From Caulobacter sp. (GTDB taxonomy: Bacteria > Pseudomonadota > Alphaproteobacteria > Caulobacterales > Caulobacteraceae): DNA of 64,000 nt. Below are positions 1-64,000 of the stretch, in pieces. The stretch is taken from contig JAUSMJ010000027.1 of assembly GCA_030645575.1 (NCBI GenBank), positions 1 to 64,000 of the forward strand, in the 5' to 3' direction. The translations under genes and the position numbers were made by a program. Positions within the stretch are counted from its first letter, which is position 1. Each line of letters begins with the position of its first letter. Under the pieces are notes generated by a model, which searched no databases, was not told where the DNA came from, and worked only from the letters and a program-made list of their open reading frames with translations.

Positions 1-2
1 GC

Positions 3-344
3 ATCTTCGACGCCCGCTTCATGGGCTACTCGACCGAGGAGCTGTGGTTCAGCGAATGGGAGAACGGCGGCGCGCCCTATGAGCCGAACACCACCTACGA
101 CAAGTTCAACCCGTCGAACCACGTCAAGGACTGGAACACCCCGATGCTGGTGGTCCACGGCGGCAAGGACTATCGCGTCCCGCTGGAGGAAGGCATCGCC
201 ACCTTCACCGCCCTGCAGCGCAAGGGCGTGCCCAGCAAGTTCCTCTACTTCCCGGAGGAGAACCACTGGGTGCTGAAGGCGCAGAACTCGGTGCAATGGC
301 ACGACGAGGTGCTGGGCTGGCTGAACGCGCACACCGCGCCGTAG
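3..344 (+). CDS. Prolyl oligopeptidase (S9) family peptidase, C-terminal fragment (5' truncated by window edge)
   Basis: Open frame from window start; NTPMLVVHGGKDYRVPLEEG...FPEENHWVLK typical of the S9 catalytic domain C-terminus (Asp/His region). Confidence 0.85.
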   Translation: MFDARFMGYSTEELWFSEWENGGAPYEPNTTYDKFNPSNHVKDWNTPMLVVHGGKDYRVPLEEGIATFTALQRKGVPSKFLYFPEENHWVLKAQNSVQWHDEVLGWLNAHTAP

Positions 345-367
345 TCGCCCACAGGCAGGCATGAAAA

Positions 368-398
368 AGGGCGGACGTCGCAATGCGGCGTCCGCCCT
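368..398. terminator. Bidirectional intrinsic terminator between convergent genes
   Basis: AGGGCGGACG-N11-CGTCCGCCCT perfect 10-bp stem, A-run on the left and T-rich right flank, between convergent ORFs. Confidence 0.75.
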
Positions 399-416
399 GT
401 TCGTTTGAGAGACCGG

Positions 417-1565
417 TCAGGCCGGGATCAGACCCAGCCCCTGCCACATGGCCATCGAGAGGCCGAGCGCGCGCATGTCGCCCGTGGTCGTGCCGGCCAT
501 CCGGTTCATCGCGTAGCCGAAGGTGGTCCGGGCATCCATGTCGATGATCACCAGCGACCCGCCATAGCCGCCCCAGAAGATGGTGTTGGGGTTGGGCAAC
601 GGCATCGTCCCGCCGGCCAGGCCAAAGCCCATGCCGAACCGCGCCGGCATGGCCAGGATCAGGTCCTGGCCTTCGACCTGCAGCTCCAGCGCCTTGCGGC
701 AGCCCGCCTCCGACAGGAACCGCCGGCCCTTCGCGACGCCGCCGTTGGCCAGGATGGCGTGAATCTCGGCAACCGACCGGGCGTTGCCCGTGCCGCCGGC
801 GGCGGGAATCTCCGCCCCGCGCCAGGCTCGGGTGCGCGTCTCCATGACATCGACGCCGGGATTGTTGGACATGTTGGCCTGCAACTCGGTCTGCGCGCCG
901 TCGCCGATCGCCCCGCCTTTCGGCGGCGGAATCAGGTGGGCGACGCGCGCGTCCTCCGAGGCCGGCAAACCGATGTGGAAGTCGGCGCCAAGCGGCCCGG
1001 CGACCTCCTCGCGAAACACAGTGCCCAGCGACCGGCCGGTGATGCGGCGGACCACCTCGCCGACCAGATAGCCCTGGGTCAGGGCGTGGTAGCCCGGCGC
1101 CGTGCCCGCCTCCCAGTAGGGCGCCTGGGCGGCCAGCAGGGCGGTGACCTTGTCCCAGTCGTAGAGGTCGTCCTTGGTGATCGGCTCCTTCCAGCCCGAC
1201 AGGCCGGCGCTGTGGCTCATCAGGTGGCTGACCTTGACCGCGCCCTTCCCGGCCGCGGCGAACTCGGGCCAGTAGCGGGCGACCGGCGCGTCGAAGTCCA
1301 GCTCGCCGTGGTCGGCGAGGATCAACGCGGTCAGCGCCGTCATGGTCTTGGTCGTGGAATAGACGTTGACGATGGTGTCCCGCTCCCAGGGCCGGGTCAT
1401 CTCCGCATCGGCCCAGCCGCCCCACAGATCGACGACCGTCTCCCCTTCCAGAGTGGCGCAGAACGAGGCGCCGACGTCGGTTCCGTTGGCGAGGTTGGCT
1501 TCGAAGGCCGCGCGAACCGGCGCGAACCTGTCCTGGGTGAATCCGTCCGCCGTATCCCTGGCCAT
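417..1565 (-). CDS. Serine hydrolase / beta-lactamase-family esterase (EstB-like)
   Basis: STTK motif in VNVYSTTKTMTALTALILAD; MSHSAGLSGW; start chosen at MARDTADGF. Confidence 0.85.
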   Translation of the reverse strand: MARDTADGFTQDRFAPVRAAFEANLANGTDVGASFCATLEGETVVDLWGGWADAEMTRPWERDTIVNVYSTTKTMTALTALILADHGELDFDAPVARYWPEFAAAGKGAVKVSHLMSHSAGLSGWKEPITKDDLYDWDKVTALLAAQAPYWEAGTAPGYHALTQGYLVGEVVRRITGRSLGTVFREEVAGPLGADFHIGLPASEDARVAHLIPPPKGGAIGDGAQTELQANMSNNPGVDVMETRTRAWRGAEIPAAGGTGNARSVAEIHAILANGGVAKGRRFLSEAGCRKALELQVEGQDLILAMPARFGMGFGLAGGTMPLPNPNTIFWGGYGGSLVIIDMDARTTFGYAMNRMAGTTTGDMRALGLSMAMWQGLGLIPA

Positions 1566-1667
1566 TCCGTCGCCTCCCTGTGTCGTTGAGCACCCATACG
1601 ACGAAGGCGGCGGATCGCGCCAGTTCACGCAAGGGAACGGGGCCGGGCCCTGTCCCTCGTTGAAATC

Positions 1668-2315
1668 CTAGCCGATCCGGCCGGTCAGCACGGCCAGGAG
1701 GACGCGCAGGCGCTTCTCGATCTCCCCTGGCGAGCCGCCGCGCGCATAGCGGCCGGCCAGGGCCACGTGGGCCACGGCGGGAAAGGCGGCGACCGGCAGG
1801 GTGGCCAGCTCGGCCCGCGCGGCCGCGAGCGCCGTCAGGGCGGCTGGCGCGTCGGTCTTCGCCAGGGCGACGGCCCGGGCGGCCTGTCTGACGTGATCAG
1901 CGGTCGCCGCCGGAGACAGCCGACGGGCGGCCAGGGCCATCAACAGGCCTTCGGTGGCGTCGGCATGGGCCAGGGCGGCCTCGCCGGTCCTGGCGCCATC
2001 CAGATCGCCCAGCCGCGCCTCGGCCAGCGCGGCCAGAGCGGTCGCCGGCAGCGCGCCCGCGGCGATCGCCCGCAGCACGGGATGCGACCGCGGGGGCCGT
2101 CTGGCGGCGATCTCCTCCAGCCCCTCCCGCCACCAGGTCATGCGAATCTCGCCCATCAGCGGATCGCTGACGATGTGCGGGATGCGGACCAGTTCGTGGT
2201 CGAGGGCGTAGAGGGCGATCAGGTCCGCGCGCGCGGCCGCATCGGCCACGAAGCGGCTGGACAGCCAGCGGTCGGGATCGACCCGGCGGACAAGGGCGTC
2301 GAGATGTTCGTCCAT
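1668..2315 (-). CDS. Squalene/phytoene synthase-like protein (NDUFAF6-like, short)
   Basis: LIALYALDHELVRIPHIVSDPLMGEIRMTWWREGL pattern of the squalene/phytoene synthase family. Confidence 0.75.
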   Translation of the reverse strand: MDEHLDALVRRVDPDRWLSSRFVADAAARADLIALYALDHELVRIPHIVSDPLMGEIRMTWWREGLEEIAARRPPRSHPVLRAIAAGALPATALAALAEARLGDLDGARTGEAALAHADATEGLLMALAARRLSPAATADHVRQAARAVALAKTDAPAALTALAAARAELATLPVAAFPAVAHVALAGRYARGGSPGEIEKRLRVLLAVLTGRIG

Positions 2316-2328
2316 GGCTTCAAACGAA

Positions 2329-2362
2329 GAAGGGCCCGCCGTTGGGCAGGCCCCTCCCCTTC
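2329..2362 (-). terminator. Probable terminator downstream of the PuuD-like gene
   Basis: Minus strand GGGCCTGCCC-AACG-GCGGGCCC followed by TTCTTCGTTT. Confidence 0.5.
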
Positions 2363-2378
2363 TCGTCTCGGCGACCGT

Positions 2379-3002
2379 TTAGCCGAACAGCGTCTGGTTC
2401 ATGGTCATCGCCGTCAGCATCGGCAGGCTCAGCAGCGTGTTGATGCGCGAGAACTGCATCGCAGTCTTGGCGGCCTTGGCCTTGGTGTCGGCGTCGGCTT
2501 CCTTGATGCCCAGCGCGATCTTCTGGTTCGGCCAGATCACGCCCCAGACGTTGATGAACATGATCGTGGCCAGCCACATGCCGATGCCGATCAGGGTGAA
2601 GCCCTTGTCCAGCGCGGGGTCATAGCCACCGGCCAGACCCATGGTGATTGCCTCGATCGCATACCCGTGACCACGGTTGAACGCTAGGACGAGACCCATG
2701 ATCCAGGTCGCCAGCGCGGCCCAGCGGAACCAGAACAGCGCTTCAGGCGCGATATGTTTGGACACGGCCGGCTTAAGTTCGGCGGGAATGGCTGGCATCA
2801 CGCGGATCTGGACGAAGTTGAAATAGTACAGCAGCCCGATCCAGAGGATGCCGAAGAAGGTATGCATCCAGCGGAATACAGCTTGGAAGAACGAAGCATC
2901 GACCCCATGCGGGCTCGTCGAGTACGCAAACACCATGACGAGCGCGAGAACCACGCTGAGAATGATGGTGTTGCGGAAGTTGGAGAGAAGTCCGGCGATC
3001 AT
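2379..3002 (-). CDS. Urate hydroxylase PuuD-domain-like membrane protein
   Basis: Multi-TM; FRWMHTFFGILWIGLLYYFNFVQIRVMP. Confidence 0.65.
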   Translation of the reverse strand: MIAGLLSNFRNTIILSVVLALVMVFAYSTSPHGVDASFFQAVFRWMHTFFGILWIGLLYYFNFVQIRVMPAIPAELKPAVSKHIAPEALFWFRWAALATWIMGLVLAFNRGHGYAIEAITMGLAGGYDPALDKGFTLIGIGMWLATIMFINVWGVIWPNQKIALGIKEADADTKAKAAKTAMQFSRINTLLSLPMLTAMTMNQTLFG

Positions 3003-3081
3003 CGAGAATGCCCCTCAGTAAAGTCCTACCCAGGCGCTCAGCTATAGGCCGCTTCGCCCGGTCCGGTAAACAGTTTGTCGG

Positions 3082-3435
3082 TCACACCGCGATGAGCGCG
3101 GCGGCCACCCGGCGGCCCTCGGACGCGACGACGTTGTAGGTGCGCGCGGCCGCCTCGGTCGCCATGAACTCCAGGCCCACGCCGGCGGCCTTGAGCGCCT
3201 CGCGCACGGCCCGCGACGGCAGGCCCGGCTTCAGGCCCGTGCCCAGCAGCACGAACTCCACCGCGTCGCGACGGGCGATCACCTCGGCGAAGGCGTCGGG
3301 CGTCAGCTCGGCCAGGCTGGCCACGGCCCAGGGCCGGGCCACGTCGTCGAGGATCAGCAGCGAGCCCGGTCGCCAGCCGCCAGCGACGCGGAAGCCCCCG
3401 CCGCCCCAGGCGTCCACCGACGGCGGCTGGCGCAC
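3082..3435 (-). CDS. Mth938-like domain protein (NDUFAF3-like)
   Basis: Core SLLILDDVARPWAVASLAELTPDAFAEVI...VLLGTGLKPGLPSRAVREALKAAGVGLEFMATEAAARTYNVVASEGRRVAAALI; GTG start inferred after the secF stop. Confidence 0.75.
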   Translation of the reverse strand: MRQPPSVDAWGGGGFRVAGGWRPGSLLILDDVARPWAVASLAELTPDAFAEVIARRDAVEFVLLGTGLKPGLPSRAVREALKAAGVGLEFMATEAAARTYNVVASEGRRVAAALIAV

Positions 3436-3443
3436 GCCCGGCC

Positions 3444-4424
3444 TCAGGGGCGGGAGGCCGCGCCGAACTTGATCGGCGTGGCCTCTTCCTCGCCGCGCTT
3501 GACGCCCCACAGCAGGATCACCGGCGCGGCGACATAGATCGACGAATAGGTGCCCAAGACGATGCCGAACATCATGATCACCGAGAAGCCGAACAGCGCC
3601 TCGCCGCCGAACAGCGCCAGGCCGCCCAGCGCCAGGACGGCGGTCAGGCCGGTGATGATGGTGCGCGACAGGGTCTCGTTGATCGACAGGTCGATCACCT
3701 CCCGCAGGGGCATGCGCTTGTACTTGCGCAGGTTCTCGCGAAGGCGGTCGAACACCACGACAGTGTCGTTCATCGAATAGCCGATGATGGTCAGGATCGC
3801 GGCGATGGTCGTCAGGCTGAACTCCATCTTGGTGAAGGCGATCAGACCGAAGGTCAGCAGCACGTCGTGGAACAGGGCCACGACCGCCCCCAGGCCGAAC
3901 TGCAGCTCGAACCGGAACCAGATGTAGACCAGCATCAGCGCGATCGCGACCAGCAGGGCCGTGATGCCGCTGGTGAACAGCTCGCCCGAGACCTTGGCGC
4001 CGACGGTGGCGTCGTTGGTGAACCGGACCTGGCCACCCAGCGCCTTGTCGATCGCCTGACGAATTTCGGATTTCACCGCGTTGGCGTTCTTGCCTTCGGG
4101 ATTCTGGAACCTGACCATGGCGCCGGCCTTGGGACCCTCGCCGAAAGCCTGAACCCCGACATCGCCCAGACCCTTGTCGCTGACCGCGGCCCGGACTGCG
4201 GCCAGATCGATCGACCTGGGATAGGTCGAGAACTCCAGCACCGTGCCGCCGCGGAAGTCGATGCCGCAGGTCAGGCCGCCGCAGGGCGGCTTGAACGGCA
4301 GGAGGACCAGCGCCAGCGAGGCGATGGCGGCGAGAATGGACAGGGCGCCGGCGAGCTTGGCGAAGGCGACGAAGCGGAAGTTCGTCTTCACCGGCAGGAT
4401 CTTGATCAGAGGCCAGAAGGACAT
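3444..4424 (-). CDS. secF: Protein translocase subunit SecF
   Basis: GIDFRGGTVLEF, DTVVVFDRLRENLRKY motifs; downstream of secD. Confidence 0.97.
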   Translation of the reverse strand: MSFWPLIKILPVKTNFRFVAFAKLAGALSILAAIASLALVLLPFKPPCGGLTCGIDFRGGTVLEFSTYPRSIDLAAVRAAVSDKGLGDVGVQAFGEGPKAGAMVRFQNPEGKNANAVKSEIRQAIDKALGGQVRFTNDATVGAKVSGELFTSGITALLVAIALMLVYIWFRFELQFGLGAVVALFHDVLLTFGLIAFTKMEFSLTTIAAILTIIGYSMNDTVVVFDRLRENLRKYKRMPLREVIDLSINETLSRTIITGLTAVLALGGLALFGGEALFGFSVIMMFGIVLGTYSSIYVAAPVILLWGVKRGEEEATPIKFGAASRP

Positions 4425-4434
4425 GTGACGAACC

Positions 4435-6030
4435 TCAAGCGATCGGCAGCGTCTTGGGACGCGCGTATCGGAACCACAGGGCGAGCAGGAGCTGGGTCAC
4501 CACGACCGCCGTGAACACCGAGGTGAAGACGCCGATCGACAGCGTCCAGGCGAAGCCGCGCACGGGGCCCGCGCCGAAGAAGAACATGATCAACGCCGCC
4601 AGCAGCGTCGTCAGGTTGGCGTCGATGATCGTCTCCATGGCCCGCGAGAAGCCCGCGTCCATGGCCGTGACCAGCGGCCGGCCCGCCCGCACCTCGTCCC
4701 GCATCCGTTCGTAGATCAGCACGTTGGCGTCGACCGCCACGGCCAGGGTCAGGATCAGGCCGGCGATGCCCGGCAGCGTCAGGGTCGCCTGGGTGGCGCT
4801 CATCGCGGCGATGATCAGCAGGCCATTGACCAGCAGGGCGATCACCGAAATGCCGCCGAACAGGCCGCCGTAGGCCAGCAGCATGAACACCAGGATGGCG
4901 GTGAAGCCGACGGCCGTGGAAATCTTGCCGGCCTCGACCGCATCGGCGCCCAGCTCGGCGCCGACGGTGCGCTGTTCCTCGACATTCAGCGGCGCCGGCA
5001 GGGCGCCGGCGCGCAGCAGGATGGCCAGCTCGTTGGCCGACTCGACCGTGTAACTGCCGGTGATCACGCCGTTGCCGCCGGGGATGGCGCCCTGGATGTT
5101 CGGGGCGGAGATAACCTTGCCGTCGAGGATGATGGCGAAGGGCTTGCCGATGTTCTTGCTGGTCACGGCGGCGAAGCGCCGGGCGCCCTGGCTGTTGAAA
5201 CGGAAGGAAACCTGCACTTCGCCGGTCTGGGGATCGTTGACCTGGGCGGCGTTGGTCAGCATGTCGCCCGAGACATCGACCCGACGCCGCACGACATAGG
5301 CCAGGGCGGCCCGGTCGGTGCTGGGCAGGATTTCCGAGCCCGGCGGCAGACGCCCGGCCTGGGCTTCCTCCAGGGTGACGCTGGTATCGACCATCTGGAA
5401 GGTCAGCTTGGCCGTCTGGCCGATGACCGCCTTGAGCTTTTCCGGATCGCTCTCGCCCGGCGCCTGGAGGACGATACGGTTGACGCCCTGGCGGGTGATG
5501 GCCGGCTCGCGGGTGCCCAGCTCATCGACCCGGCGGCGGATGATCTCGATCGACTGATCGACCGCGCCCGACGCCTGTTCGGCCAGGGCCGTTTCGGAGA
5601 AGGTCAGGCTGATGCGCTGGTCGTCCTGACGGCTGACGCGCAGATCCGGGTTGCCGGTCTTGGTCAGCTGGATCAGCCTGGACAGAATATTGTAGGCGTC
5701 CGCGATGCGCGCCGGGTCGTTGATGCGCACCGTCGCGCCGGTCGGGGTCTGGACCAGGTCCGTGTACTGGATCTGCTCGTCGCGCAGGTTCTTGCGCACA
5801 TCCTCAAGGAGGTTGGTCGCCTTCTCCTTGCGCAGCGCCTTGGTATCGACCTCCAGCAGGAGGTAGGAGCCGCCCTGCAGGTCGAGACCCAGGTTCAGGG
5901 TCTTGTGCGGCAGGAACCCGGGCATCGCGTCCCGCACGCTGGCGGGCAGGACGTTGGGAAGCGAGAAGAAGATGCCGAAGAGCACCGCCGCCGTAACGAC
6001 GATGAACTTCCAGCGCGCGAGCTGCATCAT
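4435..6030 (-). CDS. secD: Protein translocase subunit SecD
   Basis: LGLDLQGGSYLLLEVD, AVDANVLIYERMRDE motifs. Confidence 0.97.
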   Translation of the reverse strand: MMQLARWKFIVVTAAVLFGIFFSLPNVLPASVRDAMPGFLPHKTLNLGLDLQGGSYLLLEVDTKALRKEKATNLLEDVRKNLRDEQIQYTDLVQTPTGATVRINDPARIADAYNILSRLIQLTKTGNPDLRVSRQDDQRISLTFSETALAEQASGAVDQSIEIIRRRVDELGTREPAITRQGVNRIVLQAPGESDPEKLKAVIGQTAKLTFQMVDTSVTLEEAQAGRLPPGSEILPSTDRAALAYVVRRRVDVSGDMLTNAAQVNDPQTGEVQVSFRFNSQGARRFAAVTSKNIGKPFAIILDGKVISAPNIQGAIPGGNGVITGSYTVESANELAILLRAGALPAPLNVEEQRTVGAELGADAVEAGKISTAVGFTAILVFMLLAYGGLFGGISVIALLVNGLLIIAAMSATQATLTLPGIAGLILTLAVAVDANVLIYERMRDEVRAGRPLVTAMDAGFSRAMETIIDANLTTLLAALIMFFFGAGPVRGFAWTLSIGVFTSVFTAVVVTQLLLALWFRYARPKTLPIA

Positions 6031-6055
6031 GACGGAAAAGGCCTTGGCGCTGTGG

Positions 6056-6361
6056 TCAGGACTTGGTGTCGTTGGCGATGGCCGGCTCGCCCTTGCCGCG
6101 GACCTCGGCGACCAGCGACTTGACGACCTTGACGGTGACGCCCTGGGCGATCTCCAGGCCGACTTCCTTGTCCTCGACCCGCACGATCTTGCCGATCATG
6201 CCGCTGCTGAGCACGACGTTGTCGCCGCGCTTGAGAGCGCCGAGCATCGCCGCGTGGTCCTTCATGCGCTTCTGCTGGGGACGCCAGATCATGATGTAGA
6301 AGAGGCCGCCAATCATCAGCGGCAAGCCGATCATCTGGATCAGGCTGTTGGGATCGGTCAT
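6056..6361 (-). CDS. yajC: Preprotein translocase subunit YajC
   Basis: FYIMIWRPQQKRMKDH...LKRGDNVVLSSGMIGKI; start at MTDPNSL. Confidence 0.95.
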   Translation of the reverse strand: MTDPNSLIQMIGLPLMIGGLFYIMIWRPQQKRMKDHAAMLGALKRGDNVVLSSGMIGKIVRVEDKEVGLEIAQGVTVKVVKSLVAEVRGKGEPAIANDTKS

Positions 6362-6477
6362 TTCGTCTCCGGAGAGGTCTTGTGACAGGCGCGGCCGGCG
6401 GGCGCGCCAAAGGTCGGCGGAAACTAAGGTGTGCCCCCTCGCTTTGCAATGCGCGGCGCGCCCGGTAAGGGCGGGGT

Positions 6478-7317
6478 ATGGACGAGAAGACACAGGCCCT
6501 GCTGACGCGGATCGCCGAGGCCCTCGAAAGACTGGCCCCGCCGGCGGGGCCCGAGCCCGATTTCACGGCCGCCCGGCTGTTCCGCCATGACCCCGCCGCG
6601 CAGGCCTTTCTGCCGGCGCCGGACTATCCCCTGCCCCTCGACCTGCTGATCGGAGTCGATGGGCAGAAGGCCCGATTCGTCGAGAACCTGCGCCGCTTCG
6701 CCGCCGGCCTGCCGGCCAACCACGCCCTGCTGTGGGGTGTGCGCGGCACGGGCAAGAGCTCCCTGGCCAAGGCCGCCTTCATGGCGGTGGCGACCGACCA
6801 TGCCGGCCTGACCCTGATCGAGGTGGACCGCGACGAGGTCGCCGCCCTGCCCCCGCTGTTCGACATCCTGCGCGGCCGGGCCGAACGGTTCGTGGTGCTG
6901 TGCGACGACCTGTCGTTCGAGGACGGGGCGGCGGCGGCGAAGGCGCTCAAATCGGCGCTCGAAGGCGGCGTGGCTGGGCCGCCGGAGAACGTGCTGTTCG
7001 TGGCCACCTCCAACCGCCGCCACCTGATGCCGCGCGACCACGCCGAAGGCCGCGGGATGATCGCCGCCGCCGAGGACGCCGAGGAGGAGGTCAGCGTCTC
7101 TGACCGTTTCGGCCTGTGGATCGGCTTCCCGCCCATGGATCAGGCCGGATACCTTGAGGCGGTGCGCGCCTACGCCACGCGGTTCGGTCTCGCGCGACCC
7201 GACCTCGACCGGCGGGCGTTGCAGTGGGCGCAGCTGCGCGGTTCGCGCTCCGGACGCATCGCCTGGCAGTTCATCCGCGACCTGGCCGGCGAGATGGGTG
7301 TAGATTTGCCGGACTGA
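6478..7317 (+). CDS. DUF815-type P-loop ATPase
   Basis: Walker A GVRGTGKSS, LCDDLSFE, LFVATSNRRHLMPRD. Confidence 0.9.
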   Translation: MDEKTQALLTRIAEALERLAPPAGPEPDFTAARLFRHDPAAQAFLPAPDYPLPLDLLIGVDGQKARFVENLRRFAAGLPANHALLWGVRGTGKSSLAKAAFMAVATDHAGLTLIEVDRDEVAALPPLFDILRGRAERFVVLCDDLSFEDGAAAAKALKSALEGGVAGPPENVLFVATSNRRHLMPRDHAEGRGMIAAAEDAEEEVSVSDRFGLWIGFPPMDQAGYLEAVRAYATRFGLARPDLDRRALQWAQLRGSRSGRIAWQFIRDLAGEMGVDLPD

Positions 7318-7334
7318 TCCCGAGGATATCCCGC

Positions 7335-7574
7335 ATGGAAAAGCCCTGGTTTAGTTCCAAGCGTTTCGGATACGGCGCGCGCCTGCCCTGCAGCTGGGAA
7401 GGGTGGCTGGTGGTGGTGGCCTATCTGGCCATCGTCTTCGCCAGCGCCGTGACGATGACCGAAGGCAACGAGAAGCTGCATTTCGTGATCATTCTGTTCG
7501 CCTCCGTCGCCTTTGTCGTCATCTGCGCCCGCACCACCCGCGGCGGGTGGCGCTGGCGCTGGGGCCAGGATTAA
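7335..7574 (+). CDS. Small conserved membrane protein (79 aa)
   Basis: ATG with upstream GAGGA; one to two TM helices; short ORF after the ATPase. Confidence 0.6.
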   Translation: MEKPWFSSKRFGYGARLPCSWEGWLVVVAYLAIVFASAVTMTEGNEKLHFVIILFASVAFVVICARTTRGGWRWRWGQD

Positions 7575-7577
7575 GCC

Positions 7578-9107
7578 CTACCGGCCGCGCGGCAGGACCA
7601 GGCCAGGGTCGACGGCCTTGGCCTTGAACCTCGGCGACGGCGAATAGCGGATCTCGAAGTGCAGCTGGGGCTGGCTGACGCCGCCCGTGGAGCCGACCTG
7701 GCCGATCGGATCGCCGGCCTGGACCCGTTGCTGCATCCGCACCTCGGCGCGCGCCAAATGACCATAGACCGTCACCCAGCCGTCGTCGTGCTGGATCAGC
7801 ACGGTCACGCCGAAGCCGGGCACATCGCCGCCCGAATAGACCACCTTGCCGGTCGCCGCCGCGCGGACGGGCGTGCCCGCCGGCGCGCCGATGTTGACGC
7901 CGTCGTTGCGCTGGCCGCCGCCCTTGGGGCCGTAGCCGGAGAGGATCTGACCGTCCACCGGCCAGGCGAAGCGACCTCGGCCGAGGGTCGTGATCTGCTC
8001 GTCCGTCAGCGCCGGCGCGCGATCGGTGGGAACCACCTGCGGCGCGGGCGGTAGCGGCTTGGTCGAGGCAGGCGGCGGCGCCGGACGGGAAACCGGCGGC
8101 GGCGTCGGACGGGCGACGGGCGGTTTGACAGGGGCCGGGTCCTGCGGCGTCGGCTTGACGGGCTCGGGCCTGGCGATCTGAGCCGGCTTCACCGGCGCCG
8201 GCGCGGGCTGGACGGGCGGGGGCTGGATCGGCGGGGGCTGGACCGGCGCGGGCTTGATGGGGGCCGGCTCGGGCCGGACCGGCGGCGCATCGACGGTCGT
8301 GGTCACGGTCTTCTTGATCGGACCGCCGTCCCGGTAGCCGGACGGCAGGCGCAGCTTTTGCCCCGGACGGATGGGGGAACTGATCGTCAGATCGTTTTCG
8401 TCGGCCAGGGCGGCGGCGGTGATGTTGAAGCGTTTGGCGATGGCGAACATCGTGTCGCCCGGGGCCACGACATAGGCCTTGGCCCGGCTGGCCGGCCCCT
8501 TGAGCACCTGACCCGGCTTGAGCCTGTAGGGCTCCTTGAGGTCGTTGATCTTCGCCAGTTCGGCCCGGCTCGAGCCCATGGCGCGGGCGACGGCGTCGAG
8601 CCCCTGGCCGTCCTTGACGGTGTAGGTCTTCGGCCGGCCGTCGATATCGATGACCTTGCCCGGCGCCAGGATGACCTCCCGGGTCACCGTCACGGTGGTC
8701 GGCGGCGGCGGGGTCGGGTCGGCGCGCTCGGTGCGGATGACCGGCGGCGGCGCGGGCGGCGGCTCGGCGCGGGCGGGCGGCGGTGGCAGGTCGCTGGTCT
8801 CGACCGGGGCGGACGCGGGCCGGGCGGGCGGCAGCAGGCCGGCATCGACGGGCGCGGTCGGCCCGCTGCTTTCGCCCAGCGGATTGCCGTTCTCGTCGGC
8901 CTCGGCCGACGGGGCGGCCGGCGGCGGGGCCGATTCCTGATCCTGATCCTGGTCCTGCGACTGGACGGGGTAGGACGGCCTGGCCATCTGCGGCCCCGTG
9001 CCGGGGTCGGCGCCCTCGACGGTTGGATAGGCCGGCGTCGAGGCGCAAGCCGTCGTCGCGGCGGCGACGAGAGCGACAAGGGCGGTGCGGGAAAGGAAAT
9101 GCGTCAT
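7578..9107 (-). CDS. LysM/M23 (LytM) lipoprotein, NlpD-like
   Basis: Signal with TTAC lipobox-like end, two LysM-like segments, Pro-rich linker, LytM domain ending GVSQPQLHFEIR. Confidence 0.9.
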   Translation of the reverse strand: MTHFLSRTALVALVAAATTACASTPAYPTVEGADPGTGPQMARPSYPVQSQDQDQDQESAPPPAAPSAEADENGNPLGESSGPTAPVDAGLLPPARPASAPVETSDLPPPPARAEPPPAPPPVIRTERADPTPPPPTTVTVTREVILAPGKVIDIDGRPKTYTVKDGQGLDAVARAMGSSRAELAKINDLKEPYRLKPGQVLKGPASRAKAYVVAPGDTMFAIAKRFNITAAALADENDLTISSPIRPGQKLRLPSGYRDGGPIKKTVTTTVDAPPVRPEPAPIKPAPVQPPPIQPPPVQPAPAPVKPAQIARPEPVKPTPQDPAPVKPPVARPTPPPVSRPAPPPASTKPLPPAPQVVPTDRAPALTDEQITTLGRGRFAWPVDGQILSGYGPKGGGQRNDGVNIGAPAGTPVRAAATGKVVYSGGDVPGFGVTVLIQHDDGWVTVYGHLARAEVRMQQRVQAGDPIGQVGSTGGVSQPQLHFEIRYSPSPRFKAKAVDPGLVLPRGR

Positions 9108-9150
9108 CGCCGGTCCGTTTCTGTACGCGGATTGTGTCGTCCCAGCGACC

Positions 9151-9165
9151 TTAAGTCTGCGTTAA
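9151..9165. promoter_or_regulatory. Candidate CtrA box TTAA-N7-TTAA
   Basis: TTAAGTCTGCGTTAA, followed by AC; 44 nt upstream of the NlpD-like start; GANTC (GAATC) at 9173-9177. Confidence 0.6.
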
Positions 9166-9208
9166 CCGCACGGAATCGGCCAGTGACGAAATTGTTAGAG
9201 CCGAAGGC

Positions 9209-18908: not shown

Positions 18909-19241
18909 ATGACTGATATCGCCGTAACCCTGTCCGAACCCGCCGCCCGGCGGATCCGCGCCATCGGCGAGACCGAGGGCCGGCCGCTGATGCTGCGCGT
19001 GGCCGTCGATGGCGGCGGCTGCTCGGGCTTTCAGTACCGCTTCGACCTGGTCGAGGCCGCCGAGGACGAGGACCTGCGCATCGAGCGCGACGGCGCGGCG
19101 GCCCTGATCGACCCCGTATCCCTGGCCCTGCTGGGCGGCTCGGTCATCGACTTCGTCGATGAACTGGCCAGCGCCGAGTTCCGCGTGCGCAACCCCAACG
19201 CCAAATCCAGCTGCGGCTGCGGCGTCAGCTTCTCGATCTAA
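18909..19241 (+). CDS. erpA: Iron-sulfur cluster insertion protein (ErpA/IscA family)
   Basis: [13 protein letters not shown] ... [14 protein letters not shown] cysteine pattern. Confidence 0.93.
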
Positions 19242-19266
19242 TCACCCGGATCAGGGAGTTTCTGAC

Positions 19267-20217
19267 ATGCTGACGGCCCTGATCATCGCGGCGGCGCTCG
19301 CCGTCGGCCCGGTCGAGACCTTCCTTGAAATTCCCGGCGGGCCGGGCCCGCTCAAGGGCACGATGCTGGCCCCGGCCGACGGCGCGAAGGGACCGGTCGT
19401 GCTGATCCTCGCGGGCTCCGGCCCGACCGACCGGGACGGCAATAACCCGTTGGGCGTCCGGGGGCCAACCTATCGGCTGATCGCCGAGGGCCTGGCCGCG
19501 CGCGGGATCACCACCCTGCGGGTCGACAAGCGCGGCCTGTTCGCCAGCGGCCTGGCCGCCGCCGATCCGAACGCCGTCACGGTCATCGACCTGGCCGCCG
19601 ACGCGCACGGATGGGCCGCCAAACTCAAGGCCGACACCGGCGCGCCCTGCGTCTGGCTGCTGGGTCACAGCGAAGGCTCGCTGGTCGCCCTCATTGCCGC
19701 CCAGAATCCGAAGGACATCTGCGGCCTGATCCTCGTCGCCGCGCCGGGTCGACGGCTGAGCGACGTGCTGCGCGAGCAGCTGAAGGCTAATCCGGCCAAC
19801 GCCGCCCTGCTGCCCCAGGCACTGCCGGCCATCGATGCGCTGGAAGCGGGCAAGACCGTCGATACGACGGGCATGCACCCGGCCCTGCTCGGTCTGTTCC
19901 GGCCCAACATCCAGCAGTTCCTAATGGTCATGTTCCGGCAAGACCCGGCGAAGCTGGCGGCCGCCTACAAGGGGCCGATCCTGGTTCTGCAGGGCGACGC
20001 CGACCTCCAGGTTTCCGTCGCCGACGCCAACGCGCTCAAGGCCGCTCAACCGGCCGCGAAACTGGTCATCCTGCCGGGCGTGAACCATGTGATGCGGGCC
20101 GGCTCCCGCGACCGCGCGGCCACCCGCGCCAACTACGCCGACCCGTCCCTGCCGCTGGCCCCCGGGGTCGTGGACGCCGTCGCCGACTTCGTGGCGGCTC
20201 AGCCCGGCACGAACTGA
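19267..20217 (+). CDS. Alpha/beta hydrolase
   Basis: VVLILAGSGPTDRDGNNP; LLGHSEGSLVAL; catalytic His in PGVNHVM. Confidence 0.9.
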   Translation: MLTALIIAAALAVGPVETFLEIPGGPGPLKGTMLAPADGAKGPVVLILAGSGPTDRDGNNPLGVRGPTYRLIAEGLAARGITTLRVDKRGLFASGLAAADPNAVTVIDLAADAHGWAAKLKADTGAPCVWLLGHSEGSLVALIAAQNPKDICGLILVAAPGRRLSDVLREQLKANPANAALLPQALPAIDALEAGKTVDTTGMHPALLGLFRPNIQQFLMVMFRQDPAKLAAAYKGPILVLQGDADLQVSVADANALKAAQPAAKLVILPGVNHVMRAGSRDRAATRANYADPSLPLAPGVVDAVADFVAAQPGTN

Positions 20218-20537
20218 AGCACGGTCACCGTCGCCAAGCCCCAGACGAGCGGCGCGCTCATGACGCCCCAGGCGACGGGCTCCCGACCTCGCCGCCACAG
20301 CACCCAGGCGACGAACGGCGAGACGATGCACACGATCCAGAACCCGACCATCAGCAAAAATCCCATCCAGGCCAACGGGTTGAACAGGTTGCCTCGCGCA
20401 TCGAAGATCAGCGGCGAAAACAGCGCCCCGATAGCCCCCAACGGCATCAGCCCGACGCAGGCGGCCGTCGCCAGGACCAGCAGAATCAGCCGGGTCCGGC
20501 GGTCGATCACATCGTTGGTCTTGAGCCCTCTCGCCAT
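20199..20537 (-). CDS. Small membrane protein, 3' end overlapping the convergent hydrolase gene
   Basis: 112 aa multi-TM hydrophobic profile on the minus strand. Confidence 0.55.
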   Translation of the reverse strand: MARGLKTNDVIDRRTRLILLVLATAACVGLMPLGAIGALFSPLIFDARGNLFNPLAWMGFLLMVGFWIVCIVSPFVAWVLWRRGREPVAWGVMSAPLVWGLATVTVLQFVPG

Positions 20538-20573
20538 GGGCCCTAGCCTCGCCCGCCGCAGCCGGAGCCGTCA

Positions 20574-21353
20574 ATGCGCCTCGCCACCTGGAACGTGAAC
20601 TCGATCAACGCTCGCCTGGAAACTGTATTGGCCTGGTTCGAGGAGGCCTCGCCCGACGTCGCCGTGCTGCAGGAGATCAAGTGCGTCGATGAGAAATTCC
20701 CGGCCGAGGCCTTCGAGCGACTCGGCTACAACGTCGCGGTCCACGGCCAGAAGACCTACAACGGCGTGGCCATGCTGTCGAAGACGCCGCTGGAGGACGT
20801 CCGGCGCGGCCTGCCCGGCGACGACGGCGATGAACAGGCGCGTTACATCGAGGCGGTGGTGTCCGGCCCAACGCCCGTGCGCGTGGCCGGCATCTACCTG
20901 CCCAACGGCAATCCCGTCGGCACGGAGAAGTTCGCCTACAAGCTGGCCTGGATGGCGCGCCTGCGGGCCCACGCCATCGAGCTGCTGCGCTACGAGGAGC
21001 CGCTGGTCATCGCCGGCGACTACAACGTCATTCCCCGGCCCGAGGACGCCGACAAGCCGGAGGGCTGGCTGGGCGACGCCCTGTTCCAGCCAGAGAGCAA
21101 GGCCGCCTATCGTTCGCTGCAGAACCTCGGCCTGACCGACGCCTTCATGCAGATGGACGGCGGCGCGGGCGCCTACACCTTCTGGGACTACCAGGCCGGC
21201 GCCTGGCCCAGGAACCACGGCATCCGCATCGACCACGCCCTGCTCTCGCCCCAGGCCGCCGACCGGTTGACGGGCTTCGAGATCCATCGCGACGTGCGCG
21301 GGCGGGACAAACCGTCCGACCATGTGCCGGTGGTGGTGGAGCTGAGGCTGTGA
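20574..21353 (+). CDS. xthA: Exodeoxyribonuclease III
   Basis: MRLATWNVNSINARL; LQEIKC; IDHALLSPQ; DKPSDHVPVVVEL. Confidence 0.95.
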   Translation: MRLATWNVNSINARLETVLAWFEEASPDVAVLQEIKCVDEKFPAEAFERLGYNVAVHGQKTYNGVAMLSKTPLEDVRRGLPGDDGDEQARYIEAVVSGPTPVRVAGIYLPNGNPVGTEKFAYKLAWMARLRAHAIELLRYEEPLVIAGDYNVIPRPEDADKPEGWLGDALFQPESKAAYRSLQNLGLTDAFMQMDGGAGAYTFWDYQAGAWPRNHGIRIDHALLSPQAADRLTGFEIHRDVRGRDKPSDHVPVVVELRL

Positions 21354-21718
21354 TCAAGCTGACCTTCTGCCTGACCCGCCGCCCGGAATTCACGCGGGAG
21401 AGCTTCCAGGACTACTGGTTCAACACCCACGCCCCGCTGGTCGCCAGCGTGAAGGACGTGCTGCGCATCCGCCGCTATGTGCAGCTGCACAGCTTTCCAC
21501 TCGACGTCAGCGCCGACACCCGCGCCACGCGCGGCGGGCCGGAGGGCTACGATGGCGTCGCCGAACTGTGGTGGGACAGTTTCGAGGACATGGCCGGCAC
21601 GACCGGCGATCCGGCCGCGCGCGAGGCCAGCCGGCTGCTGCTGGAGGACGAGAAACGCTTTATCGACCTGACGAAGTCACCGCTCTGGTGGGGGCATGAG
21701 CGGATCATTATCGACTGA
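21350..21718 (+). CDS. EthD domain-containing protein (GTG start, GTGA overlap with xthA)
   Basis: IKLTFCLTRRPEFTRESFQDYWFNTHAPLV. Confidence 0.85.
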   Translation: MIKLTFCLTRRPEFTRESFQDYWFNTHAPLVASVKDVLRIRRYVQLHSFPLDVSADTRATRGGPEGYDGVAELWWDSFEDMAGTTGDPAAREASRLLLEDEKRFIDLTKSPLWWGHERIIID

Positions 21719-21724
21719 TCTTCC

Positions 21725-21747
21725 GTGAGCGTTTGCTCACATTTTTG
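21725..21747 (+). terminator. Hairpin GTGAGC-GTTT-GCTCAC + ATTTTTG (terminator and/or operator)
   Basis: Perfect 6-bp arms followed by a T-run, 7 nt after the EthD gene stop. Confidence 0.5.
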
Positions 21748-21805
21748 CTTGCGTGACCGTCGGCGGTCGATTAGTGAGTGATTGATCACATCTGGAGATG
21801 CCGCC

Positions 21806-21922
21806 ATGCGTTCGTTCACCTACCCCGAGTTCTGCGCCGCCCTGACCGCGGCCACCCGCCCGGCCCGGAGCGGCCGGGCCGCCGTGCGCAAGCCCGCGCC
21901 GCGCTCGCCGCGCAAGGGCTGA
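21806..21922 (+). CDS. Putative 38-aa basic small protein MRSFTYPEFCAALTAATRPARSGRAAVRKPAPRSPRKG
   Basis: ATG preceded by TGGAGATGCCGCC; not in the ORF track because of its length. Confidence 0.4.
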   Translation: MRSFTYPEFCAALTAATRPARSGRAAVRKPAPRSPRKG

Positions 21923-21953
21923 CGGCGCCGGGGATTCCAGCTAGCCTGCCCGC

Positions 21954-22634
21954 ATGACCGACATGGCGCGCCTGTTTCTGCTGCTGGGACTGGCCGGCAC
22001 AGCCGTGACCTTCCTGGGCAGTCTGGCCATCTGGTTCCTCGACGAGCCGCGCCGCATCCGCCGCGCCCTGCGCCGGGTGCTCGGCGGCGAGCCGGAGGCG
22101 ATGGTGCTGGCCAAGGGCCGCGGCCGGGGCGCGGGCTTCTCGTTCGGAACGGGCCTCGCCGCCGTGGCCTGGGACCGGGGCGACTGGTGCCTGGTCTACC
22201 GCATCGACGAACTGATCGGCGCCGAACTGGTCGTCGATGGCCAGGTCGCCGCCCGCGTCTATCGCGGCGAGCCGCGCCGGGCGCTGGACCAGCGGGTATC
22301 GTCCGCCGATCAGATCACCCTGCGGCTTATCTTCGACGACCCGCGCAATCCCGACTTCGACCTGGACCTATGGCTGCGCGGCGACGAGGCCCGGCGCGAC
22401 GACTGGTCGCCGCAGTTGGCGATCCAGGAGGCCAACAGCTGGCTGGCCCGCTGCGACGCCATCCTGCGCCGGCCTGTCGCGCCGAGACTCACGCCGGTCG
22501 TGGCGCCCCCGCCCCCGCCCCCGGCGGCGCCCCCGGCGGCGCCCGCCGAGCCCGTCGCCGACGATCCGCCCTGGGACGAGGAGATCGATGACGAGGACGA
22601 GGATGAGGACGACGAGCCGCTCCGCCTTCTATAA
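21954..22634 (+). CDS. Hypothetical protein: N-terminal TM, Pro-rich linker, acidic C-terminal tail
   Basis: LFLLLGLAGTAVTFLGSLAIWF; VVAPPPPPPAAPPAAPAEPVADDPPWDEEIDDEDEDEDDE. Confidence 0.75.
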   Translation: MTDMARLFLLLGLAGTAVTFLGSLAIWFLDEPRRIRRALRRVLGGEPEAMVLAKGRGRGAGFSFGTGLAAVAWDRGDWCLVYRIDELIGAELVVDGQVAARVYRGEPRRALDQRVSSADQITLRLIFDDPRNPDFDLDLWLRGDEARRDDWSPQLAIQEANSWLARCDAILRRPVAPRLTPVVAPPPPPPAAPPAAPAEPVADDPPWDEEIDDEDEDEDDEPLRLL

Positions 22635-22689
22635 TTGACAGTGTAAACCCATGGGCGCACGCTTCCCGCGCCACTCTGGGAGGATCGTC

Positions 22690-23376
22690 ATGACCGGCCT
22701 GATCGCCGCCGCCGCCTTCTTCGTCCTTCTGCATCTGCTGGTCTCGGGGACCGCCCTGCGCGGGGCTCTGGTCAGGTCCATCGGCGAGGGGGCCTATATG
22801 GGCCTGTTCTCCCTCGCCTCGATCGGCGGCCTGGTGTGGCTGGGCTGGGCCTACGCGCAGGTGAAGGGAACGGGGACGGTCTACTGGGACCTCGGCCCCG
22901 GCGCCCGGCACGGGGCCGTGGCCCTGATGCTGCTGGCCCTGCTGCTCGCCGTGCCCGGCCTGCTCACGCCGAACCCGACCAGCGTCAAGCAAGAGGGCGC
23001 GCTGGACAAGCCGGACGCGGTGAAGGGCATGCTGCGCATCACCCGCCATCCCTTCCTGTGGGGCGTGGCGATCTGGGCCCTCGCCCACCTGCTGGCCAAC
23101 GGCGACCTTCCAGCCGTGATCCTGTTCGGGTCGCTGCTGGTCCTGGCGGTGCTCGGCACGGCCAGCATCGACGCCAAGCGCAAGAAGGCCCTGGGGCCGA
23201 AGTGGGACGCCTTCGCCGCCCAGACCTCGGGCGCGCCGTTCGCCGCCATCCTCGGCGGAAAACAGAAGCTGGCGCTCGGCGAGATCGGCTGGTGGCGACT
23301 GCTGCTGGCCGTGGTCGTCTGGGCCGCCCTGCTCTGGGGCCATCCCTTCCTGTTCGGCGTCAGCCCGCTGGGCTGA
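22690..23376 (+). CDS. NnrU family membrane protein
   Basis: SGTALRGALVRSIGEGAYMGLFSLASIGGLVWLGWAY; RITRHPFLWGVAIWALAHLLANGD. Confidence 0.88.
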   Translation: MTGLIAAAAFFVLLHLLVSGTALRGALVRSIGEGAYMGLFSLASIGGLVWLGWAYAQVKGTGTVYWDLGPGARHGAVALMLLALLLAVPGLLTPNPTSVKQEGALDKPDAVKGMLRITRHPFLWGVAIWALAHLLANGDLPAVILFGSLLVLAVLGTASIDAKRKKALGPKWDAFAAQTSGAPFAAILGGKQKLALGEIGWWRLLLAVVVWAALLWGHPFLFGVSPLG

Positions 23377-23433
23377 GGCGAGGATTGATCCTGGTCATGG
23401 ACTCGCCGGGGGTCGCTCCGGCAGGCCTTGCGG

Positions 23434-23838
23434 ATGGCCAGAACAGACACCGTCGATCTCCCCCTGCCCTCGCCCTACGACCGTCTGGGCGGCGCGCCGG
23501 CCCTGCGCAGGCTGGTCGATGGCTTCTATGACGCCATGGACCAGGACCCGGCCGCGACCAGCATCCGCCGGATGCACCAGGCCGATCTGGGCCCGATCCG
23601 CGACAAGCTGTTCGACTGGCTGAGCGGCTGGTCCGGCGGGCCGCCACTCTACAACGCCCGGCCTGATCGCGCCTGCATCATGTCGGCCCACGCCCCCTAC
23701 GCCATCGGCCCGGCCGAGCGCGACCAGTGGATGGCCTGCATGCGCACGGCACTGGCGGGGCTGGAGATCGAGGGCGATGTGCGAGCGATGTTCGAGGCCG
23801 CCTTCAGCCGGCTGGCCGACGGCCTGAGAAACCGCTGA
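23434..23838 (+). CDS. Group II truncated hemoglobin
   Basis: YDRLGGAPALRRLVDGFYDAMDQDP...KLFDWLSGWSGGPPLYN...AHAPYAIGPAERDQWMACM. Confidence 0.9.
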   Translation: MARTDTVDLPLPSPYDRLGGAPALRRLVDGFYDAMDQDPAATSIRRMHQADLGPIRDKLFDWLSGWSGGPPLYNARPDRACIMSAHAPYAIGPAERDQWMACMRTALAGLEIEGDVRAMFEAAFSRLADGLRNR

Positions 23839-23887
23839 TTCCACCGAAGATTTGCTGCCAGCCCAACGAATGGCCTGAACGTCTTCT

Positions 23888-24044
23888 CCCTTCCTCCTCG
23901 ATGGAGGAAGGGCCGGGGATGGAGGTGTGGCTACGGTGCAGGGGGAAGGGCGCCATTGGGCGCCGGTGCCATCAGCGCCTCTCGCCAACCTTCAGCAGCC
24001 ACACCACCACCCAACCCTCCTCCATCGAGGAGGAGGGCTTTCCG
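23888..24044. repeat. Long compound dyad repeat (family S, copy 2) between globin and racemase genes
   Basis: CCTTCCTCC-TCGAT-GGAGGAAGG hairpin; GGTGTGGCT ... AGCCACACC inner stem; CCCTCCTCC-ATCGA-GGAGGAGGG hairpin. Confidence 0.65.
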
Positions 24045-24084
24045 GGATTTCATCGTCGTCCGTTGGCTGAGTTCAGCACCCCGA

Positions 24085-24777
24085 CTAGGCCAGCGCGAAC
24101 CCGATCGCCGCGCGGGCGTGGATCTCGGCCGTGTCGAACACCGGTAGCGCGGACTCCTCCGGCGTCGCCAGCAGGCCCAGCTCCGTGCAGCCGAAGATCA
24201 CCGCGTCGGCGCCCTGGTCACGCCTGGCCGTCGCGATCATCGCCAGCATGGCCGCCTTCGACTCCGGCAGGAATTTTCCGACCACCAGTTCGTCGAAGAT
24301 GATCCGGTGCAGATCGTCCCGCCCGGCCTTGTCCGGGATCACCGTTTCCACGCCCAGTCCGGACAGGTGATCGCGCAGGAACGGCATTTCCATGGTGTAG
24401 CGGGTGCCCAGCAGCAGCGGACGCCTGGCGCCGGCCGCCTTGAGGGCGTCGGCCGTGGCGTCGCCGATGTGGATCAGCGGCAGGGCCGTCGCCGCCCGGA
24501 CCTGGGCCGCCACGTTGTGCATGGTGTTGGCCCCGATCAGCAGGCAGTCGGCGCCGCCGGCCTCGACCTGCTTCGCGGCCGCCACCAGATGCGTCGCCAC
24601 CTCATCCCAGCGGCCCTGAGCCGCCGCGGCCTCGACCGGCGCGAAATCCACCGAAACGATGACCAGCTTCGCCGAATGCCGGCCGCCCAGCCGGTCGCGG
24701 ACCATGCGGTTGAGCTGCTGATAGTAGTAGGCGGTGCTCTCCCAGCTGACACCGCCGATCAGGCCGATGGTCTTCAT
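24085..24777 (-). CDS. Aspartate/glutamate racemase family protein
   Basis: MKTIGLIGGVSWESTAYYYQQLNRMV; LIGANTMHNVA; VIFGCTELGLL. Confidence 0.92.
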   Translation of the reverse strand: MKTIGLIGGVSWESTAYYYQQLNRMVRDRLGGRHSAKLVIVSVDFAPVEAAAAQGRWDEVATHLVAAAKQVEAGGADCLLIGANTMHNVAAQVRAATALPLIHIGDATADALKAAGARRPLLLGTRYTMEMPFLRDHLSGLGVETVIPDKAGRDDLHRIIFDELVVGKFLPESKAAMLAMIATARRDQGADAVIFGCTELGLLATPEESALPVFDTAEIHARAAIGFALA

Positions 24778-24779
24778 CG

Positions 24780-26510
24780 TCACAGGTCCGCGTAGATGTG
24801 GCGCTCGCCGGCGAAGCCTGGATGGGTCACGGCGCCGAGATGGGCCGGGCCGACCAGCTGGGCGAACTTCCATATCGCGCCGTTGCCATAGGCGGTCTCG
24901 CGCGGCTTCCATCCGGCCTTGCGTCGCGCGAGTTCCTCGCCGCTGACCTCGATGTCGATCGTGCCCTTGTGGGCGTCGATGTTGATGATGTCGCCGTCCT
25001 GGACGAGCGCGATCGGGCCGCCCAGCGCCGCTTCCGGACCGACGTGGCCGATGCACAGGCCGCGCGTGGCGCCGCTGAACCGGCCGTCGGTGATCAGGGC
25101 GATGTTGCTGACGCCCTGGCCGTAGAGCGCGGCGGTGGTCGATAGCATCTCGCGCATGCCGGGACCGCCGCGGGCGCCCTCGTAGCGGATGACCAGCACG
25201 TCGCCTTCCTTGTAGTCGCGGGCCTCGACGGCCGCGAAACAGGCGTCCTCCCCGTCGAACACCCGGGCCGGGCCACGGTGCACCTGGTGCGCCAGGCCGG
25301 CGACCTTCACGATGCAGCCGTCGGGGGCCAGGTTGCCCCACAGACCGACCACGCCGCCGGTGGGCGACAGCGAGTTGCTGACCGGGCGGATGACGTCCTG
25401 GTCCTCGCGCCAGACCACATCGGCGAGGTTCTCGGCCAGGGTCTTGCCCGTCACGGTCATGCAGTCGCCGTGCAGGTAGCCGCCGTCGAGCAGGGTCTTG
25501 AGCAGCATCGGCACGCCGCCGGCCTCGCCCATGTCCTTGGCCACGAACCGGCCGCCGGGCTTGAGGTCGGCGATATAGGGGGTCCGCGCGGCGATCTCGG
25601 CGAAGTCCTTGAGCGTGAAATCGACGCCGCACTCATGGGCCATGGCCGGCAGGTGCAGCCCGCCGTTGGTCGAGCCGCCCGTCGCGGCGACCACCACGGC
25701 GGCGTTCTCGAAGGCCTTGCGCGTGCAGATGTCGCGTGGACGAATGTTCTTTTCGATCAGCCGCATGACAGCTTCACCTGAAGCGATGGCGTAGGCGTCG
25801 CGGTTCTCGTAGGCGGCCGGCAGGGCGCTCGACAAAGGCAGGGCCAGGCCGATGGCCTCCGACACGCAGGCCATGGTGTTGGCGGTGAACTGGCCGCCGC
25901 AGGCGCCGTCGCCGGGGCAGGCGTGCTGCTCGACCTGGCAGAGGCGCTCCTCGGTGATCGTCCCGGCCGAGAACTGGCCGACGGCCTCGAACACGTCCTG
26001 GACCGTCAGGTCCTTGCCGTCGAGCCGGCCCGGCAGGATCGAACCGCCATAGAGGAACACGCTGGGCACGTTCAGGCGCAGCATGGCCATCATCATCCCG
26101 GGCAGGGACTTGTCGCAACCGGCCACCCCGACCAGGGCGTCATAGCCGTGGCCGCGCATGGTCAGCTCGACCGTGTCGGCGATGGCGTCGCGACTGACCA
26201 GCGAGCTGCGCATGCCCTCGTGGCCCATGGCGATGCCGTCGGTGACGGTGATGGTGCAGAACTCGCGCGGCGTGCCGCCGGCCTTCTTGACCCCGACGCT
26301 GACGGCCTCGGCCTGGCGCATCAGGGTGGTGTTGCAGGGCGCCGCCTGGTTCCAGCAGCTGGCCACGCCGACGAACGGCTGGGCGATCTCGCGCGTGCCC
26401 AGGCCCATGGCGTAGTAGTAGGACCGGTGCGGCGCGCGGGCCGGCCCCTCGGTCACATGCCGGCTGGGCAGCTTCGACTTGTCCCAGCTTCCGTCGGGCT
26501 TGCGGGCCAT
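24780..26510 (-). CDS. ilvD: Dihydroxy-acid dehydratase (IlvD/Edd family)
   Basis: GVASCWNQAAPCN, DGIAMGHEGMRSSLVSRD, GCDKSLPGMMMAM, TDGRFSGATRGLCIGHVGPEA. Confidence 0.92.
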   Translation of the reverse strand: MARKPDGSWDKSKLPSRHVTEGPARAPHRSYYYAMGLGTREIAQPFVGVASCWNQAAPCNTTLMRQAEAVSVGVKKAGGTPREFCTITVTDGIAMGHEGMRSSLVSRDAIADTVELTMRGHGYDALVGVAGCDKSLPGMMMAMLRLNVPSVFLYGGSILPGRLDGKDLTVQDVFEAVGQFSAGTITEERLCQVEQHACPGDGACGGQFTANTMACVSEAIGLALPLSSALPAAYENRDAYAIASGEAVMRLIEKNIRPRDICTRKAFENAAVVVAATGGSTNGGLHLPAMAHECGVDFTLKDFAEIAARTPYIADLKPGGRFVAKDMGEAGGVPMLLKTLLDGGYLHGDCMTVTGKTLAENLADVVWREDQDVIRPVSNSLSPTGGVVGLWGNLAPDGCIVKVAGLAHQVHRGPARVFDGEDACFAAVEARDYKEGDVLVIRYEGARGGPGMREMLSTTAALYGQGVSNIALITDGRFSGATRGLCIGHVGPEAALGGPIALVQDGDIINIDAHKGTIDIEVSGEELARRKAGWKPRETAYGNGAIWKFAQLVGPAHLGAVTHPGFAGERHIYADL

Positions 26511-26662
26511 GGCGTGTACTCCTGAATGTCGCGGCCCGGGGTTACCGCAGGGCGGCTCGGGGCGGAAGGGCCGCGGGGGCGGATTTTATTGGCGCCAGGC
26601 CGTGAGGCGTCGAATTCATTGCGCCGGCGCCTCTTCCGCCGCCGTTTCGCGGAAAAATCCAC

Positions 26663-27778
26663 TCACGTCAGGAACACCTCGGCGAGGCGTTGGGCCGGAG
26701 CCACCGGATCGACATCGACATGACCCAGATTGGTCAGGATCGCGACGGCGATGGAGTCGTCGGGCAGCAGCAAAACGACGGACCGACCGCCGGCGATGCT
26801 GCCGGAATGCGAGCCTCGCCGCCGGCCCTGTCCGTCGCGGTCGATCTGCCAACCGACCCCGAACGGCCCGCCCGCGCCCGACCGGAGCGGATTGCCAGCG
26901 AACATCTGTGTCATCGCCGCCTCGCCCAGATAGCCGGGCCGGGACAGGCCCCCGGCGAACCGCGCCACGTCCGGCGCGGCGCCCAGCAGGCCGCCGGCGG
27001 GCCATTTGTAGGCCGGGTTGATCGGTGGACAGCGGACGATGTCCTGCAGGGCCGGATAGACCGGCTGATAGTCGCTGACCCGTTCCGGCGCGGGCGGGCC
27101 GCTCACCTCCGGCGCGACGCTGCCCAGCGCCAGCGGGCCGGTGACCTCCTCGTCGAGAATCCGCGGGAACGGCTTGCCGGTGGCGGCCTCGAGGACGGCT
27201 CCGATCAGCACGTAGCCGAACGACGAATAGTGGACCGCCTCGCCGGGCGGGGCGAGCAACGGGTCGTGGATGAAGATGGCCAGCCTGTCGTCGGTGGTGG
27301 CGTAGACCCGCGCGTCGATCGGCCCGCCCGGCGCGGCCGGGTCGAAGTCGCGCGGGATGTAGTGGCGGATGCCGGCCTGATGGCTGACCAGCTGGCGCAG
27401 GGTGGTCTGGAGATGGATGGCGGGCAGGCCGGGCCTGTAGTGGCCGATCGGCGCGTCGAGATCGACCACGCCGCGCTCGACCAGCCGCATCACCGCCGCC
27501 GCCGTCAGCACCTTGGAGACGCTGGCCAGGCGGAAACGATCCCGCGGCGTGGCCGGCGTCCGCGTCTCGAGATCAGCCATGCCGAAGGCCTCGGCCCAGA
27601 CCAGGCCGCCCTGATGCCAGACCGCCGCCGAGGCCGCCGGGAACGGCGCCTTGCCCATCAGGTCGTGGATCACCGCGCGCGCCTTGCCGACCGCGTCCTC
27701 GCGCGCCCAGGCCAGGCCCGGGCCAGCGGCGGCCAGGACCGCGGGCGCGGCCAGCAGGGATCGTCGGGAAAATTTCAA
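26663..27778 (-). CDS. Serine hydrolase (beta-lactamase family), TTG start with exported N-terminus
   Basis: LKFSRRSLLAAPAVLAAAGPGLAWA signal; RLASVSKVLTAAAVMRLVE (SxxK); YSSFGYVLIG. Confidence 0.85.
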   Translation of the reverse strand: MKFSRRSLLAAPAVLAAAGPGLAWAREDAVGKARAVIHDLMGKAPFPAASAAVWHQGGLVWAEAFGMADLETRTPATPRDRFRLASVSKVLTAAAVMRLVERGVVDLDAPIGHYRPGLPAIHLQTTLRQLVSHQAGIRHYIPRDFDPAAPGGPIDARVYATTDDRLAIFIHDPLLAPPGEAVHYSSFGYVLIGAVLEAATGKPFPRILDEEVTGPLALGSVAPEVSGPPAPERVSDYQPVYPALQDIVRCPPINPAYKWPAGGLLGAAPDVARFAGGLSRPGYLGEAAMTQMFAGNPLRSGAGGPFGVGWQIDRDGQGRRRGSHSGSIAGGRSVVLLLPDDSIAVAILTNLGHVDVDPVAPAQRLAEVFLT

Positions 27779-28257
27779 GCCTTCAGCGCGGCCTCGACCG
27801 CGGCCTTCAGTTCGGCGTCCTCCGGCGGGGTGCGCGGGCCGAACACGTTGATCAACGAGCCGTCCTTGCCGACCAGCAGCTTGTGGAAGTTCCACACCGG
27901 CTCGGCCGGTTCGCCGACCTGTTCGACGGCCCATTTGTAGAACGGGTGGGCGTCGTCACCCTTCACATCGACCTTGGCGGTCATCGGGAAGTCGATGCCG
28001 AAGGTGGTGCGGCAGAACTCGGCGATCTCCTCGTTGGTCCCCGGCTCCTGGCCCATGAACTGGTTGCTCGGCACGCCGAGCACGACCAGGCCCTGATTGC
28101 GGTAGTCCCGATAGAGCTGCTCCAGCCCATCGTACTGCGGGGTCAGGCCACAGGCGCTGGCCACGTTGACCACCAGCACCACCTTGTCCCTGAAGGTCGT
28201 CATCGGCAGGGCCGAGCCGTCGATGGCGGTGAAGGCGTAGTCGTAGGCGGTGGTCAT
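27775..28257 (-). CDS. Glutathione peroxidase family protein (Cys type)
   Basis: VLVVNVASACGLTPQYDGLEQLY; GVPSNQFMGQEPGTNEEI; WNFHKLLVGKDG. Confidence 0.95.
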   Translation of the reverse strand: MTTAYDYAFTAIDGSALPMTTFRDKVVLVVNVASACGLTPQYDGLEQLYRDYRNQGLVVLGVPSNQFMGQEPGTNEEIAEFCRTTFGIDFPMTAKVDVKGDDAHPFYKWAVEQVGEPAEPVWNFHKLLVGKDGSLINVFGPRTPPEDAELKAAVEAALKA

Positions 28258-28333
28258 GCGAGGGGCTCCGGAAGCTCCGGACAACTATACCTGCGACCCG
28301 CGCGATCACGAAGACCAACGCCCCACCCCCTCC

Positions 28334-28382
28334 TCCCCGCTCATCCTCGCGGAAGCGAGGACCCAGGTTTACGGCCGGTGCA
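28334..28382 (+). repeat. Left arm (A) of a perfect 49-bp inverted repeat
   Basis: TCCCCGCTCATCCTCGCGGAAGCGAGGACCCAGGTTTACGGCCGGTGCA. Confidence 0.95.
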
Positions 28383-28490
28383 CTCACCTCAAGGGATGTC
28401 TGCCTCCTTGAACTGTGAACGCCTTGCGGTTGATTAACGGTGTCACGCTATCTATAATTGCTCTTTTGGCAAACGCGCTCGAGCACCCCC

Positions 28491-28775
28491 ATGGCCTTCT
28501 ACGTCTACATCCTCGCGAGCCAGCGGAACGGGACACTCTATATCGGATCAACCGACAGCCTCGTGCGACGGGTCGGCGAGCATCGCGAAGGACTGATTCC
28601 GGGATTCACCAGCCGCTACGGCGTAAAGTGGCTGGTCTGGTACGAGGCTTTCGAGACCCGCAACGACGCCTTCCGCCGCGAGCGGCGGATGAAGGTGTGG
28701 CGCCGGGCCTGGAAGGTCGAACTGATCGAGAAAACCAATCCCGGATGGCGGGACCTGTTTCCGGAGATTTGCTGA
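28491..28775 (+). CDS. GIY-YIG nuclease family protein (small, single-domain)
   Basis: FYVYILASQRNGTLYIGSTDSLVRRVGEHREG; FETRNDAFRRERRMKVWRRAWKVELIE. Confidence 0.95.
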   Translation: MAFYVYILASQRNGTLYIGSTDSLVRRVGEHREGLIPGFTSRYGVKWLVWYEAFETRNDAFRRERRMKVWRRAWKVELIEKTNPGWRDLFPEIC

Positions 28776-28791
28776 GCCTCCCCCAAACCCT

Positions 28792-28819
28792 GCTCATCCT
28801 CGCGGAAGCGAGGACCCAG
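28792..28819 (+). repeat. Partial copy (B) of the same palindromic repeat core
   Basis: GCTCATCCTCGCGGAAGCGAGGACCCAG. Confidence 0.9.
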
Positions 28820-28873
28820 ACTTTTCGATGCAGCGGCTCATCGCGATGATTGGCGAACAGAGGCTGCCGTGAT

Positions 28874-28922
28874 TGCACCGGCCGTAAACCTGGGTCCTCG
28901 CTTCCGCGAGGATGAGCGGGGA
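28874..28922 (-). repeat. Right arm (C) of the perfect 49-bp inverted repeat
   Basis: Exact reverse complement of 28334-28382. Confidence 0.95.
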
Positions 28923-28963
28923 AGAAGGGGGGAGTTGAGGTCAGCAACGGGTGGGAAGCGTAT

Positions 28964-29221
28964 CTAAGCTAAAGTCTCGCTCCACCTGACAAGCCCATCA
29001 CTTTCCCATTCATTGAGGACATCCCGCGCTCTCCCCATCCTCGAAGGACGGTTGATCAAGAATGTGTAGGCAGGCTCGCCAACCACTTCCACTTGTCCTG
29101 AAAGGGCGTTCAAAAACGACAACACCAACCGTCGTTGATCGACGGAGACGTGATCATGAAACTCGACAAGGACTCTAGCGACCATTCGCTGACGATAGCG
29201 GACCTTCCAAGTGGCAGCCAT
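28964..29221 (-). CDS. Hypothetical protein (85 aa)
   Basis: MAATWKVRYRQRMVARVLVEFHDHVSVDQRRLVLSFLNALSG...; low-GC composition relative to neighbours. Confidence 0.5.
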   Translation of the reverse strand: MAATWKVRYRQRMVARVLVEFHDHVSVDQRRLVLSFLNALSGQVEVVGEPAYTFLINRPSRMGRARDVLNEWESDGLVRWSETLA

Positions 29222-29252
29222 GGGTCGTGCGCCGACCTTAGAACGTCCCCCC

Positions 29253-30152
29253 TCAGAACCCCGCAGCCTGTTCCACCGCCAGCGCCAGGTCCAGCGCCCT
29301 CGCCGCTTCCTCGCCCGTCACCACCGACCGTGGCGACAATCCGCGCACCGCGGCGACAAAGCCGGCCACGCTGGTCCCCAGCGGATCGCGGCCAGCGGGG
29401 GTTTCAGTGAAGGCCTCGTTCAGCGGGAACGGGGTGCTGTTCTTGAAAGCCCGTGTGACGAAGTCGATCTCCAGCACGCCGGACGGATAGACGATGCGCA
29501 TGGTCCGCTCGCGCGCGGCGGCGTTGCGGGCGGCGGTGAAGATGGCGGTGAAGCCGTCGGCGAAGGTCGCCTCGGCGCGGATCGCGTCGCCGTCGCCCTC
29601 GGCCTCGACCGTCAGCGGTTCGGCGTCGGTCAGCGACAGGGCCAGGTCGATGTCGTGGATCATCAGGTCGAGCACCACCGAGACATCCTTGCTGCGGATC
29701 GACGGCGTGCCCTTGCGCACCGCTTCCAGCAGCAGGGGCTTCTCCGGGATGTCGAGCAGGCCCATGGCCTGGGACACCACCCGCTCCTGGTGGCCGCAGG
29801 CCAGCACCAGGCCGCGCCGGGCGGCCTCAGCGATCAGGGCGTCCGCGTCCTCCAGCGTCGTCGCCAGCGGCTTTTCGACATAGACCGGCTTGCCGGCCTT
29901 CAGGCAGGCCAGGGCCGCGGCGGCGTGGGTCGTCGCCGGCGAGGCGACCGTGACGATGTCGCAGACGGCCAGCAGGTCGGCCAGGTCGCCCCAGGCCTCG
30001 ACCCCGTGCTGCTCGGCCATGGCGAAACAGCGCTCGGGATGGATGTCGTAGATGCCCGCGAGCTCCACGCCCGGCATTTCCGCGTACTTGTTGGCGTGAA
30101 AGCCGCCGAAGACGCCCGACCCGACGACCCCGGCCTTGAGAACCTTTTCCAT
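29253..30152 (-). CDS. Gfo/Idh/MocA family oxidoreductase
   Basis: LKAGVVGSGVFGGFHANKYAEMPGVELAGIYD; KPVYVEKPLATTLEDADAL. Confidence 0.92.
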   Translation of the reverse strand: MEKVLKAGVVGSGVFGGFHANKYAEMPGVELAGIYDIHPERCFAMAEQHGVEAWGDLADLLAVCDIVTVASPATTHAAAALACLKAGKPVYVEKPLATTLEDADALIAEAARRGLVLACGHQERVVSQAMGLLDIPEKPLLLEAVRKGTPSIRSKDVSVVLDLMIHDIDLALSLTDAEPLTVEAEGDGDAIRAEATFADGFTAIFTAARNAAARERTMRIVYPSGVLEIDFVTRAFKNSTPFPLNEAFTETPAGRDPLGTSVAGFVAAVRGLSPRSVVTGEEAARALDLALAVEQAAGF

Positions 30153-30245
30153 GAAGCGCTTCTAGCGCGCTTCGGCGCCTTCCGCGAGGTGAGGAAACGG
30201 GCTAAACGTCTGTTTGAAATTACACCGTAAAGCGGGAGGAACCCC

Positions 30246-31247
30246 ATGACTGTGTCGCGCGAGATCCGTCTGAAGAGTCGCCCTGTCGGGACCCCCACGG
30301 CCGACAACTTCGAACTGGCCACGGTGGAGCTGGCGGCCCCCGGCCCCGGCGAGGTCCAGGTGCGCAACAGCTGGATGACCGTCGATCCCTACATGCGCGG
30401 CCGCATGAACGACGTGAAGAGCTACAGCCCGCCGTTCCAGCTGGGCGAGGCCATGCAGGGCGGCGCGGTCGGCGAGGTGGTCGCCTCCAACGACCCGTCC
30501 CTAAAGGTCGGCGACCTGGTCCAGAGCATGTTCGGCTGGCGCGAGGCGTTCAACGCCCCGGCCGGCGCGGTGCAGAAGCTGAACACCTTCGGCCTGCCGC
30601 CGCAGACCTTCCTGGGCGTCGCCGGCATGCCGGGCATGACCGCCTGGGTCGGCCTGCTGAAGATCGCCGCGCTGAAGGACGGCGACGTCGTGTTCGTGTC
30701 CGGCGCCGCCGGCGCCGTGGGCTCCGTCGTCTGCCAGATTGCCAAGATCAAGGGTCACACCGTGATCGGCTCCTGCGGCGGCGCCGACAAGGTCGCCTTC
30801 CTCAAGTCGATCGGGGTGGACGAGGTCATCGACTACAAGGCCGAAAAGGACCTGACCGCCGCGCTGAACCGCGTCGCGCCCAAGGGCATCGACGTCTATT
30901 TCGAGAACGTCGGCGGCGCCCACATGGACGCGGCCCTGGCCTGCGCCCGCCCGTTCGCCCGCTTCGCCCTGTGCGGCATGATCAGCCAGTACAATTCGAC
31001 CGGCGAGATGTACGGCGTGAAGAACCTGATCGCCGCGGTCGGCAAGAGCCTGAAGCTGGAGGGCTTCATCGTCTCCAACCATTTCGAGCATCTGCCCCAG
31101 TTCCTGCAGGACATGTCCGGCTGGATCAACGACGGCAAGCTGAAGTGGACCGAGACGGTCGATGAGGGCATCGAGAACGCCCCCGGCGCCTTCCTCAAGC
31201 TGTTCAAGGGGGAAAACACCGGCAAGATGCTGGTCAAGCTGAGCTGA
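30246..31247 (+). CDS. NADP-dependent oxidoreductase (MDR superfamily, CurA/leukotriene-B4-dehydrogenase-like)
   Basis: VQVRNSWMTVDPYMRGRMND; GDVVFVSGAAGAVGSVVCQIAKIKG. Confidence 0.92.
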   Translation: MTVSREIRLKSRPVGTPTADNFELATVELAAPGPGEVQVRNSWMTVDPYMRGRMNDVKSYSPPFQLGEAMQGGAVGEVVASNDPSLKVGDLVQSMFGWREAFNAPAGAVQKLNTFGLPPQTFLGVAGMPGMTAWVGLLKIAALKDGDVVFVSGAAGAVGSVVCQIAKIKGHTVIGSCGGADKVAFLKSIGVDEVIDYKAEKDLTAALNRVAPKGIDVYFENVGGAHMDAALACARPFARFALCGMISQYNSTGEMYGVKNLIAAVGKSLKLEGFIVSNHFEHLPQFLQDMSGWINDGKLKWTETVDEGIENAPGAFLKLFKGENTGKMLVKLS

Positions 31248-31253
31248 CCGGAA

Positions 31254-31306
31254 AGGGGACATGCACTTCAGTGCGTGTCCCCTCCCGCAGAAAAGGGACA
31301 CGCACT
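31254..31306. terminator. GGGACA-family palindrome (T1)
   Basis: AGGGGACATGCACT-TC-AGTGCGTGTCCCCT plus a third half-arm AGGGACACGCACT at the convergent gene stop. Confidence 0.7.
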
Positions 31307-31649
31307 ACCGCGCTGTCATCTCCACCAGCGCCCAGCCGTCGCCGAGCTTCTGGACCTTGAACGCCACCCGGGCGCCCGGCTCGCCCGGCGAGGCCGCGAT
31401 CACGTCGGCCCAGGTGCGGAAGCTGGTGCGGCCGGCGGCGAGGCCCTCGACCCCGTCATGGTCAAGCGTGACGGTCCGGCCATCGACGGCGACCACGGTC
31501 CCGGTCATCGACAGGACCGGTCCGGTCGGCCCCGGCGGGATGACGAGGGCGCGCGCCTTGGCGGATTTCAGGTCGCCGTCGGCTGCCGGCTTCTGGCCAC
31601 AGGCCGACAGGGCCAGGGCGGCGAGAACGACAGCGGTGATCGTCTTCAT
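31305..31649 (-). CDS. Small lipoprotein with CusF-like/OB-type domain
   Basis: MKTITAVVLAALALSACGQ lipobox; MTGTVVAVDGRTVTLDHDGVEGLAAGRTSF. Confidence 0.8.
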   Translation of the reverse strand: MKTITAVVLAALALSACGQKPAADGDLKSAKARALVIPPGPTGPVLSMTGTVVAVDGRTVTLDHDGVEGLAAGRTSFRTWADVIAASPGEPGARVAFKVQKLGDGWALVEMTAR

Positions 31650-31766
31650 GATTTGCTCCGTGGGCGGACCGGTCCCGATATCACGAACGGGCGGATTGTG
31701 AAGCCCGCGCTTCCTCCAACGCCCGCCGAAGGCTAAAAGCCCGGCCAATCTTCGAGGAGTAAGCCC

Positions 31767-32675
31767 GTGTCGCGCCTTTTCAGCGCCTATGTGATGGTCG
31801 ACTGGAGCGCCGCCGCGGCCCCGCGGACGGGCAAGGACTCCATCTGGATCGGCGTCATCAAGCGCGATATCCGCTTTCGCCCGACGTTCGAGGCGTTCAA
31901 TCCCGCGACCCGCGACGAGGCCATGAAGGTTCTGGGCGAGGTGCTCGCCGACCTGCGTCGCCGCAATGAACGCGCGCTGGTCGGGTTCGATTTCCCGCTC
32001 GGCTATCCGGAAGGCACGGCCAGGGCGCTGGCGCTCAAGTCGCCCGACTGGAGCGGCCTGTGGGCCTTCCTGGCGGCCAACGTCGTCGATAAGCCGACCA
32101 ATGTGAACAACCGCTTCGCCGTGGCCGCCAAGATGAACCGGCTGATGACCGACCAGCCCTGGCCGTTCTGGGGTTGTCCCGCGAACGACTCCCAGCGCTG
32201 GCTGGCGACGACCAAGCCGGCGGCCCTGCCCGCCGGCCTGCCGCCACTGCTGCGTCGCGCCGAGAAACTGACCCAGGGCAAGGGCAAGGCCGGCGCCAAG
32301 AGCGTCTGGCAGGTGTTCGGCAACGGCACGGTCGGCAGCCAGGCGATCGTCGGCATCCCGCGGGTCAAGGCGCTGGTCGACCAACTGGGCGACAAGGCGA
32401 AGGTCTGGCCGTTCCAGACCGGCTGGAAGACCCTGACCCCGGCCGACGTCGATGGGCTCGAAGCGGTGTTCGCCGAGGTCTATCCGGCGCTGGTCGAGAC
32501 CAGGCCCGAGCCGGGCGAGGTCCCCGACCGGGCCCAGGTCCGCGCCCTGTGCGAACACTTCCTCAAGCTGGACGAAGCCGGCGATCTCGGCGCCGCCTTC
32601 GGTCCCGGCGCCAGCGCCGAGCCGGAGGTGGTGGCCGTGGTCGAGGGCGAAGAGGGCTGGATCCTCGGGGTCTGA
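31767..32675 (+). CDS. Conserved hypothetical protein (DUF429-like?)
   Basis: VMVDWSAAAAPRTGKDSIWIGV...RALVGFDFPLGYPEG; long ORF with codon-position bias. Confidence 0.75.
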   Translation: MSRLFSAYVMVDWSAAAAPRTGKDSIWIGVIKRDIRFRPTFEAFNPATRDEAMKVLGEVLADLRRRNERALVGFDFPLGYPEGTARALALKSPDWSGLWAFLAANVVDKPTNVNNRFAVAAKMNRLMTDQPWPFWGCPANDSQRWLATTKPAALPAGLPPLLRRAEKLTQGKGKAGAKSVWQVFGNGTVGSQAIVGIPRVKALVDQLGDKAKVWPFQTGWKTLTPADVDGLEAVFAEVYPALVETRPEPGEVPDRAQVRALCEHFLKLDEAGDLGAAFGPGASAEPEVVAVVEGEEGWILGV

Positions 32676-32750
32676 CAGGCCCAGGGGCGGTTGACTTCCG
32701 CCGCCCGCGCTCCACCCTCCCCGGCAAAAGATCGCCGGGGGACGCGCGCC

Positions 32751-33989
32751 TTGACCACAACCACCGAACGCTACCGGTCCATCGACGCCGTGCGCGGCTT
32801 CGCGGTGCTGGGCATCCTGCTGATGAACATCGTCGGCATGGGCCTGCCGACCTTCGCCTACGTCAGCCCGGCCTACTGGGGCGGCCACGAGGGCGCCAAC
32901 CTGTGGGCCTGGGCGATCAACTTCGTCCTGAGCGACGGCAAGATGCGCGGCCTGTTCACCATGTTGTTCGGGGCCAGCATGCTGCTGATCGCCGACCGGG
33001 CCGAGGGACGGACGCCCGGACCGGCGGCGACCCACTACCGCCGCGTCTGGTGGCTGTTCGTCATCGGCATGATCCACGCCTACTTCCTGTTCTTCGGCGA
33101 CATCCTGGTGACCTACGCCATCGCCGGGGCGCTGATCTTCCCGCTGCGCAAGCTGGGGCCGAAGACGCTGATCGGCCTCGGCGTGGCGGTGCTGCTGGCG
33201 CTGCTGGCCAAGGGCCTCGCCGAGGTCAGCTATCTCAGGACCATCCAGGCGGCGATGGCCGCCGGCGCGGCCGACGCCCAGCAGATCTCGCTGTGGAACG
33301 AGGTGCAGCTGCTGCTCAACGCGCCCCACGCCATGGGCGAACGGGAGGTCGAGCTGATGCGCGGCGGTTTCCTCGACGCCCTGAGCAGCCGCGCCCAGGC
33401 CGCCTGGATCGTCCAGACCCAGTTCATGCCGGTCGAGGAGATCCCCGAGGCCATCGGCCAGATGCTGATCGGCGCGGGCCTGTTCCGGCTGGGCTTCTTC
33501 ACCCTGGGCTGGCCCTCCCGGGCCTACGGCGCGATGATCGCCGCTGGCTATCTGGTCGGCGCGCCCCTGACCGCCTGGCTGGCCTGGTCGATGGTCCAGA
33601 TCGACTTCGAACCGGTGCAGCGGCGCTGGCTGGAGGTGCTCGGCGCGGGGCCCCGTCCGTTCATCGCCCTGGCCCATGCCAGCGTGCTGATGCTGATCGT
33701 CCGGGCCGGCGTGCTGAAGGGGCTGGTGAACCGGCTCGAGTCCGCCGGCCGGATGGCCTTCAGCAACTACCTTATGACGTCGATCATCACCTCGTTCGTG
33801 TTCTGCGGCTACGGCCTGGGCCTCTACGGCCAGCTCGAGCGGGCCGAGCTGTACTATGTGGTCCTGGGCGTCTGGGTTTTCATCCTGCTGTGGAGCAAGC
33901 CGTGGCTGGCCCGGTTCCACTACGGCCCGTTCGAGTGGCTGTGGCGCTCGCTGGTGATGTGGAAGCGCCAGCCGTTCGTGAGGCGGTAG
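32751..33989 (+). CDS. DUF418 domain-containing membrane protein (TTG start)
   Basis: RYRSIDAVRGFAVLGILLMNIVGMGLP; GRMAFSNYLMTSIITSFVFCGYGLGLYG. Confidence 0.9.
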   Translation: MTTTTERYRSIDAVRGFAVLGILLMNIVGMGLPTFAYVSPAYWGGHEGANLWAWAINFVLSDGKMRGLFTMLFGASMLLIADRAEGRTPGPAATHYRRVWWLFVIGMIHAYFLFFGDILVTYAIAGALIFPLRKLGPKTLIGLGVAVLLALLAKGLAEVSYLRTIQAAMAAGAADAQQISLWNEVQLLLNAPHAMGEREVELMRGGFLDALSSRAQAAWIVQTQFMPVEEIPEAIGQMLIGAGLFRLGFFTLGWPSRAYGAMIAAGYLVGAPLTAWLAWSMVQIDFEPVQRRWLEVLGAGPRPFIALAHASVLMLIVRAGVLKGLVNRLESAGRMAFSNYLMTSIITSFVFCGYGLGLYGQLERAELYYVVLGVWVFILLWSKPWLARFHYGPFEWLWRSLVMWKRQPFVRR

Positions 33990-34020
33990 GGGACATGTAC
34001 CGCCTTCGGTACGTGTCCCC
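33989..34020. terminator. GGGACA-family palindrome (T2)
   Basis: GGGGACATGTACC-GCCTTC-GGTACGTGTCCCC, begins at the last base of the DUF418 stop codon. Confidence 0.7.
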
Positions 34021-34041
34021 GGAGCTGAAGGCGACGGTATA

Positions 34042-34136
34042 GGGGGACTGGACTTCATGTCCCTTGGGACTTGATGTCCTGTCCCCGGGGCCGGGACAGC
34101 ATAAGCAGTCCCAAGGGACAGCTAATGCAGTCCCGT
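34042..34136. repeat. Two tandem 40+-nt quasi-palindromes of the GGGACA family (T3)
   Basis: GGGGACTGGACTTCATGTCCC/GGGACTTGATGTCCTGTCCCC, then CGGGACAGCATAAGCAGTCCC/GGGACAGCTAATGCAGTCCCG. Confidence 0.7.
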
Positions 34137-34142
34137 CGGAGA

Positions 34143-35516
34143 TCAGCTCGCCTGCCTCAGATCGTCGCGCGCGGCCTTCAGCCGTTCGGCCACCAGGAAG
34201 GCCAGCTCCAGCGCCTGTTCGCCATTGAGGCGGGGGTCGCAGTGGGTGTGGTAGCGGTCGCCCAGGTCGCCCTCGAGCACGGCCCGCGCGCCGCCGATGC
34301 ATTCGGTGACGTTCTGGCCGGTCATCTCCAGGTGCACGCCGCCGGGATGGACGCCCTCGGCCTCGGCCACATCGACGAAGCCCTTCACCTCGGCGAGGAT
34401 CTTGTCGAACGGCCGGGTCTTGAAGCCGCTGGCGGCCTTCAGCGTGTTGCCGTGCATCGGATCGGTGGCCCAGACCACCGACCGTCCCGCGCGCTTGGTG
34501 GCGGCCATCAGGCGCGGCAGGCGCTCGGCCACCTTGTCGGCGCCGAAGCGACCGATCAGGGTCAGACGGCCCGGCTCGTTGGCCGGGTTCAGCGTATCGA
34601 TCAGCCGCAGCAGTTCGTCCGGCTCAAGCGTCGGGCCAACCTTCATGCCGATCGGGTTCTTCACGCCGCGCGCGAACTCCACATGGGCCCCGTCCAGCTG
34701 GCGCGTGCGCTCGCCGATCCACAGCATGTGGGCGCTGGTGTCGTACCAGTCGCCCGAGGTCGAATCGACGCGCGTCATGGCCTCTTCAAAGCCCAGCAGC
34801 AGCGACTCGTGGCTGGTGAAGAACTCCACCTGCTTCATGCCCGGATGGCTCTCGGGCGTGACGCCGATGGCGGCCATGAAGGCCAGGCTCTCGCTGATCT
34901 TGTCGCTGAGCTCACGATAGCGCGCGCCCTGCGGACTGCCCTCGACAAAGCCAAGCGTCCAGCGGTGGATGTTGTGCAGGTCGGCATAGCCGCCGCCGGC
35001 GAAGGCCCGCAGCAGGTTCAGCGTCGCCGACGACTGGGCGTAGGCCTTCAACAGCCGCTCGGGATCCGGCGCCCGCTCGGCTTCGTTGAAGTCCATGCCG
35101 TTGATGTTGTCGCCGCGATAGGACGGCAGGGTCACGCCCTCGATCGTCTCGATCGGCTCGCTGCGCGGCTTGGCGAACTGGCCGGCGATACGGCCGACCT
35201 TCACCACCGGCTTGCCGCCGGCAAAGGTCAGCACCACCGCCATCTGCAGGATCAGGCGGAAGGTGTCGCGGATGTTGTCGGCGTGGAATTCCTTGAAGCT
35301 CTCGGCGCAGTCGCCGCCCTGCAGCAGGAAGGCCTTTCCGGCCGCCACGTCGCCCAGCAGCGACTTCAGCCGCCGCGCTTCACCCGCAAAGACCAGCGGC
35401 GGCATCCGGCGCAGCTCGTTCTCGACACGCTCGACCGCCGCCGCGTCCGGATAGTGGGACGGCAGGTGCTTGGCGGGCTTGGCTCTCCAGGACGACGGGG
35501 TCCAGCGCTGGGTCAT
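34143..35516 (-). CDS. Class II 3-deoxy-7-phosphoheptulonate synthase
   Basis: [66 protein letters not shown]. Confidence 0.97.
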
Positions 35517-35994
35517 GGTCTCAACTCGAAAAGGGATCGCGGCTCATACAGGAAGCCGGGTTCGAAGGCAAAATAATGCGCCCAAATGGCGTGAATGGCG
35601 GGTGAAGGGCATGGGCGTGCGTGGCGGTTGCGGGGCGTGGCGGCCGTCGGGGAGAAGATGGGGTGCGGCGGCGGCGGCGGAAGGGGGTTTGGGGGTGAGT
35701 GTCTCAGTTCCACCAGTTCATTCTCCTTTCGACGCCATGCGGCAGCCCTGAGACGCGCGCCCTGCCCCAATTATAACCTCGCCGCCTAGGGGACGGGGTC
35801 GGGACGGAGGAGGTCAAGGAAAACAGGGAGTTGCGGGCGCGAGGGCGGATTACAGAACGCGGCCGGGCCGGCGGTGGTCGCCTGCGGCGAGGCGCGGGCC
35901 AGGCGTGACGACGGGCCGCGAACGGGGGTTCGATTGTCCCGCGATGTCTCGCCTTGTCTCGTGAAGATACGTCTCGCGAGTCTCGCGGATGGCT

Positions 35995-37200
35995 TCAGGT
36001 TTCGTAGAACAGCCGCGGAAACAGTTGATCGACATGATCGGCCGGCAGGCCGATGCGGACCGGACCCTTGGGCGTGTCGCTGATCAGGAGGCCGCGCGCG
36101 GTCAACTGGCCCAGGATCGTTCTGGCCATCCGGTCGCCAAGCCCCGTCAGACCGGCCGCCTCGCCCCGCTGGAGTTCGCCCCGCATCAAGGTCGCCTCCA
36201 GGAGCGCCGCCCCCCGAGGGTCGAGGTCGGGGTCGCTTTCGACGACGCGCCGAAGCCGGACCACGAAGGTGTCGAGGTCGAACAGCCCGGTCATGAACTC
36301 GACCTGGTCGAGCGCCACCTTGAGGAACCAGAGGGTAAAGGCCTGAAGCGCCTGGAGCGACAGGTTGCCGCGACCATCGCGGTCGCCCTGGCGCGGGCTG
36401 TCGGCCATCGCCAGCATCTGTTTGTATTCCTCGCGGCTTTCCAGGCCGCGGGCCAGGCCTCTCGAAATCGACCAGAGACCGCCCGCCCCCATGCCGGCCT
36501 TCAGAACCATGGCATGGGTCATCAGCCGCCCGACCCGTCCGTTGCCATCCGGGAAGGGGTGGATATAGGCGAAGCGATGATGGGCGGCGGGGATGTCGAT
36601 CAGACGCGCGCGGGCGGCCTGGCCGGCGCGCTCGCGGTAAACCTCATGGAAGCGATCCATGAAGGCCCCAACCCGATTGCTGGAGGGCGGAACGTGCCGC
36701 CCCACTTCCACGTCGTGGAGGGGGTCATGACGAAAGACGCCCGGCGTCATGTCCAGCCGGCCCGTCTTGCCTTCGAGGACCCGGAAGCCCGCCGGGACCT
36801 CCGCGTAGACGTCCTGATGGAGCCAGCGGATAAAGTCCGGCGCGGTCGGATCGCCCAGCGTTCCGGCGTGAAAGCGCGCATCGATGGCGCGTTGCACGAC
36901 GATGTGCGCCCGCGCCTCCAGCTGCAGGTCGCGCTGGGCCGGATCGTCCGACAGCCGCCCCTCGACGGCGGCGGCGATGTCGCGGGGCCGCGTGTGGTGG
37001 CCCTCGATCAGATTGGAGTAGTAGCAGTTCATCAGCCGGACCAGGTCCGCCGCCTCGACCTGCAGCCGGCCGCGCAACGCGTTGTCCAGCCGCCCGGCCT
37101 TGAACGCCAGCTCCGCCAGAACATCGTTGATGGCGCCGGTGGACTGGTCCCCCAGGCGCATGGGCTCAAGCCGGGCGGGGGTTTCGATCATGGCGCTCAT
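35995..37200 (-). CDS. Fic family protein with N-terminal inhibitory motif
   Basis: Fic motif HPFPDGNGRVGR; upstream SNLIEG matching [S/T]xxxE[G/N]. Confidence 0.93.
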   Translation of the reverse strand: MSAMIETPARLEPMRLGDQSTGAINDVLAELAFKAGRLDNALRGRLQVEAADLVRLMNCYYSNLIEGHHTRPRDIAAAVEGRLSDDPAQRDLQLEARAHIVVQRAIDARFHAGTLGDPTAPDFIRWLHQDVYAEVPAGFRVLEGKTGRLDMTPGVFRHDPLHDVEVGRHVPPSSNRVGAFMDRFHEVYRERAGQAARARLIDIPAAHHRFAYIHPFPDGNGRVGRLMTHAMVLKAGMGAGGLWSISRGLARGLESREEYKQMLAMADSPRQGDRDGRGNLSLQALQAFTLWFLKVALDQVEFMTGLFDLDTFVVRLRRVVESDPDLDPRGAALLEATLMRGELQRGEAAGLTGLGDRMARTILGQLTARGLLISDTPKGPVRIGLPADHVDQLFPRLFYET

Positions 37201-37266
37201 TGCCGATCTTTTGTAGCGATCGTCTCTATCGATAGCCCATTATATCTTAAATTGAAATCTGCGATG

Positions 37267-37291
37267 ATAGGATCGAAAATGCCGATCCTAT
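37267..37291. promoter_or_regulatory. Inverted repeat ATAGGATCG-N7-CGATCCTAT upstream of fic
   Basis: Perfect 9-bp arms; followed by 12-nt tandem units TGCCGATCCTAT/TGCCGATCTTAT. Confidence 0.5.
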
Positions 37292-37396
37292 TGCCGATCT
37301 TATTGCCAATGTTCAGCCGTGGTCGAGGACGCGGCGTTTTCGGCTTCGACGCCAGACAGGACAGGATCGTCAGGGCGTGCGCGGGCCTTGGAAGAC

Positions 37397-37435
37397 GGGG
37401 ACACACTCGTTGCCGCAGAAATGAGTGTGCGCCCC
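37397..37435. terminator. GGGACA-family-like hairpin (T4) downstream of the nuclease gene
   Basis: GGGGACACACTC-N14-GAGTGTGCGCCCC. Confidence 0.55.
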
Positions 37436-37471
37436 GCTTCTGAGCCCCGTCTCTGAAGCCCATAATTTGTC

Positions 37472-38383
37472 TCAGATTTTGGCCGCCTGCCTTAGGCCGC
37501 AGACGTAAACTTCCCCTCGGGTTTGGGCGGCGCGGATCTTGTAGTCCAAGAGGGCTTCAAGTGTGATCCGGTCCTCCAAAACATGCGACAGGTCCTCGCC
37601 ATCCATCAAGATCGTCTGGATATGCTTGCCATGAACGACGGCCCTGATGCTCTCGTTCGAGAAGCCGTTGACCGAGATGAACAGGCCGCGGCCGTACATC
37701 TTCCCATCGACCTTGTGGGCGAACACATAGAGCTGCTGTGTGCTTGTCGATGGCTCCTGCCATTTGGCTTCGACAATGTAGTTCTCGCCCTCGAACTTGA
37801 AGGAACCGTCGATCTCCTCGCCAACCAGCCGGAACGGATCACCCATCTTGACGGATTGACGGCGAAATAGCTCCTTCAGGAACACTTCGAACAGCCGGCC
37901 CCGCTGCTGCGGCGTCATTCCGGTGCCGAACATCTTCTCAAAGGTCCGCTTGAGCGTGGCCAGGTCGGTCGCGGCATTATGCTGCTTTTGTGTCGCGGCC
38001 GCGCTAGCGCGCCGACTCACGGTGTTGGCGTTGCGCCGTTCGACCGCGCGCTTAAGCGTTTCGATCTGCTTGGCCGCCTCTCCTCGATCAAGTTTTTTCA
38101 GATTGTCGAAGTAGTAGGGGTCGAAATAGCTCCATGTTGAGAGCTGATCAATCATCGCTTGAAATACGGCATAGCCGCGGTCCGGGCTCGTGCCCAACTT
38201 CGCAAACACCTCGGTGACGAGGTCTCTCCGCGAGACTTCGATGTCCGCCGCAGGCAGAAAGCGCTGGGGAACACCCACGTCGCTCAGAAATTCAATGATC
38301 TTCTTCTTTGGCCAGAATAGAGCCAAGATGCATGAATGCATTCGTTCACGCAGGTCCAACGGGATTTCAGGCGCGCTCGACAT
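37472..38383 (-). CDS. PD-(D/E)XK-like restriction endonuclease
   Basis: RGRLFEVFLKELFRRQ...GEEIDGSFKFEGENYIVEAKWQ; D-Xn-E-x-K core typical of Mrr-like nucleases. Confidence 0.8.
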   Translation of the reverse strand: MSSAPEIPLDLRERMHSCILALFWPKKKIIEFLSDVGVPQRFLPAADIEVSRRDLVTEVFAKLGTSPDRGYAVFQAMIDQLSTWSYFDPYYFDNLKKLDRGEAAKQIETLKRAVERRNANTVSRRASAAATQKQHNAATDLATLKRTFEKMFGTGMTPQQRGRLFEVFLKELFRRQSVKMGDPFRLVGEEIDGSFKFEGENYIVEAKWQEPSTSTQQLYVFAHKVDGKMYGRGLFISVNGFSNESIRAVVHGKHIQTILMDGEDLSHVLEDRITLEALLDYKIRAAQTRGEVYVCGLRQAAKI

Positions 38384-38392
38384 CGGCAAGGC

Positions 38393-39340
38393 CTACGGGA
38401 TCAAATATCTATGTTCAAACTGATCACGCGTCAGCGCACATAATTCACTGACGTAGTTTGCACGAAGTACCGCAGAAATTGGCTTCGACGATTCAGATAT
38501 TCCCAGACTCCCCATCAGCTTGATCAAACCCATAAATCGGCGGGACTCCTCACCTTGCCACAGATCGGCAACAATTGATCGGGCGGACGTTGCCCCTCGC
38601 TTAAGGAAGAATCGCCGTAAGAGGGCTTCAGCAACGTCTTCGATTTCCTGCGTGGTGGACGAGACGCGACGTACCGCAGCCTCATCTATAGATTTTGCGA
38701 AACGAACAGCATTCGCCACCAACGATGTCACCTCCTTGGGCACCGGAACAGCGCGCGATTCGAAATTTCTAATCGCCAAATCGACCCGCAAATGAGCATG
38801 CGACTTCGAAATCTGTCCGCTTTGCTCCAAGAGGACATGGCGCGAATTTGAATCTATCTTTGGATTACGGTCAGAGCTGTGTGCAACGACATTCCGCCAT
38901 TTTGAAAAAAGATCGATCAGCGCGATCGACGTAAGATCATCGACTCCGACATCCTCACTGAGCGCCATTGCCCGCTCAGCGACGGAATAGGCTCCTCCCT
39001 TCTCCTTTGGGCGCGTTATGGCCTTCGTCGCGATATCGACCACGTCATTGTCGAAGCTGAGCCAATCCTCTTCCGCTACTTCGCGAATATATGAGTCGAA
39101 TACATCGGCTGCGAGCACGATTGCGCCCGCACAGGCAAATGAACGTGCTTGAGTCGCAGCATTCTTAGCTTGGGCGGGTCCGTTAGGTTTCGTCCAAGAG
39201 ACGGCAATAGCTCCGGCGTCGCCGCGCTCGGCGGCAACACTTTCCAAGCCTACCAAGATGGTATTGAAGCGGTACGTCGCGCTCCCGATGCGCGACATCA
39301 AATGTCGAAGCGGCGGCGTTCGGGAAATGGATAGCTGCAT
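38393..39340 (-). CDS. HEPN-like protein (putative ribonuclease), RX4H motif
   Basis: DLFSKWRNVVAHSSDRN (R149-x4-H154) in a helical context; adjacent to the nuclease gene, same strand. Confidence 0.6.
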   Translation of the reverse strand: MQLSISRTPPLRHLMSRIGSATYRFNTILVGLESVAAERGDAGAIAVSWTKPNGPAQAKNAATQARSFACAGAIVLAADVFDSYIREVAEEDWLSFDNDVVDIATKAITRPKEKGGAYSVAERAMALSEDVGVDDLTSIALIDLFSKWRNVVAHSSDRNPKIDSNSRHVLLEQSGQISKSHAHLRVDLAIRNFESRAVPVPKEVTSLVANAVRFAKSIDEAAVRRVSSTTQEIEDVAEALLRRFFLKRGATSARSIVADLWQGEESRRFMGLIKLMGSLGISESSKPISAVLRANYVSELCALTRDQFEHRYLIP

Positions 39341-39481
39341 TGGTGCCCGGCTGGACTCGACCCCAGCATCTCGCGATGGAAGGCGGGCGTGTTCGGCCCG
39401 ACGAAAGGCGCGCGTCTTACCGTTAAAAACGACGGGCTATGCCTTATACAACCACAAGTCGGCTTGTACAGCCATGCCCCC

Positions 39482-40861
39482 CTACCCCAGCTCCGCCGGC
39501 ACATACTTCTCCCGCATCGTCACCAGCTCCTCCGCCGCCGTCGGGTGAACGGCGCAGGTCGAGTCCCACTGCTGTTTGGTCACGCCCATTTTCACGGCGA
39601 TGGCGGCCATCTGGATCATCTCGGGGGAGTCGGGGCCGACCACGTGGACGCCGACGACCTGCTGGGTGTCCTGGCGGACCAGCAGCTTCATCAGGGAGCG
39701 CTCCTCGCCGCCGTAGAAGGTGACCTTCATCGGCCGGAACACCGAGCGGTAGACGTCGATGGGGCCGAAGGCCTTGCGGGCCTCGGCCTCGCCCAGGCCG
39801 ACCGTGCCGATCGGCGGCTGGGAGAAGACGGCGGTGGCGACCAGGTCGTGGTCGAAGGTGGTCGGGTTGTCGCGGAACTCGGTCTCGGCGAAGGCCGCGC
39901 CCTCGCGGATGGCCACGGGGGTCAGGTTGATCCGGTCGGTCACGTCGCCGACGGCCCAGATGTTGTCGATGTTGGTTTTGCTGAATTTGTCGACCTTGAT
40001 CGCGCCGCGTTCGTTCAGCGCCACGCCCGCCGTCTCCAGCCCCAGGCCCGCGACGTAGGGCTCGCGGCCGGTGGCGAACATCACCTGCTGCGTGGTGAAG
40101 GTCATGCCGTTGTCGAGCGTGCTGACGACGCCGGCGTCGGTCTTTTCCAGGCGCTCGTGCTGGCAGCCGAGCACCACGGTGATGCCGCGTCGCTCCAGCT
40201 CGTTGGCCAGGTGGGCGCGGATGTCGTCGTCGAAGCCGCGCAGGATGTTGGCCCCGCGATAGAGCAGCGTGACCTTGCTGCCCAGGCCCGCGAAAATGCC
40301 GGCGAACTCCACGGCGATATAGCCGCCGCCGACGATCAGGATGCTCTCGGGCAAGGTCTCCAGATGGAACGCCTCGTCCGAGCTGATCGCGTGCTCGACG
40401 CCCGGCAGGTCGGCCGGATAGGTCGGCCGGCCGCCCGTGGCGATGAGGATCTTGTCGGCCGTCACGGTCTGGGCGTGTTCGCCGAGGATCTCGACCGTGT
40501 GGGCGTCCTTCAGCACCGCCTTGCCGTGGACCAGGTCGGCGCCGGCCTTCTGCAGGTTGGTGACATAGATGCCCGACAGGCGGGCGATCTCGATGTCCTT
40601 GGCCTGGAGGAAGGTCGGCCAGTCGAATTTGGGCGCCTCGACCGTCCAGCCGAAGCCGCGGGCCGTCTTGACCTGATGCGAGAATTCGCTGGCGTAGACC
40701 ATGAACTTCTTGGGCACGCAGCCGCGGATCACGCAGGTTCCGCCGACGCGGTATTCCTCGGCCACCCCGACGCGGGCGCCGCTCATCGCCGCCAGCCGCG
40801 CCGCGCGCACCCCGCCGGAGCCGGCCCCGATGACGAACAGGTCGTAGTCGTACTTGGTCAT
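39482..40861 (-). CDS. gor: Glutathione-disulfide reductase
   Basis: DLFVIGAGSGGVRAARLAA; GGTCVIRGCVPKKFMVY. Confidence 0.95.
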   Translation of the reverse strand: MTKYDYDLFVIGAGSGGVRAARLAAMSGARVGVAEEYRVGGTCVIRGCVPKKFMVYASEFSHQVKTARGFGWTVEAPKFDWPTFLQAKDIEIARLSGIYVTNLQKAGADLVHGKAVLKDAHTVEILGEHAQTVTADKILIATGGRPTYPADLPGVEHAISSDEAFHLETLPESILIVGGGYIAVEFAGIFAGLGSKVTLLYRGANILRGFDDDIRAHLANELERRGITVVLGCQHERLEKTDAGVVSTLDNGMTFTTQQVMFATGREPYVAGLGLETAGVALNERGAIKVDKFSKTNIDNIWAVGDVTDRINLTPVAIREGAAFAETEFRDNPTTFDHDLVATAVFSQPPIGTVGLGEAEARKAFGPIDVYRSVFRPMKVTFYGGEERSLMKLLVRQDTQQVVGVHVVGPDSPEMIQMAAIAVKMGVTKQQWDSTCAVHPTAAEELVTMREKYVPAELG

Positions 40862-40904
40862 CAGAGCTCCGGCGGTCAGGGAAAGGGCGCAGGCGGATAT
40901 GGGG

Positions 40905-41585
40905 TCAGGGAACCCGCTTGACCACCCCGGCGTCGGTTCCGATCAGCGCCTCGTCGGCCAGATCGAGGAACAGGCCGTGATCGACCACGCCGGTGACGCT
41001 CTTGAGCGCGCCGGCCAGGGCCGCGGGATCGGCGATCTCGCCCGAGGCCAGGTCGTAGATCACGTTGCCGCCGTCGGTGATGACGATGCCACGCTCGGCC
41101 GTGCGCAGGCGCGGCGGCGGCAGCTCGAACTCGGCGGCGATGTCGGCCAGCCGGCGGCCGGTGTGCGGATGGCCGAAGCGGACCACCTCGATCGGCAGCG
41201 GGAACCTGCCCAGGGTCTTCACCACCTTGGCGGCGTCGGCGATGACCACGCAGCGGCGCGAGGCCTCCCAGACCAGCTTCTCGCGCAGCAGGGCCGCCCC
41301 GCCGCCCTTGATCAGCGACAGGCCGGGCCCGATCTCGTCGGCCCCGTCCACGGTCAGGTCGATGGCCTTGACGTCGTCCAGGCCGACCAGCGGGATGCCC
41401 AGCTCGCGGGCCAGGTTGGCCGTGTTCTCCGAGGTCGGCACGCCGCGGATGTCGAGCCCCCGCGCGGCCAGCGCCTTGACGAAATGCGCGGCCGTCGAGC
41501 CCGTGCCCAGGCCGACGACCATGCCGGCTTCGACGAGCTCGGCGGCGGCCTGGCCGGAGATGCGTTTCTGGTCGTCGGCGGTCAT
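40905..41585 (-). CDS. rpiA: Ribose-5-phosphate isomerase A
   Basis: VVGLGTGSTAAHFVKAL; DLTVDGADEIGPGLSLIKGGGAALLREK. Confidence 0.96.
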   Translation of the reverse strand: MTADDQKRISGQAAAELVEAGMVVGLGTGSTAAHFVKALAARGLDIRGVPTSENTANLARELGIPLVGLDDVKAIDLTVDGADEIGPGLSLIKGGGAALLREKLVWEASRRCVVIADAAKVVKTLGRFPLPIEVVRFGHPHTGRRLADIAAEFELPPPRLRTAERGIVITDGGNVIYDLASGEIADPAALAGALKSVTGVVDHGLFLDLADEALIGTDAGVVKRVP

Positions 41586-41664
41586 GGGATGTCTCCGGGC
41601 GGCGGCGCGGACGCTATAGCGCGTGCACGGAAGCCTTGCGAGACCAGCGTGCCGTCACCACCCC

Positions 41665-42051
41665 TCACCAGGCCAGAAGTTTGAGGCCCGGAATGTCGGC
41701 GAAGTCGGCGGCGTTGGTGGTGATGAGCGTTGCCGGCAACGCTAGAGCCTGAGCGGCGATCATGCGGTCGAGGATCTTAGGGCGAGAGAACCCTGTCGAG
41801 CCAACGATCGTGCGATAAGCCTCCGCGCACGAAGCATCGAACGGAAGAACCCGCAGCGAAGCCAGAATTGCGTCAAGACGGGCTTGGCGAAGCGCGGCCT
41901 GCGAGGCGTCGCTTACCGGGGCCCCCTCAAGTTCGACCCTTGTGATGATCGACACCATCAGGGGACCGGCCAGCGCAGTAAGCCTGTTGCGCACTCCCGG
42001 ATGACCATCGCGCAGGTGGATGACGATGTTGGTGTCGAGCAGATAGCTCAA
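41665..42051 (-). CDS. vapC: PIN-domain toxin VapC
   Basis: YLLDTNIVIHLRDG ... DRMIAAQALALPATLITTNAADF. Confidence 0.92.
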   Translation of the reverse strand: MSYLLDTNIVIHLRDGHPGVRNRLTALAGPLMVSIITRVELEGAPVSDASQAALRQARLDAILASLRVLPFDASCAEAYRTIVGSTGFSRPKILDRMIAAQALALPATLITTNAADFADIPGLKLLAW

Positions 42052-42054
42052 GGC

Positions 42055-42294
42055 CTACAGGCCCGGCCGTTCGGGAATTTCCTCGGTGTCGCGGACTTCG
42101 ATGTAGGACGGCTTGGGAAGCGCATCCAACTTCGCGAACATCTCGGCGATCGACGGCCGCTTGGGCTGCATCGTCACCACGTCGCCGGACCGGGTGATCG
42201 TAAGCTCCACGCCATCATCGTACGCGATTTCGCGGGGCAGCCGGACGGCCTGGCTGTTGCCGCTCCTGAAGGTCTTGCTGGTGACCGTGGTCAT
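42055..42294 (-). CDS. vapB: VapB-type antitoxin (AbrB/SpoVT fold)
   Basis: TSKTFRSGNSQAVRLPREIAYDDGVELTITRSGDVV. Confidence 0.92.
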   Translation of the reverse strand: MTTVTSKTFRSGNSQAVRLPREIAYDDGVELTITRSGDVVTMQPKRPSIAEMFAKLDALPKPSYIEVRDTEEIPERPGL

Positions 42295-42306
42295 GGGATC
42301 GCCTCC

Positions 42307-42324
42307 GTATGCACACGTATATAC
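42307..42324. promoter_or_regulatory. Candidate vapBC operator
   Basis: GTATGCACACGTATATAC, imperfect dyad just upstream of the vapB SD. Confidence 0.35.
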
Positions 42325-42347
42325 CAGAAAGCGGAACCCTCGAAAAG

Positions 42348-43694
42348 CTAGCCCGTCTTCCGCGCCAGCTTCATCGCCCGGAACCGCGCCGCCCAGCCCG
42401 GTTTCTCGGTCTGGACGCCGCGTTCCAGCGCCAGCGCGTCCGGCGCGACATCCTTGGTGATCACCGAACCGGAACCGGTATAGGCCCCCGCCCCGATGGT
42501 CACCGGCGCCACCAGCGAGCTGTTCGACCCGACAAAGGCCCCCTCGCCCACATGGGTGTCGAACTTGTCGAAGCCGTCGTAGTTGCAGAAGATCGTGCCA
42601 GCGCCGATGTTGGCCTTCGCGCCGATCGTGCCGTCGCCCAGATAGGACAGGTGGTTGGCCTTGGCGCCCTTGCCGACCTTGACCTTCTTCACCTCGACGA
42701 AGTTGCCGATATGGGCGTCCTCGCCGATGTCCGCGCCGGGCCGCAGGCGCGCATAGGGGCCGACGATGGCGCCGGAGCGGACGATGGCCCCCTCCAGATG
42801 GCTGAAGGCGCGGATCACCGCGCCGCTCTCGACCGTCACGCCCGGGCCGAACACCAGGTTCGGCTCCAGGGTCACGCCGCCGGCGATCTTCGTGTCGAAG
42901 CTCAGGAACACCGTCTCCGGCGCGGTCATGGTCACGCCGTCGGCCAGCACGGCCGCGCGGGCGCGGTCCTGCCAGAGGCGCTCGGCGCGGGCGACGCCGG
43001 CCTGGTCGTCGGCGCCCATCACGGCGGTCTCGGAGGTAAAAGCCACGCCCACCCGCTTGCCGGCGGCATTGGCGATGCCGACGATGCTGGTGATATAGTA
43101 CTCGGCCTTGGCGTTGTCGTTGCCGACCGCCGCCAGCCAGTCGAACAGCGGCCCGGCCGGGGCGCAGAGGATGCCGGAATAGCAGGCGCGGACGGCGCTC
43201 TCCTCGGGCGACGCGTCGCGCGCCTCGACGATGCGCAGCAGGCGGCCGTCGGCATCCTGGATCATCCGGCCGTACAGCGCCGGGTCGGCCGCCTCGAAGG
43301 CCAGCATGACCAGATCGTCGCCGGCCGCGCGACGCTCGAACAGCGGCGCGAAATCGCCGGCCGTCAGCAGCGGGCAGTCGGCGTTGGTCACGATCACGTC
43401 GCCTTCGAAACCGGCCAGGGCCTCCTTCGCCGCCAGCACAGCGTGGGCGGTGCCCAGCGGCGGGTCCTGGATGGCCACGGCGGCCTCGCCCAGACGCTTG
43501 CGCACATGGTCGGCGACGGCCGGGCTGTGGGTCCCGCAGACCACCACGATCCGCGCGCAGCCGGCGGCCTGGGCCGCGTCGATCGCCCGATCGAGCATGG
43601 TCCGCCCGCCGATCCTGTGCAGCACCTTGGGGGTCGGGGATTTCATGCGGGTGCCCTGGCCGGCGGCCATGATCACCGCGGCGCGCTGGCTCAT
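42348..43694 (-). CDS. glmU: Bifunctional UDP-GlcNAc pyrophosphorylase / glucosamine-1-P acetyltransferase
   Basis: [24 protein letters not shown]; hexapeptide repeats; [31 protein letters not shown]. Confidence 0.97.
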
Positions 43695-43748
43695 CGGATC
43701 GACTCGTGACGTTGCAATTCCTCCCCGTTTACCCGAAAGCCCCTGACG

Positions 43749-44477
43749 ATGCATGACCCCGACACGAGCCCCGACACGAGCCTTGCCGGCTGGACCATCG
43801 CCTTCGACCTCGACGGCACCCTGGTGGACACCGCGCCGGACCTGATCGGGGCGCTGAACGTGCTGCTCGTCGAACAGGCGATGGCGCCGGCGCCAATGTC
43901 GGCCGTGCGTCAGCTCGTCGGCCACGGGGTGCGCGGGCTGCTGCAACGCGCCTATCAGTTGGCGGGCCTGACGATCACCGAAGAGCGGATCGACGCGCTG
44001 CGGCCACGGTTCATCGAGATTTACCGCGCCCGCATCGCGCGGGAGAGCCGCCCGTTCCCGGGCTGCCTGGCGGCGCTGGCGGACCTGCGCCGGCGCGGGG
44101 CCAGGCTGGCGGTCTGCACCAACAAGCCGATGGCCCTGACCGAAGCGCTGCTGGCGGAACTGGACATGACCCGCCGCTTCGACGCCGTGGTCGGCGGCGA
44201 CACGCTGCCGGTGCAAAAGCCGGACCCCGCCCCCCTGCTCAAGGCGATCGCGCGGGCCGGCGGCGACCGGGCGCGGGCGATCCTCGTCGGCGACGCCTCG
44301 CCCGACGTCGGCGCGGCGAAGGCGGCGGGCGTCCCCTGTATCATCGTCGGTTTCGGCTACAACGACCGCCCGGCGGCCGAGCTGGGCGGCGACGTTCTGA
44401 TCAGCGGCTACGAGGCGCTGGCCGAAGCGGTCGCCAACATCGCCGCGTCTTGCCGGACCGCGGCCGAGTCGCTATAG
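43749..44477 (+). CDS. gph: Phosphoglycolate phosphatase (HAD)
   Basis: [49 protein letters not shown]. Confidence 0.92.
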
Positions 44478-44508
44478 ACCCCGCCTCCCGGGCCGACAGC
44501 CCACGAGC

Positions 44509-44583
44509 GGATGCGTAGCTCAGCGGGAGAGCACCTCGTTCACACCGAGGGGGTCACAGGTTCAATCCCTGTCGCATCCACCA
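44509..44583 (+). tRNA. tRNA-Val (anticodon CAC)
   Basis: GGATGCG...CGCATCC acceptor; D-arm GTAGCTCAGCGGGAGAGC; CCTCG-TTCACAC-CGAGG; TTCAATC T-loop; genome-encoded CCA. Confidence 0.95.
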
Positions 44584-44652
44584 TTCTGCTTCGCCCTCCG
44601 GGCTTCGCGGAACAAGCCCTCCTCCATCCGTCGAAGCAGAATGCCCTGCGAA

Positions 44653-44674
44653 GCCTTGGCGAAGCAGGGCTGTC
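44653..44674 (+). repeat. Left 22-bp direct repeat of accessory block
   Basis: GCCTTGGCGAAGCAGGGCTGTC, identical at 47410-47431. Confidence 0.85.
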
Positions 44675-44730
44675 GCCAGCTTGCCGTCGATACACACTTT
44701 CACACACGACGGTTGAAATTCTACGAGCGT

Positions 44731-44744
44731 GTGTATAAATACAC
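44731..44744. promoter_or_regulatory. Candidate hicAB promoter/operator dyad GTGTAT-AA-ATACAC
   Basis: Perfect arms overlapping a TATAAAT -10-like box; TTGAAA upstream. Confidence 0.5.
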
Positions 44745-44746
44745 CC

Positions 44747-44935
44747 GTGAACAGCCGGAACGTCATCAAGGCGCTGGAGGCCGACGGGTGGACCCTGAAG
44801 CGGGTCACCGGCAGCCACCATCACTTCATGCATCCGACCAAGGCCGGCATTGTGACCATCCCTCATCCGAAGCGGGACCTGCCTGTCGGAACCCTGCGAT
44901 CCATCGAGAAGCAATCCGGCCTGAGCCTGAGGTGA
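44747..44935 (+). CDS. hicA: HicA-type mRNA interferase toxin (GTG start)
   Basis: VIKALEADGWTLKRVTGSHHHFMHPTKAGIVTIPHPKRDLPVGTLRSIEKQSGL. Confidence 0.93.
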   Translation: MNSRNVIKALEADGWTLKRVTGSHHHFMHPTKAGIVTIPHPKRDLPVGTLRSIEKQSGLSLR

Positions 44936-44940
44936 CCGCC

Positions 44941-45339
44941 ATGCGCTATTACATCGCCCTGATCCACAAGGACTCGGACAGCGACTTTGGCGTGTCCTTC
45001 CCGGATTTTCCGGGTTGCACCTCGGCGGGCGAAACGCTGGATGAGGCGGTGCGGATGGGGCGCGAGGCCCTGGAAGGGCACACCGAGCTCATGGCGGAAG
45101 GCGGTGAAGCCATCCCCGAACCCACGGCCATGGAGGTCATCATGGCTGCCCCGGAGAATCGGGACGGAACCCCGGTGCTGATCCCCCTCGCCCCGGCGGT
45201 GAGCCAGAAGACGGTGCGAGTGAACATCACCCTGCCCGAGGACACTCTGCGAGACGTGGACCGCTACGCCGAGGCGCACGGGTTCACCCGGTCAGGGTTT
45301 CTGGTCCAGGCAGCCAAGCGGGTGATGGAGAAGGCGTGA
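44941..45339 (+). CDS. hicB: HicB-type antitoxin
   Basis: YYIALIHKDSDSDFGVSFPDFPGCTSAGETLDEAVRMGREALEGH; C-terminal RHH-like DNA-binding region. Confidence 0.93.
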   Translation: MRYYIALIHKDSDSDFGVSFPDFPGCTSAGETLDEAVRMGREALEGHTELMAEGGEAIPEPTAMEVIMAAPENRDGTPVLIPLAPAVSQKTVRVNITLPEDTLRDVDRYAEAHGFTRSGFLVQAAKRVMEKA

Positions 45340-45375
45340 CGTTTGAGAAGCATGGCGCTGCCGCCCCATGTCACC

Positions 45376-45690
45376 TCAGGCCGCCCGGACCTTGAGGGTC
45401 ACGCCAGACTCGCGCTGCAGGCAGCCGATGACCGAGAACAGATTGCTGGCTGTTGGATTGCCGCGCGGACCGAACATTCGCATCAGACTCTTGGCTGGAG
45501 CCCCCGTCGCCGCCGAAAGCGACTCAAAGCCGACGGTGGCGTTGATGTAGTCCCGAAGAACGGCCTTCCCGGTCTCGACATCGCCTTCGAGCAACGCCGC
45601 CACCCCTTCGGTCAGCAGCGCCTGTTTGAAGGCAGGGTCACGGGCGACCCGAGCCTGCACGGTGTCCTTGAAGGATCGGGTCAGGGCCAT
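45376..45690 (-). CDS. HigA-like antitoxin (addiction module HTH protein)
   Basis: FKQALLTEGVAALLEGDVETGKAVLRDYINATVGFESLSAATGAPAKSLMRMFGPRGNPTASNLFSVIGCLQ. Confidence 0.88.
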   Translation of the reverse strand: MALTRSFKDTVQARVARDPAFKQALLTEGVAALLEGDVETGKAVLRDYINATVGFESLSAATGAPAKSLMRMFGPRGNPTASNLFSVIGCLQRESGVTLKVRAA

Positions 45691-46043
45691 CAGGTCTCGC
45701 CTTTCTTCAGCGCCGCCTTGCGCGCCTTGTAATTCGCCCACCGCGCCTTGGCGGCCTCGATGTCTTTGTCCTGCCGGCGCTTTGTTCCGCCGCCGACCAG
45801 GATCACCAGCCTGTCGCCGTCCCGGCCGAAATAGACGCGATACCCAGGCCCTGCGTCGATCCGGTATTCAAGCACCCCGTCGCCAACACCCTTGACGTTG
45901 GAGACAGCGCCTCGGGCAATGCGGGTCAGAGCGACCGTCACCCTGGCGGCAGTGATCGCGTCCAGACCGTCGAACCAGTCGCCGAACGGGCTGGCGCCCG
46001 CATCTGTCAGGTATTCCTCGATCTGGACACCATTAGGTAACAT
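45690..46043 (-). CDS. RelE/HigB-family toxin (true start may be GTG at 46028)
   Basis: IEEYLTDAGASPFGDWFDGLDAITAARVTVALTRIARG...GYRVYFGRDGDRLVILVGGGTKRRQDKDIEAAKARW. Confidence 0.88.
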   Translation of the reverse strand: MLPNGVQIEEYLTDAGASPFGDWFDGLDAITAARVTVALTRIARGAVSNVKGVGDGVLEYRIDAGPGYRVYFGRDGDRLVILVGGGTKRRQDKDIEAAKARWANYKARKAALKKGET

Positions 46044-46054
46044 ATATGATACCT
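46035..46054. promoter_or_regulatory. Near-perfect palindrome over the annotated toxin start (candidate operator)
   Basis: AGGTAACATATATGATACCT, self-complementary except one A:A and T:T-type pair. Confidence 0.5.
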
Positions 46055-46175
46055 ACGTTCAACGATGGTTCCGCTTGAAGCCGATTGCCTCCGCCCCTTT
46101 GGCGAAGGCACCCCTTCGTCAATGGTTCGAATTCGAACCGATGGTCTTCGACCTACAGGTCGCTGAGCCGAGGCG

Positions 46176-46469
46176 CTACGACGCTGAACCGTCCCGCATC
46201 CAGCGCATCGAGGCGCTTCTTGCCGCAATCGAGGGTGTCAGTTCGAGCGATCCATCGCCATTTGTCGTCAGCCCCGCGCCCGTTTCTTCATCTAGCTCTC
46301 CGTCACGCGGCGCCCCATTCGGAACGGCCTCCTCGGACGCTGCGCACTCTGTCATGATCATTTTGTGCTGGGCGTTCATCGCTTCGCTGGCTGTAGTCAG
46401 ACCCTCGATAAGGACGAACAAGCCGCACTCGAAGTCATTGCCGTAGATGCTGAAGTTCAAGCCGGCCAT
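46176..46469 (-). CDS. Hypothetical protein (97 aa)
   Basis: Open frame in the accessory block with ATG; no recognised domain. Confidence 0.35.
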   Translation of the reverse strand: MAGLNFSIYGNDFECGLFVLIEGLTTASEAMNAQHKMIMTECAASEEAVPNGAPRDGELDEETGAGLTTNGDGSLELTPSIAARSASMRWMRDGSAS

Positions 46470-46526
46470 CGGTTAGTCACCATCGTCTTTGGAGAAACAT
46501 AGCGGCTGAAGAAGCTCTACGCGCCA

Positions 46527-47234
46527 TCATGATGTTGCGCCAAATGCCCGGAAGTAATCGGCATCGAGCGAGCGCCCCGCCTGCCCCGTCACCCGCCCCC
46601 ATGACAAATTGATGGCCTCCACTAGCTCCCGAGGCAGCGCCCGTTCCGAGCGACTATGGTCCGGGCGACTATGGAGCGACAAAAAGCTGTTCCCTTCCCG
46701 CTTTGCCGGCGGCGGTGCCGCGAGGGGCGTCTCGACGAGGAACAGAAGATCGATACCGCTGCATTGGTCAGCCCGCATTGCGTCGCCCATCGCCCAGGCG
46801 ATTGACTGTCGATCAAGCTTGAAGGGGGGCGTAACAAGCGCGATCACGCCCAAGGCATCCGGGCGATCAAGTGCGGCCTTGGTCGCCTTGATCTGTCTGT
46901 TTGCGGCTCTTGCCTCTGTCTGAACGCGCCGCCCCAGGATGCGCATCGCATTGGTTGCGACGGGCGGCGGCAGGTCTCGAACGTTGATCGGCACGGTGCC
47001 AAAAATGATCGGCGCGCCCAACTCATGGTTCTTGGCTAGCATCTCGCTCACCGCCTTGGCCGTCGCCGGGGCCCCAGCGCGATCCGTGGTCAGAGACTTC
47101 ACCTCCACGATGATATTGTCGCTCGCGAAAAGGATGTCGGCCAGCTTTCCTTTATAGCTCGGGGGAAGCACGGCTTCTAAGGGGCTGCCGCCGGCACCCT
47201 CCAACACCCTCACCAATAGATCATGCTGCGTCAT
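46527..47234 (-). CDS. Putative PD-(D/E)XK nuclease-like protein
   Basis: YKGKLADILFASDNIIVEVKSLT (D-Xn-E-x-K); 235 aa. Confidence 0.6.
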   Translation of the reverse strand: MTQHDLLVRVLEGAGGSPLEAVLPPSYKGKLADILFASDNIIVEVKSLTTDRAGAPATAKAVSEMLAKNHELGAPIIFGTVPINVRDLPPPVATNAMRILGRRVQTEARAANRQIKATKAALDRPDALGVIALVTPPFKLDRQSIAWAMGDAMRADQCSGIDLLFLVETPLAAPPPAKREGNSFLSLHSRPDHSRSERALPRELVEAINLSWGRVTGQAGRSLDADYFRAFGATS

Positions 47235-47409
47235 GGTCCCTCACTGCGCCTTGTTCCTAGCTTCACTCCGGAAGGCGTTAGCAGCCTAGCGGCGGAGATT
47301 GCTCGTGCGCATCTGGTGCAGCATGAATTGGATAAGCAATGACCAGTTGAGCAGCCAGGCACGATGGGTAGCGACACGCGCCCAGCGGCCGAACCGAAGG
47401 CACCACCGC

Positions 47410-47431
47410 GCCTTGGCGAAGCAGGGCTGTC
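47410..47431 (+). repeat. Right 22-bp direct repeat of accessory block
   Basis: GCCTTGGCGAAGCAGGGCTGTC, 8 bp beyond the DUF4153 stop. Confidence 0.85.
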
Positions 47432-47438
47432 CGCCCCC

Positions 47439-49220
47439 CTATCGCGGGGGCGGCTTCACCCCGCCGGCCTTGGCGGGCGCCGTCGCGGGGCAGGCCTGGG
47501 GCTCCATGTTGAGCGGCACGCGGCGGCCGTTGACCAGCAGATCCGCCCAGCGCCGGGGCACGACCTTCACCCGCCCCTCGCCGACGGCCACGCCATCGCC
47601 CTCGCAGTTGAGGGAGTCCGTCCAGCCCACCACGCGCCAGACATTGGGCGTGGCTTCCTCGTAGACCGTCACGGCTCCGGAGAAGGCCAGCAGGATCTCC
47701 TCGTGGCCGTCGCCGTTGACGTCGGCGAAGGTCGCTTCGCACTTGTCGTCCTGACCGTCGCAGCGGGTCGGCGAACGAGGGTCGTCGTCCCATCGCCGGT
47801 TGACGAAACTGCCCGGCAGGGCGCGGTCCTTGGGCCAGACGGTCACCTGACTGGCCATGTCCCTCGCGCGCGGCTGCTCCTCGACGGCCCGACGATAGCG
47901 CTCCTTGAGCGTCAGCGCCTCGGTCGCCCGCTTGCCGGTCTCCCCACCCTTCGCCTTGAGCGTCTTCAGCGCCGCCATCCCATAACGTTCACTCTCGAAC
48001 CGCAGGAACCTGTAGTCCACCTTGTCCGCCGCGACCTTCCCCGCCGCCAGCCGCGCCATCTGGTCATTCACCGAAAGCCTTGCCGGATCGGCGATCGGCG
48101 AGAACAGCGCCAGGATCAGGCCGACCACGACGAAGGCGGTGATCACATTGGTGAGCTCCAGCCGCTTCATCCACACGCCCGGCAGCACCGCCGCCACGCC
48201 GTAGCCGACCGCGTAGCAGACGCCGGCGATCACGCAGGCGCCGGCGATGATCCGGTCCGGGGTCAGGCCGTACTGGTGCACGCGCAGCCACAAGGCGTAG
48301 GCGGCCACCGCGACCAGCGGGACCAGCAGCAGGCCGCCGACCCGCGCGGCCCAGCGCAGGATCACGGGGGCCGGCTCGTCGGGCTCGCCGTCCTGGTAGG
48401 CCGCGTTGATCAGGATGATCATCGTCGCCGCGGCGCTGAGCAGGATGGAGGCGGCGCTCTTCGTCGCCCACAGCGGCTCCAGCCCCGTGAACGGCAGGGA
48501 GGCCATGAAGGCGCCCGTCAGGAACACCAGCACCGGCAGCAGCCAGGACAGCAGGGTCAGCGCCACCGTGCGGACGCCACGGATCAGGGCGTGCCGGACG
48601 TCGGTCAGCTGCACGGCGGCGGCGAACATCGTCGTGGTGGCCGGGAAGGCGAACCAGGTCTTGCGGATCAGCTCCTCGACGAACTCGATGCCGATCAGCT
48701 TGAACAGCGCCCCGCCGAGGAACAGCACGATCCAGAACACGCCCACGAAGCCGGCCGCCATGACCAGCTGCACGCCGTGCTTCCAGGCCAGGTCGAAATA
48801 GACGGCGAAGCGGGCGATGACCTTGCGGTCGGCCTCGGCCCCGGCCACCAGGTGGTGGGCGATGAACAGGCAGGCGGCGAGGAAGACCATCGCCTCGCCG
48901 CTGATCCATTCGACCACCTCGTGCGCGGCGCGGCGGTCGATGTCGTGGGCGCCGAGAGCGGCCAGCCCGGTCGCCGCGACCAGGGTCCAGATCACCAGCG
49001 TGCGGCCGCGCATCTCGGCCAGCCCGCCCAGCACCACGAACGGGGCGAACAGTGTCACGGCCGCCAGCACGCCGAACAGCACGCCGCTCGTCGCCGGCCA
49101 GACCTTGTTGTCGGCGGCCTCCGTCAGGGCCCACAGGGCAAGGCCCTGGACCAGCCCGACAGCCACCCGCGTCCATCCGATGGCGGGCGACGCGGCCCGG
49201 TCCTCGATCGCGTAAGCCAT
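47439..49220 (-). CDS. DUF4153-like multi-TM protein with C-terminal DxNxDG segment
   Basis: Multiple TM helices; FLAACLFIAHHLVAGAEADRKVIARFAVYFDLAWKHGVQL; TFADVNGDGHEEILLAF near the C-terminus. Confidence 0.8.
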   Translation of the reverse strand: MAYAIEDRAASPAIGWTRVAVGLVQGLALWALTEAADNKVWPATSGVLFGVLAAVTLFAPFVVLGGLAEMRGRTLVIWTLVAATGLAALGAHDIDRRAAHEVVEWISGEAMVFLAACLFIAHHLVAGAEADRKVIARFAVYFDLAWKHGVQLVMAAGFVGVFWIVLFLGGALFKLIGIEFVEELIRKTWFAFPATTTMFAAAVQLTDVRHALIRGVRTVALTLLSWLLPVLVFLTGAFMASLPFTGLEPLWATKSAASILLSAAATMIILINAAYQDGEPDEPAPVILRWAARVGGLLLVPLVAVAAYALWLRVHQYGLTPDRIIAGACVIAGVCYAVGYGVAAVLPGVWMKRLELTNVITAFVVVGLILALFSPIADPARLSVNDQMARLAAGKVAADKVDYRFLRFESERYGMAALKTLKAKGGETGKRATEALTLKERYRRAVEEQPRARDMASQVTVWPKDRALPGSFVNRRWDDDPRSPTRCDGQDDKCEATFADVNGDGHEEILLAFSGAVTVYEEATPNVWRVVGWTDSLNCEGDGVAVGEGRVKVVPRRWADLLVNGRRVPLNMEPQACPATAPAKAGGVKPPPR

Positions 49221-49358
49221 GCACGTGCCCCAAATGAGGTGTCAGCCTCGCGCAACAGAGAGCGTAAGACAATCGCACGCAACGCGCACGGGCGCTTTGC
49301 GTTGACCTGAACGCGTGGCAGGGTCTCACCGCGACCGAAGGACCTTTGCGATCCCTGT

Positions 49359-50474
49359 ATGAGCAAGCCCGCCAGTTTCAAGCTCCATCAGGGAGAACAC
49401 GGCGCCACGGTGGTTCTCACCGGCGACTGGACCGCCGAAACCATGGACGACGCCGACGATCGTCTGGCGGGAATCCTGGACGGCGCGAAGGCGCTGACCG
49501 CCGACCTGCGGTCCATGGGGCGCTGCGACACGGCGGGGGCCTACGCCATCCTGCGGGCCGCCGAGGGCCAGGCGACCGCGGGCGAGGTGATCGCCCGGCC
49601 CGAGACGCGCCGCCTGCTGGACCTCGTGGCCGCCGCCATCGAGGCCGAACCCTCGCCCTCGACGCAGCAGCGGGGCGTCTACGACCTGCTCGTTCGCGTC
49701 GGCAAGGGCGTTTTCCACATCTTCCAGGAGGTCGTCGAGACCTTCGCCTTTATCGGCCGCCTGACCATGTCGCTCCTGCGCGGCGTGGCGCGGCCGTCGC
49801 GGGTGCGCTGGGCGCCGATCTTCGCCCAGTGCGAGCGGGCGGGCCTGGACGCCCTGCCGATCGTCGCGACGGGCACCGCCTTCATCGGCGCGGTGGTCGC
49901 GCTGATCGGCATCAACACCCTGCGGGACTTCGGCGCGACGGTGTTCGTCGTCGAGACCATCGGCATCGCCGTGCTGCGCGAGTTCGGCATCGTCATCACC
50001 GCGGTGCTGATCGCCGGCCGCTCGGCCTCGGCCTTCGCCGCCGAGATCGGGGCGATGAAGATGCGCCAGGAGATCGACGCCATGCAGGTGATGGGCGTGG
50101 ACCCGTTCGACGCCCTCGTGCTGCCGCGGTTCGTGGCGCTGCTGCTGATGATGCCGCTGCTGACATTCGTGGCCGACCTGTCGGGCCTGGCCGGCGGGAT
50201 GATCGTGACCTGGAACATCCTCGACCTGTCGCCAACCTTCTTCCTGCAGCGCATCGTCGACAATGTCGGCGCGACCCACTTCTGGGTCGGCATCTCCAAG
50301 GCGCCGATCATGGCCGCGGTGATCGCCGGCATCGGCTCGCGCCAGGGCATGGAGGTCGGCGGCGACGTCATCTCGCTGGGCCAGCGCGTCACCTCGGCCG
50401 TGGTCCAGGCGATCTTCACCATCATCGTCATCGATGCCGTGTTCGCGGTCCTCTACATGAAGCTGGACGTATGA
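49359..50474 (+). CDS. mlaE: MlaE-family ABC transporter permease with N-terminal STAS-like region
   Basis: VVALIGINTLRDFGATVFVVETIGIAVLREFGIVITAVLIAGRSASAFAAEIGAMKMRQEIDAMQVMGVDP. Confidence 0.93.
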   Translation: MSKPASFKLHQGEHGATVVLTGDWTAETMDDADDRLAGILDGAKALTADLRSMGRCDTAGAYAILRAAEGQATAGEVIARPETRRLLDLVAAAIEAEPSPSTQQRGVYDLLVRVGKGVFHIFQEVVETFAFIGRLTMSLLRGVARPSRVRWAPIFAQCERAGLDALPIVATGTAFIGAVVALIGINTLRDFGATVFVVETIGIAVLREFGIVITAVLIAGRSASAFAAEIGAMKMRQEIDAMQVMGVDPFDALVLPRFVALLLMMPLLTFVADLSGLAGGMIVTWNILDLSPTFFLQRIVDNVGATHFWVGISKAPIMAAVIAGIGSRQGMEVGGDVISLGQRVTSAVVQAIFTIIVIDAVFAVLYMKLDV

Positions 50475-51292
50475 GCGGGTTGGACGAGAACGAGGGCGCC
50501 GAGGGCGCCGAAGTCCCGCCGATCGAGATCATCGGTCTGCGGTCGCAGTTCGGCTCGCATGTGATCCATGAGGACCTCGACCTGACAGTCTACCGGGGCG
50601 AGGTGCTGGGCGTGGTCGGTGGTTCGGGCTCTGGCAAGTCGGTGCTGATGAACACCATCATCGGCCTCAAACAGCCCGACGGCGGGGTCGTGCGACTGTT
50701 CGGCCAGGACATCGACACCGCCACGCGCAAGAACTGGACCTCGATCGAGCGGCGCTGGGGCGTGCTGTTCCAGCAGGGGGCCCTGTTCTCGTCCCTGACG
50801 GTGCGCGAGAACGTCGCCGCGCCGCTGTTCGAACACACCCGCCTGACCAAGGCGGAGATCTACGAGCTGGCCGACCTGAAGATCGCCCTGTCGGGCCTGC
50901 CGCCCCGGGCCGGCGCGCTGAAACCCGCCGAATTGTCCGGCGGGATGGTCAAGCGCGCCGGCCTGGCCCGGGCCCTGGCGCTCGATCCACAGCTGCTGTT
51001 CCTCGACGAGCCGACGTCGGGACTGGATCCGATCGGGGCCGCGGCGTTCGACGAACTGATCGCCGACCTCTCGAGCAGCCTCAACCTCACGGTGTTCATG
51101 ATCACCCACGACCTGGACAGCCTGTATGCCATCACCAACCGCGTGGCCGTGCTGGCCGATCGCAAGGTCGTCGCCGTCGCGCCGGTGCATGAACTGGAGC
51201 ATTCCGATCACCCGTGGATTAAGGAATACTTCCTGGGACCGCGGGGACGGGCGGCGGCCGAGTCGCGCAAAAGGACGGGGCTGAGCGCCTGA
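50471..51292 (+). CDS. mlaF: MlaF-family ABC transporter ATP-binding protein
   Basis: GVVGGSGSGKSVLMNTI; LSGGMVKRAGLARALALDPQLLFLDEPTSGLDP. Confidence 0.95.
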   Translation: MSGLDENEGAEGAEVPPIEIIGLRSQFGSHVIHEDLDLTVYRGEVLGVVGGSGSGKSVLMNTIIGLKQPDGGVVRLFGQDIDTATRKNWTSIERRWGVLFQQGALFSSLTVRENVAAPLFEHTRLTKAEIYELADLKIALSGLPPRAGALKPAELSGGMVKRAGLARALALDPQLLFLDEPTSGLDPIGAAAFDELIADLSSSLNLTVFMITHDLDSLYAITNRVAVLADRKVVAVAPVHELEHSDHPWIKEYFLGPRGRAAAESRKRTGLSA

Positions 51293-52230
51293 TGGAAAGA
51301 AACGCCAATTACGCCCTGGTGGGCGTCGCCTCGCTGGCGCTGGTCGTCGGGATGATCGTGTTCATCGTTTGGCTGGCCCGGCTGCAGGTCAACCGCGACT
51401 TCGACGTCTACGACATCCTGTTCATCGGCCCGGTGCGCGGTCTGTCCGAGGGCGGCGAGGTCCATTTCAACGGCATCAAGGTCGGCGAAGTGACCAAGAT
51501 CGCGCTGGACAAGCGCGATCCCAACCGCGTCATCGCCCGCGCCCGGCTCACCTCCGACGTCCCGATCCGCGAGGATTCCTTCGCCACGCTCGAGCCCCAG
51601 GGCATCACGGGCGTCAACTATGTCCAGATCACCGCCGGTTCGTCGTCCAGGCGCCTGTTGAAGGACACCGTGGCCGCCGGCGAGGTGCCGGTGATCAGGA
51701 GCCAGCGCAGCGCGCTGTCGGACCTGCTGCAGGGCGGGGGAACGGTGCTGAGCCGGACCATCGAGGCCCTCGACCGCGTTAACCGCGTGCTGTCGGATGA
51801 AAACGTGAAGACCTTCAGCGCCGCCCTGAACGACGTCCAGGCGATCACCGCCGAGGCCCGCGAGCGCAAGGAGATCATCGCCGACGCCCAGAAGGCTCTG
51901 CAGAGCATCGACGCGGCGGCCACCGCGATCACCGAGCTGAGCCGCTCGACCCAGGGCCTCGTCGATACCGACGGAAAACGCACCCTGGCCGAACTGAGCG
52001 ACACGGCGACCGAACTGAAGGCCGCGACCCGCGACGCGCGGGCCCTGATCACCAAGCTCCACGGACCGACCACCGAGTTCGCCGACACCGGCCTGCCGCA
52101 ACTGACCCGGGCCATCACCTCGCTGCAGGCCACCGCCGAGTCGCTCGACCGGCTGCTCGGCGAGGTCGAACAGAACCCGCGAGGGGTGGTCGCCAAGCCG
52201 CCCGCCAAGGAACTGGAGGTTCAACCGTGA
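51292..52230 (+). CDS. mlaD: MlaD/MCE family protein
   Basis: ANYALVGVASLALVVGMIVFIVWL...YDILFIGPVRGLSEGGEVHFNGIKVGEV. Confidence 0.93.
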   Translation: MERNANYALVGVASLALVVGMIVFIVWLARLQVNRDFDVYDILFIGPVRGLSEGGEVHFNGIKVGEVTKIALDKRDPNRVIARARLTSDVPIREDSFATLEPQGITGVNYVQITAGSSSRRLLKDTVAAGEVPVIRSQRSALSDLLQGGGTVLSRTIEALDRVNRVLSDENVKTFSAALNDVQAITAEARERKEIIADAQKALQSIDAAATAITELSRSTQGLVDTDGKRTLAELSDTATELKAATRDARALITKLHGPTTEFADTGLPQLTRAITSLQATAESLDRLLGEVEQNPRGVVAKPPAKELEVQP

Positions 52231-52850
52231 GCCGTCGATTGACCGCCGCCGCGCTCGCGCTGGCGGCTATCGCCCTGTCGGGCTGCATCTCGCTGTTTCC
52301 CAAGGCGGAGCCGGCGCAGCTGTACCGTTTCGAGGCGCAGCCACCGTCCCAGGCGGCCTCCGCCGGCCCCGTGTTCGGCGTCCTGCGTCTGGGCACGTCC
52401 TTCCCGCGCGCCTCGGCCGGCGACCGCATCCTGACCGTCAACGACCGGGGCGAGGCCGCCTATATCGCCGGCGCCCGTTGGGTGTCGCCCGCGTCGGTGC
52501 TGTTCGACGAGCAGGTCGCCGGCGCCTTCCAGGGCGACGGCGGCCGCGCGCGGCTGATCGGCCGCGGCGAGATGGTCAAGGCCGACTTCTCGTTGAAGCT
52601 CGATGTCCGGACCTTCGAGGTCCGCTACGACCGGGGGCCCAAGGCGGCGCCGGAGATCGCCGTCGCGGTTCGGGGAATCATCACCCGCAACCGCGACCGC
52701 GCCCTGGTCGGCGAGCAGGTCTTCACCGCCCGCGTCCGGGCCGGCGAAAACCGCGTCGGCTCCATCGTGCAGGCGTTCAACGCGGCCGTGACCCAGGTGA
52801 TCGGCGAGATCGCCGGCTGGGTCAACGCGGTGGATACGACGGGGACGTAA
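52227..52850 (+). CDS. ABC-type transport auxiliary lipoprotein
   Basis: LALAAIALSGCISLFPK lipobox; operon with MCE genes. Confidence 0.88.
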   Translation: MSRRLTAAALALAAIALSGCISLFPKAEPAQLYRFEAQPPSQAASAGPVFGVLRLGTSFPRASAGDRILTVNDRGEAAYIAGARWVSPASVLFDEQVAGAFQGDGGRARLIGRGEMVKADFSLKLDVRTFEVRYDRGPKAAPEIAVAVRGIITRNRDRALVGEQVFTARVRAGENRVGSIVQAFNAAVTQVIGEIAGWVNAVDTTGT

Positions 52851-52856
52851 CCCCCA

Positions 52857-52921
52857 GGGACATGCCCTTCAGTGCGTGTCCCTTGCCTGCCGAAGGGGGC
52901 ACGCACTGAAGGGCATGTCCC
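52857..52921. terminator. GGGACA-family long hairpin (T5), bidirectional
   Basis: GGGACATGCCCTTCAGTGCGTG ... CACGCACTGAAGGGCATGTCCC, 22-bp perfect outer stem between convergent genes. Confidence 0.8.
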
Positions 52922-52929
52922 CGCGGCCC

Positions 52930-54330
52930 TCACAACCCGAACAGCGTCTTCAGATACGGATTGAGCAGCCGACCCTGCGGGTCCAGCTCGCGCCGGACGT
53001 CGAGGAAATCGTTCCAGCGCGGATAGAGGGCGGCGAGGTCCGGCCCCTTGAGCGAATGCAGCTTGCCCCAGTGCGGCCGGCCGCCGTGCTTGACGAAGAT
53101 CGGCTGGATCAGCTCGAAAAGGAACTGGTAGTCGTCGCGGTAGTAGGCGTGAACCGCCACCGACCCGCGCGGCTCGCCCTGGAACGGCGACAGCCAGGCG
53201 TCGTCCGGCGCGATGCGGCGCACCTCGATGGGGAAGAAGACGTCGGGGCGATGCTTCTCGATCGTCTCGACCACCTGTTTCAGCGCCGCCAGCTGGGTTT
53301 CGGCGGGCAGGTGGAATTCCATCTCGTTGAACCGCACGGGCCGCTCGGTCGAGAGCAGCTTCCAGCCCTCATCAACGGCCGTCTCCGGCTTGGCGCCGCC
53401 CAGCAGGGCCTTCGCCGCCGCCCTGCGCGCGCCGGTCGAGAAGCCCAGCAGGTTGCGCAGGGTCTTGAGCACGTCGAGGAAGGCGGTGTCCTGGTCCGGA
53501 CCGCGATCCAGGGCCGGATCATCGGTCTCGTCATGGCTGATGTTGGCCGCCAGGCCCGTGAACGGCACGGCGTAGAACTCGAAGTTGCGGTGGGTTTTCC
53601 ACCGCTCCTCCCCCTTTTCCAGCGCTTCCTCGAACGGCTCGACCCAGACCCGCCGGCGCAGGCGCCGGTTGGCCGTGGTCGTCAGCCTGGCCTTGGAGAT
53701 GATCCCCAGCGATCCCAGCGAGACCCGCGCGGCGTTGAAGACGTCAGGCCGGGTGTTCGCGTCGCAGTCGATCACCCTGCCCCCGGTGGTGACCAGGGTC
53801 AGGGCCGTGACGTCGCCGTGGATCGCCTTCAGCGTCCGCCCCGTGCCGTGGGTCGCCGTGCCCAGCGCCCCGCCGAGCGACTGCTTGTTGATGTCGGGCA
53901 GGTTGGCCATGGCCCGGCCCTTCGCGGCCAGGGCCGGGCCCAGCGCGCCCAGCCGGGTGCCGGCCCAGACCGTCGCTTCGTCGCCGTCCCAGCCGACGAC
54001 GCCGCTCATGGCGTCCAGCGACACCAGCGTCCCGTCGGTGGCGCACAGGCCGGTGAAGCTGTGGCCGGCGCCCGTCACGCGGATCGGCGCCGGGCCGGCT
54101 TTCAACAGGGCGGCCAGCTCGGCCTCGTCCTTCGGCGCGCTGCGCTGGACCGGATAGCTGTGCTGGATGCCCGACCAGTTGCGCCAGACCGTATGGCCCT
54201 TGCCGTCGGTCGAGGGCGGCGCGGCCGGCTCGGGCTTCTCGCGGTTGGCCACCCCGACGGCGACCGCCGACCCCGCGACGACGGCCACGCCCGCCCCGCC
54301 ACCGACAAGCGCCTGCCGTCTCGAAATCAT
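52930..54330 (-). CDS. FAD-linked D-arabinono-1,4-lactone oxidase-type oxidoreductase with Tat-like signal
   Basis: MISRRQALVGGGAGVAVVAGSAVAV; VTGAGHSFTGLCATDGTLVSLD; GGRPHWGKLHSL. Confidence 0.9.
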   Translation of the reverse strand: MISRRQALVGGGAGVAVVAGSAVAVGVANREKPEPAAPPSTDGKGHTVWRNWSGIQHSYPVQRSAPKDEAELAALLKAGPAPIRVTGAGHSFTGLCATDGTLVSLDAMSGVVGWDGDEATVWAGTRLGALGPALAAKGRAMANLPDINKQSLGGALGTATHGTGRTLKAIHGDVTALTLVTTGGRVIDCDANTRPDVFNAARVSLGSLGIISKARLTTTANRRLRRRVWVEPFEEALEKGEERWKTHRNFEFYAVPFTGLAANISHDETDDPALDRGPDQDTAFLDVLKTLRNLLGFSTGARRAAAKALLGGAKPETAVDEGWKLLSTERPVRFNEMEFHLPAETQLAALKQVVETIEKHRPDVFFPIEVRRIAPDDAWLSPFQGEPRGSVAVHAYYRDDYQFLFELIQPIFVKHGGRPHWGKLHSLKGPDLAALYPRWNDFLDVRRELDPQGRLLNPYLKTLFGL

Positions 54331-54345
54331 GACCTGTCCCCGCCC

Positions 54346-54747
54346 CTAGCCGGCGGAGTCTTCGTGGTCCGCCATGAATCGTATGAGAGCCTCCAGATCG
54401 GCCGGCGTGCAAGTCGCGCACTGGCCGCCGGCCGGCATGGCGTTGAATCCCTGGATACTGTGGTCGATGAGCACCGGCAGGCCCTGTTTCCAGCGCGGCG
54501 CCCATGCGGCGGCGTCATGGATCATCGGCGCGCCGGAGTCGGCTATCGTGTGGCAGGCCTTGCAGGAGGTCTCGTAGAGTTCCGACAGGTGCGCGTCGGC
54601 CGGCCGCAGCAGCGCCGCCTGTTCGGGCGTCGGGGCGGGTTTGGGGGCGGCGCCGCAGGCGGCGAGAAGGGCGGCCATGGCCAAGGCCGCGATGCCGAGC
54701 CCTTTCCCCTCGAGGGGCAGGGGGAAGGGAGCTATCTCACGCCCCAT
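54346..54747 (-). CDS. c-type cytochrome (start uncertain)
   Basis: CKACH heme motif; lipoprotein-like ALLAACGA. Confidence 0.8.
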   Translation of the reverse strand: MGREIAPFPLPLEGKGLGIAALAMAALLAACGAAPKPAPTPEQAALLRPADAHLSELYETSCKACHTIADSGAPMIHDAAAWAPRWKQGLPVLIDHSIQGFNAMPAGGQCATCTPADLEALIRFMADHEDSAG

Positions 54748-54749
54748 CC

Positions 54750-55652
54750 TCAGCCCTCCAGCCCATGCAGCCGCCGCGCGGCGGTCAGGGTGTTCAGCAG
54801 CAGGCAGGCGATGGTCATCGGCCCGACTCCGCCCGGCACCGGCGTGATCCAGCCGGCGACGGCCCTGGCCTCGTCGAACGCCACGTCGCCGACCAGCCGG
54901 GTCTTGCCTTCGGCGGCGCGAACCGGATCGCGCGAGGGGAAGCGAGTGATGCCCACGTCGATCACCGCCGCGCCGGGCTTGATCCAGTCGCCGCGAACCA
55001 TCTCGGCCCGCCCGACGGCGGCCACCAGGATGTCGGCCTGGCGGCAGAGGGCGGGCAGGTCGCGGCTGCGGCTGTGGGCGATGGTCACCGTGCAGTCGGC
55101 GGCCAGCAGCAGCTGGGCCATCGGCTTGCCCATCAGGTTCGAGCGACCGATGACCACGGCATGCTTGCCGGTCAGGTCGCCCAGCGCATCCTTCAGCAGC
55201 ATCATGCAGCCGACCGGCGTGCAGGAGGTCAGGGCCGGCAGGCCGCTGGCCAGCCGGCCGGCGTTGGTCACGGTCAGGCCATCGACGTCCTTGTCCGGCG
55301 AGATCGCCGCGACGATACGCGCCTGGCTCAGGTGGTCGGGCACGGGAAACTGCACCAGCAGACCGTGGATCGCCGGATCGGCGTTGAGCCTTCCGACCAG
55401 GGCCAGCACGTCCGCCTCGCTGGCGTCGGCCGGCAGCCTGTGGGTTTCGGAATGCATGCCCGCGGCCAGAGACTGTACGCCCTTGTTGCGGACATAGACC
55501 TCGCTGGCCGGATCCTCGCCCACCAGAACCACCGCCAGGCCCGGGGTGATCCCATGCTCGGCCTTCAGGGCGGCGACGTCGATGGTCACCTGCTCCCGCA
55601 GCCGTTCGGAGAACGCCTTGCCGTCGATGATGGTCGCCGTCGCCTCGGTCAT
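54750..55652 (-). CDS. folD: Methylenetetrahydrofolate dehydrogenase/cyclohydrolase
   Basis: [49 protein letters not shown]. Confidence 0.97.
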
Positions 55653-55756
55653 GCCTGTCTCCCCGGGAAACCTGCGTGGCTGCTACCCGTTCACCGCGCG
55701 CCGCGCAATCAGCTGGTCCGCCTAGCCTTCGCGCCGCATCGTGCTATCTCGTTGGC

Positions 55757-64000: not shown

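Follow-up and report, generated by a model that had tools for sequence, protein, structure and literature searches.

Between a glutathione peroxidase gene (gpx) on one side and a Gfo/Idh-type gene on the other, the latter assigned from our own reading of the sequence, an intergenic cassette encloses a small nuclease gene within long inverted palindromic arms. It lies in the 64,000-nucleotide stretch of Caulobacter sp. DNA that was analysed as a whole and is termed the window below. The locus raises the question of whether such a cassette is a mobile unit and, if so, whether the nuclease is what spreads the palindromes. The preliminary description of this DNA had proposed a minimal mobile unit, by analogy either with REP elements and their RAYT transposase or with homing GIY-YIG endonucleases.

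Architecture of the cassette

The arms of the cassette, as the preliminary description had placed them, are perfect reverse complements over 49 bp. The left arm (28334-28382, forward strand) consists of the palindrome GCTCATCCTCGC-GGAA-GCGAGGACCCAGG and the inner stretch TTTACGGCCGGTGCA, and the right arm (28874-28922, reverse strand) mirrors it. When mismatches are allowed, the inverted match covers 28326-28387 and 28869-28930 (62 nt, 95%, three mismatches); the likeness thus continues inward, as had been claimed, and also by about 8 bp outward, the outward extension reaching 12-20 bp in other copies. Comparison with these copies and with filled and empty sites indicates that the pyrimidine-rich left outer end (28326-28333) and the purine-rich right outer end that mirrors it (28923-28930), each of 8 bp, probably belong to the element, whose ends are approximate. 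Both arms bear their own 7-bp hairpin, TCCTCGC-GGAA-GCGAGGA, again in agreement with the earlier claim. The REP unit of the left arm (28339-28365, forward strand) comprises a GCTC tag, a 7-bp stem, a GGAA loop and a CCA tail, and the 31-nt window palindrome reads CCGCTCATCCTCGCGGAAGCGAGGACCCAGG.

A third, partial copy of the palindrome (28788-28819, forward strand, 32 nt, 97%) directly follows the nuclease gene; as single-stranded DNA it pairs with the right arm to give one long stem (-53.5 kcal/mol, z = -11.2), so that the stem-loop suggested beforehand was indeed recovered. The two form a REP pair of about 100 bp, a spacing resembling that of the gene-less pairs of the genome (66-107 bp), and we therefore read the cassette as a palindrome, a gene and a palindrome pair. 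Across the whole window, only one other exact 20-bp inverted repeat was found within 800 bp, an unrelated RAYT-type REP pair at 52857-52921. This pair, GGGACATGCCCTTCAGTGCG ... CGCACTGAAGGGCATGTCCC, is of the same kind as the palindromes around a Y1 transposase that the genome carries on contig C43. An 85-aa open reading frame adjoins the cassette (28964-29221, reverse strand) and gave no match in a Pfam search.

Inside the cassette, we detected no second gene and no transposase; its single open reading frame (forward strand, ATG at 28491 to TGA at 28775, 94 aa) matches PF01541 with 55.4 bits (cut-off 22.6), in line with the single-domain GIY-YIG nuclease first perceived as the only plausible gene there. 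The catalytic residues Tyr6, Tyr17, Arg27, Glu64 and Asn83 are intact and occupy invariant columns. An AlphaFold2 model predicts an intact GIY-YIG fold (mean pLDDT 96), and the closest solved structures retrieved by Foldseek are the GIY-YIG domains of UPF0213, Slx1 and UvrC. No match was obtained in an NCBIfam search. Pairwise dN/dS ratios among close copies of the gene range from 0.05 to 0.34, indicating purifying selection on the nuclease gene. Judged by its sequence, the window protein is a member of the GIY-YIG nuclease superfamily.

A dispersed palindrome family

The 18-nt core of the palindrome occurs 19 times genome-wide at up to 2 mismatches and not once with a reversed-pattern control, which excludes chance. 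A wider pattern, GCTCATCC-N-GACCCA, retrieves 52 palindromes in the 3.2-Mb genome, against none with its reversed control, and bears out the dispersal expected beforehand of a mobile unit. These palindromes are mostly paired with their tags outward, an orientation found in 20 of 20 exact pairs and likewise in the outer arms of the C21 triplet. Other palindrome types include CCCCGCGAAAGCGGGG and a CTTGT-loop type. As a candidate target, the flank motif GGTCCGCAATGGGTCG gave five matches in the genome as compared to three for the reversed-pattern control.

The arms form hairpins and are intergenic, as would be expected if they were simple terminators of transcription, or hairpins regulating a gene resident between them. 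However, their identity reaches far outside the stem (49 bp), an Rfam search returned no family, and tag-outward pairs occur by the dozen without a gene and are present or absent depending on the species. The dispersed gene-less pairs contradict the terminator reading, which we regard as scarcely credible.

Three copies carry the nuclease gene (C21, which is the window copy, C22 and C72), and the third palindrome copy is present in the C72 cassette too. Four shorter copies of 220-282 bp have kept both ends and lost part of the interior: the 243-bp form on C4 matches protein residues 13-42, the 282-bp forms on C18 and C74 match residues 69-90, and the form on C49 measures 220 bp. Contig C5 ends in a fragment that contains a piece of the nuclease gene, and two more GIY-YIG genes, on C73 and C23, have palindromes of other types on both sides. 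A GIY-YIG gene is found at most 400 bp away from nine of the 52 palindromes, against an expectation of 0.13.

About 60 bp similar to the 3' end of a Gfo/Idh gene recur in the flanks of the C18, C72 and C5 cassettes. A gene of this type also adjoins the window cassette, and copying of the cassettes may have taken adjacent DNA with it.

Filled, empty and exchanged sites in relatives

Presence and absence of the element between species could be followed at several sites. The suf site (C49) lies between two genes of the suf operon (sufD and sufS by sequence), the stop and start of which overlap in G057 and G048. It is empty in most of the genus, where the joined flanks match contiguously. A TGA stands on either side of the insertion, and the two may serve as functional stop and start. 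When filled, the site is occupied by palindrome pairs of type A in G000 and G007, type B in G055 and G056, type C in G045 and G066 and type D in G054. Types A, B and C are each dispersed over the tree built from the genes on either side, from which it follows that the occupant of the site has changed more than once. At the GST site (C4), G000 and G007 carry the insertion and G038 and G055 do not; relatives with empty sites, an expectation of the initial proposal, thus exist for both loci. None of the relatives examined has the dinG copy (C72), the gene of which is intact. No clear target-site duplication was detected, the suf site being ambiguous in this respect. At the GST site of G007, the cassette is found inside a RAYT-type palindrome pair, placing one REP system within another.

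The window copy beside gpx has a different history. It is shared by G045, G055 and G056 with the gene intact and the third palindrome copy also in place, has lost the nuclease gene in G007 and is reduced to a single fused palindrome in G066. It is missing from G038, G048, G054 and G057, and a clean empty site was not found for it, the intergenic region being rearranged in the relatives without the copy. The window copy is syntenic in four or five related species, which points to an insertion made long ago, and since decayed in certain lineages, rather than to a recent jump. The initial proposal of a minimal mobile unit is partly supported, by the dispersal and the empty sites of the family, and the REP/RAYT analogy is an apt one.

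Two side observations concern the gpx copies. In G056 (G056:C9), the left arm is separated from the nuclease gene by a second, nested palindromic pair of the TTCCCGGCGAAGGCCGGGATCCAG type, and the same nested element occurs in G007, where the gene has been lost. The G066 remnant, GCTCATCCTCGCGGAAGCGAGGATGAGC, is as expected if a deletion occurred between the two arms.

Association of nucleases and palindromes

Linkage between the nuclease and inverted palindromes is observed far beyond this genome. With an inverted-repeat score of at least 18 as the criterion and only loci with full flanks counted, 55 of the 92 GIY-YIG loci of the genus lie within an inverted repeat, against 0/92 when the upstream flank was reversed and 13% for flanks taken from mismatched loci. 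A second set was formed by the best 80 relatives in the genome collection, 75 of them with full flanks, and spans Alpha-, Beta-, Gamma- and Deltaproteobacteria, Bacteroidota, Patescibacteria and others; here 44 of 75 loci are flanked by inverted palindromes (reversed-flank control, 0/75). The enrichment beside GIY-YIG genes that had been anticipated for a mobile unit is thus seen at both scales. Flanking inverted repeats were also found on 31 of the 48 viral contigs having full flanks (control, 0/48). Among 108 arms forming a clear hairpin, 87 show a TCAT-like head and a CCA tail, as compared to 12% of shuffles. In all, the same nuclease type was encountered on 54 viral contigs, and elements may ride phages or be located in prophage flanks.

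The two partners also diverge together. Nuclease and palindrome distances are correlated (Mantel r = 0.35, p = 2e-4). A further control took genomes holding several nucleases and compared the likeness of each palindrome to that of the nearest nuclease in another genome with its likeness to those of its genome-mates; the palindrome followed the nuclease lineage over the host by 32 to 3 with 15 ties, the two comparisons not being fully independent and the p value of the latter (2e-7) being too small since its comparisons overlap. The same results bear on a conventional minimal transposon with its transposase located elsewhere and the nuclease as cargo. Long terminal inverted repeats and MITE-like deletion derivatives would suit such an element; however, a gene family linked to dozens of palindrome types across phyla, with matching divergence, is unexpected of cargo, and the cassette has no other gene inside and no clear target duplication. 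We hold this explanation to be extremely improbable.

A resident RAYT (Y1 transposase) could likewise move the palindromes, the GIY-YIG gene being a passenger. The genome itself has three Y1_Tnp genes, and across the genus the number of palindromes per genome correlates with the number of RAYTs with a rho of 0.36, versus 0.26 for the number of nucleases, a correlation that is weak and uninformative because the GIY-YIG nuclease is present in 66 of the 75 genomes. Nevertheless, the three Y1 genes of this genome have palindromes of another kind beside them, none of the window type lies within 1 kb of these genes, and 757 of the 1499 palindromes counted in the genus belong to genomes without any Y1_Tnp hit; by comparison, 42 of the 1499 belong to genomes without a GIY-YIG hit. 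The GTAG and CGTC palindromes were defined by Di Nocera et al. 2013 (PMC3733652), with the neisserial dRS3 as CGTC-1, and no RAYT flanked by CGTC repeats was reported there. With the Y1 genes standing beside other palindromes, the RAYT as mobiliser of the window palindrome class is largely refuted; we consider it very unlikely and rejected it.

A single-domain GIY-YIG protein of N. gonorrhoeae shares 58-61% identity with the window protein. Its gene is located within a large array of dRS3 palindromes, which surround it, one of them directly after the stop codon as in the window. The dRS3 repeat has many copies in Neisseria. A 2025 paper in Nature Communications reportedly describes Ssn, site-specific single-stranded GIY-YIG nucleases whose target is a repeated sequence of Neisseria, cut when the DNA is single-stranded; the neisserial Ssn is said to affect natural transformation. 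The repeats could accordingly be recognition sites that serve the nuclease in another role (limiting or shaping DNA uptake, cutting phages or plasmids, or regulating its own gene) and that owe their spread to recombination or replication errors unconnected with it, the gene being flanked since it is sited in repeat clusters. In favour of this are the gonococcal gene in its array, the transformation that its neisserial relative reportedly modulates through its repeats, the nucleases without flanking repeats and the lack of any known strand-transfer chemistry in GIY-YIG enzymes. On the other hand, derivatives of the gene with internal deletions and the same ends, filled and empty sites, and a palindrome type that tracks the nuclease lineage inside one genome would all be expected of a mobile unit and unexpected if a fixed nuclease had its targets scattered about. 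On balance, a pure recognition-site role seems to us a rather unlikely, if serious, alternative.

The flanking inverted repeat is absent at about 40% of nuclease loci, and in several palindrome-rich genomes, such as G015, G032 and G059, the nuclease flanks examined had no flanking palindrome, so that any action there would have to be in trans. The nucleases L031, L032, L033, L037 and L040, from larger Caulobacter genomes, are 64-69% identical to that of the window and have no flanking palindromes. Several of their host genomes are palindrome-rich, and these nucleases are possibly domesticated or acting in trans.

A proposed mode of spread

We think it likely that the cassette is a gene-bearing member of a REPIN-like mobile family in which a GIY-YIG nuclease replaces the RAYT and would drive the movement. 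An Ssn-like GIY-YIG nuclease would be carried between copies of the palindrome that it most likely recognises, and the shorter palindrome pairs would be gene-less derivatives of the cassette. The enzyme would nick the palindrome while single-stranded, at replication forks or in incoming DNA, and host repair would copy the palindrome-bounded stretch into the break, either at a new site or in replacement of another palindrome pair. GIY-YIG enzymes hydrolyse DNA and have no known strand-joining activity, for which reason nicking followed by host copying is proposed; it would fit both new insertion and exchange at existing sites. The cleavage specificity, the single-stranded substrate and the nuclease as the cause of spread are what we infer in this scheme.

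The recurrent partnership of nuclease and palindrome suggests that this enzyme spreads an extensive bacterial repeat class whose mobiliser had long been missing. Chances seem to us evenly balanced that the CGTC-REP superfamily across bacteria, the neisserial dRS3 among them, has its dedicated mobilisers in Ssn-like GIY-YIG nucleases. This would be a second REP system of independent origin, its palindrome pairs being copied, and families converted at fixed sites, by a hydrolytic nuclease for single strands together with host repair and without a transposase. With the nuclease gene found repeatedly between its own palindrome type and both diverging together, the question of the CGTC mobiliser becomes testable with one protein and one oligonucleotide. 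If true, a mobile unit can do without a transposase, spreading through cutting and host repair.

Comparison with known systems

DDE-type insertion sequences and their MITEs differ from the cassette in that no transposase gene lies between its inverted repeats. GIY-YIG homing endonucleases of the I-TevI type have in common with it the catalytic fold and possible copying by cutting and repair. The homing analogy of the preliminary description fails nonetheless, as there is no intron, intein or NUMOD domain, and the nuclease sits between long inverted repeats with no split target gene. REPINs and RAYT transposases (Bertels and Rainey 2011, PMC3116915; Nunvar et al. 2010, PMC2817692) come closer: the dispersed unit is a pair of inverted palindromes, the gene is flanked by the same palindromes and the majority of units are gene-less. 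They differ in the enzyme, which in the cassette is a GIY-YIG nuclease and not a Y1/HUH transposase, and in the class of palindrome.

The published CGTC-tagged REPs are alpha-proteobacterial, occur mostly as dimers and have a CGTC tag with TGTC or CCTC variants, a stem of 8-9 bp, a loop of 4-5 bases and an unpaired CCA tail, no dedicated transposase having been reported (PMC3733652). To their stem of about 8 bp, 4-base loop and CCA tail correspond 7 bp plus an A.C mismatch, GGAA and CCCA in the window. The window-type palindromes are likewise opposite-orientation dimers that do not flank RAYT genes, and many homologous arms have an exact CGTC tag (e.g. CGTCATTCCCGCGAAAGCGGGAATCCAG) or a TGTC tag. 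In contrast, the window palindrome itself has a GCTC tag and the A.C mismatch at the base of its stem, and a GIY-YIG gene is linked to it, whereas the published class is without a dedicated transposase.

Within the literature searched, and apart from the reported Ssn work, no paper was seen to connect GIY-YIG genes with REPs or dRS3. The window nuclease resembles Ssn in being a small single-domain GIY-YIG protein, in the 58-61% identity of its gonococcal homologue between dRS3 repeats, which may be the published Ssn, and in the target-like repeats near its gene and elsewhere in the genome. The pairing of nuclease and repeat is therefore probably not new. The Ssn work is said to stress repeat cutting and transformation, whereas a mobile cassette, deletion derivatives and site exchange are described here; this evidence for a mobile unit may be new, unless the Ssn paper contains the same.
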